Assembly (NCBI RefSeq): GCF_002163855.1
Contig: NZ_CP019332.1
Location: 1,777,145-1,841,144, forward strand
Reading direction: 5' to 3'
DNA: 64,000 nt
From: Winogradskyella sp. PC-19
Lineage (GTDB): Bacteria; Bacteroidota; Bacteroidia; Flavobacteriales; Flavobacteriaceae
Every line of letters begins with the position of its first letter. The first letter of the stretch is position 1. A program made the translations under genes and the position numbers. The notes under the pieces were generated by a model. The model was given only the letters and a program-made list of their open reading frames with translations, was not told where the DNA came from and ran no database searches. Positions 1 through 64,000 of the stretch are shown here, in pieces.

Positions 1-524
1 CTTTTATAAACACCACGTTCTTCAGTAGGTTTATATAGATTACCCATAACACCAGCAAAAACGATATTATGGTTTGTTGGATGAATCGCAATACGTGGAA
101 TATGACGGGACTTTGGTAAGCCAGCAGATGTCCATGTTTTACCAGCATCAACTGTCCTCCACATACCATAACCTGAAGATACATTTCCTCTTACAGTTTT
201 TTCACCACCACCAACATAAATAACATTTGGGTCGCTTTTAGAAACGGCTATTGCACCGATACTTCCACCGAAGTAACCATCAGAAATATTTTCCCATTGA
301 CGTCCGCCATTGGTAGTTTTCCATATCCCACCGCCAGTTGCACCAAAATAGTATAAGTTTGGTTGATTTGGCACACCTGTTACTGCGGCACTTCTTCCGC
401 CACGAAAAGGGCCAATAAGCCGATATTCTAATCCTGAATAATAAGATTCGTCAAAGTTTTGGGCTTCTAAATTTAAACTGAAAAATGAGAGCAGAACTGC
501 TATAAAGATGGTTGATAATCGCAT
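1..524 (-). CDS. Secreted BNR/sortilin-type beta-propeller protein, partial (N-terminus only)
   Basis: The minus-strand reading frame starts at the ATG at 524 and runs off the left edge of the window, so only about 174 residues are visible. It opens with a signal peptide (positively charged MRLST, hydrophobic core, cleavage near LEAQ|NF). Then come repeated motifs of the VPS10/BNR propeller class: GGIWKTTNGG, a second copy ending in MWRTVDAGKTW, and GPFRGGRS near the start. Proteins of this class are exported and fold into a beta-propeller; some are annotated as glycosidase-like, but no catalytic residue can be judged here. It is related in repeat style to the two giant propeller proteins at 26528-32401 and 59979-63998. 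It is codirectional with the MATE gene, whose stop lies 56 nt upstream of this start. Confidence 0.8.
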   Translation of the reverse strand, partial: MRLSTIFIAVLLSFFSLNLEAQNFDESYYSGLEYRLIGPFRGGRSAAVTGVPNQPNLYYFGATGGGIWKTTNGGRQWENISDGYFGGSIGAIAVSKSDPNVIYVGGGEKTVRGNVSSGYGMWRTVDAGKTWTSAGLPKSRHIPRIAIHPTNHNIVFAGVMGNLYKPTEERGVYK

Positions 525-580
525 GATAGTTATATAAGTTAGTTTCGAAATCTAAAAATAAAGAATATTACTTAGAAGTC

Positions 581-1927
581 TTATACGGTCTCCAACTTTA
601 ACTTTACTTCACGTCTTAGGAAGTAATAGGTCACGATTGTAGATAATACATCTGATATTGAAAACGAAATCCAAATACCTAATTCGCCAAAGAAAATTGG
701 CATAATATACATCAACGGAATAAAGAAGATTGCTTGTCGTGTTAAGGTCAATATCAATGCTGGAAGCGCTTTTCCTATAGCTTGAAAATAAGCTGCACCA
801 ACCAACTGCAATGATAAAATAGGAATCGCTGCAAATGCCCAACGCATATTATTTGGTGTAACATCTGTTACAGCTTGGTCTGTAGTAAACCACTTAGTAA
901 TAAACTCTGGAAAAACCATTAAAACAATGAAAATGATAATCGCCAAAACCGTTGCGTATTTTATGGATGTATAAATGACTTCTTTAACACGGTCAAACTT
1001 TTTAGCACCATAATTGTAACCCGCAATAGGAATAAATCCTTGAGTAATTCCATAGATAGGAAATAAGGCAAACATGGACATACGACCAACAATTGCATAA
1101 GCCGTTACGGATGTTTCACCTCCAAAATTATAGAGTGCATTATTAACTAAAAGAAATGTAACACTAACTACCGCTTGTCTTGCTAAAGTAACAGAACCTA
1201 ACGAGCCTATTTCTTTTACAATTGGTAAGTCAAATCCTAAATGCGACACATCTAATTTTAATTCAGAATTTTTCGAAAAGAAATACCATAAAATGAATAA
1301 AAACGATACGATATATGAACCTGTTGTTGCCCAAGCAGCACCAGCCATTCCATAATCTAAAATATTAATAAAAATATAGTCGAATAGCAAATTTCCTATA
1401 GACGGAATCAACATCGCATACATGGCAAATTTAGGCTTACCTTCTGCTCTAATGACACTGTTTCCCATCATCACGAAACCTAAAATAGGAACACCATACA
1501 AAATGATTTCATAGTAAATTTTTGCTGGTGCAAAGATGCTTCCTTTTCCGCCAAATGCAGGAATCAACGTATCTACAAACAACAATCCAAAAATGGCAAA
1601 TGTGACCGTAAATACAAAAGTTAAGGTGAGCTGATTTCCAAAGGTTTTTAAAGCTTTTTCTTTATTGTCTGCACCTAAAGCTCTTGAGATTATGGACGAA
1701 CCACCTATACCAATAGCCATACCTAAAGCGGCAATAAAAAAAGATACCGGTAATACGACATTAATAGCTGCAATGGCTGTAGCGCCTATCCAGTTACCAA
1801 CAAAAATAGTATCAACTAAAATATTTAGTGACATCACCAAAATACCAATCGATGCTGGTACGGCTTGCTTTACAAGCAATTTCCCTATTGGTTCTGTCCC
1901 TAAATCTTGAGACGATACTTTAGCCAT
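581..1927 (-). CDS. MATE family multidrug/Na+ antiporter-type efflux transporter
   Basis: The 448-residue product has the size and the roughly twelve hydrophobic segments expected of the multi-antimicrobial extrusion (MATE) family, which exports cationic compounds across the inner membrane in exchange for H+ or Na+. The N-terminal stretch with PIGKLLVKQAVPASIG, the VDTIFVG segment and the GIGGSSIISRALG segment are typical of MATE transporters of the MepA/NorM type. Its ATG overlaps the hemH stop by one base (TAATG), so it is translationally coupled to ferrochelatase. The substrate cannot be told. Coupling to hemH suggests, but does not show, a role in porphyrin or heme detoxification. Confidence 0.88.
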   Translation of the reverse strand: MAKVSSQDLGTEPIGKLLVKQAVPASIGILVMSLNILVDTIFVGNWIGATAIAAINVVLPVSFFIAALGMAIGIGGSSIISRALGADNKEKALKTFGNQLTLTFVFTVTFAIFGLLFVDTLIPAFGGKGSIFAPAKIYYEIILYGVPILGFVMMGNSVIRAEGKPKFAMYAMLIPSIGNLLFDYIFINILDYGMAGAAWATTGSYIVSFLFILWYFFSKNSELKLDVSHLGFDLPIVKEIGSLGSVTLARQAVVSVTFLLVNNALYNFGGETSVTAYAIVGRMSMFALFPIYGITQGFIPIAGYNYGAKKFDRVKEVIYTSIKYATVLAIIIFIVLMVFPEFITKWFTTDQAVTDVTPNNMRWAFAAIPILSLQLVGAAYFQAIGKALPALILTLTRQAIFFIPLMYIMPIFFGELGIWISFSISDVLSTIVTYYFLRREVKLKLETV

Positions 1928-2964
1928 TATACGGTGGCTGTTTCAGGAGTTTTTGCCCATTCCTCAATCATATTTGTGAGCACTTGTGCAAAATCTTCAC
2001 GCTCATTTAGACACGGAATTACAGTAAATTCTTTACCGCCAACTTCATGGAAAATTTCTTCACCTTCCATAGCAATTTCTTCTAAGGTTTCTAGACAATC
2101 GCTAACAAAAGCTGGCGTTACAATAGCCATTTTTTTAGTTCCTGCTTTTCCCATGCGTTCAATAGTACGGTCTGTATAAGGCTTTAACCATGGGTCAAAC
2201 CCTAAACGTGATTGGAATGTTGTGGAGTATGTTCCGTTTTTAAGACCTAGTTTCTTCGCCACATTAATCGTTGTGATTTCACATTGGTGACGGTAACAAA
2301 ACTCGTGTTGTTTACTCCCTTTTTTAAAGCAACATTTTCCATTCATCTTACAGTTTCCGTTTGTGATATCACTTTTTCGGATATGACGTTCTGGAACACC
2401 GTGATAACTGAATAAAATATGCTCATAATCTAAGTCGTTAAGCACTTCTCCAATACTTGCCGATAAGGCATCAATATAGTCTTGACGTTTATAGAATGCT
2501 GGTGTTTGCGTAATTTTTACCTCTGGAAAATGCTCTGCCACCAACTCATCAATTTTAACATCGATTGTTTCAGTTGTTGCCATCGCAAATTGAGGATATA
2601 GCGGAATAGTTTTAATTTCTGTACATCCTTTGTCTACTAATTCCTGCAAGCCTTTTTTAATAGTCATACTGCCATAACGCATGGCTAAAGCGACTGGATA
2701 ATCAACTTTATTCTGAACCTTTTCTTGGAGTCTTTCTGATAATACAATTAGTGGAGAACCTTCATCCCACCAGATCTTTTTATAAGCTTTGGCTGATTGC
2801 TTTGGTCTAGTATTTAAAATAATACCTTTTACCAGTAGCGCTCTTGCAAAAGCTGGTAAATCGATAACGCGCTCGTCCATTAAAAACTCACCCAAATATC
2901 TTTTTACATCTTTAGGCTCTGGGGAATCTGGAGAACCTAGATTGACTAATAATATTCCTTTCAT
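1927..2964 (-). CDS. hemH: Ferrochelatase
   Basis: Inserts ferrous iron into the porphyrin ring in the last step of heme synthesis. At 345 residues it fits the family. The metal-inserting histidine lies in SYHGVPERH (His188), and the conserved acidic block SDCLETLEEI lies at residues 288-297. The start is MKGILLVNLGSPDSP, the usual N-terminal ferrochelatase motif. Residues 205-228 form a cysteine-rich insert (C205, C211, C212, C223, C228). Several bacterial ferrochelatases bind a [2Fe-2S] cluster through cysteines, so this insert could be such a site; that is inference. It is followed by the MATE gene with a TAATG overlap. It lies on the opposite strand from the main heme operon, separated from it by the araC gene. 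Confidence 0.95.
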   Translation of the reverse strand: MKGILLVNLGSPDSPEPKDVKRYLGEFLMDERVIDLPAFARALLVKGIILNTRPKQSAKAYKKIWWDEGSPLIVLSERLQEKVQNKVDYPVALAMRYGSMTIKKGLQELVDKGCTEIKTIPLYPQFAMATTETIDVKIDELVAEHFPEVKITQTPAFYKRQDYIDALSASIGEVLNDLDYEHILFSYHGVPERHIRKSDITNGNCKMNGKCCFKKGSKQHEFCYRHQCEITTINVAKKLGLKNGTYSTTFQSRLGFDPWLKPYTDRTIERMGKAGTKKMAIVTPAFVSDCLETLEEIAMEGEEIFHEVGGKEFTVIPCLNEREDFAQVLTNMIEEWAKTPETATV

Positions 2965-2983
2965 TCTTTTTCTTTTTCAAATA

Positions 2984-3011
2984 CAAAAATACAATCCAAT
3001 TTACTAACCAA
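2984..3011 (-). promoter_or_regulatory. Predicted hemH promoter (TAnnTTTG -7 box and TTG -33 box)
   Basis: On the minus strand TATTTTTG (plus positions 2984-2991) matches the Bacteroidota -7 consensus TAnnTTTG, and TTG lies 17 bases upstream (plus 3009-3011). The box is about 20 bases before the hemH start. A promoter here would let hemH and the MATE gene be expressed apart from araC. Confidence 0.45.
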
Positions 3012-3062
3012 TTAAGGTAGCGGTATTGAATTTTATAATATTAGTATAGTTTTAAGACTTTA

Positions 3063-3962
3063 CTAGTTGGTCTCAGTTATATACTTCTTTGGTGTTGTTC
3101 CGTACTTCTTTTTAAATGCTGCTATAAAATGACTCGCTGTACTATAGCCTACTTTTAGACCAACTTCATTAACATTATAATCTCCAGACTCTAATAACTT
3201 TCTGGCAACTTCCATTTTATAATCAAATAAAAAGCTAAAAACCGAATCGCCATAAATTTGCTTAAAACCTTCTTTGAGTTTTTTTAGACTTAAATCTATA
3301 CGGTCAGCCAATTCTTGTAAGGTTGGTGGCTCGGCCATTTCGGAGATGATAATATCCTTGGCTTTTTTAAGCTTAGCTATGTTTTCTTCATCTACCAAAA
3401 AGGGGCATTGCTCTATATTAGCATCTTCACTTCTATTAAAAAATAAACTGAGCATCTCATAAGCTTTACCTTTAAAGTATAATGATTTTATTGAGGTATT
3501 AAGATTGAAACTTAGCAACTGATTTAAGACTACAGCCATTGACGGAGAGATTACGCCATCTTTATAGTATTTTTTATCTCTATTATCTTCTGATAAAAAC
3601 GTAACATACGACGCATCTTGCGAGAACAAACCATGAAATTTCTCTAAAGAAATGACTAAAGAAACCAACCAACAATTTGGTTGAACCTCTAAGTTAATGG
3701 GTAAATCCCGTTGTGGGTTATAAAGTAATAGTGAAGTGTCTTGATGGATAGGTAAGCGATATGTGCCTTGGTTAAAAACAAAAGTGGCTTCGCCTTTGAT
3801 ACAAAAATGAAACTGTATATAATTGCTATCTATACGGCGTTCGACAATCTCAACACTATCATTATCATTCTTATAAGTTAGTACAAAAAAACCATCTTCA
3901 AGATAGGTTTCAGTAAAAGACCCTTGAGCGATACTTTTTGGAGTTAAATTTTCAATTTTCAT
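3063..3962 (-). CDS. AraC family transcriptional regulator
   Basis: A 299-residue regulator with a poorly conserved N-terminal sensing half and a C-terminal AraC-type double helix-turn-helix (roughly residues 200-299). The latter contains PPTLQELADRIDLSLKKLKE and the second-helix signature VNEVGLKVGYSTASHFIAAF followed by KKKYGTTPKKY. The frame can be extended 30 bases to a TTG, but the ATG at 3962 gives the normal N-terminus MKIENLTPKS and is preferred. It is transcribed divergently from hemA across 199 bases, and codirectionally with hemH. From this position it is likely a regulator of the heme genes, but no ligand can be inferred. Confidence 0.88.
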   Translation of the reverse strand: MKIENLTPKSIAQGSFTETYLEDGFFVLTYKNDNDSVEIVERRIDSNYIQFHFCIKGEATFVFNQGTYRLPIHQDTSLLLYNPQRDLPINLEVQPNCWLVSLVISLEKFHGLFSQDASYVTFLSEDNRDKKYYKDGVISPSMAVVLNQLLSFNLNTSIKSLYFKGKAYEMLSLFFNRSEDANIEQCPFLVDEENIAKLKKAKDIIISEMAEPPTLQELADRIDLSLKKLKEGFKQIYGDSVFSFLFDYKMEVARKLLESGDYNVNEVGLKVGYSTASHFIAAFKKKYGTTPKKYITETN

Positions 3963-4019
3963 TTCTTTGTTATTTAGATTCGTTCTAAACAATAAGCTTA
4001 AAAACCCTTTATTTTAGTA

Positions 4020-4040
4020 CAAAAGTATGATAATAATCAT
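4020..4040 (-). promoter_or_regulatory. araC -7 box with adjoining ATGAT-AATA-ATCAT palindrome (possible iron or self-regulation operator)
   Basis: On the minus strand TACTTTTG (plus 4020-4027) matches TAnnTTTG and lies about 58 bases before the araC start. Directly upstream, sharing one base, is the inverted repeat ATGAT AATA ATCAT at 4027-4040. Its left half contains TGATAAT, which resembles half of a Fur box, but the right half does not match well. A protein bound here would cover the araC core promoter. The site also lies in the shared hemA/araC control region. Confidence 0.35.
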
Positions 4041-4121
4041 GTTTTAATAAAAAATAAACTTAAAAAACCCGAAACGACACTTTAAGTTCTTTCAGCGTTA
4101 TTTTTATATTAAGCTTCAATA

Positions 4122-4129
4122 TATTTTTG
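4122..4129 (+). promoter_or_regulatory. Predicted -7 box of the hemA operon
   Basis: TATTTTTG matches the Bacteroidota consensus TAnnTTTG and lies 32 bases before the hemA ATG. No clear TTG -33 box is found at the usual distance, which would fit a promoter that depends on an activator. Confidence 0.35.
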
Positions 4130-4161
4130 CAGAGTTAATTCCAAGTCAGGTAAACGGGCGA

Positions 4162-5412
4162 ATGCAACAACAAAGAAACACTCATTTTTATGCTATAGGT
4201 CTCAGCTATAAAAAAGCTGATGCCGAAGTACGTGGTCATTTTAGTTTAAGTGAAGCCGCTAAAACAGCTGTTTTAGAGCAGGCGAAATTAAATGGGATAG
4301 AAAGTTTATTGCTGGTTTCGACTTGTAATCGTACAGAAATTTATGGTTTTGCCAAACGTCCATGTATGCTAATTGACTTGCTATGTGAAAACACAAAAGG
4401 AACAGTTGAAGAATTTCAAAATGTAGCTTATGTACACAAGAATAATGATGCTGTTTCACACATGTTTAAAGTTGGTTCTGGTTTAGATAGTCAAATCCTT
4501 GGCGATTTTGAAATCATTGGTCAACTGAAAGCTGGTGCAAAACGTTCAAAAAAATTCGGTTTATTAAACTCTTACACAGAACGCCTACTAAATTCTGTCA
4601 TTAGAGCAAGCAAAAGAATAAAAACAGAAACTGAATTGTCTTCTGGAGCAACTTCTGTTTCATTTGCTTCTGTTCAATATATCATGAATAACGTTCAGAA
4701 TATTTCAGATAAGAATATTTTACTTTTTGGAACCGGAAAAATAGGGCGCAATACATGTGAGAACTTAGTTAAACACACTAAAAATCCTCACATTACCCTA
4801 ATAAACAGAACCAAAGATAAAGCCGAAGCTGTTGCTGGAAAATTTAATCTTTTAGTTAAAGACTACAATAACTTACAAGAAGAAGTTAATGCTTCTGATA
4901 TTGTAATTGTTGCTACAGGTGCACAAAACCCAACAATATATAAAACACTTATACAGACTGAAAAACCATTGTTAATTCTTGATTTATCTATTCCAAAAAA
5001 TGTGAATGAGGATGTGAAGGAATTAGATAATATAACTTTAGTTCATCTAGATGATTTAGCCAAGATTACTGACGAGACTTTAGAAAAACGTAAAGCTTTC
5101 ATACCTAAAGCTGAAATTATTATTTCTGAAATTAAAACTGAATTTAATGCTTGGTTAGATACGCTAAAGTTTGTACCAACAATACAAGCTATAAAACATA
5201 AGTTGACAGATTTAAAAAACTCTGAATTTTCGACTCAGCGAAAAAAGCTAAGTGATTTTAATGAAGAACAAGCTGAGCTAATTTCGAGCAATCTTATTCA
5301 GAAAATAACAAATCAGTTTGCACACCATTTAAGAGAAGATAACAATTCTTCTGATGAGAGTATAGAGCTCATCAAAAAAATCTTTCAGTTAGAAACTACC
5401 GATAATGTCTAG
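4162..5412 (+). CDS. hemA: Glutamyl-tRNA reductase
   Basis: Reduces glutamyl-tRNA(Glu) to glutamate-1-semialdehyde, the first committed step of the C5 heme pathway. The 416-residue protein has the catalytic cysteine in STCNRTEIYG (Cys55), an NADPH-binding Rossmann segment with LLFGTGKIGRNT near residue 185-196, and a helical C-terminal dimerisation domain. The start at 4162 leaves a short leader MQQQRNTHFYAIGLSYKKA, in line with homologs. Its last eight bases overlap hemC. It begins a codirectional cluster with hemCD, hemE, hemF and hemB. The partner enzyme glutamate-1-semialdehyde aminomutase (hemL) is not in the window. Confidence 0.96.
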   Translation: MQQQRNTHFYAIGLSYKKADAEVRGHFSLSEAAKTAVLEQAKLNGIESLLLVSTCNRTEIYGFAKRPCMLIDLLCENTKGTVEEFQNVAYVHKNNDAVSHMFKVGSGLDSQILGDFEIIGQLKAGAKRSKKFGLLNSYTERLLNSVIRASKRIKTETELSSGATSVSFASVQYIMNNVQNISDKNILLFGTGKIGRNTCENLVKHTKNPHITLINRTKDKAEAVAGKFNLLVKDYNNLQEEVNASDIVIVATGAQNPTIYKTLIQTEKPLLILDLSIPKNVNEDVKELDNITLVHLDDLAKITDETLEKRKAFIPKAEIIISEIKTEFNAWLDTLKFVPTIQAIKHKLTDLKNSEFSTQRKKLSDFNEEQAELISSNLIQKITNQFAHHLREDNNSSDESIELIKKIFQLETTDNV

Positions 5413-6982
5413 AATAATTCGCATTGGCACACGCGACAGCCAGCTCGCTATGTGGCAAGCAAAAACTGTACAGTCTCAACTTGAACATTTAGGCCATAAA
5501 ACAGTATTAGTACCTGTAAAATCAACAGGTGATATTGTTTTGGATAAGCCTTTATACGAGCTTGGTATCACAGGGATTTTTACAAAAACTTTAGATATTG
5601 CTATGCTTAATGGTGATATTGATATTGCTGTACATTCGTTAAAAGATGTACCAACAATTTTACCAAAAGGTATTGTACAAGCAGCTGTATTAAAACGTGG
5701 GAATATCAACGATACGTTAGTCTTTAAGAAAAATGAAGAATTTCTTTCTGCAAAAGATGCTGTAATTGCTACAGGAAGTTTACGTCGTCGTGCGCAGTGG
5801 CTTAACCGTTACCCAACACATACAATTGTTGGATTAAGAGGAAATGTAAATTCCAGACTCGAAAAATTAGAAAACAACGATTGGAATGGCGCCATATTTG
5901 CCGGTGCTGGTTTAGGTCGTTTAAATATTACACCAGAAAATTCTATTAATTTACATTGGATGATTCCTGCGCCAGCACAAGGTGCGGTTATGGTTGCTGC
6001 TTTAGAAGAAGACGATGAAGTTAGAGAAATCTGTGCAGAAATCAATCATAGAGAAACAGAAATAGGGACAAGCATTGAGCGCGAGTTTTTAAATCGTCTC
6101 GAAGGTGGTTGCACAGCACCAATAGGTGCAATTTGTTATGTAAATAAAGATGATGAAGTTCATTTTAAAGGCATTTTGTTGAGCAAAGATGGCTCACGTA
6201 AAATTGAAGTTACTAAAGTCGTTCCTCTAGGAAAACATGATGGTATTGCAGAATTCTGTGCAAATTATATTATTGAAAAAGGAGGCAAAACCTTAATAGA
6301 CCAATTACAGCGTAGTGATAAAACGACGAATATCTATTCTACAAAAACATTGACAGAAGATCAAAAATTATTGTTTCATAACGATGTAGTTTCTGATAGT
6401 AATGACGCCATAAAAATAAGTCTCAATCGAATTCATAAGAAGGTCGTTAGAAACGAAATTCAGAATGTTATCATTACGAGTCAAAATGCCGTTGAGGCTT
6501 TATTGACTAGTTTTTCTGCGGTAGAATTACAGTTCAAAAATATCTATTGTGTTGGTCGACGAACCAAACGTATGGTTGAAAAGCGTATTGGCAAAGTCAC
6601 ACACATGGCGCCAAATGCAAAAAGGCTAGCAGAATATTTAGTTGAATATATAGACGGTACCGAAGTCACTTATTTCTGTAGTGATTTACGTTTAGACGAT
6701 TTACCAAACATTCTAACTGAAAATAATATCACAGTCAATGAAGTTGAAGCTTATCAAACCAAATATGATGCTGTAAAATTAGAGAATAATGTAGATGGTA
6801 TTATGTTTTATAGTCCATCTACAATTGATAGTTTCCTAAAACAAAACAAAGCCAATGGTATTGCATTTTGTATTGGAGAAACAACAGCAAATACTGCAAA
6901 AAAACATTTTGAAGACGTAAGGGTTGCTAAAGTACCTACAGTCGAAAGTGTCATAGAATTAGTAAACGAATACTACGCTTAA
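5405..6982 (+). CDS. hemC-hemD: Fused hydroxymethylbilane synthase / uroporphyrinogen-III synthase
   Basis: At 525 residues this is far longer than HemC alone (about 310). Residues 1-300 are porphobilinogen deaminase: IGTRDSQLAMWQA at the start, the catalytic aspartate in HSLKDVP (Asp81), the GSLRRRAQ block, and Cys236 in EGGCTAPIGA, which carries the dipyrromethane cofactor. From about residue 310 to the end the sequence matches the weakly conserved HemD fold, which closes the linear tetrapyrrole into uroporphyrinogen III (ITSQNAVEAL, FYSPSTIDSFL, CIGETTANTAKK). There is no stop or frameshift between the halves. Fusion would pass the unstable hydroxymethylbilane directly to HemD. It overlaps hemA by eight bases and ends three bases before hemE. 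Confidence 0.93.
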   Translation: MSRIIRIGTRDSQLAMWQAKTVQSQLEHLGHKTVLVPVKSTGDIVLDKPLYELGITGIFTKTLDIAMLNGDIDIAVHSLKDVPTILPKGIVQAAVLKRGNINDTLVFKKNEEFLSAKDAVIATGSLRRRAQWLNRYPTHTIVGLRGNVNSRLEKLENNDWNGAIFAGAGLGRLNITPENSINLHWMIPAPAQGAVMVAALEEDDEVREICAEINHRETEIGTSIEREFLNRLEGGCTAPIGAICYVNKDDEVHFKGILLSKDGSRKIEVTKVVPLGKHDGIAEFCANYIIEKGGKTLIDQLQRSDKTTNIYSTKTLTEDQKLLFHNDVVSDSNDAIKISLNRIHKKVVRNEIQNVIITSQNAVEALLTSFSAVELQFKNIYCVGRRTKRMVEKRIGKVTHMAPNAKRLAEYLVEYIDGTEVTYFCSDLRLDDLPNILTENNITVNEVEAYQTKYDAVKLENNVDGIMFYSPSTIDSFLKQNKANGIAFCIGETTANTAKKHFEDVRVAKVPTVESVIELVNEYYA

Positions 6983-6985
6983 AAC

Positions 6986-8011
6986 ATGATTAAGAACGAT
7001 TTATTTTTAAGAGCTTTAAAAGGAGAAACTGTAGAGCGTCCTCCGGTATGGATGATGCGTCAAGCTGGTCGATATTTGCCAGAATTCATGGAAATAAAGG
7101 CTAAGTATGATTTTTTTACACGTTGCCAGACACCAGAATTAGCTAGTGAAATCACAGTACAACCTATCCGAAGATATGGCATGGATGCTGCTATTTTATT
7201 CAGTGACATCTTAGTAATTCCACAAGCAATGAATATAGAGGTACAAATGAAACCTAATTTTGGACCTTATCTACCAAATCCAGTTCGCTCACAAAAAGAT
7301 GTTGATAATGTTATTGTTCCTGATGTAAAAGTAGAGTTAGATTACGTTTATCAGGCTATAAAAGCAACCAAAGAAAAACTAAACGATGAAGTGCCATTAA
7401 TTGGTTTTGCTGGTTCTCCTTGGACAATATTGTGCTATTGTGTACAAGGTCAAGGCAGCAAAAATTTTGACAAAGCCAAAGAATTTTGTTTTACAAATCC
7501 AATTGCGGCACATGGATTACTTCAAAAAATAACAGATACTACAATAGCTTACTTAAAAGAGAAAGTAAAAGCTGGTGTTAATGCTGTACAAGTTTTTGAT
7601 TCTTGGGGCGGCATGTTGTCTCCTGTAGATTATCAAGAATTTTCATGGCAATATATTCAGCAAATCATTGATGCTTTAAAAGACGAAACGCCGGTGATTG
7701 CTTTTGGTAAAGGCTGTTGGTTTGCTCTAGGAGAAATGGCAAAATCTGGAGCTTCTGCATTAGGTGTTGATTGGACGTGTTCTGCTAGAAATGCTCGATA
7801 TTTAACTGGAGGGAACATTACATTACAAGGTAATTTTGACCCAACTCGTTTGTTTTCTCCTCCAGCGAAAATCAAGAAAATGGTACACCAAATGATTAAC
7901 GAATTTGGTAAGGATAAATACATCGTAAATTTAGGTCATGGTATTTTACCAAATATCCCGCTTGACAATGCCAAAACATTTATTGATGCGGTAAAAGAAT
8001 ATAAGTCTTAA
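6986..8011 (+). CDS. hemE: Uroporphyrinogen decarboxylase
   Basis: Removes four carboxyl groups from uroporphyrinogen III to give coproporphyrinogen III in the cytoplasm. The 341-residue protein carries the N-terminal signature [16 protein letters not shown], the [12 protein letters not shown] block, the FDSWGGML segment and the C-terminal [11 protein letters not shown], all diagnostic for HemE. It follows hemCD after three bases and is probably cotranscribed. A perfect hairpin lies in the gap after it (8055-8083). Confidence 0.96.
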
Positions 8012-8054
8012 ATTGCTGATGCTTTTAGCGTAACACATTGTCAATTTATGCGTC

Positions 8055-8083
8055 TTGTTTAATAGACGAGTTCTATTAAACAA
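8055..8083. other. Perfect 12-bp hairpin inside the heme cluster
   Basis: TTGTTTAATAGA (8055-8066) and TCTATTAAACAA (8072-8083) are exact reverse complements around a 5-base loop. On the plus strand it is followed by an A-rich run, not a T-run, so it is not a standard terminator in the direction of the operon. It could stabilise or process the hemE transcript end before the EI24 gene. Confidence 0.5.
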
Positions 8084-8095
8084 AAAACAAAAAAG

Positions 8096-8884
8096 ATGAT
8101 TCAAAATATACTCAAAGGACTGCAAGTTTATACTGGTGCTTATAGTTTAATTTCTAAACTGAAATTATGGAAGTACTTTGTAATACCTATGCTTATAAGT
8201 CTAGCTGTTTTTATTTTGATTTTTGCATCAGCTTATGGCCTTTCTGATAATTTAGGCGAATGGATTGCAGGCATTTGGCCTTGGGATTTAGGAAAATCTA
8301 CGTTCACTGCAATTTCAACTTTTATTAGCGGAATCATACTTTTTGCTTTAGGAATCATTATGTACAAACATATAATAATGGCTTTGTCTTCGCCTTTTAT
8401 GAGTCCTGTATCAGAAAAAATAGAAAGTTATTATACTGGACAGCCTGCAGAAAATTATACCAATGCAACTTTCTCAAAACAACTTTTTCGTAGTATACGT
8501 ATTGGATTAAGAAATTTAGTAAAAGAGCTTATCTACACATTGCCTATTCTTTTATTAAAGTTTATTCCAGTAGTAAATATTTTTTCTACTGCATTATTAT
8601 TTTTAGTACAATCATACTATGCAGGTGTTTCAAATATGGATTATACTTTAGAACGTCATTTTAGTTACAGAGAAAGTATTTCTTTTATAAAAAAACATAG
8701 AGGTTTGGCAATAGGCAATGGTATTGGTTTTTTACTCTTATTATTTATTCCTGTTATCGGAGTAATACTTGTATTGCCACTAAGTGTAACATCGGCTTCT
8801 ATTATTACTGTAGATTTACTATTTGATGACGATGAAGGAGAACATATTGGCTTTGAACCTTTTGAAATAATTGAAAACAGATAA
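8096..8884 (+). CDS. EI24/CysZ-like integral membrane protein
   Basis: A 262-residue protein with several strongly hydrophobic segments (about residues 28-48, 68-92, 145-180 and 205-240) separated by short polar loops. The pattern and the stretch IYTLPILLLKFIPVVNIFS, followed by a second pair of membrane helices, fit the EI24 (formerly DUF540) family, which includes the sulfate transporter CysZ. The substrate is not known in Bacteroidota. It lies within the heme cluster and its stop overlaps the next ATG by one base. A link with heme or sulfur metabolism is only contextual. Confidence 0.75.
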   Translation: MIQNILKGLQVYTGAYSLISKLKLWKYFVIPMLISLAVFILIFASAYGLSDNLGEWIAGIWPWDLGKSTFTAISTFISGIILFALGIIMYKHIIMALSSPFMSPVSEKIESYYTGQPAENYTNATFSKQLFRSIRIGLRNLVKELIYTLPILLLKFIPVVNIFSTALLFLVQSYYAGVSNMDYTLERHFSYRESISFIKKHRGLAIGNGIGFLLLLFIPVIGVILVLPLSVTSASIITVDLLFDDDEGEHIGFEPFEIIENR

Positions 8885-9423
8885 TGGTCGCTCAATTCAA
8901 CGGTTACGAAATCAATCCTGTGCATAATGGAGATGCTTGGAAGATTTGCGATTTAGCCGTTGCTAATCAAGACCGCTTTAAACGCTATTTCCCAGAAACT
9001 CTTAAGCAAAACTTAAACCCAACATTATCTCAATATTTTGTTGAAGAAAAAGTAAAAGCTTTTGAAAACAAAGAGTTGTTTTTATTCACTTTAAAACATT
9101 CTGAAAATCGAAAACTTGCTGGTCTTATCTACATAAAAGAACTTGACTGGGATAAAAAACAAGGTGAATTCGCCTACTGCATTGACTATAGGTTCGAAAA
9201 CAAAGGCTTAATCTCTCAATCCGTTAAAGCACTATCAAAACATGGGTTTAAAAATTTGGGGTTAGAGACACTACAAATCATATCGCATAAAACCAATATT
9301 GGAAGTGTGAAAGTGGCAGAAAATAATGGTTTTAAATGGGTTAAAACTCTTAAAGAAGAATACACACCTCCAGGTGAAAAGCCATTAGATATGGAGTTAT
9401 TTGAATTATATAATGAAAGATAA
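8884..9423 (+). CDS. GNAT family N-acetyltransferase (RimJ/RimL-like)
   Basis: A 179-residue protein with the GCN5-related acetyltransferase fold: an N-terminal strand-helix part, a central strand LAGLIYIKELDW, the acceptor region FENKGLISQSVKAL, and the C-terminal NIGSVKVAENNGFKWVKTLKEE, typical of RimJ/RimL-like acetyl-CoA enzymes. The substrate cannot be inferred. It overlaps the EI24 gene by one base (TAATG) and the hemF start by eleven bases, so it is embedded in the heme operon. Confidence 0.85.
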   Translation: MVAQFNGYEINPVHNGDAWKICDLAVANQDRFKRYFPETLKQNLNPTLSQYFVEEKVKAFENKELFLFTLKHSENRKLAGLIYIKELDWDKKQGEFAYCIDYRFENKGLISQSVKALSKHGFKNLGLETLQIISHKTNIGSVKVAENNGFKWVKTLKEEYTPPGEKPLDMELFELYNER

Positions 9424-10315
9424 ATTTTACGAATACATACAAATTTTACAAGACCGTATTACCTCAAAACTTGAAGAGATTGATGGTGTCGCAAGATTTA
9501 AAGAAGACATATGGAAACGTCCAGAAGGTGGTGGTGGACGAACAAGAGTTATAGAAAATGGTCGTGTTTTCGAAAAAGGTGGTGTAAATATTTCTGCTGT
9601 TCATGGCGAATTACCAAAAACTATGCAACAGCATTTTGGTGTAGTTGATGCCAATTTTTTTGCTTGCGGTTTAAGCTTAGTTTTGCATCCTAAAAATCCA
9701 ATGGTGCCAACTGTACATGCTAATTGGCGTTATTTTGAAATGTATGATGCCGATGGAAATATTGCTGACCAATGGTTTGGTGGTGGACAAGATCTAACAC
9801 CATATTATTTATTTGAAGAAGACGCCAAACATTTTCACCAAGTATGTAAAACCGCTTGTGATAAACATAGCTATGATTTTTATCCAAAATACAAAGCGCG
9901 TTGTGACGAGTATTTTTACAACGCTCACCGAAACGAAGGTCGTGGTCTTGGCGGTTTATTCTTTGATTATTGCAAAGCCAGTGAGACAATGCAAATGCAA
10001 GATTGGTATAACTTTGTAACCGAAGTTGGTGATAGTTTTCTTGACGCCTATGTACCTATTGTAGAAAAAAGAAAAGATATAGACTATACTGAAACACAAC
10101 GCAATTGGCAAGAAATTAGACGTGGTCGCTATGTGGAATTTAACTTAGTGCACGATAAAGGCACTTTATTCGGGCTTAAAACAAATGGTCGCATTGAGAG
10201 TATTCTCATGAGTTTACCACCAAATGTACAATGGGTTTACGACCATAAGCCAGAAGCTGGTAGTGAAGAAGAAAAATTAATTAACGTATTACAAAACCCG
10301 ACTGATTGGGTTTAG
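9413..10315 (+). CDS. hemF: Oxygen-dependent coproporphyrinogen III oxidase
   Basis: Converts coproporphyrinogen III to protoporphyrinogen IX using O2. The ATG at 9413 gives 300 residues, the usual HemF length; the frame extends four codons to a TTG, which I reject. Diagnostic blocks are WKRPEGGGGRTRVIENG near the N-terminus, WFGGGQDLTPYY, RRGRYVEFNLVHDKGT and GLKTNGRIESILMSLPP. It overlaps the GNAT gene by eleven bases. Use of HemF rather than only HemN points to an aerobic life style. Confidence 0.96.
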   Translation: MKDKFYEYIQILQDRITSKLEEIDGVARFKEDIWKRPEGGGGRTRVIENGRVFEKGGVNISAVHGELPKTMQQHFGVVDANFFACGLSLVLHPKNPMVPTVHANWRYFEMYDADGNIADQWFGGGQDLTPYYLFEEDAKHFHQVCKTACDKHSYDFYPKYKARCDEYFYNAHRNEGRGLGGLFFDYCKASETMQMQDWYNFVTEVGDSFLDAYVPIVEKRKDIDYTETQRNWQEIRRGRYVEFNLVHDKGTLFGLKTNGRIESILMSLPPNVQWVYDHKPEAGSEEEKLINVLQNPTDWV

Positions 10316-10317
10316 CA

Positions 10318-10385
10318 TTGTCATTCAGAGTGAAACAATGAATCTCTTATTTGTACAGATTCTTCACTGCGTTCTGAATAACAAT
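10318..10385. repeat. REP-like dispersed repeat, complete hairpin copy
   Basis: Two imperfect inverted arms of about 28 bases (20 of 28 match) around a 13-base loop fill the gap between hemF and hemB. The arm core ATTCAGA..GAATC recurs as single arms at 55613-55640 and 56755-56784. This looks like the short palindromic element common between flavobacterial genes. It is probably non-coding and lies within the heme transcription unit. Confidence 0.6.
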
Positions 10386-10408
10386 AAAATAACTTAAAAC
10401 TTAAAAAG

Positions 10409-11398
10409 ATGTTTCCAATACGAAGAAACCGAAGATTAAGAACAAACGAAGCTATTAGAAGTTTAGTAAGAGAAACATATATCTCACCAAACGATTTTTT
10501 AGTACCTCTTTTTATTGTTGAAGGTAAAGGCATAAAAGAAGAAATAGCCTCAATGCCCAATTACTATCGTTACAGTTTAGATTTATTAAAAGATGAAATC
10601 AAAACACTTTGGAGTTTAGGTCTTAGATCTGTTTTACTATTTGTAAAAGTCCCTGATAATCTTAAAGATAATAAAGGTACGGAAGCTTTAAATCCAGAAG
10701 GTTTGATGCAACGCGCCATCAAAACCGTAAAGGATGTTTGCCCAAATATGTTAGTTATGACTGATGTAGCACTCGACCCGTTTTCAGCATATGGTCATGA
10801 TGGTATTATTGAAGGTGGAAAAATCATTAACGATGCTACTGTCGAGGTTTTGGCCGAAATGAGTATCTCTCATGCCGAAGCTGGTGCAGATTTTGTTGCA
10901 CCAAGCGATATGATGGATGGTCGTATTTTGGGGATTCGTGAAGCATTAGACCAATCTAACTTAATAGATGTTGGCATCATGAGTTATTCTGCAAAATATG
11001 CTTCAGCTTTTTATGGGCCATTTAGAGATGCTTTGGATTCTGCTCCTGTAGATTTGCAACATATTCCTAAAGACAAAAAAACCTATCAAATGGATTTTGC
11101 AAATCGCGAAGAAGCCATACGTGAAACCGAAATGGATATCAACGAAGGTGCAGATATTGTGATGGTAAAACCAGGATTATGCTATTTAGATATTGTTCGC
11201 GATATCAGAAATAGTTTTGATGTACCAATTGCTGTTTACCAAGTTTCGGGCGAATACGCTATGCTTAAAGCTGCTGCCGAAAAAGGCTGGTTAGACCATG
11301 ATGCAGTTATGCTAGAACAAATAACGTCTATTAAACGTGCTGGTGCGAATATTATAGCGAGTTACTTTGCTAAAGATGTTGTGAAATTGATTTCTTAA
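10409..11398 (+). CDS. hemB: Porphobilinogen synthase (delta-aminolevulinic acid dehydratase)
   Basis: Condenses two 5-aminolevulinate molecules to porphobilinogen. The 329-residue sequence has both active-site lysines: Lys196 in MSYSAKYASAFYGPF and the Schiff-base Lys254 in MVKPGLCYLDIV. The metal-switch segment near residues 118-132 reads DVALDPFSAYGHDG. It has aspartate and alanine where zinc-type enzymes have three cysteines, so this should be a magnesium-type enzyme. It is the last gene of the heme run, after a REP-like repeat. Confidence 0.96.
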   Translation: MFPIRRNRRLRTNEAIRSLVRETYISPNDFLVPLFIVEGKGIKEEIASMPNYYRYSLDLLKDEIKTLWSLGLRSVLLFVKVPDNLKDNKGTEALNPEGLMQRAIKTVKDVCPNMLVMTDVALDPFSAYGHDGIIEGGKIINDATVEVLAEMSISHAEAGADFVAPSDMMDGRILGIREALDQSNLIDVGIMSYSAKYASAFYGPFRDALDSAPVDLQHIPKDKKTYQMDFANREEAIRETEMDINEGADIVMVKPGLCYLDIVRDIRNSFDVPIAVYQVSGEYAMLKAAAEKGWLDHDAVMLEQITSIKRAGANIIASYFAKDVVKLIS

Positions 11399-11476
11399 TA
11401 TCTATTTACTCCGTTAACATAGATGCTTTTCAATTTCATCTAGCCTAACAAAAACAATACATCTCTCGATTTTTAA

Positions 11477-11550
11477 GGTTAACGCTAGGTTAACCTTAAC
11501 TGTTTATGTGTGTTTCTAAAATTCCTGTTCTAGATTTGTATCATCATCAA
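11477..11550 (+). promoter_or_regulatory. Response-regulator-type operator plus promoter, copy 1 (upstream of the sensor kinase)
   Basis: GGTTAACGCTAGGTTAAC (11477-11494) is a direct repeat of GGTTAAC with an 11-bp period, followed by another partial half-site CTTAAC. After exactly 36 bases comes TAGATTTG (11531-11538), a TAnnTTTG -7 box, running into TATCATCATCAAT. No -33 TTG is visible, as expected for an activator-dependent promoter. The same block at the same spacing occurs at 13968-14041. Direct heptamers with an 11-bp period are the usual site architecture of OmpR/PhoB-type regulators, and one is encoded at 13265-13951. Confidence 0.65.
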
Positions 11551-11568
11551 TCGTAAAATCAGAACATT

Positions 11569-11655
11569 ATGAGAACTTTAGACAACAATCAGATTTCAAA
11601 AAGGCATCAAGAGACAAAGGGTTACAATTGGAATTCTAAAAGACGTTTCAGATAA
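11569..11655 (+). CDS. Small 28-residue basic peptide ORF behind the copy 1 promoter
   Basis: A short frame from the ATG at 11569 to TAA encodes 28 residues, rich in Asn, Gln, Lys and Arg, beginning MRTLDNNQ and ending SKRRFR. Its ATG lies 31 bases after the -7 box; the ATG of the 14059 gene lies 30 bases after the equivalent box, and the leader sequence AAAATC..GA..ATTATGA is shared. That positional match supports translation. I recognise no family. It may be a leader peptide for the sensor kinase transcript or a small protein in its own right. Confidence 0.4.
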   Translation: MRTLDNNQISKRHQETKGYNWNSKRRFR

Positions 11656-11675
11656 GCCATTACTCAAACCGATAG

Positions 11676-11737
11676 AACAGTACTTGGATTTTTCATCAAT
11701 CAAATAAACCAATCAACCCAACTAAGTACTGTTTTAC
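11676..11737 (+). terminator. Long-range inverted repeat before the sensor kinase (possible attenuator)
   Basis: AACAGTACTT (11676-11685) pairs exactly with AAGTACTGTT (11724-11733) and can extend by a G:U and a G:C pair; the second arm runs into TTTT. It lies between the small ORF and the kinase start at 11774. The 38-base loop makes it a weak intrinsic terminator, so it may instead be an attenuator or a regulator site. Confidence 0.3.
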
Positions 11738-11773
11738 AGTTTGATTTGTATTTTTAAAGTGTAGACCAACCAC

Positions 11774-13168
11774 ATGAAGAAAAAAATAAACGTACTAATT
11801 ATAGCTGCAATTCTTGGATTAATTGCCCTATCTGTTATTCAAGGATACTTAATTAATAACACCTACAAGCTTAAAAAAGATGCATTTATAAGTGAAACAA
11901 GAAAATCTGTATCCAAAATAGATGATTTTTCACCAGCCTTGGATTCACTAACTGACTTCTGGAGAGAAAACTTTTTAGAAAAACTAGCAGATTACAAAAT
12001 AGGTGTCGCAAAAAAGAACGATGTTGTTGACGGATTGGAGTTTGTCATCGATTCAATTAATGATACTTACCGAAAAGAATATCAAAAAGAATTAGTGAAA
12101 AAAAACATTCCTTATGGAATCAAATTTCACAAAAAGGTAAAAGCTGTTATCGTTTTAGATTCCGTGCAAAACGACACGCTTTTTGATACTTTAAAAGCAC
12201 CTAAACAAATTATAATTGGCGATTTTATTGAAGAAGAGAATGCAATTAGAATAAGTACTACATCTTGGGAAACAGAGCATACATCTAACCGAGTAATAAA
12301 TGACGTCAATCAAGAAGTTTCATTCTACTTACTTTTCTTAACTGAAGATGAAATTGATATAGCTGGCTGGAAAAACATTGTTTTCAAACAAATGTTAGGA
12401 TTGCTATTACTTTCTTTAATCATCTTTGCATTTGTTATTGGACTACTCTACTACTCTATCAAAAGTCTTATTACCCAAAAGAAAATTGCAGATATAAAAA
12501 CAGATTTCGTTAACAATATCACACACGAACTAAAAACACCTCTAGCTACATTAACATTAGCAACAAAAATGCTAAAAAACGATAATGTGAAACAGCAACA
12601 CCAATTGATGGATAATACCGTGAATACTATCGAACGTCAAAACAAACGCCTACAAAAACTAATTGACCAAGTATTGAATAATAGTTTGGGGTATCGCGAA
12701 ATTAAACTCAACAAAGAAACTATTGTTATAGAAGATTATATTAATACGGTTTTGGATGATTTTGAATTGTCAGTAAATAACGAAAATATCCAATTAAACA
12801 GAACATTCTCTGGTAAGACAAAAATCATAACCATTGATAAATTTTACCTTACTACTGCAATACTCAACATACTAGAAAATGCTGTAAAATATTCAGGTAG
12901 TACTCTAAAAATTGACTGTAATGTTATTGCAGATAACATTCTAAAAATTGAAATCAAAGACAACGGTATTGGTATCTCAGATAAAGACCAAAAACTAATT
13001 TTTGAGAAGTTTTTCCGTGCTGGAAATAAAGAAATTCATGATGTAAAAGGTCTTGGACTAGGTTTATATTATACCAATCAAATTATCAAAGCGCACGAAG
13101 GTGACATAAAACTAGAGAGCAAAATTGGTAAAGGCAGCACATTTGCATTAACTATTCCTTTAAATTAA
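11774..13168 (+). CDS. Membrane sensor histidine kinase (RprX-like)
   Basis: A 464-residue inner-membrane kinase. A transmembrane helix at about residues 6-27 and another at 206-228 enclose a periplasmic sensor domain of about 175 residues without a recognised fold. The HisKA domain has the phosphorylated histidine in ITHELKTPLATL (His251). The HATPase domain has the N box LNILENAVKYS, the G1 box DNGIG (396-400), the F box FEKFFRA and the G2 box GLGLGLYYT. There is no HAMP domain. It precedes an OmpR-type regulator by 96 bases and should form a pair with it, similar in layout to RprX/RprY of Bacteroides. Its transcript starts from the copy 1 promoter at 11477-11550. Confidence 0.9.
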   Translation: MKKKINVLIIAAILGLIALSVIQGYLINNTYKLKKDAFISETRKSVSKIDDFSPALDSLTDFWRENFLEKLADYKIGVAKKNDVVDGLEFVIDSINDTYRKEYQKELVKKNIPYGIKFHKKVKAVIVLDSVQNDTLFDTLKAPKQIIIGDFIEEENAIRISTTSWETEHTSNRVINDVNQEVSFYLLFLTEDEIDIAGWKNIVFKQMLGLLLLSLIIFAFVIGLLYYSIKSLITQKKIADIKTDFVNNITHELKTPLATLTLATKMLKNDNVKQQHQLMDNTVNTIERQNKRLQKLIDQVLNNSLGYREIKLNKETIVIEDYINTVLDDFELSVNNENIQLNRTFSGKTKIITIDKFYLTTAILNILENAVKYSGSTLKIDCNVIADNILKIEIKDNGIGISDKDQKLIFEKFFRAGNKEIHDVKGLGLGLYYTNQIIKAHEGDIKLESKIGKGSTFALTIPLN

Positions 13169-13182
13169 TAAGCTATTATGAA

Positions 13183-13254
13183 ATGAGCATAGTTAAAAGT
13201 TTAAATGAAGAATTATTACTAATGCGAATTACATCTGACCTAAAAAAACAATAA
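13183..13254 (+). CDS. Possible 23-residue peptide between kinase and regulator
   Basis: An ATG at 13183 opens a 23-residue frame (MSIVKSLNEE start, DLKKQ end) that fills most of the 96-base gap between the kinase and the regulator. There is no homology argument; the support is only the fit to the gap. It may be chance. Confidence 0.15.
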   Translation: MSIVKSLNEELLLMRITSDLKKQ

Positions 13255-13264
13255 ATATAAACAG

Positions 13265-13951
13265 ATGAAACAGATTTTATTAGCTGAAGACGATATTGAT
13301 TTTGGAAATATTTTAAAACAATATCTCAAAATTTCAGGATATCAAGTTACTTGGGAAAAAGATGGAAGAGCAGCTTTAGAACGCTTTCAAAAAGACACGT
13401 TTAACATCTGTGTTTTTGATGTTATGATGCCTAAAATGGATGGATTTACATTAGCTGAAAAAGTCATTGAACTTAAACCAGAAACACCCTTTATATTTCT
13501 TACTGCCAGAAAGCTTAAAGAAGATAAAATAAGAGGTCTTAAACTCGGTGCAGACGACTACATCGTAAAACCTTTTGAAGCTGACGAGTTGGTTTTACGA
13601 CTTCAAAACATTTTGAAACGTACCGAAAAAGCTACTGAAGAATTGCCAAAAACAGACGTTTTAAAAATAAGTAACTACAACTTCAATACTAACCGCTTAG
13701 AACTCACTTGTGGTGATTACAAACAACAGCTAACACAAAAAGAAGCCGAACTCATCCACTTCTTATTTGAGCATAAAAACCAATTACTAAAGCGCGAAGA
13801 CATCTTAAAAGCCGTTTGGAAAAATGACGATTTCTTCTCTGGTCGTAGTATGGATGTTTTTATCAGCAGACTTCGTAAATATTTTAAGCAAGACCCTTTA
13901 ATTTCTATTGAAAGTATAAGAAATGTTGGACTTGAATTTAAGGTAAGTTAA
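13265..13951 (+). CDS. OmpR/PhoB family response regulator (RprY-like)
   Basis: A 228-residue DNA-binding regulator. The receiver domain (1-115) has the acidic pair in LLAEDDID, the phosphoacceptor Asp52 in VFDVMMPKMDG, the threonine in FLTARK (Thr80) and Lys102 in DDYIVKPFEADEL. The C-terminal winged helix (about 134-228) includes LTQKEAELIHFLFEHKNQLLKREDIL and RSMDVFISRLRKYF. It is the likely partner of the kinase encoded just upstream. The direct repeats at 11477 and 13968 have the 11-bp period that such regulators bind, so autoregulation and control of the 14059 gene are likely. Confidence 0.93.
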   Translation: MKQILLAEDDIDFGNILKQYLKISGYQVTWEKDGRAALERFQKDTFNICVFDVMMPKMDGFTLAEKVIELKPETPFIFLTARKLKEDKIRGLKLGADDYIVKPFEADELVLRLQNILKRTEKATEELPKTDVLKISNYNFNTNRLELTCGDYKQQLTQKEAELIHFLFEHKNQLLKREDILKAVWKNDDFFSGRSMDVFISRLRKYFKQDPLISIESIRNVGLEFKVS

Positions 13952-13967
13952 TACAACTTCTAGTGTT

Positions 13968-14041
13968 GGTTAACGCTAGGTTAACGGCTTCTATTTTCTT
14001 TTTTTAAGGATAATTGTCTTATACATTTGTATCATAATCAA
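13968..14041 (+). promoter_or_regulatory. Response-regulator-type operator plus promoter, copy 2 (upstream of the 14059 gene)
   Basis: GGTTAACGCTAGGTTAAC (13968-13985) is identical in all 18 bases to the site at 11477. It is again followed after exactly 36 bases by a -7 box, TACATTTG (14022-14029), and then TATCATAATCAAT. Only single bases differ from copy 1 in the box and following bases. No -33 TTG is seen. It lies just after the regulator gene stop. Confidence 0.65.
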
Positions 14042-14058
14042 TTAAAAATCGGATAATT

Positions 14059-14703
14059 ATGAATTTTTCAAAAACAAAACACAAACAACAAAGTATCAGG
14101 ATTATTGATGCAAAAAAAAGCGTTTATTTTACTGCAATAGCATTATTGTTTTCAGTAATATCCATAAATGCACAAAGTACACCTCCAAGTCCACCAACAC
14201 CTCCAACAGTAAAATCTACTTCTGGAACATCTTACTCTATCTCTATAGACAACGATGATGACGAAACACACAACAGCTCTGTATCCATTTCGCAATCAGA
14301 TGATGCTTACAAGCTTAAAGCAAGCTATCACAAATCAAAAAATAATGGTGTCAAGAAACTATTATTAGAACAATTAGGGAAAAATGGATTAAAAATAGAT
14401 GGAAACACCTACCTATGGTCTGATAGCAAAAACGGTAATGAAGTTTTTGAGTGTAAGCTTACAAATGGGCGACTTCGTATTTACTTAGACTTAGATTATA
14501 CTTCTGAGGCATTTATAGAAAAAGTAAAAGCTATGGGGCAAGAATTAAAATATTATGTTTCTGGCTCAAGTAAAGAAAAGGAAGAAGCCAAAAAAGTAGA
14601 ACGCGCTAAACGAGATATGGAACGCGCACAACGTGATCTTGAGCGTGCTCAAAGAGATTTAGAACGAAGCCAAAGGGTAGCTGAAAGTGCAAAAAAGAAT
14701 TAA
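14059..14703 (+). CDS. Secreted hypothetical protein with C-terminal charged coiled coil
   Basis: No family recognised. The 214-residue product has a basic N-terminal stretch of about 20 residues, a hydrophobic export segment (about 21-37) ending in SINAQ, a proline/threonine-rich linker (PPSPPTPPTVK) and an acidic patch with DNDDDE. The middle region has KNGVKKLL and FECKLTNGRLRIYLDLDY. The last 40 residues form an Arg/Glu/Ala heptad-like repeat (ERAQRDL three times) that should be a coiled coil. Its promoter carries the same operator as the two-component operon, so it is probably a main output of that system. It is followed by a strong terminator. Confidence 0.7.
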   Translation: MNFSKTKHKQQSIRIIDAKKSVYFTAIALLFSVISINAQSTPPSPPTPPTVKSTSGTSYSISIDNDDDETHNSSVSISQSDDAYKLKASYHKSKNNGVKKLLLEQLGKNGLKIDGNTYLWSDSKNGNEVFECKLTNGRLRIYLDLDYTSEAFIEKVKAMGQELKYYVSGSSKEKEEAKKVERAKRDMERAQRDLERAQRDLERSQRVAESAKKN

Positions 14704-14726
14704 AGCACAATAGCTTTAAAAATTTG

Positions 14727-14764
14727 AAAAGCCCACAACTTTATGAGTTGTGGGCTTTTAGTTT
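14727..14764 (+). terminator. Intrinsic terminator after the coiled-coil protein gene
   Basis: AAAAGCCCACAACT (14727-14740) pairs perfectly with AGTTGTGGGCTTTT (14746-14759) around the loop TTATG, followed by a T-rich tract. It ends the 14059 transcription unit. Confidence 0.88.
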
Positions 14765-14817
14765 ATTTTTAATCTTTCATTTCGTAAATTAGCACTAACT
14801 AATTCAACATACAATTA

Positions 14818-15936
14818 ATGGGTTTACTCGTTTTCTACGCAGTTATTTCAATATTTTTTTCTTTTTTATGTTCCATTTTAGAGGCTGTCCTTTTAAGTAT
14901 CACACCAACATTTTTAAATCTTAAGAAAAATGAAGGCAAAGCGTACGCAGCCGATTTAGAAACCTTAAAAAAAGATGTCGATAGACCATTAATTGCCATT
15001 TTAACTCTAAATACTATTGCACATACAGTAGGTGCTATCTTAGTTGGTGTACAGGCAAAAGTAGCTTATGCTGAAATGTATGGTTCAGAAACCATCAGTG
15101 TTTTTGGAATAAATTTTACAGAAGACCTGATGGTTGGTGTAGTTTCAACAATTATGACGATTCTAATATTAGTCGCTTCCGAAATTATACCAAAAACTAT
15201 TGGGGCTACTTATTGGAAGCAATTAGCAAATTTTACTACAAAAGCGCTAAATATTTTAATATTCCCGCTCAAATGGACTGGGATTCTATGGATTTTGCAA
15301 TTGACCACAAAACTTATTGGAGGCAAAGGTCATGGTAGTGTTTTAAGTCGTGAAGGTTTTGCTGCAATGGCAGAAATTGCACACGAAGAAGGTGTCTTTG
15401 AGGAAAGTGAGAGTAAGGTTATTAAAAATTTACTCAACTTTAAAGAAGTACAAGCCAAAGATGTTATGACACCACGTACGGTCATGAAAACAGAGAATGA
15501 AACCATGACAGTCGAAGCTTTTTTTAATGCAAATTCTAACATTAGATTCTCTAGAATACCTGTTTATACAGACGATTCTGATAATATTACAGGCCTTGTT
15601 TTAAAAGTTGATGTTTTTAAAGAAATGGCATTTGGAAATGGCGAAAAACTCTTATCTGAGTTAAAACGAAATATTATCATTGTAAATCGTAGTTTGCCAA
15701 TACCAACATTATTTGAGCAATTGGTTGAAAGTCGAAACCACATGGCTTTAGTAGTTGACGAATACGGTTCTGTTAGTGGTTTAGTAACTATGGAGGACGT
15801 TATCGAAACGCTTCTTGGGCTTGAAATTATGGACGAAAGTGATAATGTTTCTGACCTACAACTATTAGCACGCAAAAGCTGGGAAACTAGAGCAAAACGC
15901 CTTGGTATAATAGAAGAAGACAATACCGAAGATTAA
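14818..15936 (+). CDS. CNNM/DUF21 and CBS-pair membrane protein (hemolysin C family)
   Basis: At 372 residues it has the layout of the CNNM/CorC family, linked to Mg2+/Co2+ efflux: an N-terminal DUF21 domain with about four membrane helices (residues 1-165), a linker with HEEGVFEESESKVIKNLLNF, and a CBS pair (about 195-330) with VMTPRTVM and LVVDEYGSVSGLVTMEDVIE. The C-terminal CorC/HlyC transporter-associated domain is very short or missing. It is related to the gliding protein GldE but lacks evidence for that role. Its stop overlaps the next ATG (TAATG). Confidence 0.88.
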   Translation: MGLLVFYAVISIFFSFLCSILEAVLLSITPTFLNLKKNEGKAYAADLETLKKDVDRPLIAILTLNTIAHTVGAILVGVQAKVAYAEMYGSETISVFGINFTEDLMVGVVSTIMTILILVASEIIPKTIGATYWKQLANFTTKALNILIFPLKWTGILWILQLTTKLIGGKGHGSVLSREGFAAMAEIAHEEGVFEESESKVIKNLLNFKEVQAKDVMTPRTVMKTENETMTVEAFFNANSNIRFSRIPVYTDDSDNITGLVLKVDVFKEMAFGNGEKLLSELKRNIIIVNRSLPIPTLFEQLVESRNHMALVVDEYGSVSGLVTMEDVIETLLGLEIMDESDNVSDLQLLARKSWETRAKRLGIIEEDNTED

Positions 15937-16409
15937 TGCAAACTTGCACTGTTGAAACGCCTTTAGGTCACGCCGTAATTACTGGCGATATCAATGGTGT
16001 CTCTTCAGTTTCAATAAAAGATACAACTGAAGGGTTATCAGAATATATTCCTGAAGATTTACGCGATTGTGTCACCCAACTCAAAGCTTATTTTAGAGAA
16101 GAACGAAAAGATTTTGATTTAAAATTAAATCCTTTGGGTACTCATTTTCAGAAAAAAGTATGGCAATATTTACAGCAAATTCCGTTTGGTAAAACATGTT
16201 CTTATCTAGAACTCTCCAAAAAAATAGGCGACCCAAAAGCAATAAGAGCTGTAGCAAATGCTAATGGCAAAAATCCACTTTGGATAATTGTGCCTTGTCA
16301 TCGCGTTATTGGCAGTGACGGCAGTTTAACAGGTTATGCAGGCGGTTTACACAGAAAGCAATGGCTAATTAATCATGAAAGTGAAAACAAACAACAAACT
16401 TTATTTTAA
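15936..16409 (+). CDS. ogt: Methylated-DNA-protein-cysteine methyltransferase
   Basis: A suicide repair enzyme that moves methyl groups from O6-methylguanine to its own cysteine. The 157-residue protein has the active-site motif IVPCHRVIGSDGSL with Cys121, the arginine-finger helix region KAIRAVANANGKNP and the C-terminal GYAGGLHRKQWLI. No Ada regulatory domain is attached, so it is of the Ogt/MGMT type. It is coupled by TAATG overlaps on both sides, to the CNNM gene and to the hotdog gene. Confidence 0.93.
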   Translation: MQTCTVETPLGHAVITGDINGVSSVSIKDTTEGLSEYIPEDLRDCVTQLKAYFREERKDFDLKLNPLGTHFQKKVWQYLQQIPFGKTCSYLELSKKIGDPKAIRAVANANGKNPLWIIVPCHRVIGSDGSLTGYAGGLHRKQWLINHESENKQQTLF

Positions 16410-16930
16410 TGTATAAGTCGGGTACAGAATTTTTAAAAAGATTCATTAAAGTCTCTACAATTTACAAGTATGGCTTTAATTGGTCACCAATGTATAGACG
16501 CTCTACTGCAAAACTGATTTCCGTTAGTGACGATTTACATTATGTAAAAATCCGACTAAAACTCAATTGGAAAAACCGAAATTATGCAGGCTCAATTTTT
16601 GGAGGTAGTATGTTATCTGCAACTGACCCTATTTATATGATACAATTGATTCAAATACTTGGAAATGATTATGTAGTTTGGGACAAAGCAGTAGAAGCAC
16701 GCTATAAAAAACCTGCAAAAAGCACTATTTATGGCGAGTTTATCTTCTCAGAAGACGAAATCAGAGTACTAAAAAAAGTCATTGAAAAAAATAACGAAAC
16801 AGACATTTTAAAAACCATGAGTCTCGTTGATGAAAAGCAGAATATAATTGCTACTTTTAATAAAACACTTTATATCGCTGACAAAAGTTTTTATAAAGAG
16901 AAACTCAATAAACGTAAAACAAAAAACTAA
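16409..16930 (+). CDS. DUF4442 hotdog-fold protein (putative thioesterase)
   Basis: A 173-residue protein matching the DUF4442 (YiiD C-terminal-like) branch of the hotdog superfamily: MYRRSTAKLISVSDDLHYVKIRLKLNWKNRN followed by GSIFGGSMLSATDPIYMIQL, with the central helix that often holds the substrate pocket. Hotdog proteins commonly act as acyl-CoA thioesterases; no activity can be shown here. It overlaps the repair gene by one base. Confidence 0.75.
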   Translation: MYKSGTEFLKRFIKVSTIYKYGFNWSPMYRRSTAKLISVSDDLHYVKIRLKLNWKNRNYAGSIFGGSMLSATDPIYMIQLIQILGNDYVVWDKAVEARYKKPAKSTIYGEFIFSEDEIRVLKKVIEKNNETDILKTMSLVDEKQNIIATFNKTLYIADKSFYKEKLNKRKTKN

Positions 16931-16942
16931 TACTTACCATTA

Positions 16943-18097
16943 ATGAAATTCCTGAAAAAACTACTAAAAGTTCTAGTCATATTCTTCGGATTATTAATCG
17001 CAATCCTTTACATAACAGATACTGATTATTTATTAAAAGCGGTAAGAACCATTTACATGCGTGGTCATACAACTGCATATCTTGAAGATTATAAACACTT
17101 TGACAATCAACAAATAGAAGCAAGTGACAATCCACAAACTTGGCCTTATCATCTTGACTACAACTCTAAAAAAGAAACTGAACGTTTAACAAAGGCTAAT
17201 AAAGATTGGGGAAGCATTGCATACGTAATTATAAAAAATGACAGTATTTGGTTTGAGAATTATTACGATGGTTTTAATCAAGATTCTAAATCCAACTCTT
17301 TTTCGATGGCAAAAAGTTATGTATCTGGTTTAATGGGTAAAGCCATTATGCAAGGTCATATTAAAAGTTTAGATCAACCTGTTTGCGATTTTCTGCCAGC
17401 ATTTTGTGATGGTAAAGCAGCTAAAATGACTGTGGGAGATTTGAGTAGCATGTCTTCTGGTACCAATTGGGACGAAGCCTATTATTCACCATTATCCATA
17501 ACGACTCGTGCTTATTTTGATGACGATTTAGCAAAAGTTATGAATGGTCTTAAAGTAGTTGACGAACCTGGACAAGCTTTTAAATATGCCAGTGGCGATA
17601 CCCAGATGTTAGCCATGGTCATCGAAAAAGCAACAGGAAAAAAACTCTATGATTATTTTGAAGAAAGCTTTTGGAAACCCTTAGGAAGTGAAAATGAAAC
17701 GCTTTGGCAAGTCGATAGCAGAAAAAAAGACTTAGTAAAAGCGTATTGCTGTATTGCGAGTAACGCCAAAGATTTTGCACGTTTCGGAAAACTTTATAAA
17801 GACCATGGCAAATGGAATGGTAAACAAATTTTAGATTCTGCTTTTGTAGCTAAATCTGTAGTGCCAAGATTTCCTCAAAGTCCAGAATATGGTTACGGTT
17901 GGTGGCTTAAAAAACACATGGGCAAAGACTTTTTTATGATGCGCGGCCATTTGGGACAATATGTATTTGTACAGCCAGAAGACAATGTGATTATTGTAAG
18001 ATTAGGTCATCAAAAATCACCTGATATTGGCACCAAAACCTACACAGACGACATTAGTCTATATATTGAAGAGGCTTATAAAATGTTAGAAAAATAA
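16943..18097 (+). CDS. Serine hydrolase of the beta-lactamase class C / DD-peptidase-like family
   Basis: A 384-residue protein with an N-terminal membrane anchor (about residues 7-25) and a periplasmic serine hydrolase domain. The SxxK motif is SMAK (Ser121, Lys124). The second motif is Tyr215 in KYASGDT (YxS instead of YxN). The third position is RGHLGQY, where HxG replaces KTG, as in class C-like esterases and aminohydrolases. The substrate may be a peptide, amide or ester. It sits directly before a penicillin acylase family gene (3-base gap), and both are anchored at the envelope, which hints at a shared amide-degrading role. Confidence 0.85.
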   Translation: MKFLKKLLKVLVIFFGLLIAILYITDTDYLLKAVRTIYMRGHTTAYLEDYKHFDNQQIEASDNPQTWPYHLDYNSKKETERLTKANKDWGSIAYVIIKNDSIWFENYYDGFNQDSKSNSFSMAKSYVSGLMGKAIMQGHIKSLDQPVCDFLPAFCDGKAAKMTVGDLSSMSSGTNWDEAYYSPLSITTRAYFDDDLAKVMNGLKVVDEPGQAFKYASGDTQMLAMVIEKATGKKLYDYFEESFWKPLGSENETLWQVDSRKKDLVKAYCCIASNAKDFARFGKLYKDHGKWNGKQILDSAFVAKSVVPRFPQSPEYGYGWWLKKHMGKDFFMMRGHLGQYVFVQPEDNVIIVRLGHQKSPDIGTKTYTDDISLYIEEAYKMLEK

Positions 18098-18100
18098 ACT

Positions 18101-20521
18101 ATGAAATACGTAAAACTAATCCTTTCTTTCACTCTTGCAGCAGGTGTTTTTTATGCTCTAAACACCAAATTTGGAAGTATCCCTGCGCTTGGTAAATTCT
18201 TGGCACCAAACCAAGGCATTTGGCAAAATGAAAGCGAAGAAATCATCACAGGAGAAATCTTAATTCCATCTTTAGAGAACGAAGTGACTGTGCATTACGA
18301 TGCCCAATTGATTCCGCATATATTCGCCAAAAACGATACCGATTTATACAAAGCACAAGGCTATATCACAGCAAAACATCGTTTGTGGCAAATGGAGTTT
18401 CAAACTTATGCGGCGGCTGGTCGCTTATCTGAAATTCTTGGCGAGAGCGCTTTAGAATACGACCGCGAACAACGTCGTAACGGTATGCTTTTCGGTGCAG
18501 AAAATAGCTTGAATATCATCAAAAAAGACCCAGAAGCTTTAGCTTTATTAGAAGCCTATAGTTCTGGTGTTAATGCATATATCAATAGCTTATCAGCTGA
18601 AAATTACCCTGTAGAATACAAATTACTAAGCTATGCACCAGAAGCTTGGAGTACCGAAAAAACAATGCATCTATTAATGTATATGACAGATATGCTATGC
18701 GGCCGTGAATATGATTTAGAGTTTACCAATACACTCAAGAAATTTGGTAAAGAACGTTTTGACATGCTATTTCCTGATTTCTATGATATTATTGACCCAG
18801 TCGTTCCTAAAGAAACAGATTGGAGTTTTATTGATACCGAAATTACGCAAATTCCAGATAGCGAATTACCAAAAGATTCGGTTTCTATTTCAAAACTAAT
18901 GGAAAAACCACACCCAAATAATGGTAGTAATAACTGGGCAATTTCGCCAAAAAAATCATCATCTGGGAATGCTATTTTAGCCAGTGATCCACATTTAGGA
19001 TTAAACTTGCCATCTATTTGGTTTGTGATGCAATTATCTACGCCAGAACATAATGTTTATGGCGCAACATTGCCTGGAACTATCGGTGTGATTATTGGTT
19101 TTAACGAGGATATTTCTTGGGGTGTAACAAACGCTACTAGAGACGTTAAAGATTGGTACAAAATAGAGTTTGAAGACCAAAATCGTCAAGCCTATAAGTA
19201 CAATAACCAATGGAAAAAAACTGAATTACGTCTCGAAGAAATTAAAATTAAAGGTGCCAAGACCTATATAGACTCTGTTGTTTACACACATCATGGTCCT
19301 GTAAGTTACGACCGCACATTTCGCAGCGATGATGAACTTAAAGGTTATGCTATGAAATGGGCAGGACATACCGGTCATAACTTCACAGACTTGTTTTATA
19401 AGCTCAATCGAGGTAAAAATTATGATGACTACCGTGATGCTATTAAAAATCATGTAGCACCGGCACAGAATTTTATTTTTGCTTCAAAAACAGGTGATAT
19501 AGGCATGTGGGTACAAGGACAATTTGCTAATAAATGGAAAGGTCAAGGCAAGTTTCTACTTGATGGTAGTAAACCAGAACATGATTGGCAAAGTTATATT
19601 CCTTCAAAATACAATGCACACAGTAAAAACCCTGAGCGTGGTTTTTTGAGTTCTGCCAATCAACACCCAACTGACTCTATGTACCCATTTTATGTGTATA
19701 ATGATGGCTATGACACCTATCGTTCCCGAATAATTAATGATTTTTTAAGGTCAAAAGAAGAATTTGACATTCAAGATTTTAAGGACTTACAGAATAGTAA
19801 TTTTAACTTGAAAGCAAGTGAAATTGTACCATACCTCATTGAAAATTTAGATGTTTCAGAATTAAATGATGCTGAAAAAGAAGCCTATGATTTAATGAAA
19901 GCTTGGGACTTTGATAACCATATAGAGAGTAAAGCACCTGGTTTCTTTTCTAGTTGGAACAATGCGCTTTACAATTTAGTTTGGGATGAATTCGACGTAG
20001 AAGACGAAACCTTAAAATGGCCTTTTACTTATCAGTATATGTATATGCTGAAAAATCATCCAAATGATGATTTTATGGATATCCAGAATACACCAGAGAA
20101 AGAAACAGCTAAAGATTTAATCAAGCAATCTTTTATTACAACGGTTGAAAAATTAAACAAATGGGCAGAAAAAAATGGAGATTATGACTGGGCAAATTAT
20201 AAGCGTACTTATGTAGGGCATTTACTCCAAGCATTACCGGCATTTTCAGTACAAAATATCCCAATTGGCGGCGACGGAAATACGGTAAATGCGACTACTA
20301 GAAATCATGGCCCTTCATGGCGTATGGTTGTAGAAATGGGAGATACACCAAAAGGATATGGTATATATCCTGGTGGGCAATCCGGAAATCCAGGTAGTAA
20401 ATATTACGATAATTTTATTGATGATTGGGCAAAAGGGAACTATTTTAAAATCAACTTTATGCAATCTAAAACGGATAGTACTTCAACCACATCTTTACAA
20501 ACTTTAAAGCCTTCAAACTAA
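18101..20521 (+). CDS. Penicillin acylase family Ntn-hydrolase
   Basis: An 806-residue precursor of the penicillin amidase / acyl-homoserine-lactone acylase family. An N-terminal export or anchor segment (residues 1-20) is followed by the alpha chain (DLYKAQGYITAKHRLWQMEF, typical of the family), a spacer, and the beta-chain start at Ser276 in NNGSNNWAIS. That serine is both the autocleavage site and the nucleophile. The C-terminal part has NATTRNHGPSWRMVVEMGD and GGQSGNPGSKYYDNFIDDW, again family hallmarks. It acts in the periplasm on N-acyl amides; the natural substrate is unknown. It is flanked by the serine hydrolase and a small membrane protein. Confidence 0.93.
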   Translation: MKYVKLILSFTLAAGVFYALNTKFGSIPALGKFLAPNQGIWQNESEEIITGEILIPSLENEVTVHYDAQLIPHIFAKNDTDLYKAQGYITAKHRLWQMEFQTYAAAGRLSEILGESALEYDREQRRNGMLFGAENSLNIIKKDPEALALLEAYSSGVNAYINSLSAENYPVEYKLLSYAPEAWSTEKTMHLLMYMTDMLCGREYDLEFTNTLKKFGKERFDMLFPDFYDIIDPVVPKETDWSFIDTEITQIPDSELPKDSVSISKLMEKPHPNNGSNNWAISPKKSSSGNAILASDPHLGLNLPSIWFVMQLSTPEHNVYGATLPGTIGVIIGFNEDISWGVTNATRDVKDWYKIEFEDQNRQAYKYNNQWKKTELRLEEIKIKGAKTYIDSVVYTHHGPVSYDRTFRSDDELKGYAMKWAGHTGHNFTDLFYKLNRGKNYDDYRDAIKNHVAPAQNFIFASKTGDIGMWVQGQFANKWKGQGKFLLDGSKPEHDWQSYIPSKYNAHSKNPERGFLSSANQHPTDSMYPFYVYNDGYDTYRSRIINDFLRSKEEFDIQDFKDLQNSNFNLKASEIVPYLIENLDVSELNDAEKEAYDLMKAWDFDNHIESKAPGFFSSWNNALYNLVWDEFDVEDETLKWPFTYQYMYMLKNHPNDDFMDIQNTPEKETAKDLIKQSFITTVEKLNKWAEKNGDYDWANYKRTYVGHLLQALPAFSVQNIPIGGDGNTVNATTRNHGPSWRMVVEMGDTPKGYGIYPGGQSGNPGSKYYDNFIDDWAKGNYFKINFMQSKTDSTSTTSLQTLKPSN

Positions 20522-20522
20522 T

Positions 20523-20876
20523 ATGAAAAAGAATAGCATTAATTTTATAATAACTATTGTTTTAGCAGTGATTTTATCACAATTTATACCTTGGTGGTCA
20601 GTTATGATTTCTGGGTTTGTTTCGGCAGTATTAATTCCTCTTAAAAGAGCTTCGGTTTTCTTTATTCCTTTTGTTGCCATACTCATATTTTGGGCAATTT
20701 ATGCATTTTCATTAAGTAGTGCTAACGACTATATTTTAGCAAAAAAGATTGCTGTTTTATTGCCTTTGGGAGGAAATGAATATTTACTTATTTTAGTCAC
20801 TGGATTAGTTGGTGGTATTTCCGCTGGTGTTTCAGCCATGTTTGGAAAGCAACTAAATTTACTTTTTAAGTCTTAA
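20523..20876 (+). CDS. Small four-helix membrane protein, hypothetical
   Basis: A 117-residue, very hydrophobic protein with about four membrane helices: residues 6-24, 30-48, 50-68 and 88-110. It contains QFIPWWSVMISGF near the first loop and a glycine-rich last helix (GLVGGISAGVSAMFG). No family recognised. It starts one base after the penicillin acylase stop, so it is part of that transcription unit. Confidence 0.75.
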   Translation: MKKNSINFIITIVLAVILSQFIPWWSVMISGFVSAVLIPLKRASVFFIPFVAILIFWAIYAFSLSSANDYILAKKIAVLLPLGGNEYLLILVTGLVGGISAGVSAMFGKQLNLLFKS

Positions 20877-20889
20877 AAATAATCCTACT

Positions 20890-21603
20890 ATGATTTCTAA
20901 ACTCAATCTTGAAAACATACTATTTCTTGATATAGAAACCGTACCAGAAGTTGAAAATTTCAAAGATTTAGACACTACTAAACAAGAGCTTTGGGAATCT
21001 AAATCAAAGTACCAACGGAGAGATGATTATACTGCTGAAGAGTTTTATGACCGTGCTGGTATTTGGGCAGAATTTGGGAAAATTATCTGTATTTCTGTCG
21101 GTTACTTTAAAATGGAAGGTGATATAAGAGCTTTTAGAGTCACTTCTTTTTACGGTGATGAAATTACAATTTTAAAAGACTTCAAAAATCTATTAATCTC
21201 GCATTTTAGTCAACAAAAACATTTGCTTTGTGCACATAACGGGAAAGAATTTGACTTCCCTTATATCGCTAGGCGAATGATTATTCACAATATAGAATTA
21301 CCTTATAAGCTTAATTTATTTGGGAAAAAGCCTTGGGAAGTTCCTCATTTAGACACTCTCGAATTATGGAAGTTTGGCGACTATAAAACCTACACATCAT
21401 TAAAATTATTGACTAATGTTTTAGGTATTCCTTCTCCCAAAGATGATATAGATGGTAGTGAAGTTTACCATGTGTATTATGATGAAAACGACATTGACCG
21501 CATCATTATCTATTGCGAAAAAGATACAATTGCTGTCGCACAGATTTTCTTGCGATTACGCGGTGATGAGTTACTCCATGACAATGAGATAAAACACATT
21601 TAA
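20890..21603 (+). CDS. Predicted 3'-5' exonuclease, PolB-like DEDDy family
   Basis: A 237-residue ribonuclease H-like nuclease. Exo I is FLDIETVPE (Asp14, Glu16), Exo II is in AHNGKEFDFPYIARRM, and Exo III is in the region DRIIIYCEKDTIAVAQ. This matches the family often annotated as predicted 3'-5' exonuclease related to the exonuclease domain of PolB. It probably trims DNA in repair. No polymerase domain is attached. It is last in the codirectional run and ends in a terminator shared with the convergent protease gene. Confidence 0.85.
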   Translation: MISKLNLENILFLDIETVPEVENFKDLDTTKQELWESKSKYQRRDDYTAEEFYDRAGIWAEFGKIICISVGYFKMEGDIRAFRVTSFYGDEITILKDFKNLLISHFSQQKHLLCAHNGKEFDFPYIARRMIIHNIELPYKLNLFGKKPWEVPHLDTLELWKFGDYKTYTSLKLLTNVLGIPSPKDDIDGSEVYHVYYDENDIDRIIIYCEKDTIAVAQIFLRLRGDELLHDNEIKHI

Positions 21604-21623
21604 AAAATCCTCATTTATAATAA

Positions 21624-21653
21624 AAAAAGCTCAGAAATTAATCTGAGCTTTTT
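21624..21653. terminator. Bidirectional intrinsic terminator
   Basis: AAAAAGCTCAGA (21624-21635) and TCTGAGCTTTTT (21642-21653) form a perfect hairpin with a 6-base loop, with U-runs in both directions. It separates the convergent exonuclease and metalloprotease genes. Confidence 0.88.
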
Positions 21654-21680
21654 CGTTGCATTAAAAAATTCTGGTTGGGA

Positions 21681-24600
21681 TTATTTTTTAATGAATTTTT
21701 GAGATACAGATTCTTTACCAGTATTTACTTCTAGGAAATACATACCGCTATTTAAAGTTCCAACTTCAATTTGATTAATGTATGAACCACGCAATACTGT
21801 TTGTCCTAACATATTTACAATTCTATAAGATGCATTTTCTATACCTGTAGTCTCAACATATAGGACATCTTTAACTGGGTTAGGGTACATTTTCATATTA
21901 AATGCATTTTCATCCTCGTTACCAAGTATATCTACTCTTTCGCCAAAAACAACTTCTCCTCTAGAACTTGGACAAGATGTTTCATAGATTTTTACATTGG
22001 CAAATGTAGAATTGTTACCAGAACCAGCATCGTTATCATTTATAAATACTAACCTATCCATAACTCCCGTATAAGAATCACCTACAGGAATAACGTATGT
22101 TGTTGTTCCGCTAGTATAATTGTCAAAATTAGTAATTCCATAATTCTGTGTTCCATAGAGTTTAAAGTAGAATGAAGATGTTAGTGAATTATCATTTTCA
22201 AATCCAATGCCATGAATTTCACCTTCTGAAGTACTACTAAACTCTAACTCAATTACAGTATTTGTAGTAACTGTATATGGGAAATCAATATACTTCCAAG
22301 TATTATTACTTAACGTCAATGATGCGCCTCCATTTCCAATAGAATTTGTACCGCTAGCATCTTGAGTTGAAAATGAATTAAGAGTATAATCATTGAAATT
22401 CAATGTATCGCAACCAGCTGGTGGATTGGTGCCACCTTCCGTTAAGCTAATATCATCTATCGCTACATCAGATTGCCATGTGCCTCCAGTAATTCTATTG
22501 AATCGTAATTGAATACCACCGCCTATATAAGCTGCTAAATCAATGTTAACCGTCAACCATTGATTACCCTGATTACCTGTCTGATTCCATAAACTTGTCC
22601 ATGTTGCGCCTTCATCATTACTAACTTCTAAGTCTACTGAACCGCCGTTTGTAGAACCAAACATGTGGTACTTAAATGTAAAGTTGGCTTCTGTTACCGA
22701 TGATAAATCAAAACATGGTGACGTAATAATTGCGCGCTTGTTAGGGAAACCTGTACCATTACCAGATGCTTCTACATAAATATAGTTACTTCCTTGAATT
22801 GCACTTGATGGCCCTGTATTATTCGATGGCGTACCATTAGCGTCTACTGTCCAGTTTATATCATCTGCACTAGATTGTGTCCATGCACCAATGCCACTTT
22901 CAAAACCTTCTGAATATGGGAAGGTCGAAACTCCGCCTGAACAACCATTTGCAACTTCATTTACATTTATAGTTCTTATTACTGGTGTTGCTGCATTTCC
23001 TGCCGCATCATTGACATTATAAGTCAGTGTATAATTCCCAGCTACGTTTGTATTTACTGAACCTGAAACTACGATACTTGATGTTAAGTTTCCATCTATA
23101 TTATCTGTCGCTGTTGCGCCTGCATCATTGTATGCATCACCTACAGTTAAATTAACTGTTGCTGAACCTAATAATGTGATTACTGGGGCTACTGTATCTG
23201 CACTTACAACTACCGTTCTTGTTTCTGATGCTGAGTTTCCTGCGGCATCACTTACACTATAAGTAACAGTATATGTTCCTGCTGTATTTGTGTTTACAGT
23301 TCCTGTTGTAACTATACTTGATGTTAAATTACCATCTATATTATCCGTCGCTGTTGCGCCTTGCTCAGTATAAGAATCTCCAACATTTAAATTTATTGTT
23401 GCAGCACCTACTAATGAAATTACTGGTGCAGTTGTATCTGGATTTACCGTTACTGTTCGGGTAGCGCTGTCACTATTTCCAGCAGCATCACTTACACTAT
23501 ATGTTATCGTATATGTTCCTGCTACATTTGTATTTACCGAACCTGAAGTTACAATACTCGATGTTAAATCACCATCGACATTATCTGTCGCTGTCGCTCC
23601 TAGTTCGTTATAGGCCTGTTGCAATTCTAAAGTTACTGATGGTGACCCATTTAAGGTAATTACTGGAGATGTAGTGTCTGGACCAGAACCTTCAATAACT
23701 ACTGTATAATCTTCAACTTCACCATAAGTGAAAGAAGCACATGAGTCTACATTAGCATTATAACTCATTGTTACACGCATGCGTGTTGAAACCTCTGACG
23801 CCGATGATGGTACTGTAAAACTTCCGCTTACAGGTGTCGTCTGAGAAGGTACTGCAGTAAATACTTGTTCGCCTGCATCTGTAAAATCACCATCTTTATT
23901 GTAATCAATCCATACAGCATAGCCTTCATTATATAAAGTGCCAGTCCATGTTGGCGTTACGGAAATTGTATACTGCGTATCCTTTGTTAAGGTAGTAGAT
24001 ATACTCGTAAAGTCGGAATAAAATTGTGCTCCTGATGCATTATCTATAGTATTTAATTGAACACGGCTGATAAACTCATCATTAACATTGGAACTTGTAG
24101 AGTTACAATAATTAAGTTGAACATCGGTAGTTGTAAAATTAATTAAACTTGAAAAAGATGAAGTACTAGTATCAGGACATTCACTTCTTACCTGAGCCTC
24201 ATACTGAGTTAATGCTGCTAAGCCAGAAACTGAAGTAGAAATTCCATTAACATTTACAGTATTCCATGTTGAAGTTCCCACTTGTCTATATCTTAAGTCA
24301 TAAGATGCTCCTGATACAGCATCCCAAGATAATGTAGCAGATGTTTCTGCTATATTTGAAGCTGTTAACCCTGTCGGAACAATAGCATTACAAATAACTT
24401 GACCTGCTATAGAAAAGTTTGCATTCGATATGTCAAAGAAAACATTATTAGAAGCCTTAACCATTATTCTGTTTTGACTACCTTGGTTATTAGGCACTAG
24501 TATGTCTTGAGAACCATCATTTGTTACATTAGTTGCTAATGAAATAGGATACGTATCTCCGCCATCTGTAGATAAAAGAATATCAACGTTAGCAGCATTT

Positions 24601-26315
24601 ATTCCATTTCCAGTAGTTCCAGCTACATCCCATGTGACAGTTTGTGTTGTTCCTGCATTCCATGTGACATTAGTATTTGGAGAATTAACAATAAATGGTC
24701 CAGCTGTTCCATTAACCGTAATACGAGTGTCATCACTATTATTAGTGGCTCCTCCAGCTCTATTATCTCTTACAGTTAATCTAAAATTTAAAGCACGTGC
24801 CACGTTAGGGATTGCTTCCCATTGCCAAGAAGTTGCTCCTGTTTTAATAGTTTGAAGTCTTGGGAAATATCTCTTATTATCAGTTGTTGGTTCAAATGAT
24901 CTAAATGCCACACCAGAAGTCGCGGTTGTACTTGGAAAAGTTGTTGCTGCGTTATTCTCATCTGCCTGTTCCCAGCAATATGTCAACACATCTCCAGAGT
25001 TAGAGTCTGATGCAGTTCCTTCTAGAACAAACGGTGTTCCTTTTGGAATAGTGTAGTTTAATCCAGCATTTACAGTAGGTACAGCGTTGCCAGTATTTGT
25101 GTTTGTTTGACAACTTGTAGTCTTAATATAATTTGTTACTTGCTGAATCGTAAACCAATGAAAATATGGATCACTATTACTCTGAACATCTGTAGCTCCT
25201 GTAATACCAGCATATCCCATTATTGTAGTTCCACTTCCAGCTTCAAAATGAGCATTAGTACCTTCATTTCTAAATGAAAAAGTGTGATTACCACCAAACT
25301 GATGTCCTAACTCATGTGCGACATAATCTACATCAAATGGATCCCCTTCTGGAGTTGAACGAGATGTAAACGCACTTCCTTTTTGACCATTGACACATAC
25401 ACATCCAATACAACCTGCATTTCCATTATCTGAAGCTCTTGCAAATAAATGGCCAACATCATAATTAGCTTCTCCTATTACACTGGTAAGGGTGTTCTGT
25501 ACTTGACTATTAAAACCTCCATTTGAATAAGGGTCTGAATTAGCATTAGTATAAATAACGTCATCAGTATTTGCAATCAATACCATCGTTGCGTTAAAGT
25601 CATTTTCAAAAAGTCCATTAACACGAGTCATTGTTGTATTAATAGCTGCTAAGGCTTGAGCTTTAGTTCCTCCATGATACTGTGTATATTCTCCTGTAGT
25701 AGAAACGGCTAATCTAAAAGTTCTTAAAATTCCGTCATCGGCATTTCTTAACCCATTCCCAATTTCCAAAGATTTGTTCATCTGATCAGTAACCTCACAC
25801 TCAAACGCATCGTTAGAATTAATTCTATTTACTCTATTGTATACAACAAAACTATTTGAATCATTTTTACTTGGTTCTATAAATGTATTACCGTCTTCTG
25901 AAGATAATATCATAGCACTAAGCCCATAAGGAGAAAAACTAAATCTTATTTGAGAAGAAGAGTCCTCTATGCTTTGCCCAAAATAAGACCTTATCTCAGG
26001 ATACCTTTCCTGTAAATCTGGATGCATTGTAGATGCCTCAGTAATTCTAAATTTTTTGATTTCTCCTTTGTGGTTAGGGAATCCTACAATAACATTAGAT
26101 GTAGAATTAAAATCAGTCCTTGAAGGAGCATTAGTCAGTGATGTTTTTAAAGTCTGTTTATCTAAGCCATAGACTATGTAGTTATTTAAACTTTGATGAT
26201 TAGACTTAGTTAGAGTAATTTTTGAATTACTATTATTGGTCCATAAATTTTTGTTTTGAGCCCAAAGCATGGTTGAGCTAATAGTAAAAAAGAGTAGTAG
26301 TAATTTTAATTTCAT
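21681..26315 (-). CDS. Giant T9SS-secreted metzincin metalloprotease with GEVED, DUF5011 and jelly-roll domains
   Basis: A 1544-residue secreted protease. A signal peptide (residues 1-20, ending LWAQ) is followed by a propeptide and a reprolysin-like domain with the zinc motif HELGHQFGGNH (334-344) and a Met-turn in TIMGYAG (Met366). Further on are a fibronectin III-like domain (about 645-730), a GEVED domain (about 735-875, ending GEVEDYTVVIEG), three DUF5011 Ig-like units of about 80 residues (878-1125), a MAM-like jelly-roll domain (about 1128-1292), a second lectin-like region, and a T9SS type A sorting domain in the last 80 residues (MKMYPNPVKDVLYVE, GMYFLEV). It probably degrades extracellular protein. 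The segment 22438-23906 is nearly identical to the neighbouring gene. Confidence 0.93.
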   Translation of the reverse strand: MKLKLLLLFFTISSTMLWAQNKNLWTNNSNSKITLTKSNHQSLNNYIVYGLDKQTLKTSLTNAPSRTDFNSTSNVIVGFPNHKGEIKKFRITEASTMHPDLQERYPEIRSYFGQSIEDSSSQIRFSFSPYGLSAMILSSEDGNTFIEPSKNDSNSFVVYNRVNRINSNDAFECEVTDQMNKSLEIGNGLRNADDGILRTFRLAVSTTGEYTQYHGGTKAQALAAINTTMTRVNGLFENDFNATMVLIANTDDVIYTNANSDPYSNGGFNSQVQNTLTSVIGEANYDVGHLFARASDNGNAGCIGCVCVNGQKGSAFTSRSTPEGDPFDVDYVAHELGHQFGGNHTFSFRNEGTNAHFEAGSGTTIMGYAGITGATDVQSNSDPYFHWFTIQQVTNYIKTTSCQTNTNTGNAVPTVNAGLNYTIPKGTPFVLEGTASDSNSGDVLTYCWEQADENNAATTFPSTTATSGVAFRSFEPTTDNKRYFPRLQTIKTGATSWQWEAIPNVARALNFRLTVRDNRAGGATNNSDDTRITVNGTAGPFIVNSPNTNVTWNAGTTQTVTWDVAGTTGNGINAANVDILLSTDGGDTYPISLATNVTNDGSQDILVPNNQGSQNRIMVKASNNVFFDISNANFSIAGQVICNAIVPTGLTASNIAETSATLSWDAVSGASYDLRYRQVGTSTWNTVNVNGISTSVSGLAALTQYEAQVRSECPDTSTSSFSSLINFTTTDVQLNYCNSTSSNVNDEFISRVQLNTIDNASGAQFYSDFTSISTTLTKDTQYTISVTPTWTGTLYNEGYAVWIDYNKDGDFTDAGEQVFTAVPSQTTPVSGSFTVPSSASEVSTRMRVTMSYNANVDSCASFTYGEVEDYTVVIEGSGPDTTSPVITLNGSPSVTLELQQAYNELGATATDNVDGDLTSSIVTSGSVNTNVAGTYTITYSVSDAAGNSDSATRTVTVNPDTTAPVISLVGAATINLNVGDSYTEQGATATDNIDGNLTSSIVTTGTVNTNTAGTYTVTYSVSDAAGNSASETRTVVVSADTVAPVITLLGSATVNLTVGDAYNDAGATATDNIDGNLTSSIVVSGSVNTNVAGNYTLTYNVNDAAGNAATPVIRTINVNEVANGCSGGVSTFPYSEGFESGIGAWTQSSADDINWTVDANGTPSNNTGPSSAIQGSNYIYVEASGNGTGFPNKRAIITSPCFDLSSVTEANFTFKYHMFGSTNGGSVDLEVSNDEGATWTSLWNQTGNQGNQWLTVNIDLAAYIGGGIQLRFNRITGGTWQSDVAIDDISLTEGGTNPPAGCDTLNFNDYTLNSFSTQDASGTNSIGNGGASLTLSNNTWKYIDFPYTVTTNTVIELEFSSTSEGEIHGIGFENDNSLTSSFYFKLYGTQNYGITNFDNYTSGTTTYVIPVGDSYTGVMDRLVFINDNDAGSGNNSTFANVKIYETSCPSSRGEVVFGERVDILGNEDENAFNMKMYPNPVKDVLYVETTGIENASYRIVNMLGQTVLRGSYINQIEVGTLNSGMYFLEVNTGKESVSQKFIKK
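22438..23906. repeat. Copy A of a long near-identical repeat shared by two T9SS genes
   Basis: Positions 22438-23680 align without gaps to 27381-28623 (offset 4943). The only difference I noticed is C22634/T27577, an Asp/Asn change. Positions 23680-23906 align to 28863-29089 (offset 5183), again with one noticed change (A23721/T28904). The jump of exactly 240 bases is one extra DUF5011 unit in copy B. The repeat codes for the end of the GEVED domain, three DUF5011 units and the MAM-like domain. Confidence 0.9.
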
Positions 26316-26470
26316 AGTAAAAAAATTAATTAAAGGTTAGATGTTCTCTGAAGTTAGAAAAAACTTGCAAGCAAGGAGTTCTAATTCTAAACTTTAAGAG
26401 TTTTTAATTGACGATTTACGGTTTTTCCGTAATAATTGTATATAAAAACAGCTGAGTATATTATTAATTG

Positions 26471-26500
26471 AAAAAAACCAGGCAATCTCTTACCTGGATT
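26471..26500 (-). terminator. Intrinsic terminator of the giant propeller gene
   Basis: On the minus strand CCAGGTAA-GAGA-TTGCCTGG (plus 26478-26497) forms an 8-bp stem with one G:U pair and a GAGA loop, followed by a run of seven T (plus 26471-26477). It lies 31 bases after the stop of the gene at 26528-32401 and upstream of the protease gene, so the two giant genes are separate units. Confidence 0.75.
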
Positions 26501-26527
26501 TTTTATAATTAAAGGGGAATTAAAAAC

Positions 26528-29500
26528 TTATTTTTTCATAAGCTTTTGGGTTTTTCTAAATCCATTAGAACCTTCAATACTTAACATATAAATTCCACTA
26601 TTCAGATTTGAAATATTTATTTGCTTCTCGGAAGTAGATGCATTAACAGACCATTGAACACGATTAACCATTTTACCTGTTAAATCGTAAATCTTCAAAG
26701 TCATATCTACTGGCCCGTTTTGCATATCTAAACCTAAACCTACGTTTACAGAAGATGATGCAGGGTTTGGATAGAAACGAACTGAACTTTCAATAGTATC
26801 TATATTATCTACTAAGTCAGTTAGAACCTCTTCAGCTTGCGTTGTAGTTCCTGCAAATAAATTAATATTATCAATTGCAATATCAGCTTGCCACGTACTT
26901 CCCGTAACCCTGTTAAATCTGAGTTGTACACTGTTTCCAATAAAGGCAGATAAATCTACGTTTTGAGACAACCATTGATTTCCTTTATTTCCTGTTTCAC
27001 TCCATAATGTTGTCCAAGATCCACCGTTATCATTACTTGCTTCTAACGCAATACTTCCCATATCTGTTGCACCAAACATATGATAGTCAAATGAGAACGT
27101 TGCCGCAGACTCAGATGATAAATCGTAACATGGCGAGTTAATAATTGCTCGCTTATTAGGATATCCTGTATTATTTCCTGAAGCTTCTACGAATATATAT
27201 CTTGTACCTTGAGTAGCGTTAGATGGTCCTGTTCCATTTGATGGTGTCCCATTGTTATCTACTGTCCAGTTTAAATCATCTGCACTACTCTGCGACCAGT
27301 CGCCAATAGAACCTTCGAAACTTTGACTGTACGGAAATGATGTTATGCCACCAGAACATGATGGTGTTGTTACAACGCCGTCCGTTAAGCTAATATCATC
27401 TATCGCTACATCAGATTGCCATGTGCCTCCAGTAATTCTATTGAATCGTAATTGAATACCACCGCCTATATAAGCTGCTAAATCAATGTTAACCGTCAAC
27501 CATTGATTACCCTGATTACCTGTCTGATTCCATAAACTTGTCCATGTTGCGCCTTCATCATTACTAACTTCTAAGTTTACTGAACCGCCGTTTGTAGAAC
27601 CAAACATGTGGTACTTAAATGTAAAGTTGGCTTCTGTTACCGATGATAAATCAAAACATGGTGACGTAATAATTGCGCGCTTGTTAGGGAAACCTGTACC
27701 ATTACCAGATGCTTCTACATAAATATAGTTACTTCCTTGAATTGCACTTGATGGCCCTGTATTATTCGATGGCGTACCATTAGCGTCTACTGTCCAGTTT
27801 ATATCATCTGCACTAGATTGTGTCCATGCACCAATGCCACTTTCAAAACCTTCTGAATATGGGAAGGTCGAAACTCCGCCTGAACAACCATTTGCAACTT
27901 CATTTACATTTATAGTTCTTATTACTGGTGTTGCTGCATTTCCTGCCGCATCATTGACATTATAAGTCAGTGTATAATTCCCAGCTACGTTTGTATTTAC
28001 TGAACCTGAAACTACGATACTTGATGTTAAGTTTCCATCTATATTATCTGTCGCTGTTGCGCCTGCATCATTGTATGCATCACCTACAGTTAAATTAACT
28101 GTTGCTGAACCTAATAATGTGATTACTGGGGCTACTGTATCTGCACTTACAACTACCGTTCTTGTTTCTGATGCTGAGTTTCCTGCGGCATCACTTACAC
28201 TATAAGTAACAGTATATGTTCCTGCTGTATTTGTGTTTACAGTTCCTGTTGTAACTATACTTGATGTTAAATTACCATCTATATTATCCGTCGCTGTTGC
28301 GCCTTGCTCAGTATAAGAATCTCCAACATTTAAATTTATTGTTGCAGCACCTACTAATGAAATTACTGGTGCAGTTGTATCTGGATTTACCGTTACTGTT
28401 CGGGTAGCGCTGTCACTATTTCCAGCAGCATCACTTACACTATATGTTATCGTATATGTTCCTGCTACATTTGTATTTACCGAACCTGAAGTTACAATAC
28501 TCGATGTTAAATCACCATCGACATTATCTGTCGCTGTCGCTCCTAGTTCGTTATAGGCCTGTTGCAATTCTAAAGTTACTGATGGTGACCCATTTAAGGT
28601 AATTACTGGAGATGTAGTGTCTGCAATAACATTTACAGTACGTGTCGTAGACGCATTATTTCCTGCAGCATCGCTAACACTATACGTAACAGTGTATGTT
28701 CCTGGAGTGTTTGTATTTACTGTTCCAGATGTTACAATACTTGATGTTAAATCACCATCTATATTATCTGTTGCAGTTGCACCAAGTTCATTATAAGCTT
28801 CACCTTGATCTAAGTTAATTGTTGAAGCGCCATTCAATGTAATAACTGGTGCTTCTGTATCCGGACCAGAACCTTCAATAACTACTGTATAATCTTCAAC
28901 TTCTCCATAAGTGAAAGAAGCACATGAGTCTACATTAGCATTATAACTCATTGTTACACGCATGCGTGTTGAAACCTCTGACGCCGATGATGGTACTGTA
29001 AAACTTCCGCTTACAGGTGTCGTCTGAGAAGGTACTGCAGTAAATACTTGTTCGCCTGCATCTGTAAAATCACCATCTTTATTGTAATCTATCCATACTG
29101 AATAACCTTCGTTATATAAAGTACCAGTCCAAGTTGGCGTGACCGAAATTGTATACTGCACATCTTTAGTTAAAGTTGTTGAAGTACTAGTAAAGTCAGA
29201 ATAAAATTGAGCTCCAGATGTATTATCAATGGTATTTAATTGAACTCGGCTAATATACTCGTCATTAACATTAGAACTTTGTGATGCACAATACGTAACT
29301 GGTACAGCATCGGTAGTAATAGTTGCAGTATTACTCACTGCAGATGTATTTCCTACGGCATCCTTTGCAAAAACTGTAAAAGTATATTGTGTTTCGGCAG
29401 TTAAACCTGTTGCCGTAAAATTTGTATTAGTTGAATTTCCTACAACAGTTCCGTCTCTTAAAATGTCATAAGACGCTACGCCAACATTATCTGTAGATGC

Positions 29501-32401
29501 TGTCCATGATAAATTTGCTGAATTTTCAGTAACTCCTGAAGCAACTAAACTAGTCGGAGCCGATGGTGCAGTTGTATCTGGTGCTTCAGTCGTAACATTG
29601 ACAACATTACTTAAAACCGATTCATTTCCTGCTGCATCTTTAGCTTTAACACTAAATGCATATGTTGTATTTGCAGATAATCCTGCTGCTTGATAACTTG
29701 TTGTTGTGCCAGAAACTGAACCTATAACTGTTCCATCTCTAAATACATCATATCCAGAAACCTCTATATTATCTGTAGAGGCTGTCCAACTTAAATCTGT
29801 AGAATTCTGAGTAGTATTTGATGCTGAAAGACTTGTTGGAGCCGTTGGTGCATCGTTATCTACAACTGTTGTTGCTTCAAATTTACCCGTAAATACACCA
29901 CGTCCATATGTCGAAGCAATAATCTTATTATCAGCATCATTTCCGTTAACAGCCCAATAATCAAGAGATGTTACACTAACATCGCTCATACCATTATAGG
30001 CTTGAGACCATGATGGATTTGCATCGTTAAAATTATTTGTTGACCAAATACCTAATTGTGTTGCTAAAATAGCTTCATTTCTATTTAAAGGATTTTGAAG
30101 CATATCTCTTACAGGAATATTTGGCAAATCACCTTCTTTATTTTGCCATGACGAACCTCCATTAGAAGTTGCCCAAACACTTGTTACTCCATAATTATGA
30201 ATAGTAACAAAAATATCATTAGCTGTTTCCCCATATCTTACTGAAGATACTGCACCAACAAATGGTGTACTAATCGTGGTAAATGTTGCGCTTGAGTTTG
30301 TAACATTTGTTAATCTTAAAAGTCCACCATTAGCTAAGCCTACGTGCCATGTATTGTTTGCAAAAGGTGAAACACCAAAGGCAGTTGGCTTACCTGTTAA
30401 AGCTGCATTTGTTAAAGTTCCACTAGAATTTGAAGCCACATTAATACTCTTTATTCTAAATGTTGAACCTGATGATGAATTAGTCAATAAACGATTAGCA
30501 TCACTATCATAACCCATTTGGTTTACAAAATCTCCAGAAGCTTGATCACTAGAAAGTGTTGTTGCTCCTCCTTGACGTCTTCCAAGTCCATTCCAAGGTA
30601 AATTAAACCTATAAATTTGATTGTAAACATAAGTGGCAATCATATACTGACCGTCTTTATCTACAAATGTGTAAAAACCATCACCGTCACTTAGCTCTTC
30701 AGAACCATTAACGCCTGGCGAGGTATTATTCCCTCTAAATCCTTGCGAACCATTATCTTGTGCACCAGCTGTAAAAATAACATTTGAGCTTCCTTGACCA
30801 TCAGGACCAATTCCTGCTTTTACATATTGCGTCACGTTATAACCGTTAACACGTTTAGTAATTGTAGAACCTGCATTACCTGAGTAATACACACCACCAT
30901 CATTTCCAAATAACATACGAGATGAAGAATTATTACCAAAAGCAATTGAATGCTGATCGGCGTGTACATTATTAGGTTGACCGAATCCACCATACCAATG
31001 CGATAATTGTGACCACGAAGAACCACTATTGGTACTTTTAAATAAATCAATACCACCTACATAAACAATATTATCATTGTTTGGATCCGCTTCAATAACT
31101 AAGTCATAAAAAGCTTGACCTCTACAAAAATCATTTGCAGGAATACCTGTGTCTGCATCGTTTGGTAGACTTGTAGAAGAAATGCTTCCAAAACCGTTAG
31201 TTGTACTATAAATATGAACTGGTGCAGCACCAGCACCTTGTGTTAAGGCGTATAATTTATTAGGATTAGATGCTGATGGTTCTAACTCAACACGATTAGA
31301 ATCTGTTAATGGAGAAGCACCTGCTTCTGTCCAAGTTGTTCCGTTCGTTGAGCTATATACTTTTCCTCCACCACTTCCAAAAGCGTTAGAGATTGATCCC
31401 ATCCAAAGTTTATTATCTGCACCAACTTCTAAATCGTTAGGGATGACATAATATGTATTAGCACCTGACGTATTTGCTTCCATGTTAGCAGACTCTATTC
31501 TATTCCAAGTTGTACCTCCATTTGCTGAATGATATAATCCTGCCGTTTGCAATCCTAAATAGTTATTTGGGCTTGATGCATCTCCATAAATTTGCGCACC
31601 AACACCAACAAATAATTCAGTATTACCATTATTATTCCATGCTAAAACATCGTTTACATAGAAAAAACCTGACAGGAATAAATTAGTGGCACTAAAATCA
31701 AAAGTTGCAGGTCCAGCAGCAGGAATATTTAGAGCACTCCAAGAATTACCGCCATCAGTTGTTACATAAACTCCGTTACCTACAACATCACCAGCAGTAT
31801 ATTGTTCTCCTGTTCCAACAAACCAACGGTTAGAATTATTTGGATCAACAGTTATTGAAGTTACAGCTAAATTTCCAGGAACATTTTGTACACGTGTCCA
31901 TAAAGAATTGGTATTTGTAATATTGGTATTTTTCCAAAGTCCACCACTAACACCGCCAGCATATACTGTATTGTTGCTTGAGTCATTTGGATCAAACATA
32001 ATCACGCGTGTACGACCACCAATATCATTTGGTCCTCTCTCTTCCCAAGCATTCCCTGCTTCACCAGGATTTCGTTGAGCTTGTCGTTCCACTCTAAGAT
32101 TTTCTCTTATAATATTAAGCTCGTCATTATCTAATTTTCCTGTAGAAGGATTAATAGATAATTCCCACATTTGCTCAAAATAGCGATTAGGTGGGAGACC
32201 TGCTTGCTTTCGTTTCTTTTTGTCCCAAGTTAGAGTTTCTTTAAATGGTGAGCTTGCCACAACTTTTGCATGTTGTAAACGTTGCTCATCTAGACTTAAA
32301 TATTCTTTTTTACTTTCATTTTCTGTTGTTAAAGTAAATACACTAATTGCCACTATAAGCAGAGAAACACTACCTAGCAGTAAACGTAATTTTTTAATCA
32401 T
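26528..32401 (-). CDS. Giant T9SS-secreted BNR/sortilin beta-propeller protein with Fn3, GEVED, DUF5011 and jelly-roll domains
   Basis: The ATG at 32401 gives 1957 residues starting MIKKLRLLLGSVSLL; the frame extends ten codons to a TTG, which I reject. After an N-terminal signal/anchor come a leader with KKRKQAGLPPNRYFEQMWEL, a long VPS10/BNR beta-propeller (about 90-840, with GGVSGGLWKNT and similar repeats), two fibronectin III domains (about 840-1035), a GEVED domain (about 1040-1178), four DUF5011 units (about 1180-1500), two MAM-like jelly-roll domains (about 1505-1845), and a T9SS type A sorting domain (RFYPNPASSSVNVGLG, GIYMLSIEG). It has no visible catalytic site and is probably an adhesin or surface polymer-binding protein. 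It is paralogous to the gene at 59979-63998 in its N-terminal half. Confidence 0.92.
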   Translation of the reverse strand: MIKKLRLLLGSVSLLIVAISVFTLTTENESKKEYLSLDEQRLQHAKVVASSPFKETLTWDKKKRKQAGLPPNRYFEQMWELSINPSTGKLDNDELNIIRENLRVERQAQRNPGEAGNAWEERGPNDIGGRTRVIMFDPNDSSNNTVYAGGVSGGLWKNTNITNTNSLWTRVQNVPGNLAVTSITVDPNNSNRWFVGTGEQYTAGDVVGNGVYVTTDGGNSWSALNIPAAGPATFDFSATNLFLSGFFYVNDVLAWNNNGNTELFVGVGAQIYGDASSPNNYLGLQTAGLYHSANGGTTWNRIESANMEANTSGANTYYVIPNDLEVGADNKLWMGSISNAFGSGGGKVYSSTNGTTWTEAGASPLTDSNRVELEPSASNPNKLYALTQGAGAAPVHIYSTTNGFGSISSTSLPNDADTGIPANDFCRGQAFYDLVIEADPNNDNIVYVGGIDLFKSTNSGSSWSQLSHWYGGFGQPNNVHADQHSIAFGNNSSSRMLFGNDGGVYYSGNAGSTITKRVNGYNVTQYVKAGIGPDGQGSSNVIFTAGAQDNGSQGFRGNNTSPGVNGSEELSDGDGFYTFVDKDGQYMIATYVYNQIYRFNLPWNGLGRRQGGATTLSSDQASGDFVNQMGYDSDANRLLTNSSSGSTFRIKSINVASNSSGTLTNAALTGKPTAFGVSPFANNTWHVGLANGGLLRLTNVTNSSATFTTISTPFVGAVSSVRYGETANDIFVTIHNYGVTSVWATSNGGSSWQNKEGDLPNIPVRDMLQNPLNRNEAILATQLGIWSTNNFNDANPSWSQAYNGMSDVSVTSLDYWAVNGNDADNKIIASTYGRGVFTGKFEATTVVDNDAPTAPTSLSASNTTQNSTDLSWTASTDNIEVSGYDVFRDGTVIGSVSGTTTSYQAAGLSANTTYAFSVKAKDAAGNESVLSNVVNVTTEAPDTTAPSAPTSLVASGVTENSANLSWTASTDNVGVASYDILRDGTVVGNSTNTNFTATGLTAETQYTFTVFAKDAVGNTSAVSNTATITTDAVPVTYCASQSSNVNDEYISRVQLNTIDNTSGAQFYSDFTSTSTTLTKDVQYTISVTPTWTGTLYNEGYSVWIDYNKDGDFTDAGEQVFTAVPSQTTPVSGSFTVPSSASEVSTRMRVTMSYNANVDSCASFTYGEVEDYTVVIEGSGPDTEAPVITLNGASTINLDQGEAYNELGATATDNIDGDLTSSIVTSGTVNTNTPGTYTVTYSVSDAAGNNASTTRTVNVIADTTSPVITLNGSPSVTLELQQAYNELGATATDNVDGDLTSSIVTSGSVNTNVAGTYTITYSVSDAAGNSDSATRTVTVNPDTTAPVISLVGAATINLNVGDSYTEQGATATDNIDGNLTSSIVTTGTVNTNTAGTYTVTYSVSDAAGNSASETRTVVVSADTVAPVITLLGSATVNLTVGDAYNDAGATATDNIDGNLTSSIVVSGSVNTNVAGNYTLTYNVNDAAGNAATPVIRTINVNEVANGCSGGVSTFPYSEGFESGIGAWTQSSADDINWTVDANGTPSNNTGPSSAIQGSNYIYVEASGNGTGFPNKRAIITSPCFDLSSVTEANFTFKYHMFGSTNGGSVNLEVSNDEGATWTSLWNQTGNQGNQWLTVNIDLAAYIGGGIQLRFNRITGGTWQSDVAIDDISLTDGVVTTPSCSGGITSFPYSQSFEGSIGDWSQSSADDLNWTVDNNGTPSNGTGPSNATQGTRYIFVEASGNNTGYPNKRAIINSPCYDLSSESAATFSFDYHMFGATDMGSIALEASNDNGGSWTTLWSETGNKGNQWLSQNVDLSAFIGNSVQLRFNRVTGSTWQADIAIDNINLFAGTTTQAEEVLTDLVDNIDTIESSVRFYPNPASSSVNVGLGLDMQNGPVDMTLKIYDLTGKMVNRVQWSVNASTSEKQINISNLNSGIYMLSIEGSNGFRKTQKLMKK
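27381..29089. repeat. Copy B of the long near-identical repeat, with one extra 240-bp DUF5011 unit
   Basis: This is the partner of 22438-23906. It contains the same DNA in the same order, interrupted at about 28624-28862 by one additional DUF5011 unit (80 codons) that is similar to, but clearly diverged from, its neighbours. Outside 27381-29089 the two genes are homologous only in the rest of the GEVED domain, at much lower identity. Confidence 0.9.
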
Positions 32402-32567
32402 TTTGTAAATTTGGTTAGAGTTAGTAGTCAAAGAAATATTTTCGACAGCTGAAAATTATTAAAATTATGTTAATGAACAATCAAATTCTTAATATTTTCG
32501 ACGAAACGTTATTAATTCTTTAATTTAACCTGCTTTTTTGTATGGTTTTATTACATTAAATTTACAC

Positions 32568-34259
32568 ATGGAAAAGAGCGAAATCCTTAAAATTCAGAAT
32601 CTTAGCGTAAGTTTTGACTCAAATGAAATCAAAAATGAAGTCATTCATAACATTTCATTCTCTATTTATAAAAATGAAATTTTAGGAATCGTTGGAGAAT
32701 CTGGTTCAGGTAAATCAGTATCATCTTTAGCAATTATGGGGTTATTACCTAAAGGTATTTCTGAAATCACCAAAGGCTCCATTCAATTTGAAGGTAAAAA
32801 TCTTTTAAACATAACAGAAAAGGAATTTCAATCCATAAGAGGTAATGACATTGCCATGATTTTTCAAGAACCAATGAGTTCCCTGAACCCATCTATGACC
32901 TGCGGTAAACAAGTTGCCGAAATTTTAAAACAACATACAAAACTTTCGAAACCTGAAATTAAGGTGAACGTTTTATCACTTTTCGAAAAAGTGAAACTTC
33001 CTGAACCAAAAAATATTTTTTCAAAATATCCTCATGAGATTTCTGGTGGTCAAAAACAACGTGTAATGATTGCAATGGCGATAGCCTGTAAACCAAAATT
33101 ATTAATTGCGGATGAGCCAACTACTGCATTAGATGTTACTGTACAAAAAGAGATTTTAGAATTGTTGAAATCACTTCAGCTAGAAACAAAAATGAGTGTT
33201 CTTTTTATATCTCACGATTTGGCATTAGTCTCACAACTTGCAGACCGCGTTGCTGTAATGTATAAAGGAGATATTGTAGAGCAAGGTGATGTTAACCAAA
33301 TTTTTATTGCACCAAAAAATAATTATACTAAGGCGCTCTTTAACTCTCGTCCATCAATGAAAACAAGATTAAAACAGCTGCCAACTGTTAGTGATTTTGT
33401 AAATGAAACTGTAAATAATAAAATTGTTACTACTCAAGAACGAATAAAAAAGCATACTAAAATCTACAACCAACAACCACTATTGGAAGTCATTGATTTA
33501 GATAAAATATACTTGTCAAAAAAAGGTTTTCTAAAACCAAAAACTGAATTTAAAGCCGTAAACCAAGTCAGTTTTAACATTTACGAGGGCGAAACACTTG
33601 GCTTAGTTGGAGAGTCTGGTTGTGGTAAATCAACACTTGGGAATGCCATTCTTCAGCTAGATAAAGCGACCTCAGGAATTATAAAATATAGAGGTAAAGA
33701 CATAACTAATTTGAATAAGTCTAATTTAAGAGCCTTACGAAAAGACATTCAGATTATTTTTCAAGACCCATTTGCATCATTAAATCCAAGACTAACAGTA
33801 GGTAGCGCAATTATGGAGCCTATGAAAGTCCATCATATTGGTGATTCAACAGAAGACAGAAAAGCTAAAGTCATTTCTATTTTACAACATGTTGGATTAG
33901 ATGCTGAAACTTTTAATAAATATCCACACGAGTTTTCGGGAGGTCAACGTCAACGAATTGGTATTGCTAGAACTATTGCTTTAGAGCCAAAACTAATTGT
34001 CTGTGACGAATCTGTTTCTGCACTAGATATTTCCGTACAAGCACAAGTATTAAATCTTTTAAATAGTTTAAAAGAAAATTTTGGGTTTACATATCTATTT
34101 ATATCTCACGATTTAGCAGTCGTAAAGTATATGTCCGACAAGCTTTTGGTTATGAACAAAGGTGAAATTGAAGAGTTTGGTGAAGCTGATTCAATTTATA
34201 GTGATCCTAAAAAAGAGTATACAAAAAAATTAATCAATGCTATTCCTAAAGGTTTATAG
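32568..34259 (+). CDS. Fused two-ATPase ABC transporter subunit (oligopeptide/dipeptide type, DppD-DppF/YejF-like)
   Basis: The ATG at 32568 gives 563 residues; a TTG ten codons upstream is rejected. Two complete ABC cassettes are fused. The first has the Walker A GESGSGKS (43-50), signature SGGQKQR and Walker B LLIADEPT. The second has GESGCGKS, SGGQRQR and LIVCDESVSALD. Each has the oligopeptide-type downstream sequence. Such proteins energise uptake of peptides or related solutes together with separate permease and binding proteins, which are not in the window. It is divergent from the giant propeller gene and ends in a terminator. Confidence 0.9.
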   Translation: MEKSEILKIQNLSVSFDSNEIKNEVIHNISFSIYKNEILGIVGESGSGKSVSSLAIMGLLPKGISEITKGSIQFEGKNLLNITEKEFQSIRGNDIAMIFQEPMSSLNPSMTCGKQVAEILKQHTKLSKPEIKVNVLSLFEKVKLPEPKNIFSKYPHEISGGQKQRVMIAMAIACKPKLLIADEPTTALDVTVQKEILELLKSLQLETKMSVLFISHDLALVSQLADRVAVMYKGDIVEQGDVNQIFIAPKNNYTKALFNSRPSMKTRLKQLPTVSDFVNETVNNKIVTTQERIKKHTKIYNQQPLLEVIDLDKIYLSKKGFLKPKTEFKAVNQVSFNIYEGETLGLVGESGCGKSTLGNAILQLDKATSGIIKYRGKDITNLNKSNLRALRKDIQIIFQDPFASLNPRLTVGSAIMEPMKVHHIGDSTEDRKAKVISILQHVGLDAETFNKYPHEFSGGQRQRIGIARTIALEPKLIVCDESVSALDISVQAQVLNLLNSLKENFGFTYLFISHDLAVVKYMSDKLLVMNKGEIEEFGEADSIYSDPKKEYTKKLINAIPKGL

Positions 34260-34281
34260 AAAGAATACCTTTTTGGTTAAA

Positions 34282-34317
34282 TAAAATACGCCAGATATTA
34301 ATCTGAGCGTATTTTTA
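34282..34317 (+). terminator. Intrinsic terminator after the ABC ATPase gene
   Basis: AAATACGC-CAGAT and ATCTGAGCGTATTT form a stem with a single bulged base and a short loop, followed by a T-run. It starts about 23 bases after the ABC gene stop. Confidence 0.7.
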
Positions 34318-34544
34318 AATTTTGAAGGTTTTACTTCAAAAGTAGGTTCTGGTAGATTTGGTTTAGTTTTCATAAGTATTAGTTTATGATAGATTTGGGA
34401 CAAATCATAAATTAAGTTTATGGTAAATTTGGTTAAATAGGTTTGGGACTGCTAATATGAGATAATATTTCATTTTAAACGATTAAATACATTATTAATC
34501 GATGAAATACATTAAATTTTAACATTTAATCAATTTAGAGCATA
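34318..34544. other. AT-rich intergenic stretch without a recognised gene
   Basis: This stretch lies between two terminators of converging units. It holds imperfect short direct repeats (AGTTTATGATAGATTTGG near 34381 and AGTTTATGGTAAATTTGG near 34417) and the motif ATACATTA twice near 34485-34515. I see no convincing open reading frame or RNA gene. It may be decayed sequence. Confidence 0.4.
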
Positions 34545-34575
34545 AAAAAACCATTAAAATTAATAATGGCTTTTC
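34545..34575 (-). terminator. Weak intrinsic terminator after the CoA-transferase operon
   Basis: On the minus strand CCATTA and TAATGG (plus 34551-34569) form a small stem; outer A and T bases extend it and it is followed by a run of seven T. It lies 14 to 44 bases past the stop of the subunit B gene. Confidence 0.55.
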
Positions 34576-34588
34576 TATTAAAATAATT

Positions 34589-35242
34589 TTATAGACTCAT
34601 TTCAGGTATATCTCCTTCAATAATTAAATGTCCATCTGTGGCAATTTTTATTTCATCTACTGAAACACCTGGAGCACGTTCTAATAATTTAAATCCTTGT
34701 TCTGTTACTTCTATAACTGCTAAATTAGTTACAATTTTTTTGACACAACCAACGCCTGTTAGTGGTAAAGAACATTCTTTTAAAAGTTTAGATTCGCCAC
34801 GCTTATTGGTATGCATCATAGCTACAATAATATTTTCGGCACTTGCTACTAAATCCATCGCGCCACCCATACCTTTTACCATACGACCAGGGATTTTCCA
34901 ATTGGCAATATCTCCATTTTCTGCAACTTCCATAGCGCCTAATATCGTTAAGTCTACATGTTTACCTCGTATCATCGAAAAACTTGTTGCTGAATCAAAG
35001 AAACTAGCACCTGGTAACGTTGTAATGGTTTGCTTACCAGCATTAATAATATCTGCATCCTCTTCGCCTTCAAAAGGAAATGGTCCCATTCCAAGAACTC
35101 CATTCTCGCTTTGAAACTCTACCTCTATATCTTCTCTTACAAAATTGGCAACTAAAGTTGGTATACCAATCCCTAGGTTAACATAATAACCGTCTTTTAC
35201 TTCTTTAGCAATTCGCTTTGCGATTCCGTTTTTATCTAGCAT
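34589..35242 (-). CDS. scoB: 3-oxoacid CoA-transferase subunit B
   Basis: A 217-residue beta subunit of the succinyl-CoA:3-ketoacid CoA-transferase family. The catalytic glutamate is in QSENGVLGMGP (Glu46), which forms the glutamyl-CoA intermediate. GIGIPTL near the N-terminus and KGMGGAMDL are further family blocks. It is encoded two bases after subunit A. With subunit A it should activate acetoacetate or a related ketoacid for the TCA cycle or ketone body use. Exact substrate (acetoacetate, 3-oxoadipate) cannot be told from sequence alone. Confidence 0.92.
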   Translation of the reverse strand: MLDKNGIAKRIAKEVKDGYYVNLGIGIPTLVANFVREDIEVEFQSENGVLGMGPFPFEGEEDADIINAGKQTITTLPGASFFDSATSFSMIRGKHVDLTILGAMEVAENGDIANWKIPGRMVKGMGGAMDLVASAENIIVAMMHTNKRGESKLLKECSLPLTGVGCVKKIVTNLAVIEVTEQGFKLLERAPGVSVDEIKIATDGHLIIEGDIPEMSL

Positions 35243-35244
35243 AA

Positions 35245-35946
35245 TTAACTTCTTTGTCTTACGGTTCGTTGCTCTATTCGTTTTTCATAAACTTCTCCCT
35301 GAAAAATACGCTGAACAAATATTCCTGGAATATGAATTTGATTTGGGTCTAGCTCACCAACAGGTACTAACTCTTCAACCTCAGCAACTGTTATTTTGGC
35401 TGCGCCACACATGTTTGGATTAAAATTTCGAGCTGTGCCCTTAAAAATTAAATTTCCTGCAGCATCACCTTTCCAAGCTTTAACAAAAGCAAAATCTGCT
35501 TTAAATGCATGCTCTAAGACGTACATTTTTCCATCAAATTCTCTTGTTTCTTTATCTTCTGCAACTTCAGTACCGAATCCTGCAGGTGTATAGATTGCAG
35601 GAAAGCCAGCTTGTGCTGCTCGGCAACGCTCAGCTAATGTACCTTGCGGAATTAATTCGACATCTAGCTCTCCACTTAACATCTGACGCTCAAATTCATC
35701 ATTCTCGCCTACATAAGACGATATCATTTTTTTAACTTGTTTTTGTTGAAGTAAAAGTCCTAGGCCAAAATCATCGACACCTGCATTATTAGAAATACAT
35801 GTTAAACCTTTATTGTTTCGCTTTACTAACTCGGCGATAGCATTTTCGGGAATACCGCTAAGGCCAAAACCGCCTAACATAAAAGTCATATTATCTGTCA
35901 CACCGTTTAATGCAACAGTGACATTGTCTACTTTTTTATTAATCAT
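35245..35946 (-). CDS. scoA: 3-oxoacid CoA-transferase subunit A
   Basis: A 233-residue alpha subunit. The CoA-transferase signature 1, [16 protein letters not shown], is at residues 22-37. [16 protein letters not shown] and [20 protein letters not shown] are also typical. The heterodimer partner is encoded two bases downstream, so the pair is one transcription unit. It follows PBP1A on the same strand with an 88-base gap. Confidence 0.92.
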
Positions 35947-36034
35947 ATCTATTGATTATTTGCAGACGTAAATTACAAAAGATTGACATGAATTACTACT
36001 ACGGTAAACAAAAAAGAAAGTTAATAATTAATGT

Positions 36035-38392
36035 TTAGAAGTCAATACCTATATCGTCACTAACATCGTTGTCTGTAGGTTTACTGTCTTCATTAAACTC
36101 ATCACAATTAGTTTCAATTGATAAATTTGAAGGTTTTTCGAAATCTTCCTTTGAAACATTTAAAGTTTTGTCTTCATAGCAAGCTTTCATATACAGCCCC
36201 CAAATTGGTAAAGCTGTAGACGCACCTTGTCCGTATGTAATTGTCTTAAAATGTGCAGCTCTATCTTCGCATCCAACCCAAACACCAGTTACTAAATTAG
36301 GAACCATACCCATAAACCAACCATCAGATTGATTTTGTGTAGTTCCTGTTTTTCCTGCAATTGGATTTGTTAATCCATAAGGATAACCCGTAAGCATTTC
36401 TTTGGTAAATTTTTGGTTTGTACGCCATGTATCATAAAGTCTTTTACCTGATCCACCTTGAACAACACCTTGCATTAAATTCACCGTTACATAAGCAACT
36501 TCTTCACTGAGAACATCACGACTTTCTGGTTGAAATTGGTATAATACAGTTCCATTTTTATCTTCAATCCGTGTTACTAAAACAGGTCTATTATAGACGC
36601 CTTTATTTGCAAACGTAGAATATGCAGCTACCATTTCGTAAACGCTTATATCTGGTGTTCCTAGTGCTATCGCTGGTACTGGTAAAATATCTTGCTCTAC
36701 TCCTAATTTCTTGGCCATTTCTACAACAGGTTGTGGACCAATCTCATTCATTAATCGCGCTGTGATGGTATTAGTAGAACTTGCTAAAGCTTCTTTCAAT
36801 GTTTGAAAACCATCATATTTACCGTCAGAATTTTTAGTCGTCCATGATTCTGGATTTCCAAATTTATTAGCCTCTATAGTAACTGGTGTTCTTGGCAAAG
36901 AATCGCATGGTGATAATTGTAGTTGATCAATTGCGGTTGCATATACAAATGGCTTAAAGGTTGACCCAACTTGACGCTTCCCTTGTTTTACCATATCATA
37001 CTTAAAGTGCTTGTAATTCATACCGCCAACCCAAGCTTTTACATGACCTGTTTGTGGGTCCATGGACATCATTGCTGGTCGTAAAAAAGATTTGTAATAA
37101 CGCATAGAATCCATAGGCTTCATTACTGTATCTATCTCTGTATATTTTCCATTTTTCCAAGCAAAAACCTCCATTTGAACAGGTTTATCAAAAGATGCAA
37201 TAATTTCTTTTTCAGATTTACCTAGGTCATTTTTCATATGTCTCCAACGTTCGCTTCTGCGCATTCCTACGTTCATTAGACTTTTAATTTCCTTGTCGTC
37301 TAGCTCTAAAAAGGGCGCTGTTGGATTCTTTTTCGGCGTATTTTGTTTGTCAAATGCAGCTTGTAGATTAGGCATGTGTTGTGCTACAGCATTTTCTGCA
37401 TGTTGCTGCATACGGTAATCTATCGTGGTGTAAATTTTAAGTCCATCGTTATAAAGATTATATTTTTCACCGTCAGGTTTAGGATTGTCTTTAATCCAGC
37501 TTTTCATAAATTCAGCTAGATTTGCTCTGAAATATGTTGCTAAACCTTCGCGATGAGATTCTGGAGAATAATCTAAATCTAGTTCTGTTTTTTGAAGCGA
37601 GTCCTTTACTGTTTCTGCTATATAATCATACTTAGCCATTTGTGCCAAAACAACATTTCGCCTATTTCTTGTACCAACTGGATTTCTGTGAGAGCGAGGA
37701 TTGTATAATGAAGAATTTTTAAACATTCCAACTAACATGGCCGATTCTTTTAAGTCTAAATCTTTTGGCTCTTTATTGAAATATATTCTAGAAGCAGAAC
37801 GAATACCATCCGCATTATTATTAAAATCATAGATGTTGAAATACATTGCTATAATTTCTTCTTTGGTATATTGACGTTCTAAACGGATAGCAATGACCCA
37901 TTCTTTAATTTTTTGAGTAACTGCTTCTAATTTATTTTTAGATCTAACCCCTACAAATAATTGTCTTGCTAATTGCTGAGTTATGGTACTAGCACCACCT
38001 TTATCTCTAAATGTTAATTTCGCAAAAACAGCTCTCAAAAAACCTCTAGCATCAATACCAGAATGTTCATAAAAACGAATATCTTCAGTTGCTACTAAAG
38101 CGTCTACCAAATTTTTAGGTAACTCATTAAACCCTATTGGTGTTCTGTTGTCTTCAAAATAAAATTTTGATAAAGTCTTGCCGTCTGACGATATAACTTC
38201 TGATGCTAAATTTGTACGCGGATTTTCAAGAACGGTATGATCTGGCATCTCACCTAGAAGTCCCCATGATGCGAATAGGAATAATAAAATGACTGATAAA
38301 AATCCTAATCCGAATATCATCCAAAACCATCGGATATATTTTGAAAAATCTTGTGTTTCGTTTGTTTTTTTTGCAGCTTGTTTTCTAGCCAT
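36035..38392 (-). CDS. Class A penicillin-binding protein 1A (transglycosylase/transpeptidase)
   Basis: A 785-residue inner-membrane peptidoglycan synthase. A membrane helix at about 20-45 precedes the GT51 glycosyltransferase domain, with the catalytic glutamate in ATEDIRFYEHSG (Glu103) and GGASTITQQLARQLF. The transpeptidase domain has SxxK at GSTFKPF (Ser477, Lys480), SSTN as the second motif and GKTGTTQNQSDGWF as the third. The acidic C-terminal tail ends DNDVSDDIGIDF. It starts two bases after gldH; the ricT-gldH-PBP1A order is common in Flavobacteriaceae. Confidence 0.95.
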   Translation of the reverse strand: MARKQAAKKTNETQDFSKYIRWFWMIFGLGFLSVILLFLFASWGLLGEMPDHTVLENPRTNLASEVISSDGKTLSKFYFEDNRTPIGFNELPKNLVDALVATEDIRFYEHSGIDARGFLRAVFAKLTFRDKGGASTITQQLARQLFVGVRSKNKLEAVTQKIKEWVIAIRLERQYTKEEIIAMYFNIYDFNNNADGIRSASRIYFNKEPKDLDLKESAMLVGMFKNSSLYNPRSHRNPVGTRNRRNVVLAQMAKYDYIAETVKDSLQKTELDLDYSPESHREGLATYFRANLAEFMKSWIKDNPKPDGEKYNLYNDGLKIYTTIDYRMQQHAENAVAQHMPNLQAAFDKQNTPKKNPTAPFLELDDKEIKSLMNVGMRRSERWRHMKNDLGKSEKEIIASFDKPVQMEVFAWKNGKYTEIDTVMKPMDSMRYYKSFLRPAMMSMDPQTGHVKAWVGGMNYKHFKYDMVKQGKRQVGSTFKPFVYATAIDQLQLSPCDSLPRTPVTIEANKFGNPESWTTKNSDGKYDGFQTLKEALASSTNTITARLMNEIGPQPVVEMAKKLGVEQDILPVPAIALGTPDISVYEMVAAYSTFANKGVYNRPVLVTRIEDKNGTVLYQFQPESRDVLSEEVAYVTVNLMQGVVQGGSGKRLYDTWRTNQKFTKEMLTGYPYGLTNPIAGKTGTTQNQSDGWFMGMVPNLVTGVWVGCEDRAAHFKTITYGQGASTALPIWGLYMKACYEDKTLNVSKEDFEKPSNLSIETNCDEFNEDSKPTDNDVSDDIGIDF

Positions 38393-38394
38393 AA

Positions 38395-38892
38395 CTATTT
38401 ATTTTCTACTCTAAAACCTACTTCTGTTATACCTTCTAAATCATCCACACCATTTACATCTCCAAACTTTCGCATAGCCTGCTGGACTTTAAAAGTGTAT
38501 GTTCCTGATTCATTGAATACAAATGGAGTTTTATAGCCTTTGTACCACAATTTGTTGTCTTTTATATCCGAAAAACCTTCTCCTAAAAGTGTTCCGTCTG
38601 GCGCAGCCATTTTATACTCTAATGTATCTATAAAAGTTTTTCCATTTGGATATTCTAAACCTGTAATTAAATATAAATTACTGAATTTATAGTCGTTATT
38701 ATTCCTAAGATTAACATACAAGTTATAGGTTTCAGTAGTATCAGGAGCCTCAAGATCAAACGAAATAATAGTGTCTTTATTCCATTGATTTGGCAACGAT
38801 TGGTATTCATCAAAAACAGCTTTAGTATCACAGGATACTAAAAGAGTTAACGTTAAACACGCTATAAAAAAAACACTAATCTTTTTTGGCAT
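38395..38892 (-). CDS. gldH: Gliding motility lipoprotein GldH
   Basis: The ATG at 38892 gives 165 residues with a lipoprotein signal peptide, MPKKISVFFI then LLVSC (Cys21). An upstream TTG would add 29 residues that run back through the ricT tail, so I reject it. The rest (DEYQSLPNQWNKDTIISFDLE, YNLYVNLRNNNDYKFSNLYL) matches GldH, an outer-membrane-associated lipoprotein needed for gliding in Flavobacterium johnsoniae and linked to the T9SS/gliding machinery. It overlaps the end of ricT by 17 bases. Confidence 0.88.
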   Translation of the reverse strand: MPKKISVFFIACLTLTLLVSCDTKAVFDEYQSLPNQWNKDTIISFDLEAPDTTETYNLYVNLRNNNDYKFSNLYLITGLEYPNGKTFIDTLEYKMAAPDGTLLGEGFSDIKDNKLWYKGYKTPFVFNESGTYTFKVQQAMRKFGDVNGVDDLEGITEVGFRVENK

Positions 38893-40063
38893 TATTCTTA
38901 GGGTTTCGATTTCGCCTTTTGTTATTTCGGTTACGGTTCTTATTGTTTTTACGTCTGTTATTGCGTTTTGGACTATCAAAGCGCGTTAAACTATCTTGAC
39001 CAACAACGTTTTCGAATTCTGTTTTAGTGTCTTCAATATGTTCTGAAGCATACTCCTCGAGGTTAGCAACTTTTTGTCCTTTTTTATTTTTTTCAATAAT
39101 TTCATTAGCCTGAGCAGTAGAAAGAATGTGCCAATTCATCCATTCGCCTTCGTAGGCATACCACATCAATCCTTTAAAAATATCTGTCTTTTGGCAAACA
39201 GCTGTACCTTTTTCAGTTTGTAGTTTTTTCTCTCTTTTAGGGAAAGCTTTTAAAGCATCTAGGTAAGAGTCTAATTCATAATTTAGACAACATTTGAGTT
39301 TACCACATTGCCCAGCAAGCTTTAGAGGATTTAAAGATAATTGCTGGTAACGTGCCGCAGATGTACTAACAGATCTAAAGTCAGTCAACCAAGTAGAACA
39401 ACACAATTCTCTACCACATGAGCCAATACCACCAAGCCTTGCTGCTTCTTGTCTAAAACCAACTTGACGCATTTCGATACGTGTTCTAAACTCACGCGCA
39501 AAAACCTTAATCAATTCTCTAAAATCTACACGTTCTTCAGCTGTATAGTAAAATGTGGCTTTACTTCCATCTCCTTGAAATTCGATATCTGATATTTTCA
39601 TTTTAAGATTTAAGTCAATAGCAAATTGCCTTGCTTTGACCTTCATCGGTTCTTCTTTATCTCGAGCAGATGACCAGATATCAATGTCTTTTTGGGATGC
39701 TTTTCGATAGATTTTTAAGACATTCTCTTTGTCTTCTATATCGATTTTTTTTCGCTTCATTTGCACACGAACAAGCTCTCCAGTAAGTGTAACCATACCT
39801 ACATCATGGCCAGATTTTGCTTGCGTAGCAACAATATCGCCAATACTTAGCGTTAAATTTTCAGTGTTTTTATAATATAGTTTTCTTCCGTTTTTAAAAC
39901 GAACTTCAACACCCGAAAAAGGTTCTTGTCCGTTAGGAAGCGACATGTTGGCCAGCCAGTCAAAAACCGTGAGTTTGTTGCAGCTATCTGTACCACAAGT
40001 CCCATTGTTTTTACATCCTTTTGGTTGGCCATCTTTGCCAGTTGAGCAACTGTTACAAGCCAT
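38876..40063 (-). CDS. ricT: PSP1 domain protein, RicT-like
   Basis: A 395-residue protein of the PSP1/RicT family. The N-terminus is cysteine-rich (MACNSCSTGKDGQPKGC). The central PSP1 region has FRTRIEMRQVGFRQEAARLGG and cysteine groups in GSCGRELCCS and GQCGKLKCCLNYE. In Bacillus RicT joins a complex with Fe-S clusters that affects mRNA processing and development; the same role is only assumed here. The last 30 residues are a very basic Arg/Lys/Asn tail (RRKNNKNRNRNNKR), possibly RNA-binding. It overlaps gldH. Confidence 0.87.
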   Translation of the reverse strand: MACNSCSTGKDGQPKGCKNNGTCGTDSCNKLTVFDWLANMSLPNGQEPFSGVEVRFKNGRKLYYKNTENLTLSIGDIVATQAKSGHDVGMVTLTGELVRVQMKRKKIDIEDKENVLKIYRKASQKDIDIWSSARDKEEPMKVKARQFAIDLNLKMKISDIEFQGDGSKATFYYTAEERVDFRELIKVFAREFRTRIEMRQVGFRQEAARLGGIGSCGRELCCSTWLTDFRSVSTSAARYQQLSLNPLKLAGQCGKLKCCLNYELDSYLDALKAFPKREKKLQTEKGTAVCQKTDIFKGLMWYAYEGEWMNWHILSTAQANEIIEKNKKGQKVANLEEYASEHIEDTKTEFENVVGQDSLTRFDSPKRNNRRKNNKNRNRNNKRRNRNPKNNAKKD

Positions 40064-40218
40064 AATAATATGTTATATATACTTCAGAATGTTGTAAAAT
40101 TCTGAAAGAAGGATTCATAAATCTTTAAGAAGTAAAGATAAAATTATTTATCGGACTTGAAGAATATTAAATAAAGAGAATAAAAAAGCCTTTATATAGA
40201 AATAAAATAAAAGCAATA

Positions 40219-40773
40219 TCAATATCTCGTAGAGTTTTTTCCGGGAATGATAGACTTCATTTCTTTATTTGTGTTGATTGAAAATTTATAATTGAATATA
40301 ATTTCACCTTTCGCTGGTTTAAAATCGACAATACCACGTAAATCCAGACCAAAGTTGTCTTTTAAGTCAAAATACCATTTTCTTGTTGGGTGTTTTAAAT
40401 CTATAACATCAACTTTTCCTAGATTTCTTAAAGAAAATCCTAATGAAGACCCTTTTTGTTCTTTAGGGTAGTATGACACAAATAAATATCTTTTTTTAAG
40501 GATTGAAAAGAAAGTTATGTTATCAGTTTTGATATTAAGAATTGTGTCTTTATCTCGAATTAACACCTCATTAAAGATTATAGAATCTTTGTTTTTTGTA
40601 ATTTTATTATGGTGGAGATAATATTTTTTCCCCTGTAATCTATATTTGGAATAACCATTATAATCATCAATATCTATAACATCATAATTATACAAAGGGT
40701 CTACTTGTCCAATAGCTATAGTTGCAAAAAATAAAGATATTACAACAAAAAAGACGTTTTTAGTTATACTCAT
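40219..40773 (-). CDS. Secreted hypothetical protein
   Basis: A 184-residue protein with a signal peptide (MSITKNVFFVVISLFFATIAIGQ). The mature part is rich in beta-strand-forming residues and has the segments YDVIDIDDYNGYSKYRLQG and FDLKDNFGLDLRGIVDFKPAKGEIIFNYKF. I recognise no family. It stands alone between ricT and trhO, with 155- and 50-base gaps. Confidence 0.7.
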   Translation of the reverse strand: MSITKNVFFVVISLFFATIAIGQVDPLYNYDVIDIDDYNGYSKYRLQGKKYYLHHNKITKNKDSIIFNEVLIRDKDTILNIKTDNITFFSILKKRYLFVSYYPKEQKGSSLGFSLRNLGKVDVIDLKHPTRKWYFDLKDNFGLDLRGIVDFKPAKGEIIFNYKFSINTNKEMKSIIPGKNSTRY

Positions 40774-40823
40774 TCAATTTCTGTTTTATGTAATCATGCT
40801 GATTTAGTTTAAAAAATCAAAAA

Positions 40824-41888
40824 CTACTTCTTCAACACCTCAAATATATTTCGCAAATCCTTTTTAAAAGGCAAGTGGTCGGCACGTCCTTTTTTAAAGA
40901 TGTCGTTACTATTTCCCTGTCCTTTTCGCAACGCTTTTTGCTCCTCAAATGACAATTCTATAATTTCCATACAATTGGTCGAACAGCAATTATTCATTTT
41001 TTCTTTACAATTATCACATTGGATAAAAAGTAAATGACAAGCTTCATTAGCACAATTGGTATGCATATCAGCTGGCTCTCCACATTGATGGCAGTTAGAA
41101 ATTACGTCGTCTGAAATTCGCTCCGAACGACGTTGGTCAAACACAAAATTTTTACCTAGAAACTTATTTTCTAAACCTTTTGCTTCAATTTGCCGTACGT
41201 AGTTGATTATACCACCTTCAAGCTGAAATACATTTTTAAAGCCTTTGTGTTTGTAGTATGCACTTGCCTTTTCGCAACGAATACCGCCAGTACAATACAT
41301 GACTAATTTTTTATCTTCTTTATGTTCTCTTAAATCTTCTTCAATTAAATCCAGAGACTCTCTAAATGTATCAACGTCTGGCGTTACAGCATTTTTAAAA
41401 TGACCAATTTCACTTTCGTAATGATTACGCATATCTACCAATACGGTATTTGGGTCTTCAATGAGTTCATTAAATTTTTCGGCATTAACATGTACGCCTT
41501 TATTTGTAACATCAAAAGTGTCGTCGTTTAAACCATCAGCTACAATTTTATTTCGAACTTTTACCTTTAATTTTAAAAAGGCAAAATTATCATGCTCAAC
41601 AGCAATATTTAATCTTACGTTTTCAAGAAAAGTAATGGAATCTAGGTGATTTTTAAACACTTCAAAATTATCTGCAGGAACAGAAAGCTGGGCATTAATT
41701 CCTTCGTGAGCTACGTAAATTCGCCCAAGGACGTCCATGTCGTTCCAATTTATAAACAAGTGATTTCTAAAAAGTTCGGGGTTTCCGATTTTTGCGTATT
41801 TGTAGAAAGAGATTGTCAAACGGTCTTTGCCCGCTTTTTCGATAAGTTCTGCTCTTTCTTTAGCGCTTAAGTTATTGTACAGTTGCAT
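40824..41888 (-). CDS. trhO: tRNA uridine(34) hydroxylase (rhodanese-related)
   Basis: A 354-residue protein of the YceA/TrhO family, which makes 5-hydroxyuridine at the wobble position of tRNA. The N-terminal acylphosphatase-like part has HEGINAQLSV. The rhodanese domain has the catalytic loop VMYCTGGIRCEKASAYY (Cys199) and QLEGGIINYV. A cysteine-rich C-terminal region (NCHQCGEPADMHTNC, CDNCKEKMNNCC) probably binds zinc and is usual in this branch. It is divergent from recA across 381 bases. Confidence 0.92.
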   Translation of the reverse strand: MQLYNNLSAKERAELIEKAGKDRLTISFYKYAKIGNPELFRNHLFINWNDMDVLGRIYVAHEGINAQLSVPADNFEVFKNHLDSITFLENVRLNIAVEHDNFAFLKLKVKVRNKIVADGLNDDTFDVTNKGVHVNAEKFNELIEDPNTVLVDMRNHYESEIGHFKNAVTPDVDTFRESLDLIEEDLREHKEDKKLVMYCTGGIRCEKASAYYKHKGFKNVFQLEGGIINYVRQIEAKGLENKFLGKNFVFDQRRSERISDDVISNCHQCGEPADMHTNCANEACHLLFIQCDNCKEKMNNCCSTNCMEIIELSFEEQKALRKGQGNSNDIFKKGRADHLPFKKDLRNIFEVLKK

Positions 41889-41950
41889 GCTATACTAATG
41901 TTTTAAGGTTAAAGAATTTATTTTCAGGTACAAAGGTAATTTTTTAAACG

Positions 41951-41986
41951 AAAAAAGCACTTTGATTTTTACCAAAGTGCTTTTTT
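41951..41986. terminator. Strong intrinsic terminator between the divergent trhO and recA genes
   Basis: AAAAAAGCACTTTG (41951-41964) and CAAAGTGCTTTTTT (41973-41986) form a perfect 14-bp stem. It lies between two divergently transcribed genes, so neither of them can be its upstream gene. It must end another transcript; a minus-strand RNA from about 42165 fits. Confidence 0.85.
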
Positions 41987-42165
41987 GAGGACTAACTCGT
42001 TGTTAATATATAATTACATCATACTAGAACGAGTTAACCTGCATCAGCTTTACAACAGCCGAAAACTAAAACAGCTGCTATTTTGCCTAAAGTTTAAATG
42101 AAAATCCAATTTCTAAAATTTTTAACCTTAAACGGAAGCTTTTTCATAGCAATTTTTTCCTTTTT
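41951..42165 (-). ncRNA. Predicted small minus-strand transcript with interrupted small ORF (ECF sigma target)
   Basis: A roughly 210-base RNA is predicted on the minus strand from an ECF-type promoter (plus 42174-42203) to the terminator at 41951-41986. It holds a frame starting at the ATG at 42147: 17 residues (MKKLPFKVKNFRNWIFI), a TAA at 42094-42096, then in the same frame 19 more residues (TLGKIAAVLVFGCCKADAG) to TAA at 42034-42036. The second part looks like a hydrophobic export or lipoprotein segment. The inverted repeat TAACTCGTT/AACGAGTTA (41993-42001, 42028-42036) follows. It may be a regulatory RNA, or a small membrane peptide gene broken by a stop. No family recognised. Confidence 0.5.
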
Positions 42166-42173
42166 CAATTAGT

Positions 42174-42203
42174 AGATGCAGAAACTATAAAATGGTTGCG
42201 TCT
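42174..42203 (-). promoter_or_regulatory. ECF sigma-type promoter, inverted copy upstream of recA
   Basis: Read on the minus strand: AGACGCAACCATTT (plus 42190-42203), 9 bases, TGCATCT (plus 42174-42180). GCAACC and ATCT are then 16 bases apart, the normal -35/-10 spacing of ECF sigma promoters. The same two blocks at the same distance lie before the sigma factor operon (43317-43346). This copy points away from recA, towards the small transcript at 41951-42165. Confidence 0.65.
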
Positions 42204-42269
42204 TAAATTGTAATCTGTTAAAAGAAGTATTATTTTTACCTTCAAGATTAATAGCAAAAAACTGAATAT

Positions 42270-43277
42270 ATGAGTAGTGAAAAAGATGCAAAATTAAAGG
42301 CGCTTAAACTAACGCTAGACAAATTAGACAAGGCTTACGGAAAAGGAACGGTAATGAAAATGAGTGACCAAGCCATTGAAGATGTCGATGCGATTTCTTC
42401 GGGTTCGCTTGGATTAGATATTGCATTAGGCGTTGGAGGATATCCTAGAGGCAGGGTTATTGAAATATATGGCCCAGAATCTTCTGGTAAAACTACATTA
42501 ACGTTGCACGCTATTGCAGAGGCGCAAAAAGCTGGAGGCATTGCTGCATTTATTGATGCTGAGCATGCTTTTGACCGGTTTTATGCCGAAAAGTTAGGTG
42601 TTGATTTAGAAAATCTAATTATTTCTCAACCAGATAACGGCGAACAAGCTCTAGAGATTGCAGACAATTTAGTACGTTCAGGCGCTATAGACATTATTGT
42701 TATAGATTCTGTAGCTGCTTTAACACCAAAAAGTGAGATTGAAGGAGAAATGGGAGATTCTAAAATGGGACTACACGCACGTTTAATGTCACAAGCGTTG
42801 AGAAAATTAACGGGGTCAATCAGTAAAACCAATTGTACGATGATTTTCATTAACCAATTACGTGAAAAAATTGGTGTTATGTTTGGAAACCCAGAAACGA
42901 CTACCGGAGGAAATGCACTAAAATTTTACGCTTCTGTAAGATTGGATATAAGACGTTCTACTCAGATTAAAGATAGCAATAGCACTGTTATGGGTAACAA
43001 AACCAGAGTTAAGGTTGTAAAAAACAAAGTCGCTCCTCCTTTTAAATTAGCAGAATTTGATATTATGTATGGTCAAGGTATTTCTAAAGTTGGTGAAATC
43101 TTAGATATTGCTGTTGAGCACGATATTATAAAAAAGGCAGGGTCATGGTTTAGCTATGAAGATACAAAATTAGGTCAAGGCCGAGATGCTGTAAAGGCAT
43201 TAATAAAAGATAATCCTGAATTAATGGATGAACTAGAAGAAAAAGTAAGGGCAAAAGTCAATGAAATAGAAGCCTAA
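42270..43277 (+). CDS. recA: Recombinase A
   Basis: The 335-residue RecA drives strand exchange in recombination and the SOS response. It has the Walker [10 protein letters not shown] (about 69-77), [24 protein letters not shown] covering the L1/L2 region, and [21 protein letters not shown] near the C-terminus. The acidic tail is short. A near-consensus -7 box, TACCTTCA, is at 42237-42244. It ends in its own terminator. I see no clear LexA-like palindrome in its upstream region. Confidence 0.97.
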
Positions 43278-43279
43278 CA

Positions 43280-43311
43280 AAAAAATCCTGAAAAATTTCA
43301 GGATTTTTTTG
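43280..43311 (+). terminator. Intrinsic terminator of recA
   Basis: AAAAAATCCTGA and TCAGGATTTTTT (about 43280-43309) form a perfect stem with an AAAATT loop, directly after the recA stop and followed by T residues. Confidence 0.88.
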
Positions 43312-43316
43312 TTTTT

Positions 43317-43346
43317 AGACGCAACCATTTAACCCTTTTTGCATCT
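43317..43346 (+). promoter_or_regulatory. ECF sigma-type promoter of the lipoprotein-sigma-anti-sigma operon
   Basis: AGACGCAACCATTT (43317-43330), 9 bases, TGCATCT (43340-43346). GCAACC and ATCT are 16 bases apart. The inferred start is about 30 bases before the lipoprotein ATG at 43381. ECF sigma factors commonly read GCAAC/GGAAC-type -35 boxes and often drive their own operon. An inverted repeat, CTTGCTT-A-AAGCAAG (43345-43359), lies over the start region. Confidence 0.65.
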
Positions 43347-43380
43347 TGCTTAAAGCAAGCTATAATTTTAAACTAAAAAA

Positions 43381-43788
43381 ATGAAAAAATTACTCGTATT
43401 ATTTATTTTTGGAACACTACTATCATGTGAGATTAATGATGGAAACGAAATAAACTTTGAATTGCAGATAATGTCAGTTACAGGTGTTGATATACCTGTC
43501 GAGTTTACATTAGGGGAAACCTATGAAATTACGGTTGACTATTTAAGACCTAATGGATGTCATGAATTCAATGATTTTATTATTCAGCCTAACGGAAACA
43601 CAAGAACTGTAGCCGTAGTTGATACCGTCTACAACGACCCTAATTGTTCAGTAAATGCTGAAGAGGCTTCTGTATCTTTCAATTTTTTAGTACTTAGTAA
43701 TGGCCCATATATTTTTCAGTTTTATCAAGGAACAGGTACAAATGGTGAAGACCAATACCTAATAGTAGAAGTGCCTGTCGTAGAATAA
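43381..43788 (+). CDS. Small lipoprotein, first gene of the ECF sigma operon
   Basis: A 135-residue protein with a lipoprotein signal, MKKLLVLFIFGTLLSC (Cys16), and a compact beta-rich mature part (FELQIMSVTGVDIPVEFTLG, VSFNFLVLSNGPYIFQF). No family recognised with certainty. Cysteines at HECHEF-like position GCHEFND and DPNCSVN could form a disulfide. It lies 25 bases before the sigma factor gene and behind the ECF-type promoter, so it is likely expressed with the sigma factor and may act as envelope-stress effector or signal sensor. Confidence 0.75.
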   Translation: MKKLLVLFIFGTLLSCEINDGNEINFELQIMSVTGVDIPVEFTLGETYEITVDYLRPNGCHEFNDFIIQPNGNTRTVAVVDTVYNDPNCSVNAEEASVSFNFLVLSNGPYIFQFYQGTGTNGEDQYLIVEVPVVE

Positions 43789-43813
43789 ATATTTAACTAA
43801 ATCCATCAACCAC

Positions 43814-44356
43814 TTGAGTTTAAAAGAACTCATCAGAGACTGTAAAGAAAAGAATGCTAGTGCTCAGAGTCAATTATACAAGCTGTACGCCAGTAGACTG
43901 TTCTCCTTGTGCCTAAAGTATTCAAAAAACTACGTAGAGGCTGAAGATAATTTACAAGATGCATTTGTTACTATTTTTAATAAAATAGAACAGTATGAAA
44001 ATAAAGGCTCTTTTGAAGGTTGGATGAAACGCATAGCTATTAATACTGCATTAAAGCGTTATCGAGAAGTGCAGGTTTATAGCTTAATTGATGAAAGTGC
44101 GATTGAAAATGTAGATATAGAAATTGATAATGATGAAGTAGACTTAGATTTTTTACTTCAAATTATACAAGATTTACCAGACCGTTATCGGTTGGTCTTT
44201 AACTTATATGTTATGGATGGTTTTTCACATAACGAAATTGCCAAAATGTTAGAAATATCTAATGGCACATCAAAATCAAACCTAGCACGTGCAAGGATGA
44301 TTTTAAAACAAAAAATTGAAGATTATAAAGCGAGTGTAAATTCGCAATCCTTATAA
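43814..44356 (+). CDS. ECF-type RNA polymerase sigma factor
   Basis: A 180-residue extracytoplasmic-function sigma factor. Region 2 is in YVEAEDNLQDAFVTIF and GSFEGWMKRIAINTALKRYR; region 4 is in DLPDRYRLVFNLYVMDGFSH and NEIAKMLEISNGTSKSNLARA. The start is TTG at 43814 (MSLKELIRDCK); no upstream ATG is in frame and relatives begin at this point, so the rare start is accepted. The next gene begins two bases after its stop and encodes a predicted anti-sigma fusion. It is the best candidate reader of the GCAACC-type promoters at 43317 and 42203. Confidence 0.92.
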   Translation: MSLKELIRDCKEKNASAQSQLYKLYASRLFSLCLKYSKNYVEAEDNLQDAFVTIFNKIEQYENKGSFEGWMKRIAINTALKRYREVQVYSLIDESAIENVDIEIDNDEVDLDFLLQIIQDLPDRYRLVFNLYVMDGFSHNEIAKMLEISNGTSKSNLARARMILKQKIEDYKASVNSQSL

Positions 44357-44358
44357 AA

Positions 44359-45894
44359 ATGAGCGATAAAAAACATATCGACAGACTGTTTCAAGAAAAG
44401 TTTAAGGACTTTGAAGTTATGCCAGACGAAAAGCTTTGGGAAGGCATTGAAGCTAGGCTTGACAAGAAAAAGAAAAAACAGCGTATTATCCCGATTTGGT
44501 GGAAATTTGGTGGCGTTGCAGCTGCACTTGTACTTATGTTTGCTATTGGTACTACTTTTAATAACACTGACGATACGCCAGTGGTTGTAGATTCTGATTC
44601 TAATAATACTGAAATAGAAAACAGTAAAAAATCAGACAAACACGCCACTTTACAAAAAGAAAATACGACTATCGCTTCAGATAACTCGAGTAAAAATGAG
44701 TCAAACAAAAAAGAAAATAATACATTAAAAAAATCTAAAGAAGTTTATTCTGAATCACCTGCCTTAAAATATAAATCTAAAGATAATTCATCTTTTGTTG
44801 CTACTCGAAATAAAACCCTACCAGAAAAACAGACTAATAAACTTTCTACTATTAACGAAACTAAGTCTAATAGAAATGTTGTTGCATCAACTTCTAATAC
44901 AGACAAAAATAAAACAGAAACAGAAAACAAAGTTCAGCTTAAATCTCAAGAAGAGATTAAGGCTATTTTAGAATCTAATTCAAATACAAATAATGCTGTT
45001 GCAAAAAACAAAACAGCTAACAACAAAAGCAAAAAAAGTGAAAACAGTGAGTCTATTGAAACTATTGAAAATACTACTATAGACAAACAAAAAGAAACTG
45101 GTCAAGATATAGAAGAAGCTATTGCTGAAGCAAATACTAATAATGAAGAAGAAAAAGAAATTCGCCGGTGGAGTATTGCACCCAATGTTGCGCCGGTTTA
45201 TTTTAATTCTTTAGGAGAAGGTTCTTCGCTAGATGCTCAGTTTGATTCTAATAACACCTCTAGTGATTTAAGTATGAGTTATGGTGTAAAAGGAAGTTAT
45301 GCTGTAAACGAAAGGCTTAAAATCACTGCTGGAATTAATCGTGTTAGCTTTAATAACACTACTAATGATGTCATTGCGTTGTCAGATAATACGTTTTCTG
45401 CAAACGCTGCCGCAGCCTCAAGCAGATTGCAAAATGTACAACTCAATAGTGATGTTAATCATGCCTCTTTAATGCTTATTAGTCGCCCAAGAATTGCGGA
45501 TAACTCGGTGCCAGAAGCTATAAATACATTACAAACCGGAAGCCTAGAACAACGTTTTGGTTTTATAGAGATTCCTTTAGAAATAGAGTATCGTCTAATA
45601 GACAAAAAACTTGGTGTAAATCTTAGCGGCGGTTTTAGTACACTATTGCTTAATGAAAATGAAATTCTTGCAGATATCAACGGCCAAAGCACTCTAATTG
45701 GCGAAGCTAACAACTTTAATAACACAAGCTTTAGTGCCAATTTTGGTGTTGGACTTGACTATAATTTATCTGAAAAGATTAATATCAATCTTGAACCAAA
45801 ATTCAAGTATCAATTAAATACATTCAATAACACATCGGGGGATTTTAGACCGTTTTTTATTGGTGTGTATACAGGTTTAAGCTTTAAATTTTAG
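44359..45894 (+). CDS. Anti-sigma-like inner-membrane domain fused to an outer-membrane beta-barrel
   Basis: A 511-residue protein with an unusual plan. Residues 1-45 are cytoplasmic and resemble a short anti-sigma domain (HIDRLFQEKFKDFEVMPDEKLW). A membrane helix spans about 47-65. Residues 66-268 form a low-complexity Asn/Lys/Ser/Glu linker long enough to cross the periplasm. Residues about 270-511 look like a small outer-membrane beta-barrel ending in a terminal phenylalanine (FFIGVYTGLSFKF). A protein of this kind would span both membranes. Dual membrane-spanning anti-sigma proteins (Dma, with sigma partner Das) are known from Bacteroides thetaiotaomicron, where they affect vesicle formation. 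Its place two bases after the sigma gene fits. Confidence 0.8.
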   Translation: MSDKKHIDRLFQEKFKDFEVMPDEKLWEGIEARLDKKKKKQRIIPIWWKFGGVAAALVLMFAIGTTFNNTDDTPVVVDSDSNNTEIENSKKSDKHATLQKENTTIASDNSSKNESNKKENNTLKKSKEVYSESPALKYKSKDNSSFVATRNKTLPEKQTNKLSTINETKSNRNVVASTSNTDKNKTETENKVQLKSQEEIKAILESNSNTNNAVAKNKTANNKSKKSENSESIETIENTTIDKQKETGQDIEEAIAEANTNNEEEKEIRRWSIAPNVAPVYFNSLGEGSSLDAQFDSNNTSSDLSMSYGVKGSYAVNERLKITAGINRVSFNNTTNDVIALSDNTFSANAAAASSRLQNVQLNSDVNHASLMLISRPRIADNSVPEAINTLQTGSLEQRFGFIEIPLEIEYRLIDKKLGVNLSGGFSTLLLNENEILADINGQSTLIGEANNFNNTSFSANFGVGLDYNLSEKININLEPKFKYQLNTFNNTSGDFRPFFIGVYTGLSFKF

Positions 45895-45962
45895 GCTTTG
45901 TTTTAGGTTTTTTTAGTTGGAGTTATTGCAAACTCAAATAAGCAATGATGGCAATAACTTGT

Positions 45963-45994
45963 AAAAAGTCGCTCAGTGGTTTGAGCGACTTTTT
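45963..45994. terminator. Bidirectional terminator between the anti-sigma gene and plsC
   Basis: AAAAAGTCGCTCA (45963-45975) and TGAGCGACTTTTT (45982-45994) pair perfectly around a 6-base loop. It serves both converging genes. A further inverted repeat, AGTTATTGC/GCAATAACT (45921-45929, 45951-45959), lies just upstream. Confidence 0.88.
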
Positions 45995-46740
45995 TAATTT
46001 ATAAGCTTTTGGTCTTTGGATAAATCTTCTAAAATTAATGTTCTAACTGTATTATTCAAGTCTCTAGTATCATCAATAGTTAGTCCTTCTGTAATAAAAA
46101 ATTTATGGATTTTAACACGCATTTTGCCTGGACTGCCACTGAAGAAAGTAAATGGAAAACGCTTTTTATTATCATAAAACGTCATTGGCACGATAGGTAT
46201 TTGTTGATTAATGGCCATCCTAAAAGCACCATCTTTAAAAGTATCCAAAACAATAGATTCATCTGGTACACCACCTTCTGGAAAAATACAAATACTCAAT
46301 CCCTGTTTTAATCTACGTTGTGCTCTCAAAAAAACAGCTTGTCGGCTCTTTGCGCTACTTCTATCAACTAAAATACAAGTACGTTTATAGAAAAATCCAA
46401 ATAACGGAATCTTAGCTAACTCCTTTTTACCAACAAATACAAACGGATTTTTAACCGATGCTAACATTAGCATAATGTCAGTCATCGATGTATGATTAGC
46501 CACAAACATATAACTTGCTTTGGGGTCAGGTGTCTGTAGTCTTTCAAATTTGTAATTATAGCCCATGCCTACCAAAATAAACTTTGCCCAAAAACGAGCT
46601 AATTTAAAAAAGTACGGATACCATTGCTCTCTAGATATTGAGATTAATAAAAAAGGTAGTAATAGCAAAATAGGAATTGCCACAAGAACATAGAACCAGA
46701 TACGGTAAAAAACCCAGAATATATATTTGAAGAATTTCAT
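45994..46740 (-). CDS. plsC: 1-acyl-sn-glycerol-3-phosphate acyltransferase
   Basis: Makes phosphatidic acid in the inner membrane. The ATG at 46740 gives 248 residues; a TTG six codons upstream is rejected. An N-terminal membrane helix (about 6-36) precedes the catalytic NHTSMTD block (H-x4-D), the region FVGKKELAKIPLFGFFYKR, and IFPEGGVPDES, which binds the glycerol phosphate. All four acyltransferase motifs are in order. It is convergent with the anti-sigma gene and divergent from trpS. Confidence 0.9.
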   Translation of the reverse strand: MKFFKYIFWVFYRIWFYVLVAIPILLLLPFLLISISREQWYPYFFKLARFWAKFILVGMGYNYKFERLQTPDPKASYMFVANHTSMTDIMLMLASVKNPFVFVGKKELAKIPLFGFFYKRTCILVDRSSAKSRQAVFLRAQRRLKQGLSICIFPEGGVPDESIVLDTFKDGAFRMAINQQIPIVPMTFYDNKKRFPFTFFSGSPGKMRVKIHKFFITEGLTIDDTRDLNNTVRTLILEDLSKDQKLIN

Positions 46741-46786
46741 CTGCCCAAAACTAGACAAATAAATTAAATAGTATAACAGAAAAAAT

Positions 46787-46794
46787 TACCTTTG
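46787..46794 (+). promoter_or_regulatory. Predicted -7 box of trpS
   Basis: TACCTTTG matches TAnnTTTG and lies about 50 bases before the trpS start. The same octamer precedes the thioesterase gene (51425-51432). No clear -33 TTG is seen. A small hairpin (TTCCTGT/ACAGGGAA) lies between the box and the start codon. Confidence 0.4.
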
Positions 46795-46844
46795 TTTTTA
46801 TAGTTTGAATTAAATAGAAATTCCTGTTTTCACAGGGAATGATT

Positions 46845-47816
46845 ATGGCAAGAATACTAACAGGAATACAAAGTACAGGAACACCACATTTAGGTAATAT
46901 TTTAGGTGCAATACTACCAGCAATTGAAAAAGCAAAAAACGAAGCTAACGATTCGTATTTATTTATTGCAGATATGCACTCGTTAACGCAAATCAAGGAT
47001 GCCCAAACATTAAGACAAAACACTTACTCTACTGCTGCAACGTGGTTGGCCTTTGGTTTAGATATTGAAAAAACAATATTCTACAGACAAAGTGATGTGC
47101 CACAGGTAACAGAACTATCTTGGTATTTAAGCTGTTTTTTTCCATATCAACGTTTGACTTTAGCACATAGCTTTAAGGACAAGGCAGATAGGTTAGAAGA
47201 CGTTAATGCGGGTTTGTTTACGTATCCAATGCTAATGGCCGCTGACATTTTGTTATATGATGCAGAAGTTATACCTGTTGGAAAAGACCAAGAACAACAT
47301 ATTGAAATGACACGAGATGTTGCATCTCGTTTTCATGCGAAGATTGGCAGTGAAACTTTTGTATTACCTAGAGCTGATGTGCAAAAAGATACCATGCTAA
47401 TTCCTGGTACTGATGGTGCAAAAATGAGTAAGAGTAAAGGAAATATTATAGATATTTTTTTGCCAGAAAAGAAACTCCGTAAGCAAATCATGTCTATCCA
47501 AACAGATAGTACACCGCTTGAAGAACCAAAAGATTGGTCGACTTGTAATTGCTTTGCAATTTATAGTCTGTTAGCAGATGACAAAGCAATTACAGAAATG
47601 AAAGCCAATTACGAAAATGGCAATTACGGTTATGGTCATGCTAAACAAGCGCTTTATGAATTAGTCTTAGAACGTTTTTCGGACGCGCGAGAACGTTACA
47701 ATTACTATATGGCAAACCTCAACGAAGTTAATGCTGCCTTAAAAGTTGGTGCAGAAAAAGCTGGAAATGTTGCTAATAATGTGTTAAAACGTGTTCGTGA
47801 AAAAGTTGGGTATTAA
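46845..47816 (+). CDS. trpS: Tryptophanyl-tRNA synthetase
   Basis: Charges tRNA(Trp) with tryptophan. From the ATG at 46845 it has 323 residues starting MARILTGIQSTGTPHLGN, with the class I HIGH-like motif as PHLGN; another ATG two codons earlier is possible. Class I KMSKS is exact in GAKMSKSKGN. DMHSLTQIKD and LLYDAEVIPVGKDQEQHIEM are tryptophan-enzyme blocks. Its stop overlaps the start of the following small membrane protein gene (TAATG). Confidence 0.96.
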   Translation: MARILTGIQSTGTPHLGNILGAILPAIEKAKNEANDSYLFIADMHSLTQIKDAQTLRQNTYSTAATWLAFGLDIEKTIFYRQSDVPQVTELSWYLSCFFPYQRLTLAHSFKDKADRLEDVNAGLFTYPMLMAADILLYDAEVIPVGKDQEQHIEMTRDVASRFHAKIGSETFVLPRADVQKDTMLIPGTDGAKMSKSKGNIIDIFLPEKKLRKQIMSIQTDSTPLEEPKDWSTCNCFAIYSLLADDKAITEMKANYENGNYGYGHAKQALYELVLERFSDARERYNYYMANLNEVNAALKVGAEKAGNVANNVLKRVREKVGY

Positions 47817-48127
47817 TGAAAATAGCACCTGTAAATAGAGGCTTTTTACTTATTGGTGTCACACTAACTTTCTTATTAATTATTATTACTTACATTCCGT
47901 GGGAAAATTCGAACTACAATGGATTACCAGATTGTTTTTTAGAAATGATTCCAATCAAAATTTTTGAATTTTTAACAATACCTTCTGGTTATATTTTAGA
48001 TACTTTTTTTCAAGAAAATCAATTCCTAATAACTGTCATACTAATCCACTTACTAAATCTTATTATTTACGGCTTTTTTATAGAAAGGATTCTTACTTTT
48101 TTTATTGATAGAATAAAATCCGCATAG
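47816..48127 (+). CDS. Small membrane protein, hypothetical
   Basis: A 103-residue protein with two clear membrane helices (about 9-27 and 69-93) and a polar loop between them containing PDCFLEMIPIKIFEF. No family recognised. It is translationally coupled to trpS by a one-base overlap. Confidence 0.65.
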   Translation: MKIAPVNRGFLLIGVTLTFLLIIITYIPWENSNYNGLPDCFLEMIPIKIFEFLTIPSGYILDTFFQENQFLITVILIHLLNLIIYGFFIERILTFFIDRIKSA

Positions 48128-48189
48128 CCTCAAACAATATCATAGAAATTCTTAAGTTTATTTGATATAAATCTATAAAGCATCATTTA

Positions 48190-49203
48190 ATGATTCGTTT
48201 TTTATTAAAAGCACAAACATTTTGTTTTTTAGCTATTTGTTTTTTTCATAGTAATCTAACTGCGCAAAACAACAATTATGAAGTCTATCATAAAAGCCTT
48301 AATAAGGCAAAAAGCTTTAAAAGTCTTGACTCTACCGTGTTTTATTTCAAAAAAGCCTTTAAAGCTGCAGATCCTTTTTCAAAGGATCTAAAAAGTTTAG
48401 CCTTCTATTATTACAAAAATAATGACTTAAAAAACGCTGATTTTTATTTTTTAAAGTCAATCGCTTATGGCTATCAGTTTGAGGATGATAAAAACTTTAA
48501 AAAACTACCTTATAAAGTTAACTATCAAAATGGGTTTTTATTTAAATATGAAAACTCAGAAAGTCCGTATGCTAATTTTATAAAAACAATGGCTACACGG
48601 AATGAAAAAGAGATGAGGAAAAGTCGAAAAAAATTTCTCAGTACTGTAGACCTCGTTCAAGATGAAACTTATGAGGTTTTATTACAAAACGAATATTACT
48701 TTCAGCAAGTAAGATTAAAAATATTACCAAAAAAAGATATAAATCAGACAGAATATAAAACAGTAGCTAAATATCTTGGTTCTGGTAATAGTTACATGAT
48801 GTTAGATTTATTAAAAACAAATAAATTTCCTAACAGAAGATATGTCTCTCGTTTTAGTGACCAATCAATAAATATGTTACTTAATCATGCTGTCGCAGCA
48901 TTTATAAATAAAGATGATGCAAAAGAGTTTATTGATTTATTATGGTCTGAAGTTGAAAGAGGAAATATAACACCTTACGATTATGCGAAAGCTTATGACC
49001 ATTACGTAAATTGGTATATCGATAACGAATCTACTTATTATGGAACCACACTTTATATGCCTGAAGGCTATGACAATATGGTATACATGAATGTATTATT
49101 TCCTAAAAAGCTCAACGAATTAAGAAACGATATTTGGCTTATAAGTATTGAAGAAATATCGTCTAAAACAGGCTTTCATTTGCCTTTGAATTACAAGAAA
49201 TAG
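48190..49203 (+). CDS. Secreted hypothetical protein with TPR-like N-terminus
   Basis: A 337-residue protein with a signal peptide (hydrophobic stretch with FLAICFF, ending LTAQNN). The first 100 residues (YHKSLNKAKSFKSLDSTVFYFKKAF, LAFYYYKNNDLKNADFYFLKSI) resemble two tetratricopeptide-like helix pairs. The remainder has no recognised domain. It stands alone in the space before the convergent dprA gene. Confidence 0.65.
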   Translation: MIRFLLKAQTFCFLAICFFHSNLTAQNNNYEVYHKSLNKAKSFKSLDSTVFYFKKAFKAADPFSKDLKSLAFYYYKNNDLKNADFYFLKSIAYGYQFEDDKNFKKLPYKVNYQNGFLFKYENSESPYANFIKTMATRNEKEMRKSRKKFLSTVDLVQDETYEVLLQNEYYFQQVRLKILPKKDINQTEYKTVAKYLGSGNSYMMLDLLKTNKFPNRRYVSRFSDQSINMLLNHAVAAFINKDDAKEFIDLLWSEVERGNITPYDYAKAYDHYVNWYIDNESTYYGTTLYMPEGYDNMVYMNVLFPKKLNELRNDIWLISIEEISSKTGFHLPLNYKK

Positions 49204-49223
49204 AATCCGATTTTCTTAATAAT

Positions 49224-50327
49224 TTAAATGACCTCAAACAACTTACCTGGCAAAGGTCTAACTACACCTTTTAGCTCCATATTAAGTAATAGTCCTGCAA
49301 GCTTATAAGTTGGCATATTACAGTTTAGCGCGATTACGTCTAAAAGTTCCTTGTCGTTTTCTTTTAAGTAGTTATAGATTATTTTTTCATTAGGTTCTAA
49401 CTCTATAAATAGTTGTTTTTGTACAGCAGGTTTTTGTTTCTGCTCTAATTCCCAACCTAATAAGTATGGGACATCCAAAGGATTTGATAATAAATGAGCT
49501 TGATTGGCTTTAATCAGATTATTACAACCAACACTTTGACTATCAGTTGTTCTACCTGGAACAGCAAAAACATCGCGATTATAAGAATTAGCAATATCTG
49601 CAGTTACTAAACTTCCGCCCTTTTCTGCAGATTCTATAACAATTGTTGCTTCGCTAAGACCAGCAATGATGCGATTTCGCTTTAAGAAATTGTTTCTATC
49701 AAATGTATCTGTACTCCAAAAGTCAGTGAAAAATCCGCCATGTCTTTCGACATCACTCATGTATTTTTTATGAACTTTAGGGTAGATTTGATTTAAGCCA
49801 TGTGCTAAACAACCAACTGTCTGCAAATTATGTTTCAATGCAGCTTTATGAGCTGTAATATCTGTCCCATAAGCAAAGCCCGAAATGATTACTGGGTCGT
49901 ATGGTGCTAATTCTTCAACTAATTTTTCGCAAAAAGCTATGCCGCTTGTTGTTATTTTTCTTGCACCAACAACACTAATTATGTGTTTATTATCAAGATT
50001 AATATTCCCTGATTGAAATAAAAGTAAAGGTCCATCAATACAGTGTTTTAACCGTTCAGGATAGCTGTCATCCGTAAAATACGAATAAGCTACATTATTT
50101 TCTTTTATGAATCTTAATTCATTTTTAGCTTCTTCAAAGTGAATGCCATCAAACAAACCTTCAATAGTTACCGTACCAATCCCATCGATTTTTAGAATAT
50201 TACTTTTCTTTTCTCTAAAAACAGCTTCTGCACTTCCACAATGCGCTATTAGCTTTTTAGCGGTGGTTGAACCTATTTTAGGAACATGTTGTAGCGCCAA
50301 AATATTTATGAGTTGGTCTTCGGTCAT
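49224..50327 (-). CDS. dprA: DNA-processing protein DprA
   Basis: Binds incoming single-stranded DNA and loads RecA in natural transformation. The 367-residue protein has an N-terminal helix-hairpin-helix region (HVPKIGSTTAKKLIAH), the Rossmann core with SVVGARKITTSG, ISGFAYGTDITAHKAAL and GLSEATIVIESAEKGGSLVTAD, and a C-terminal winged helix (about 305-367). Divergent from the HU/SPOR gene. The window does not show other competence genes. Confidence 0.93.
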   Translation of the reverse strand: MTEDQLINILALQHVPKIGSTTAKKLIAHCGSAEAVFREKKSNILKIDGIGTVTIEGLFDGIHFEEAKNELRFIKENNVAYSYFTDDSYPERLKHCIDGPLLLFQSGNINLDNKHIISVVGARKITTSGIAFCEKLVEELAPYDPVIISGFAYGTDITAHKAALKHNLQTVGCLAHGLNQIYPKVHKKYMSDVERHGGFFTDFWSTDTFDRNNFLKRNRIIAGLSEATIVIESAEKGGSLVTADIANSYNRDVFAVPGRTTDSQSVGCNNLIKANQAHLLSNPLDVPYLLGWELEQKQKPAVQKQLFIELEPNEKIIYNYLKENDKELLDVIALNCNMPTYKLAGLLLNMELKGVVRPLPGKLFEVI

Positions 50328-50414
50328 TTAAATTTCATATAAACTTTAAAAATACCATTTTTTACGATGTTAATAAATTAGTACATCATAAGGTTAATGG
50401 GAAACAAAATTTTA

Positions 50415-50422
50415 TAAATTTG
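50415..50422 (+). promoter_or_regulatory. Predicted -7 box very close to the HU/SPOR gene start
   Basis: TAAATTTG matches TAnnTTTG, and its last base is only five bases before the ATG at 50428. If used, transcription would begin at or next to the AUG, giving a leaderless mRNA. Confidence 0.35.
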
Positions 50423-50427
50423 TGTAT

Positions 50428-51366
50428 ATGCAGTTAGAAATTTACATCAGCGATTTATTATACAGATACGATTGTGTTACCGTGCCCGATTTTGGTGCGT
50501 TTTTAACAAGTCGCGTATCTGCTAAAATACACGAGTCGACACACACATTTTATCCGCCAAAAAAAGTATTGTCTTTTAATGAGCAACTTCAAAATAACGA
50601 CGGCCTTTTAGCGAACTATATTGCAGAAGTTGAAAAAGTACCCTATCAAGTCGCTGTAGAAAAAATATCTAAGCAAGTCAAAGCCTTAAAATCTTATTTG
50701 ATTGAAGGCGAAACTATTTCTTTTAATCATATCGGAGACTTATTACTAAATACAGAAGGTAGTATTGTCTTTAATCCATCTTATCATATCAATTATTTGA
50801 CGGATGCTTTTGGCCTATCTCATTTTAATAGTATAGATATTACTCGAGAAGTTTTAAAACAAGAGGTCGAAGCTATTGAAGAAAAGGCAGCGATTGTTTT
50901 AACACCAGAAAAACGTTCTAGCAATTGGCTTAAATATGCTGCGGCAGCAGTAATAATTTTAGGCTTAGGTGGTTTAGGTACTAGTAAAATATATAATGAT
51001 TCTATAAACAAACAAAACCAAGTTGCACAACAAGAAGCTAATACACAAATTGAGGCCGAAATACAAGAAGCAACATTTTTTATTAGTAATCCATTACCAG
51101 CAGCTACATTTTCAGTAGAAAAACAAATAGGTAATTATCATATTGTAGCTGGCGCATTCAGAATTGAAGCCAACTCTGATAAAAAAGTAGAACAACTAAA
51201 AGCCTTGGGTTATAAAGCTCGTAAAATTGGTGCAAATCGCTTTGGCTTACATCAGGTTGTATATTCTAGTTATGAAACTAGATCTGAAGCACAACGCGCT
51301 ATGTACGGCATTAGAAAAGCACATAATAAAGACGCGTGGTTGTTGGTGCAAGATCTGAATAAATAA
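50428..51366 (+). CDS. HU-like and SPOR domain membrane protein
   Basis: The ATG at 50428 gives 312 residues; a GTG two codons upstream is possible but less likely. The N-terminal 120 residues match the HU-CCDC81-type domain of Bacteroidota (MQLEIYISDLLYRYDCVTVPDFGAFLT, NNDGLLANYIAEVE). One membrane helix is at about 168-185 (KYAAAAVIILGLGGLG). The last 75 residues form a SPOR domain (YHIVAGAFRIEANSDKKVEQLKALGYKAR) that binds septal peptidoglycan. It therefore links the cytoplasm with the cell wall and probably acts in cell division. Confidence 0.88.
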   Translation: MQLEIYISDLLYRYDCVTVPDFGAFLTSRVSAKIHESTHTFYPPKKVLSFNEQLQNNDGLLANYIAEVEKVPYQVAVEKISKQVKALKSYLIEGETISFNHIGDLLLNTEGSIVFNPSYHINYLTDAFGLSHFNSIDITREVLKQEVEAIEEKAAIVLTPEKRSSNWLKYAAAAVIILGLGGLGTSKIYNDSINKQNQVAQQEANTQIEAEIQEATFFISNPLPAATFSVEKQIGNYHIVAGAFRIEANSDKKVEQLKALGYKARKIGANRFGLHQVVYSSYETRSEAQRAMYGIRKAHNKDAWLLVQDLNK

Positions 51367-51424
51367 TTTATTCTATTTAGTTAAAACTTAAGCTAAGTTA
51401 ATCACCACTTCCTACTTTTTAATT

Positions 51425-51432
51425 TACCTTTG
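51425..51432 (+). promoter_or_regulatory. Predicted -7 box of the thioesterase gene
   Basis: TACCTTTG matches TAnnTTTG, 18 bases before the ATG at 51451. It is identical to the box before trpS. Confidence 0.4.
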
Positions 51433-51450
51433 TCGTGAATTAAATATCTT

Positions 51451-51960
51451 ATGGAAGCAAGAACAGCATTTCAATCAAAAACTATTGTTACAGACCTCGT
51501 TTTACCGAGTGAAACAAATCCATTAAATAATCTTTTTGGAGGAGAACTTTTAGCGCGTATGGATCGCTCTGCAAGTATCGCAGCACGTCGTCATTCTCGT
51601 AGAATTGTGGTTACTGCTTCTGTAAATCATGTAGCTTTTAACCGTTCTGTTCCTGTTGGAAGTGTTGTGACTATTGAGGCTAAAGTATCTAGAGCTTTTA
51701 CATCGTCTATGGAAGTATATATGGACGTATGGATTGAGGATCGAGAATCTGGTGAATGCATCAAAGCCAATGAAGCTATATATACTTTTGTAGCAGTTGA
51801 CGAAACTGGTAGACCTGTAAAAGTACCTGAATTAATACCAGAAACTGAATTAGAAAAAGAACGTTTTAATGCTGCCTTGAGACGTAAACAATTGAGTTTA
51901 GTTATTGCTGGAAAAATGAAGGCTTCAGATGCTACCGAACTAAAAGCTTTATTTGAGTAA
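51451..51960 (+). CDS. Acyl-CoA thioesterase (YciA/ACOT-like hotdog protein)
   Basis: A 169-residue hotdog-fold enzyme that hydrolyses acyl-CoA to fatty acid and CoA. NPLNNLFGGELLARMDRSASIAA holds the hotdog helix with the catalytic aspartate, followed by VVTASVNHVAFNRSVPVGSVVTIEAKV, a classic YciA/ACOT7-type sequence. The C-terminal charged extension is usual for this branch in Bacteroidota. Substrate chain length cannot be inferred. Confidence 0.9.
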   Translation: MEARTAFQSKTIVTDLVLPSETNPLNNLFGGELLARMDRSASIAARRHSRRIVVTASVNHVAFNRSVPVGSVVTIEAKVSRAFTSSMEVYMDVWIEDRESGECIKANEAIYTFVAVDETGRPVKVPELIPETELEKERFNAALRRKQLSLVIAGKMKASDATELKALFE

Positions 51961-52014
51961 TTAAACTTATTTGCTTTTTTATAGTCTTATTCATTATTAA
52001 ACCTAAATCTTTTA

Positions 52015-52233
52015 ATGATGAAGAATCTCTTTTTTTTATTTGGCTTTCTCCTATTACTAAATCTTAATTCTTGTGCACGACGCGTTGTGGTTAGGCAACC
52101 TACTAATGTAACAGTAATCAAAACTTTACCTCGAAATTATAAAATAGTGCGTGTAAACGGAAAACGGTATTATACTTGGAACGGAAGGCGTTATAAAAAA
52201 ACCAGAAATGGTTATGTCGTTGTTACTCTCTAA
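52015..52233 (+). CDS. Small basic lipoprotein, hypothetical
   Basis: A 72-residue protein with a lipoprotein signal peptide ending LLNLNSC (Cys about 21), then a very basic mature part with an aromatic repeat (KIVRVNGKRYYTWNGRRYKKTRNGY). The second ATG, one codon later, could also be the start. The Tyr/Arg-rich tail resembles small surface proteins of Bacteroidota of unknown role. Its last four bases overlap the end of the convergent EnvC-like gene. Confidence 0.7.
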   Translation: MMKNLFFLFGFLLLLNLNSCARRVVVRQPTNVTVIKTLPRNYKIVRVNGKRYYTWNGRRYKKTRNGYVVVTL

Positions 52234-53450
52234 TTTTTAGAGAGCCAATATTCAGGATTTTGAGTTGCATCATTTTTATAGACTCTAAAGCCCAATAGGG
52301 TTTCTCCAGTTTGTTTATTGGTAAATGCTTCTCCAATCACTTGACCTGTCTCAATTTTATCGCCCGACTTTACATTGATTTTAGACATGTTCATATACAC
52401 TGTAATGTAACTACCATGGCTAATCATTACAGCTGGATTAGCATTTTTTATGACCATGATTTTATAAACTTCACCTTTAAAAACAGCCTTAACCTTTTCG
52501 TTCTTCTCCGTAGAGATGTAAATACTTTTGTAATTCTGTTTTACTGCTTTGTCAGTAATTGAACGTTGTAATCCATATTTACTTTTTATGACACCTCTGT
52601 CAACCGGCCAACGCAACTTACCTTTATTAGACTCAAAATTGGCAGCTAACTTCTTTGCTGCAGGTGTTAATACAAACTTACCTGTAGATGTCTTTTTTCC
52701 AGCTTTTTTATTTGAAGCTGCAATAGCTTCTCGAATCAATCGGTTTATTTCTTTGTCTATTCGGTCAGCTTCTTGTCGTTTTTTACGAATTTCGGCAGTA
52801 TGCTTTTTGATGTCTTTACGAATAAGCACCATCAAATCTTGTTGGATTTTCATCTCAGACTCTAAAGCTATTTTTGCCTTTCTGTTTTCTGCGACAAGCT
52901 TTTTCTTTATCTCTTTTTGTTTTGATAGTTCTAAATTAAGATTCTGTAAATCTTGTGTTTTTGCTTTTATATCTTCAGCTTGTTTTTTCTGATATGCTTT
53001 GTATTGATTGATGTATTGAAGACGCTTATATGCCTGTTTAAAATTGTCAGAAGACAATAGAAACATCACTTTACTTTGCTCAGATTTACTTTTATAGGAC
53101 TTTACAACCATTTTAGCATAATCTTCTTTTAGCTCTTTTAATTGGTCTCTGAGCTGCGTAATTTCTTTTTGATTACTATTAATGTCGCGTGTCAATTGAT
53201 TGGCTTGTTCATTAGAGACCTTAATCAAATTTTGACGTACTCTAATTTTGTAGTTGACATCTTCGACTTGAGAAACAACAGATTTCTCCTTTGTTTTATT
53301 GGCTCTGTTTATAGAATTTAGTTGCGATATTTCTTTTAAAAGACGTTGACGTTTGGCCTCTAGCTGCTTTTGTTTTTCGCTTTGTGCTGAAACAAATGAA
53401 ACAGAAAACAATGTCAGTATTGCAATTATAAAAAGACTTTTTAATCGCAT
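52230..53450 (-). CDS. EnvC-like murein hydrolase activator with degenerate M23 domain
   Basis: A 406-residue periplasmic protein: signal peptide (ends VSFVSAQ), a long coiled coil (about 25-250, e.g. KQKQLEAKRQRLLKEISQL), and a C-terminal LytM/M23 domain (about 280-406). The zinc ligands of active M23 enzymes are mostly missing: the usual H-x-G-x-D site reads NYKSIYI, the later YAHLS reads YMNMS and the final HLHFE-like strand reads LLGFRV. So it should activate amidases like E. coli EnvC rather than cut peptidoglycan. It starts one base after the DUF4292 gene. Confidence 0.9.
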   Translation of the reverse strand: MRLKSLFIIAILTLFSVSFVSAQSEKQKQLEAKRQRLLKEISQLNSINRANKTKEKSVVSQVEDVNYKIRVRQNLIKVSNEQANQLTRDINSNQKEITQLRDQLKELKEDYAKMVVKSYKSKSEQSKVMFLLSSDNFKQAYKRLQYINQYKAYQKKQAEDIKAKTQDLQNLNLELSKQKEIKKKLVAENRKAKIALESEMKIQQDLMVLIRKDIKKHTAEIRKKRQEADRIDKEINRLIREAIAASNKKAGKKTSTGKFVLTPAAKKLAANFESNKGKLRWPVDRGVIKSKYGLQRSITDKAVKQNYKSIYISTEKNEKVKAVFKGEVYKIMVIKNANPAVMISHGSYITVYMNMSKINVKSGDKIETGQVIGEAFTNKQTGETLLGFRVYKNDATQNPEYWLSKN

Positions 53451-53451
53451 A

Positions 53452-54243
53452 TTATTTCAATTCAATTTCTTTATAACCTGAAGGAATTCTGAAAGGAAAA
53501 CGCACTTCTCCGTTAAGTGTTACAGATCTAATTTCCATATCTATCAAAGCTTCATCAGTATCTTCTACAGCAATAATTTTTATCTCTTTGGGGATAACAT
53601 TCTTCTCGATATCTTGATATGATTTATAATCAACTTGAAGAAATCTTCGCTTTACAGATTGTGCCATCTGTAAAGAGTTTAGCTTAAAATGTGATGCATT
53701 CATCAAGTAAAATAACTCTAATAACACATCTTGTTTTTGAGGTTGAAGGACATAAGAGTTATCCTGAATATTTACATCATGAGGTTGTGCCTTTAAATCA
53801 TAAATTGCTTGTCCCATAAGTATGTTTTGGACTTTCTGAAAGTCTAATTCAAAACCTACAAAATCACTTAATAATTGATAATTGCCATCAAAATAAGTAT
53901 TGTCAGTTTTGTTATAAAACTGAACTTGGTCTGGCGTAATCTTCATACGTGCTAAACCTAATGGCGCGCTTAACCATATAACTTCATCTTTTTGCATACG
54001 TAGATTAAAGGTTGCACCTTGAGTTTTTTCGCCTTGTGTAATATCTATTTTAGCTCTGGCTTGTAGTGTTTTAAAATCTACGTTATTCTTTTTATGAGCT
54101 TTAATCAGTTGTTTAGACGTTAGCTTTGAACTAGCCTCACCTGTAGAAGCAATTGCTTTTGCTGACTTACAACCTGAAACACTGATTGTTAGCAGCGCTA
54201 AAATGAGAATTGAAGTAAACTTGTATTTGATAAATTGCTTCAT
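53452..54243 (-). CDS. DUF4292 lipoprotein
   Basis: A 263-residue lipoprotein (signal ends LLTISVSGC, Cys25) of the DUF4292 family. The mature part contains NVDFKTLQARAKIDITQGEK and VIWLSAPLGLARMKITPDQVQFYNK, with alternating strands resembling LolA/LolB-type lipid-binding folds. Its role is unknown. The gene lies between the TPR gene (2-base gap) and the EnvC-like gene (1-base gap), a conserved envelope cluster in this family. Confidence 0.85.
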   Translation of the reverse strand: MKQFIKYKFTSILILALLTISVSGCKSAKAIASTGEASSKLTSKQLIKAHKKNNVDFKTLQARAKIDITQGEKTQGATFNLRMQKDEVIWLSAPLGLARMKITPDQVQFYNKTDNTYFDGNYQLLSDFVGFELDFQKVQNILMGQAIYDLKAQPHDVNIQDNSYVLQPQKQDVLLELFYLMNASHFKLNSLQMAQSVKRRFLQVDYKSYQDIEKNVIPKEIKIIAVEDTDEALIDMEIRSVTLNGEVRFPFRIPSGYKEIELK

Positions 54244-54245
54244 TG

Positions 54246-55607
54246 TTATTTCTGTGCTTTTATGGCTTGTGCCTTTTTAGCAAACGCTTTAGACTTTGTA
54301 TTATTATTAGTAAGCTTATATGCTTCACTAAGTTGAGTGTAAAAATCACGTTCCATTACTGGGTTTTCGACCAAGAAATCAAGTCCCATTTCTAAGCTAT
54401 CAATTGCTTTTTTAGGCTCGTTAATATTGATGTTTGAAACACCATTAAGTAAGTATAAAATAGGCTGAGCTGGATATAATTCTAAAGCATTTTCGCTTTG
54501 CTTTAAAGCTTCATTAAATTGTTTAAGTTCGATATGTAACAAAATAACATCTCTCAATAATTTAAAATCACTTGGGTTTTGCTTTAATGCTTCTTTATAA
54601 TTTTTAAGTGCTTTTTGCTTATCTCCTGTTTTTAAATAATAAGTGCCTAAATTTGATAGTGATTCTGCATCCTTTTCAGTATCTACATTGTCAGTTGCTT
54701 CAATTAAATCCTTTTGATATTCTGGATTTTTTTCTACAAAATCAACAAAATCCTGAAGTACTTTTGACTTTACTTTATCATCAATTTCAGGAGTGTTTAA
54801 AATCAATTTCATAGATGAAACAGCTTTTTCTATCTCGTTATCATCTAGATAAAACTTGTATAATGCCAGATGCACTAATTTAGATTCTGGCTTAATTTCT
54901 AATAACTCTTTTGCTGCATCAAAAGCTTTTTTAGTCTTACCAGTTTGACTGTATCTGTAAATAAGTTGCAAATGATTATTCTCGTTATTTGGGTCAGCAA
55001 CAATACGCTCTTTAAGATTATCAATGCGGTCACCAGCATCACCTGTTTTACTATAAATTGTATTGCGCATTTGGTCTCTAACCTCGTTTGTACCTAATGT
55101 TTGGTCTAACTCGTCAAGCACCTTTAAAGCTTGATTATACTTTTCTTTTTGAATGTAAATCGTTGCCAAATCCATTTTATAATCAGGATGGTATTTGACT
55201 AATTGTTTGACCGTTTTTATAGCATTATCGAAATCGTCCTGCTTATAATACACGTCATATAGCTCGTCTAAAAACCACTCGTTATCTGGTTGCATTGAGA
55301 TGGCTTTTTTAAGAGCCTGTTCTGCCGCTCCAAAATTATTAAGTGCATTATGGTTTTTACCTAACTCAAAATATATAACCGGCTTTGTATCATCTATATC
55401 TAAGCATTTTTCAAGAGCTACGATAGCACGTTCATAGTTTTCAATACCTTTTTGTTTCAGTGCTTCAAAGAAATTTTCTTGATAGTCGTCAGTAACATTT
55501 CCTAAATCGTCTTCAGGTTCGTCTCCTAGTTTGTTTTGGGCCAACGTAAATATTGGTACCAGAAGAAGTACAGTTAAAAGACTAAATATTTTGGATTTAA
55601 AGTTCAT
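54246..55607 (-). CDS. Periplasmic TPR repeat protein
   Basis: A 453-residue protein with a signal peptide (ends PIFTLAQ) and about ten tetratricopeptide repeats over nearly the whole mature length, e.g. PVIYFELGKNHNALNNFGAAEQALKKAI and ESLSNLGTYYLKTGDKQKAL. TPR proteins act as scaffolds for protein complexes. By position with DUF4292 and EnvC-like genes it probably works in envelope assembly. A REP-like arm lies directly upstream (55613-55640). Confidence 0.85.
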   Translation of the reverse strand: MNFKSKIFSLLTVLLLVPIFTLAQNKLGDEPEDDLGNVTDDYQENFFEALKQKGIENYERAIVALEKCLDIDDTKPVIYFELGKNHNALNNFGAAEQALKKAISMQPDNEWFLDELYDVYYKQDDFDNAIKTVKQLVKYHPDYKMDLATIYIQKEKYNQALKVLDELDQTLGTNEVRDQMRNTIYSKTGDAGDRIDNLKERIVADPNNENNHLQLIYRYSQTGKTKKAFDAAKELLEIKPESKLVHLALYKFYLDDNEIEKAVSSMKLILNTPEIDDKVKSKVLQDFVDFVEKNPEYQKDLIEATDNVDTEKDAESLSNLGTYYLKTGDKQKALKNYKEALKQNPSDFKLLRDVILLHIELKQFNEALKQSENALELYPAQPILYLLNGVSNININEPKKAIDSLEMGLDFLVENPVMERDFYTQLSEAYKLTNNNTKSKAFAKKAQAIKAQK

Positions 55608-55612
55608 GTTTT

Positions 55613-55640
55613 AGATTCTTCGCTTTGCTCTGAATGACAA
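55613..55640 (-). repeat. REP-like repeat, single arm
   Basis: The arm GATTCTTCGCTTTGCTCTGA with flanks is nearly identical to the one at 56755-56784 and similar to the right arm of the hairpin at 10318-10385. It lies five bases before the start of the TPR gene, in its leader. Confidence 0.6.
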
Positions 55641-55700
55641 ATCAACTTTCAAAAGTTATTCAAAATTACAATTAACGAGATTCCTTTTTTTTAAGGACTA

Positions 55701-56720
55701 TTATTCCATTTGTGTATAATCACCAATACTAATTTTGGTAAACTCACCATTATATTTAACGTGATTACCAATCATGGCCTCGTCTAATGTAGCGTTTTTA
55801 ATAGTAGTTTGCATCTGAATTAAGCTATTTTTAACGACTGAATTTTCGATAGTTGTATCATTTCCGATAGACACATTTGGTCCAATTGTACTATCTTTCA
55901 AAACTACATTTTCGCCAATAAAGCAAGGTTCTATGATATTTGAATTTTCAAGATTTACAGAATCGTGAACTAATGTTTCTTCGCCATCTGACTTTAAAAA
56001 CCCTAGCATTTTTGTGTTAGTTTCAAGAGTCACGGCTTTGTTTCCGCAGTCCATCCATTCGTCAACTGTTCCGGTTTTGAAGACTCTTCCATCCGCCATC
56101 ATACGTTTAATACCGTCATTAATCTGGTATTCGCCACCATTCATAACGTTTTCATCTAACACTTCTTGAAGCTTCGATTTTAAAACAGCTACATCTTTAA
56201 AATAGTAGATTCCAATAACGGCTTGGTCACTTACAAAGGTTTCTGGTTTTTCTAAAAGTTCTACTATTTCTTGTTCGTCATTTAGCTTTACTACACCATA
56301 GGCTTCAGGATTCGCCACACGTTTTGTCCAAATAACACTATCGGCTTCTGGGTCTAAATCAAACTCAGCACGAATCAACGTATCTGCATAAGCAATTACT
56401 GCTGGACCAGATAAAGATGGCTCAGCACTCATTATAGCATGTCCTGTGCCTAAAGGTTGGTCTTGCCTGTAAATTGATGCTTTTGCGCCTAAGCCCTCGG
56501 CTAATTGCTTTAAGCTCGTTACAACATCATCTCCAAAAAAAGCTGGATCACCAAGTACAAATGCGATTTCTTCAATAGGTTGTTTTAAAACCTTTGCTAT
56601 ATCTTTTACTAACCTGTGAACTATTGGCTGACCTGCAACCGGAATTAATGGTTTTGGTACTGTTAAACTGTGCGGTCTAAGTCGTGAACCTCGACCTGCC
56701 ATTGGTACTATTATTTTCAT
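55701..56720 (-). CDS. Sugar-phosphate nucleotidyltransferase with left-handed beta-helix domain
   Basis: The ATG at 56720 gives 339 residues beginning MKIIVPMAGRGSRLRPHS. The frame could extend 21 codons upstream, but that part is translated REP-like repeat and is rejected. The N-terminal nucleotidyltransferase domain has the GxGxRLRP signature and PKPLIPVAGQPIV. The C-terminal part (about 250-339) has hexapeptide repeats (IGENVVLKDSTIGPNVSIGND). It is related to glucose-1-phosphate thymidylyl/uridylyltransferases and makes an NDP-sugar for glycan synthesis; the sugar is not determinable. It is flanked by REP-like arms. Confidence 0.88.
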   Translation of the reverse strand: MKIIVPMAGRGSRLRPHSLTVPKPLIPVAGQPIVHRLVKDIAKVLKQPIEEIAFVLGDPAFFGDDVVTSLKQLAEGLGAKASIYRQDQPLGTGHAIMSAEPSLSGPAVIAYADTLIRAEFDLDPEADSVIWTKRVANPEAYGVVKLNDEQEIVELLEKPETFVSDQAVIGIYYFKDVAVLKSKLQEVLDENVMNGGEYQINDGIKRMMADGRVFKTGTVDEWMDCGNKAVTLETNTKMLGFLKSDGEETLVHDSVNLENSNIIEPCFIGENVVLKDSTIGPNVSIGNDTTIENSVVKNSLIQMQTTIKNATLDEAMIGNHVKYNGEFTKISIGDYTQME

Positions 56721-56754
56721 ATAATGTTGATTCGTTTTTTTTAATTGTTTAGTT

Positions 56755-56784
56755 GAGATTCTTCGCTTTGCTCTGAATGACAAT
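56755..56784 (-). repeat. REP-like repeat, single arm
   Basis: Nearly identical to 55613-55640 and in the same orientation. It lies between dut and the nucleotidyltransferase gene, five bases past the dut stop, so it could form part of the dut 3' end or the leader of the next gene. Confidence 0.6.
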
Positions 56785-56789
56785 ACAAA

Positions 56790-57224
56790 TTATTTTACAC
56801 CAGTGCTTCCAAAACCACCTTCACCTCGAGATGTTTCAGAAAGCTCATTAACTTCTTCCCATTCTGCACGTTCGTGTTTTGCAATGACTAATTGTGCGAT
56901 GCGTTCTCCATTTTCAATTACAAAATCTTCGTTCGATAGATTGACTAAAATTACACCTATTTCTCCTCTATAATCGGCATCAACTGTTCCGGGCGCATTG
57001 AGTACTGTAATCCCTTTTTTTGCCGCAAGACCACTTCTTGGTCTAACTTGGGCTTCAGTACCAATGGGCAATTCAATGAATAAGCCTGTTTTTACAATGG
57101 TGCGCTCCAAAGGTTTTAAAGTTATTGGCTCTGTAATATTTGCACGTAAGTCCATACCTGCTGAAGCTATGGTTTCGTAATGAGGTAAGTCGTGATTGGA
57201 CTTGTTTATTATTTTAATATTCAT
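56790..57224 (-). CDS. dut: dUTP diphosphatase
   Basis: Hydrolyses dUTP to dUMP and pyrophosphate, keeping uracil out of DNA. The ATG at 57224 gives 144 residues, the standard length; a longer frame upstream is rejected. All five trimeric dUTPase motifs are present: [44 protein letters not shown] and the C-terminal [10 protein letters not shown]. It starts two bases after the flippase gene. Confidence 0.95.
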
Positions 57225-57226
57225 GA

Positions 57227-58654
57227 TTACTTTTTTAATAAGTTTTTTAGGTCGTTTTTTTCTAGTAAAACAACTATAAAAACAAAGACACACAAAAATA
57301 CAGTTCCTATTAAAATATCTCTATCAAATTGGTAATAACTTAAAAATGAAATCAGAGTTCCTCCTACTAAATACAAAACTATTCTTTTGAAATCGTAAGG
57401 TACAGGATAATGCTTTCTGCCCAAGGCAACAGAGATGAACATCATTAGTCCATAAGCTAAAAGCGTTGCATAGGCACAAGCCATAAAGCCTAATTTTGGA
57501 ATGAATACGATATTGAACCCTATCGTAATTACTGCACCAATTAAAGAAATATACATACCGTAACGCGTCTTGTCTGTGAGTTTGTACCAAATGGAAAGGT
57601 TATGATAAATACCTAAACACAAGTTTGCTAATAATACAATTGGCACAATGTCTAGAGCGAGTAAATAGCTTTCCTTTTCAATGAAAAAAGGTCTTAATAA
57701 ATCTATATATACAGTAACTACAATCAGACCCAAGGTTCCTACAATTGTAAAGTATTTTAAGATTGTTGCATAAGTTCCCTTAGCGTTTGCCTTGTCTGAA
57801 TGGTTAAAGAAAAATGGCTCTGCTCCCATTCTAAAAGCTTGAATAAAAAGCGTCATAAACACCGCTAACTTATAACACGCACTATAGGCGCCATTGATAT
57901 ATTCGCTCTCCATCTCGGGAAGTAACCATTTGTCTAGATTCTCATTAACGACAAATGCCAAACCAGCAACCATTATTGGCAATCCGTAATTAATAAGTTG
58001 CTTAAAAATACTTTTATCAAATATGAATTTAGTTTTAAACATATATGGCAAAACCATAAGTAAAACAAAACCACTTGCTGCTAGGTTCGCTATAAAAATA
58101 TACTCCACAGGATTACTAACACTAAATAGCTTTCTTAGTGTTTCTGAACCATAAGTAACTGATAGAAACAAAACATTTAAAACGACAATAATTAATACAT
58201 TAACAAGCTTTAGTGCTGCGAATTTTATTGGCCTTCCTGTAACTCGTAGATAGGCAAATGGAATAACAACCAAAGTGTCAATCAAGGTTATTGAAACTAA
58301 TAGATTATAAAAATCGGTATTGATTCTTAGTGTTTGAGAAATAACATCTCTAAAGACAAAGAAAACAATTCCAAAAACAAACGTAGTTGTCAAAATAGAG
58401 ATTAATGACGTAGATAGAACCTTATCCTTCTCTTTTTGTTTACTGAAAAATCTAAAGAAAGAGGTTTCTAATCCATAGGTCAAGACTACATTAAAAAATG
58501 CCGCTACAATATAGAATTCTGTGTTTTCTGAATAACCTTCGTTTGGTAATACATCTGTATGCAAACGAACTAACAGGAAATTAATTAGGCGAGGCAAAAC
58601 AATTGCCAATCCATAAATAATTGTGTCTTTAAAAAACTTTTGAAGTACGCTCAA
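57227..58654 (-). CDS. Polysaccharide flippase (MOP superfamily, oligosaccharide flippase family)
   Basis: A 475-residue inner-membrane protein with about 14 hydrophobic segments and the N-terminal [28 protein letters not shown] typical of Wzx-like exporters in Flavobacteriaceae. It probably flips lipid-linked sugar units for surface polysaccharide. The start is TTG at 58654 (MSVLQKFF); a stop codon lies only two codons upstream and no usable ATG is near, so TTG is the real start. It runs into dut (2-base gap) and the nucleotidyltransferase gene, which fits a glycan role. Confidence 0.88.
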
Positions 58655-58694
58655 ATCCTATAAATAATGCTCTAAAATACTGTTTTAAAACAAA

Positions 58695-58721
58695 AAAACC
58701 TCACTGTTATTGTGAGGTTTT
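58695..58721. terminator. Intrinsic terminator after the 58740 lipoprotein gene
   Basis: AAAACCTCAC (58695-58704) and GTGAGGTTTT (58712-58721) form a perfect 10-bp stem with a 7-base loop; on the minus strand it is followed by T residues. It ends the unit 63998-58740 before the flippase gene starts. Confidence 0.85.
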
Positions 58722-58739
58722 AATTATATAATCTAATAG

Positions 58740-59231
58740 TTAATTTTTATTTGGAAGCGTAGACATTGGTAACGCATCGGTTTGTCGCTCAATAATATTA
58801 CCTATTTTATAGTATTTTGTTTTTCCGTCTACAGTATAACTAACAACACACTCGTTATCGTTTAGTGTAAATGGAAAATTCTCATCATTTCCTTTATCAC
58901 TACTAGCAGTTTCAAAATTATACTTTTCAGTATTTGAAGTTGACAAAAAACGTCCTATAAATAACTGTTTGTTACTTGGCTTTGTCTCTAAATTAGAAAT
59001 CTTTCCTCTAAAGTAAACACTATCTAAAACTAAATCATTTGATTTTGTTTCAATAAAAATATTGGTGCCTGAGCCTCCTCCTTTTACACCAGCAACCCAG
59101 CTTTGGCAGTATACTTCTCCAAAATCAGTAGGTGCCTCTTTCTGTAGTTCCATAGTACTTGCGCATTGAGAGAAGCTAACAGAAATAATTGCTAGAGATA
59201 AAAATCTAAATGTTTTACGTATAAATTTCAT
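58740..59231 (-). CDS. Lipoprotein, hypothetical
   Basis: A 163-residue protein with a lipoprotein-type signal (MKFIRKTFRFLSLAIISVSFSQC, Cys about 23). The mature part has YCQSWVAGVKGGGSGTNIFIE, KLFIGRFL-like strand QLFIGRF and CVVSYTVDGKTKYYKIGNI, suggesting a small beta-sheet domain. No family recognised. It follows the Fn3-like lipoprotein gene by 50 bases on the same strand. Confidence 0.7.
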   Translation of the reverse strand: MKFIRKTFRFLSLAIISVSFSQCASTMELQKEAPTDFGEVYCQSWVAGVKGGGSGTNIFIETKSNDLVLDSVYFRGKISNLETKPSNKQLFIGRFLSTSNTEKYNFETASSDKGNDENFPFTLNDNECVVSYTVDGKTKYYKIGNIIERQTDALPMSTLPNKN

Positions 59232-59281
59232 AATGAAAGCTTTTGTAATAACTATACTATTTCAATAGCCATACCAATATA

Positions 59282-59974
59282 TTAATTAGTGTCAAAAGAC
59301 CAAATCTGCCCGATGGTTTTTACGCCAGAGTCATCGATTGAATCTACACGCCAAAAATACGTATTTCCTGCTGTTGTAGTTACGTTAGCACTATCAGAAG
59401 TTAGTCCTGCAGTTTCTAAAGGTGGATCTGTAGCTAGTCCAAAATACAAGTCATACGTTAATGTATCTCCTACATCAGTATCGCCACCAACCCATTTAAG
59501 GTTTACAGTTCCTGCTGAAACTGTACTTTCATCAGCTGGTTCATCTACTGCAGCTGTAAAAGGTGCATAATTAGTAATACCTGGTCCAGAGGTAAAAAAT
59601 GCTAAGGTTGTTGAAGCTTCTGATTCTTGTCCTTCAGAATCAAATGCAGTGACATTCCAATAATAAGCAACACCTTGTTGGAGCGTTATCGTAATACTGG
59701 TATTAGACGTTGTTCTGTTCTCGACAACATTATTAAGGTCTCTATCTGTTGCAATAATAACTCTATAAGTGATTGCATCTCCGTCTGCATCTGAAGAAGC
59801 ATTCCATTGAAAATTTATAGTGTTGTCAATACATAATAAATCTGCAGTTGGAAACGTAACTTGAGTTACCCTAGTTGGTGCAGAATTTGCTGGTGGACCA
59901 TCATCTCCACCGCCACATGCAACTAATAGTAGTATCGAAAATAATGATGCTATTAATCTTATTTCTTTTTTCAT
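59282..59974 (-). CDS. Fn3-like repeat lipoprotein
   Basis: A 230-residue lipoprotein: signal peptide with lipobox LLLVAC and then GGGDDGPP, a flexible linker typical of surface-exposed Bacteroidota lipoproteins. Two fibronectin III-like repeats follow (about 38-125 and 135-230). Each has a WNASSDADGDAITYRV/WVGGDTDVGDTLTYDL opening and a YYWNVTAFDSEGQ/YFWRVDSIDDSGV closing strand. It lies four bases after the giant T9SS gene, so it is cotranscribed and may cooperate with it on the surface. Confidence 0.8.
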   Translation of the reverse strand: MKKEIRLIASLFSILLLVACGGGDDGPPANSAPTRVTQVTFPTADLLCIDNTINFQWNASSDADGDAITYRVIIATDRDLNNVVENRTTSNTSITITLQQGVAYYWNVTAFDSEGQESEASTTLAFFTSGPGITNYAPFTAAVDEPADESTVSAGTVNLKWVGGDTDVGDTLTYDLYFGLATDPPLETAGLTSDSANVTTTAGNTYFWRVDSIDDSGVKTIGQIWSFDTN

Positions 59975-59978
59975 CTTT

Positions 59979-62900
59979 TTATTTTTTAATGATTTTAATC
60001 ATTTCAGCGTTTTCAATATTGAGTCTTACGAAGTATATACCTTTTGTAAGGTTTCCGAAAGGGATGTTTATATACGTGCTGCTTTGGACTGTAAACTGTT
60101 GGTTAATAACTTGTTTTCCATGTACATCAAATATTTGTACAACAACTCCATTATCAGGAGCGTTAGGAATATTAATTCTTAAATCATTAATTACAGGATT
60201 TGGTCCATAACTTAGTTCCAAAGGTGTTATATCTTCAATCGTACTGCTTAATTTACCTTCACAGGCTATTGAGGACGAAATCTCTATAACACCAGCAGTA
60301 TTTGTTTCAACATTGAAAGAACTTTCGCTTGTCACCATTATGACTTCATCATTGAATCTTACCGTAAATGGTGCTGTACCAGTATTTATATTAACTGCAG
60401 TTGTTCGAGAAGTAACATCATTAGGATTGTTGTTATTTGCAATGCTAAAAACACCTCCTAATGCTGGTGCTGCATCTATGTTGATTTCAAAACATTGTTC
60501 AAAATCTCTTCCATCTACGTCAATACAAACAGTATAAGAACCTACCGAAACGTCATTAAACCTTGTGGTGTTATTTGTTCCTGTAATATTTTGAGTAAGA
60601 TTAACTCCATTACCTATTAAAGTTACCGTATAGTTTACAAATGTTTGTGAAACTGTTATAGTAACTTGACCATTATCTTGGTTCTCACAAGTTTCTGATC
60701 TAATCTCTAAAGCAATATTATCAGAGTCTTCGTAACTCTCATCACAAACATCCCCAATACCATTGTTATTTAAATCTTGTTGGTCAGCGTTAGGTGTTTC
60801 TGGGCAATTATCTGTTACATCTGGAACACCATCATTATCTCCATCTTGACATACATCACCTACACCATCTCCATTAGTATCGGCTTGATCCGAATTCGCA
60901 TTATCTGGACAGTTATCATTGATATCTAAGACACCGTCATTATCAGTGTCTTGACATACATCACCTATACCATTTCCGTCTGCATCAGCTTGGTCTGCAT
61001 TTGCTGTGTTAGGACAGTTGTCAGAAATATTTGGGATACCATCACCATCATTATCTGCAGTTGGATCCTCAAGAAACTGTCCAGAAAAAACACCTCTACC
61101 ATAAGTAGAAATATAAATTGCATTATCATCTCTTAAATCCATATCAGTAACTCTTACATTAGACATACCGCCTTGTGCAGGTTCCCAATCTGGAGTATTA
61201 GCTGAAAAATTCGATGTAAACCAAATGCCTAATTCTGTTCCTATAATGACTTCATCAGGGTTGAATGGGTTTTGTAGTATAGTTTTTACTGGCAAATCTG
61301 GTAAATCACCATCTTTTTCAGACCATGTAGTTCCGCCGTCAGGACTATACCAAATATTATTTACACCGTAATTATGTACTGTGACAAAGATTTCATTTTC
61401 ATTAGCTCCAAATTCTACATCAGAAATACTTCCTACAATGACGTTATCTGAGTCAAGATTAGTGAATTGAGGTGTAATATTAGCATTATTAACTCTTAAA
61501 ACTTCACCTAAAACTGTCCCCACTAATAATGTCGTTGAAGTTGTAGTATACGGCGATACATTTAACGTTGTTGGTCTACTGGTCAGTATTGCATCACCAA
61601 AATCTGTTTTGACAACATCTGCAGACGACGTCTTAATATTTGAATATCTTCTAATAATTGGGTTTCCTCCTGAAGAATAGTTAGAATATAAGATGTCTAA
61701 ATTTGAATCTAAAGCTTGAGGGTTTATAAATGACCCATTGTTTGAAGTTTCGCTATTAAGAGTTACATTTCCACCGCTAATAAAAAATAAATTTACTGCT
61801 CTATTATAAACGAAGTTTGTAATATAATAATCATCAGTACCGTCCTGATCGAAGAAACTATGTGCTCCATCACCTCCAAACGCTGGGCTAGAACTATTAA
61901 TTCCTGGATTAACACCATTAAATAGCTGTGTCCCATTATCCTGCAACCCTCCAATAAAGTGGTCCGTATCTCCTGCAAAAGTGTCTGTTGGAGCTACACC
62001 TATCGTATAAAATTGAGAAGTAATAAAACCGTTATTTCTTGGTTGTATTGTTAAACCTCCTGATGTTGAATAATAAACACCTCCATCATTTCCTATAATT
62101 GCCGTAAAAGGGTCGTTCGGCGCAAAAACTATAGCATGTTGGTCAGCATGAACTAATGGTACATTTAATCCTGAAAGATTATTGTTATTGGACCATTTTG
62201 ATATTTGAGCCCATGAAGATGGACTTCCTAATTGACCACCATTACCAGATTGAAATAAATCTATACCGCCAGCGTATAGTACTTGGTCATCGGTAGGGCT
62301 TACCTCTAATACTAAATCATAAAATGCTTGACCCCTTGTAAAATCATTAGCAGGAATACCATTATCAGCGTCATTTGGTAATTCTAAATCGAAAATATCA
62401 GACGCAAAACCATCTGTAGTTCCTTGCATGGCTACGCCACCTGGTACCTCGGCAAGAACATAAATTGTTCCTGCATTTTGAGAAGAAACTGCAATCTGAG
62501 TTCTATCAGCAGCTGGTACTGTATGTGCCAATTGAAAATTTTCTCCATCATCTGAAGAAAAAATTGCGCCACCACCACCTCCAAATATTGAGCTGTCTAT
62601 TGTAGACATCCAAATTTTACCATCAGCACCAATCTCAAGATCATTAGGCTCAAGATCATTTCCATTTGCTGCTTGAGGTACGTTGGTTTGAGCCCAAGTT
62701 GTACCTTCATCAACAGATTTAAATACACCTAATTCTGTACCTCCTAAAAATGTTGTAACGTTAGATGAGCCATAAAAAGCATCTCCAGCAGCAACATATA
62801 CTTCTGATACACCATTATTGTCTTTAATTTTAATATCATTTATATGTTGGATTCCAGGCACTAAAGTTCCTGTAAATGTTCCTGTAGCTGGATTAATTGA

Positions 62901-63998
62901 ACCGTCTACAGTAGTTGATTGCATAGCTGCTATTATTAAATCTCCATCTTCTTTAGAAATCATTACTGCAGGGATAGTTATTGTTGGGTCATTACCTGCC
63001 ATATTTATTGGCGCTCCTCCAACATTATTTAGAACAATTGCACCAATTGCACCTGCATCTTGAGCATTTTTTACTTTGTCTATAAATGGACAGTTTCCTC
63101 TTCTTATTAAAGCTATTTTTCCTGTAGCATCAACTCCAAAGCTATTACAACCTTCAGAAGGTATCGTTGAAGTTCCATCATTTGCTAATATAAATTCCCC
63201 AGCAACGACTGAATTTGTTTGTGTGCCAAAGTTTGTTGATTCTATTGAATTATAGTCTCCTGCTACACTAACAGGAGATGTTACAGTAATATTTGATGCG
63301 GAACCAAATACGGTTGGCCCTGAAACACCTCCTAAAACTCGAGCCCATGTTGTACCCCCATCACTGGACTTCCAAACACCATCTCCACTAACATCGCCAT
63401 TAGTATATGACTCGCCTGTACCTATATAAAAAATTTGAGGATTATTTGGGTCTGCAGTAATTACAGATACATTAAGGTTATCTGGTAAATCTACACGTTG
63501 CCAAACAGTACTTGCGTTAGTTATATCTGTATTCTTCCATAAGCCTCCACTAACACCACCAGCAAAAACGGTTTTGTTAGAGGTGTCGTTAGGGTCAAAC
63601 ATTAAACCTCTAGTTCTACCACCCACATTATTTGGTCCACGAGATTCCCAGTCATCTTCAATTCCATCTCCTGGAACACGCTGAGCAAATCTAGATTGTA
63701 TTTGCTCTCTAATATCTTCAAGATTTTCAGGTGTTGGTCGTCCTAAAACTGGATTCATGGTTAACTCATATTCTTCTTCGTAGTATCTGTCCGGAGGAAT
63801 ACCCATAGCTTTACGTTCTTTCTTAGTCAACTTTAAAGTCTCTCTAAAAGGGCTTTTTGCTAGATTTTCTTTGTGGAGTTTTACAATTACGTCGTTAGGC
63901 TTTACATCAGAATTTTCGTTCTGATTTTTTAAAAATAATGTAAATAGCATTGTTAGTCCAAGAAGAATACTTGAACCAATTAACAGTTTCTTTTTCAT
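59979..63998 (-). CDS. Giant T9SS-secreted BNR/sortilin beta-propeller protein with PA domain and thrombospondin type 3 repeats
   Basis: A 1339-residue exported protein starting MKKKLLIGSSILLGLTM. A leader with KKERKAMGIPPDRYYEEEYEL and a propeller (VFAGGVSGGLWKNTD) are paralogous to the gene at 26528-32401. Inside the propeller, about residues 255-380, sits a protease-associated (PA) domain (ALIRRGNCPFIDKVKNAQDA, GAIGAIVLNN). After the propeller (to about 975) come three or four thrombospondin type 3 calcium repeats (DNDGDGIPNISDNCPN-type, about 978-1084), a cysteine-containing beta domain, and a T9SS type A sorting domain (GPNPVINDLRINIP, GIYFVRLN). It probably binds polymers or other proteins at the cell surface. 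The start is only two bases from the window edge. Confidence 0.9.
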   Translation of the reverse strand: MKKKLLIGSSILLGLTMLFTLFLKNQNENSDVKPNDVIVKLHKENLAKSPFRETLKLTKKERKAMGIPPDRYYEEEYELTMNPVLGRPTPENLEDIREQIQSRFAQRVPGDGIEDDWESRGPNNVGGRTRGLMFDPNDTSNKTVFAGGVSGGLWKNTDITNASTVWQRVDLPDNLNVSVITADPNNPQIFYIGTGESYTNGDVSGDGVWKSSDGGTTWARVLGGVSGPTVFGSASNITVTSPVSVAGDYNSIESTNFGTQTNSVVAGEFILANDGTSTIPSEGCNSFGVDATGKIALIRRGNCPFIDKVKNAQDAGAIGAIVLNNVGGAPINMAGNDPTITIPAVMISKEDGDLIIAAMQSTTVDGSINPATGTFTGTLVPGIQHINDIKIKDNNGVSEVYVAAGDAFYGSSNVTTFLGGTELGVFKSVDEGTTWAQTNVPQAANGNDLEPNDLEIGADGKIWMSTIDSSIFGGGGGAIFSSDDGENFQLAHTVPAADRTQIAVSSQNAGTIYVLAEVPGGVAMQGTTDGFASDIFDLELPNDADNGIPANDFTRGQAFYDLVLEVSPTDDQVLYAGGIDLFQSGNGGQLGSPSSWAQISKWSNNNNLSGLNVPLVHADQHAIVFAPNDPFTAIIGNDGGVYYSTSGGLTIQPRNNGFITSQFYTIGVAPTDTFAGDTDHFIGGLQDNGTQLFNGVNPGINSSSPAFGGDGAHSFFDQDGTDDYYITNFVYNRAVNLFFISGGNVTLNSETSNNGSFINPQALDSNLDILYSNYSSGGNPIIRRYSNIKTSSADVVKTDFGDAILTSRPTTLNVSPYTTTSTTLLVGTVLGEVLRVNNANITPQFTNLDSDNVIVGSISDVEFGANENEIFVTVHNYGVNNIWYSPDGGTTWSEKDGDLPDLPVKTILQNPFNPDEVIIGTELGIWFTSNFSANTPDWEPAQGGMSNVRVTDMDLRDDNAIYISTYGRGVFSGQFLEDPTADNDGDGIPNISDNCPNTANADQADADGNGIGDVCQDTDNDGVLDINDNCPDNANSDQADTNGDGVGDVCQDGDNDGVPDVTDNCPETPNADQQDLNNNGIGDVCDESYEDSDNIALEIRSETCENQDNGQVTITVSQTFVNYTVTLIGNGVNLTQNITGTNNTTRFNDVSVGSYTVCIDVDGRDFEQCFEINIDAAPALGGVFSIANNNNPNDVTSRTTAVNINTGTAPFTVRFNDEVIMVTSESSFNVETNTAGVIEISSSIACEGKLSSTIEDITPLELSYGPNPVINDLRINIPNAPDNGVVVQIFDVHGKQVINQQFTVQSSTYINIPFGNLTKGIYFVRLNIENAEMIKIIKK

Positions 63999-64000
63999 TT

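Follow-up and report, generated by a model that had tools for sequence, protein, structure and literature searches.

Two matching putative ECF-type promoter sequences flank recA in opposite directions in the 64,000-nucleotide stretch of DNA analysed here (the window), the nearest relatives of which are Winogradskyella. We consider it highly probable that both sites serve as promoters for the ECF sigma factor encoded at 43814, and that this sigma factor is under Dma-like control, feeds back on its own operon and serves a small regulon as well as a short unit on the minus strand. Promoter use, the identity of the sigma factor, the feedback and a role in the envelope are what we infer from the sequence.

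The sequence AGACGCAACCATTT-N9-TGCATCT has exactly two matches in the window, i.e. 43317-43346 on the plus strand and 42203-42174 on the minus strand, in agreement with the original prediction of an exact pair at these positions. A third match was not found in the window, even with up to 3 mismatches allowed, and 100 dinucleotide shuffles of the window contained no match. The plus copy (AGACGCAACC...TGCATCT), which the exact match and the relatives mark as the putative ECF-type promoter of a lipoprotein-sigma-anti-sigma operon, is followed by a lipoprotein-like ORF (43381), the sigma gene (43814) and the anti-sigma gene (44359). The minus copy, a putative ECF-type promoter on the same two grounds, is directed away from recA toward trhO, and is followed by a short stretch without a large ORF, a terminator-like sequence (41980-41951) and trhO (40824-41888). 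recA itself (42270-43277, plus strand) lies between both copies.

Of 520 relatives detected with the sigma protein, we examined the loci of the best 80. In 74 of these best 80 loci, a relaxed form of the motif is present at most 1300 nt upstream of the sigma gene, which supports the prediction that the plus copy heads the operon, while the remaining 6 lack even the relaxed motif before sigma. The conserved core in relatives consists of ACGCAACC, a T-rich stretch and gCATCTa, and the tract just 3' of GCAACC is variable. Thus, the predicted blocks are identical in the window, but what is conserved across relatives is shorter than proposed. The length from GCAACC to ATCT is 26 nt in 66 of the 74 sigma-operon copies among the best 80 and 25 nt in 8, i.e. 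a conserved -35/-10 pair with near-fixed spacing precedes the sigma operon, as in an autoregulated ECF promoter. Also among the best 80, 16 of the 20 loci without a recA signature in view have the relaxed motif; as judged from distances, where the interval between recA and sigma is too short for the lipoprotein gene, the motif lies ~50-130 nt before sigma. In the 60 loci from this set with recA in view, the plus copy was detected in 58, the minus copy in 41 and both in 40, while a same-strand control upstream of recA gave 0/60. The minus copy is absent in the other 19 of these 60 loci, one of which (L019) has little upstream sequence.

Enrichment was measured in the genomes of relatives, and the motif is enriched there: CGCAACC-N15-CATCT has 337 sites in 120 Flavobacteriaceae genomes compared to 7 for the reversed control. 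With four spacer lengths permitted, a search of 15 whole genomes found 73 sites compared to 17 for the reversed control, and 61 of the 73 share a single total length of 27 nt. A sigma orthologue (E ≤1e-30) is present in 104 of the 120 genomes, and the motif occurs in 97 of these 104 compared to 0 of the 16 without the orthologue (Fisher 7.9e-15), a co-occurrence that is confounded by co-loss during genome reduction because most of the genomes without the sigma factor are small (1.3-2.6 Mb, one 3.1 Mb). The 7 sigma genomes without a strict match include one (G090) with a GTATCT variant. In a sample of 198 genomes from the phylum, the motif was found in 11 of 12 genomes with an orthologue (E ≤1e-50) and in 50 of 186 without, and the sigma-less genomes of this sample contain 56 motif sites compared to 30 control sites. 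Overall, the motif recurs in excess where the sigma factor is present in the family, as expected of an autoregulated ECF promoter. Moreover, in upstream regions hand-picked from the sigma matches in the 120 genomes, the relaxed motif precedes 20 of 20 orthologues (13 strictly) and 0 of 20 paralogues. The motif, thus, follows the sigma gene across genomes, supporting that the 43814 sigma factor is the likely reader, as had been proposed. Separately, one sigma-containing genome of the phylum sample (G235) has 25 motif matches, and of 20 places listed, 16 carry copies of just two sequences; these are apparently repeated elements.

We examined the neighborhood of 43 sites, of which 40 are from the 73 sites in the 15 genomes and 3 are from the 5 of W. 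haliclonae; of the 33 among the 73 that were left out, 23 belong to the recA/sigma locus and the other 10 have off-length spacers, and the 43 include two promoters of sigma operons (L118, L138). An ORF that starts with ATG and has at least 28 codons begins at most 60 nt downstream of 35 of the 43 sites, at a median distance of 23 nt. Together with the near-fixed spacing and the excess over the control, these ORFs agree with the prediction that the blocks are -35/-10 promoter elements. By a strict rule, lipoproteins follow 18 of the 43 sites, which is below half of those examined, compared to 118 of 885 background ORFs (Fisher 7.9e-6); this enrichment was made harder to obtain, because the background allowed three start codons per ORF and included sigma-neighbour lipoproteins. 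By eye, others among the site-adjacent ORFs encode barrel-like proteins, small membrane proteins of 35-57 aa or lipoproteins that the rule did not catch.

Many of the 120 genomes hold 2-4 sigma matches at E ≤1e-30. Upstream of the six most distant paralogues (L223-L228), AGGCAACC...CGTCT is found in 6/6 by eye, and GGCAACC-N15-GCGTCT has 66 sites in 54 of the 120 genomes compared to 4 for the control. This sister motif differs from the CATCT motif at few positions. In the accessible part of a report on Flavobacterium psychrophilum, which belongs to the same family as the host of the window, the SM6 promoters are described by an ECF-type motif with a CGT box in the -10, and YceA as well as a sigma/anti-sigma operon are among the entries given for SM6 (PMC9723704). 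SM6 was rejected as the window motif, the -10 of which is CATCT and not CGT. The CGT form is the one found at the paralogue; therefore, SM6 more likely belongs to a sigma factor of this paralogous type.

One alternative is that both sites are promoters of a paralogous sigma factor that also drives the 43814 sigma operon. The several sigma matches per genome and the similarity of the sister motif would allow this, as would one minus site (L037) with a CGTCT variant; however, the relaxed motif precedes all the orthologues and none of the paralogues examined, and it tracks the orthologue across genomes, making a paralogous reader very unlikely. That the blocks are instead two half-sites of a transcription-factor operator, and not a -35/-10 pair, is highly improbable: repeated blocks at near-fixed spacing are compatible with an operator, but these blocks are not palindromic, they are oriented with respect to the start codon (median 23 nt downstream in 35/43), and their occurrence tracks an ECF sigma gene. 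Moreover, ECF promoters usually have AAC in the -35, which fits the AAC found here. Finally, the inverted arrangement of copies ~1.1 kb apart might suggest a chance repeat or inverted repeats at the ends of a mobile element enclosing recA. We assign this a practically negligible probability, since the spacers differ and single copies of the motif are found at many other loci; in our view, the conservation of both copies around recA in 40 of the 60 relatives (from the best 80 of 520) refutes it.

The operon of the 43814 sigma factor, our preferred reader of both sites, begins with the lipoprotein-like ORF (43381-43788, plus strand; 135 aa), which has no match in Pfam or NCBIfam. The ECF sigma factor (43814-44356, plus strand) is recognised by Sigma70_r2 and r4_2, and its gene co-occurs with the motif; among the 25 NCBIfam models listed, only the general sigma70-ECF superfamily scores above the cut-off. 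The third gene (44359-45894, plus strand) encodes a Dma-like anti-sigma candidate of 511 aa, as judged by Pfam barrel matches above the cut-off, the structural model and the layout. The AlphaFold model has helices at residues 4-34 and 46-67 with a pLDDT of only 52-70, a region of very low confidence at 68-250, and barrel strands at 271-510 in blocks with a pLDDT of 89-97, except for 55-80 at 341-390; the mean pLDDT overall is 63. The best Foldseek match is OmpA (E 4.5e-08). A candidate of 402-628 aa is encoded just downstream of sigma in 80/80 loci (best 80 of 520) and, in all 80, the 19-mer of highest hydrophobicity (mean 1.46-2.89) begins within residues 41-52 and the last residue is F.

As described in the accessible part of PMC13088901, Dma (dual membrane-spanning) proteins have an N-terminal anti-sigma domain, a single TM helix, a long disordered tether and a C-terminal OM beta-barrel. 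According to the model, the 44359 protein has this layout, i.e. N-terminal helices, a TM-like helix, a low-confidence tether and a C-terminal OM barrel; moreover, as in Dma systems, its gene adjoins that of an ECF sigma factor in the window and in the loci of relatives. Likewise, the Das/Dma system of Bacteroides thetaiotaomicron (ECF21; Dma1, Dma2) has, in that part of the report, a sigma factor beside an anti-sigma factor of this layout (PMC13088901). By contrast, the system here is found in Flavobacteriaceae, is usually linked to recA and has a lipoprotein-like gene in the operon, and the sequence comparison adds a predicted promoter sequence and a predicted regulon for the flavobacterial sigma factor; the word "motif" is absent from the main text of the Dma2 paper.

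The minus copy had been predicted to lead into a short transcription unit. This prediction gains comparative support, and in many relatives the unit contains a microprotein gene, which as a coding gene is broken in the window. In 31 of the best 80 of 520 loci, a small ORF ending in D/E-G-G lies beside recA on the opposite strand, with such an ending required in the search, and the relaxed minus motif accompanies 28 of these 31. Of the other three, L037 has the CGTCT variant, and L021 and L040 have no recognisable ECF promoter within reach and, therefore, may use another promoter. In 13 close pairs, again from ORFs selected for the D/E-G-G-like ending, the peptide frame has a pN of 0.049 and a pS of 0.289, while the other two frames have no excess of silent changes, showing that purifying selection acts on the peptide frame in relatives. 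A profile search yielded one clear full-length match (E ≤0.0017) in each of 35 of the 120 genomes, all of which have the sigma factor, and the next matches, from E 0.0049, are partial. In the 30 loci examined out of these 35, the relaxed motif upstream, recA and DGG are present in 30/30, with the motif 52-242 nt before the ORF, and the trhO signature and a conserved 3' arm are each present in 28/30. In a separate pattern search with hits in 23 of the 120 genomes, peptide, motif and recA were found together in 22, and none of these in the remaining one (L164).

We assembled 56 distinct peptides of 27-31 residues, for which a nearby motif and a DGG-like ending were required, so that conservation of the last residues and the promoter is in part by construction; C25, K26 and G14 were not imposed. 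Exactly 30 aa are found in 48 peptides, in which C occupies position 25 in 42, K or R position 26 in 47 and G position 14 in 41. Mean hydropathy exceeds 1.6 over 15 residues in 21 of the 56, which at most hints at membrane association. A lipoprotein was considered and rejected, as 6 of the 48 have S or F in place of the cysteine and the preceding stretch, by eye, has no steady lipobox. Four peptides had no match in NCBIfam at E ≤1 and a single match in Pfam (E 0.087), which is below the cut-off. In the literature, with supplements and most subscription papers outside the scope, we found no naming of the motif or the peptide, and the accessible parts of PMC12596196 and PMC12045153 contain nothing on either. 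The gene for this ~30-residue peptide ending in C-K-x-D-G-G is apparently undescribed.

The stop codon of the microprotein gene is paired in a predicted hairpin in 47 of 48 distinct sequences from relatives (mean z -4.8). In an alignment that mixes two registers, 85.7% of cells pair compared to at most 50.9% when slid, and of 500 shuffles, 3 attain as high a paired percentage and 3 as high a covariation score. Only one pair is changed on both sides, a number equalled or exceeded in 485 of the 500 shuffles; because the covariation evidence is thin, the hairpin rests on folding. The minus unit had no Rfam match at the gathering score in five sources including the window, only sub-threshold ones. 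A terminator was recognised in 49 of the 56 units of relatives. A TAnnTTTG box, which is given as a housekeeping promoter consensus in the accessible part of PMC9723704, precedes trhO in 49 of the 56 compared to 2 of 56 for the reversed pattern.

In the window, the region homologous to the gene for the 30-aa microprotein (42034-42147, minus strand) has, by eye, an in-frame stop, an internal deletion relative to relatives and a DAG instead of a DGG ending. Despite the broken frame, the window retains the promoter, the 5' leader, the stop-codon hairpin (41989-42042, minus strand; -14.6 kcal/mol) and, recognised by sequence, an intrinsic terminator-like element that would end the short unit (41951-41980, minus strand). 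On the 3' side of the terminator, a TAnnTTTG box (41931-41939, minus strand) is the likely housekeeping promoter of trhO (minus strand), which encodes a tRNA U34 hydroxylase (NCBIfam NF001133, above the cut-off). Because the peptide frame is broken, the unit of the window would yield at most an untranslated or decaying RNA; it is probably non-coding, and a role as RNA is possible. The 5' leader persists in the Winogradskyella relatives L004, L007 and L009-L011, in which the ORF has been lost or altered; in L012, both are gone. As a side observation, L007, L009 and L010, which lack the small ORF, keep the promoter and a GGAAAnAATTGCTATGA-like 5' leader and, by eye, have other stem-loops instead.

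It could be asked whether the minus unit is primarily a regulatory RNA or a trhO leader, with the small ORF secondary. We regard this as possible but as the less probable reading. The stop codon lies within a hairpin in 47 of 48 sequences, the window and some Winogradskyella kept promoter and 5' leader while losing or altering the ORF, and trhO is recognised beside the unit in 28 of 30 loci, all of which would fit such an RNA. We take F. psychrophilum YceA to belong to the trhO family. In the accessible part of PMC9723704, YceA is listed under an ECF-type motif, which would link trhO to this kind of control. However, the peptide frame is under purifying selection and 48 of the 56 distinct peptides have exactly 30 aa; in addition, a terminator and a separate TAnnTTTG box, each in 49 of 56 units, set trhO apart, an anti-terminator or alternative pairing was not seen by eye, and covariation in the hairpin is thin. 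We therefore favor a short, separately terminated unit that encodes a microprotein in many relatives.

In Das/Dma systems, the anti-sigma factor inhibits its sigma factor, and vesiculation rises when it is lost. In the mechanism that we propose, the Dma-like anti-sigma factor would span both membranes, hold the sigma factor and presumably sense the outer membrane. Once freed, a release that we infer, the sigma factor would transcribe its own operon from 43317-43346, closing a feedback loop, and a small regulon of predicted lipoproteins, small membrane proteins and outer-membrane barrels. It would also transcribe the short, separately terminated unit from 42203-42174, which in many relatives would give the ~30-residue C-K-x-D-G-G peptide. 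Our guess is that this peptide is a stress-induced, membrane-associated microprotein that acts via its fixed C-terminus. A more specific idea, to which we give a small chance, is that the DGG microprotein is a dedicated, membrane-anchored component of the envelope-stress circuit, with a fixed C-K-x-D-G-G end that a binding protein or protease of the periplasm recognises and that modulates sigma release from the Dma-like anti-sigma factor, with the stop hairpin coupling translation to RNA stability. If true, the DGG microprotein would represent a new kind of effector in sigma-factor pathways that is disappearing in part of Winogradskyella.

The envelope sigma factor sigma-E of E. coli transcribes itself, envelope genes and the small RNAs MicA, RybB and MicL. 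Similarly, the flavobacterial sigma factor is predicted to target its own operon, genes of the envelope and a short unit that is conserved; unlike the sigma-E small RNAs, this unit encodes a selected peptide in relatives. For a sigma factor of the Dma type, a kind with roles that are still poorly understood, the analysis provides a recognition sequence that can be tested and a short list of predicted regulon members, and the CATCT motif can be told apart from the sister motif of the paralogue by few bases. Moreover, a conserved microprotein gene that lies beside recA and is tied to the same promoter may offer a way into outer-membrane monitoring in Bacteroidota.

Two minor observations concern neighboring genes. 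The 35-57 aa ORFs after the motif at L130, L131 and L139 resemble single-helix membrane proteins and are possibly another microprotein of the regulon. Finally, the start region of trhO, at 41880-41900 in the window and in many relatives, has a TTAGTATAGCATGCAACTGTACAAT-like sequence that, by eye, is strikingly conserved upstream of the start codon.
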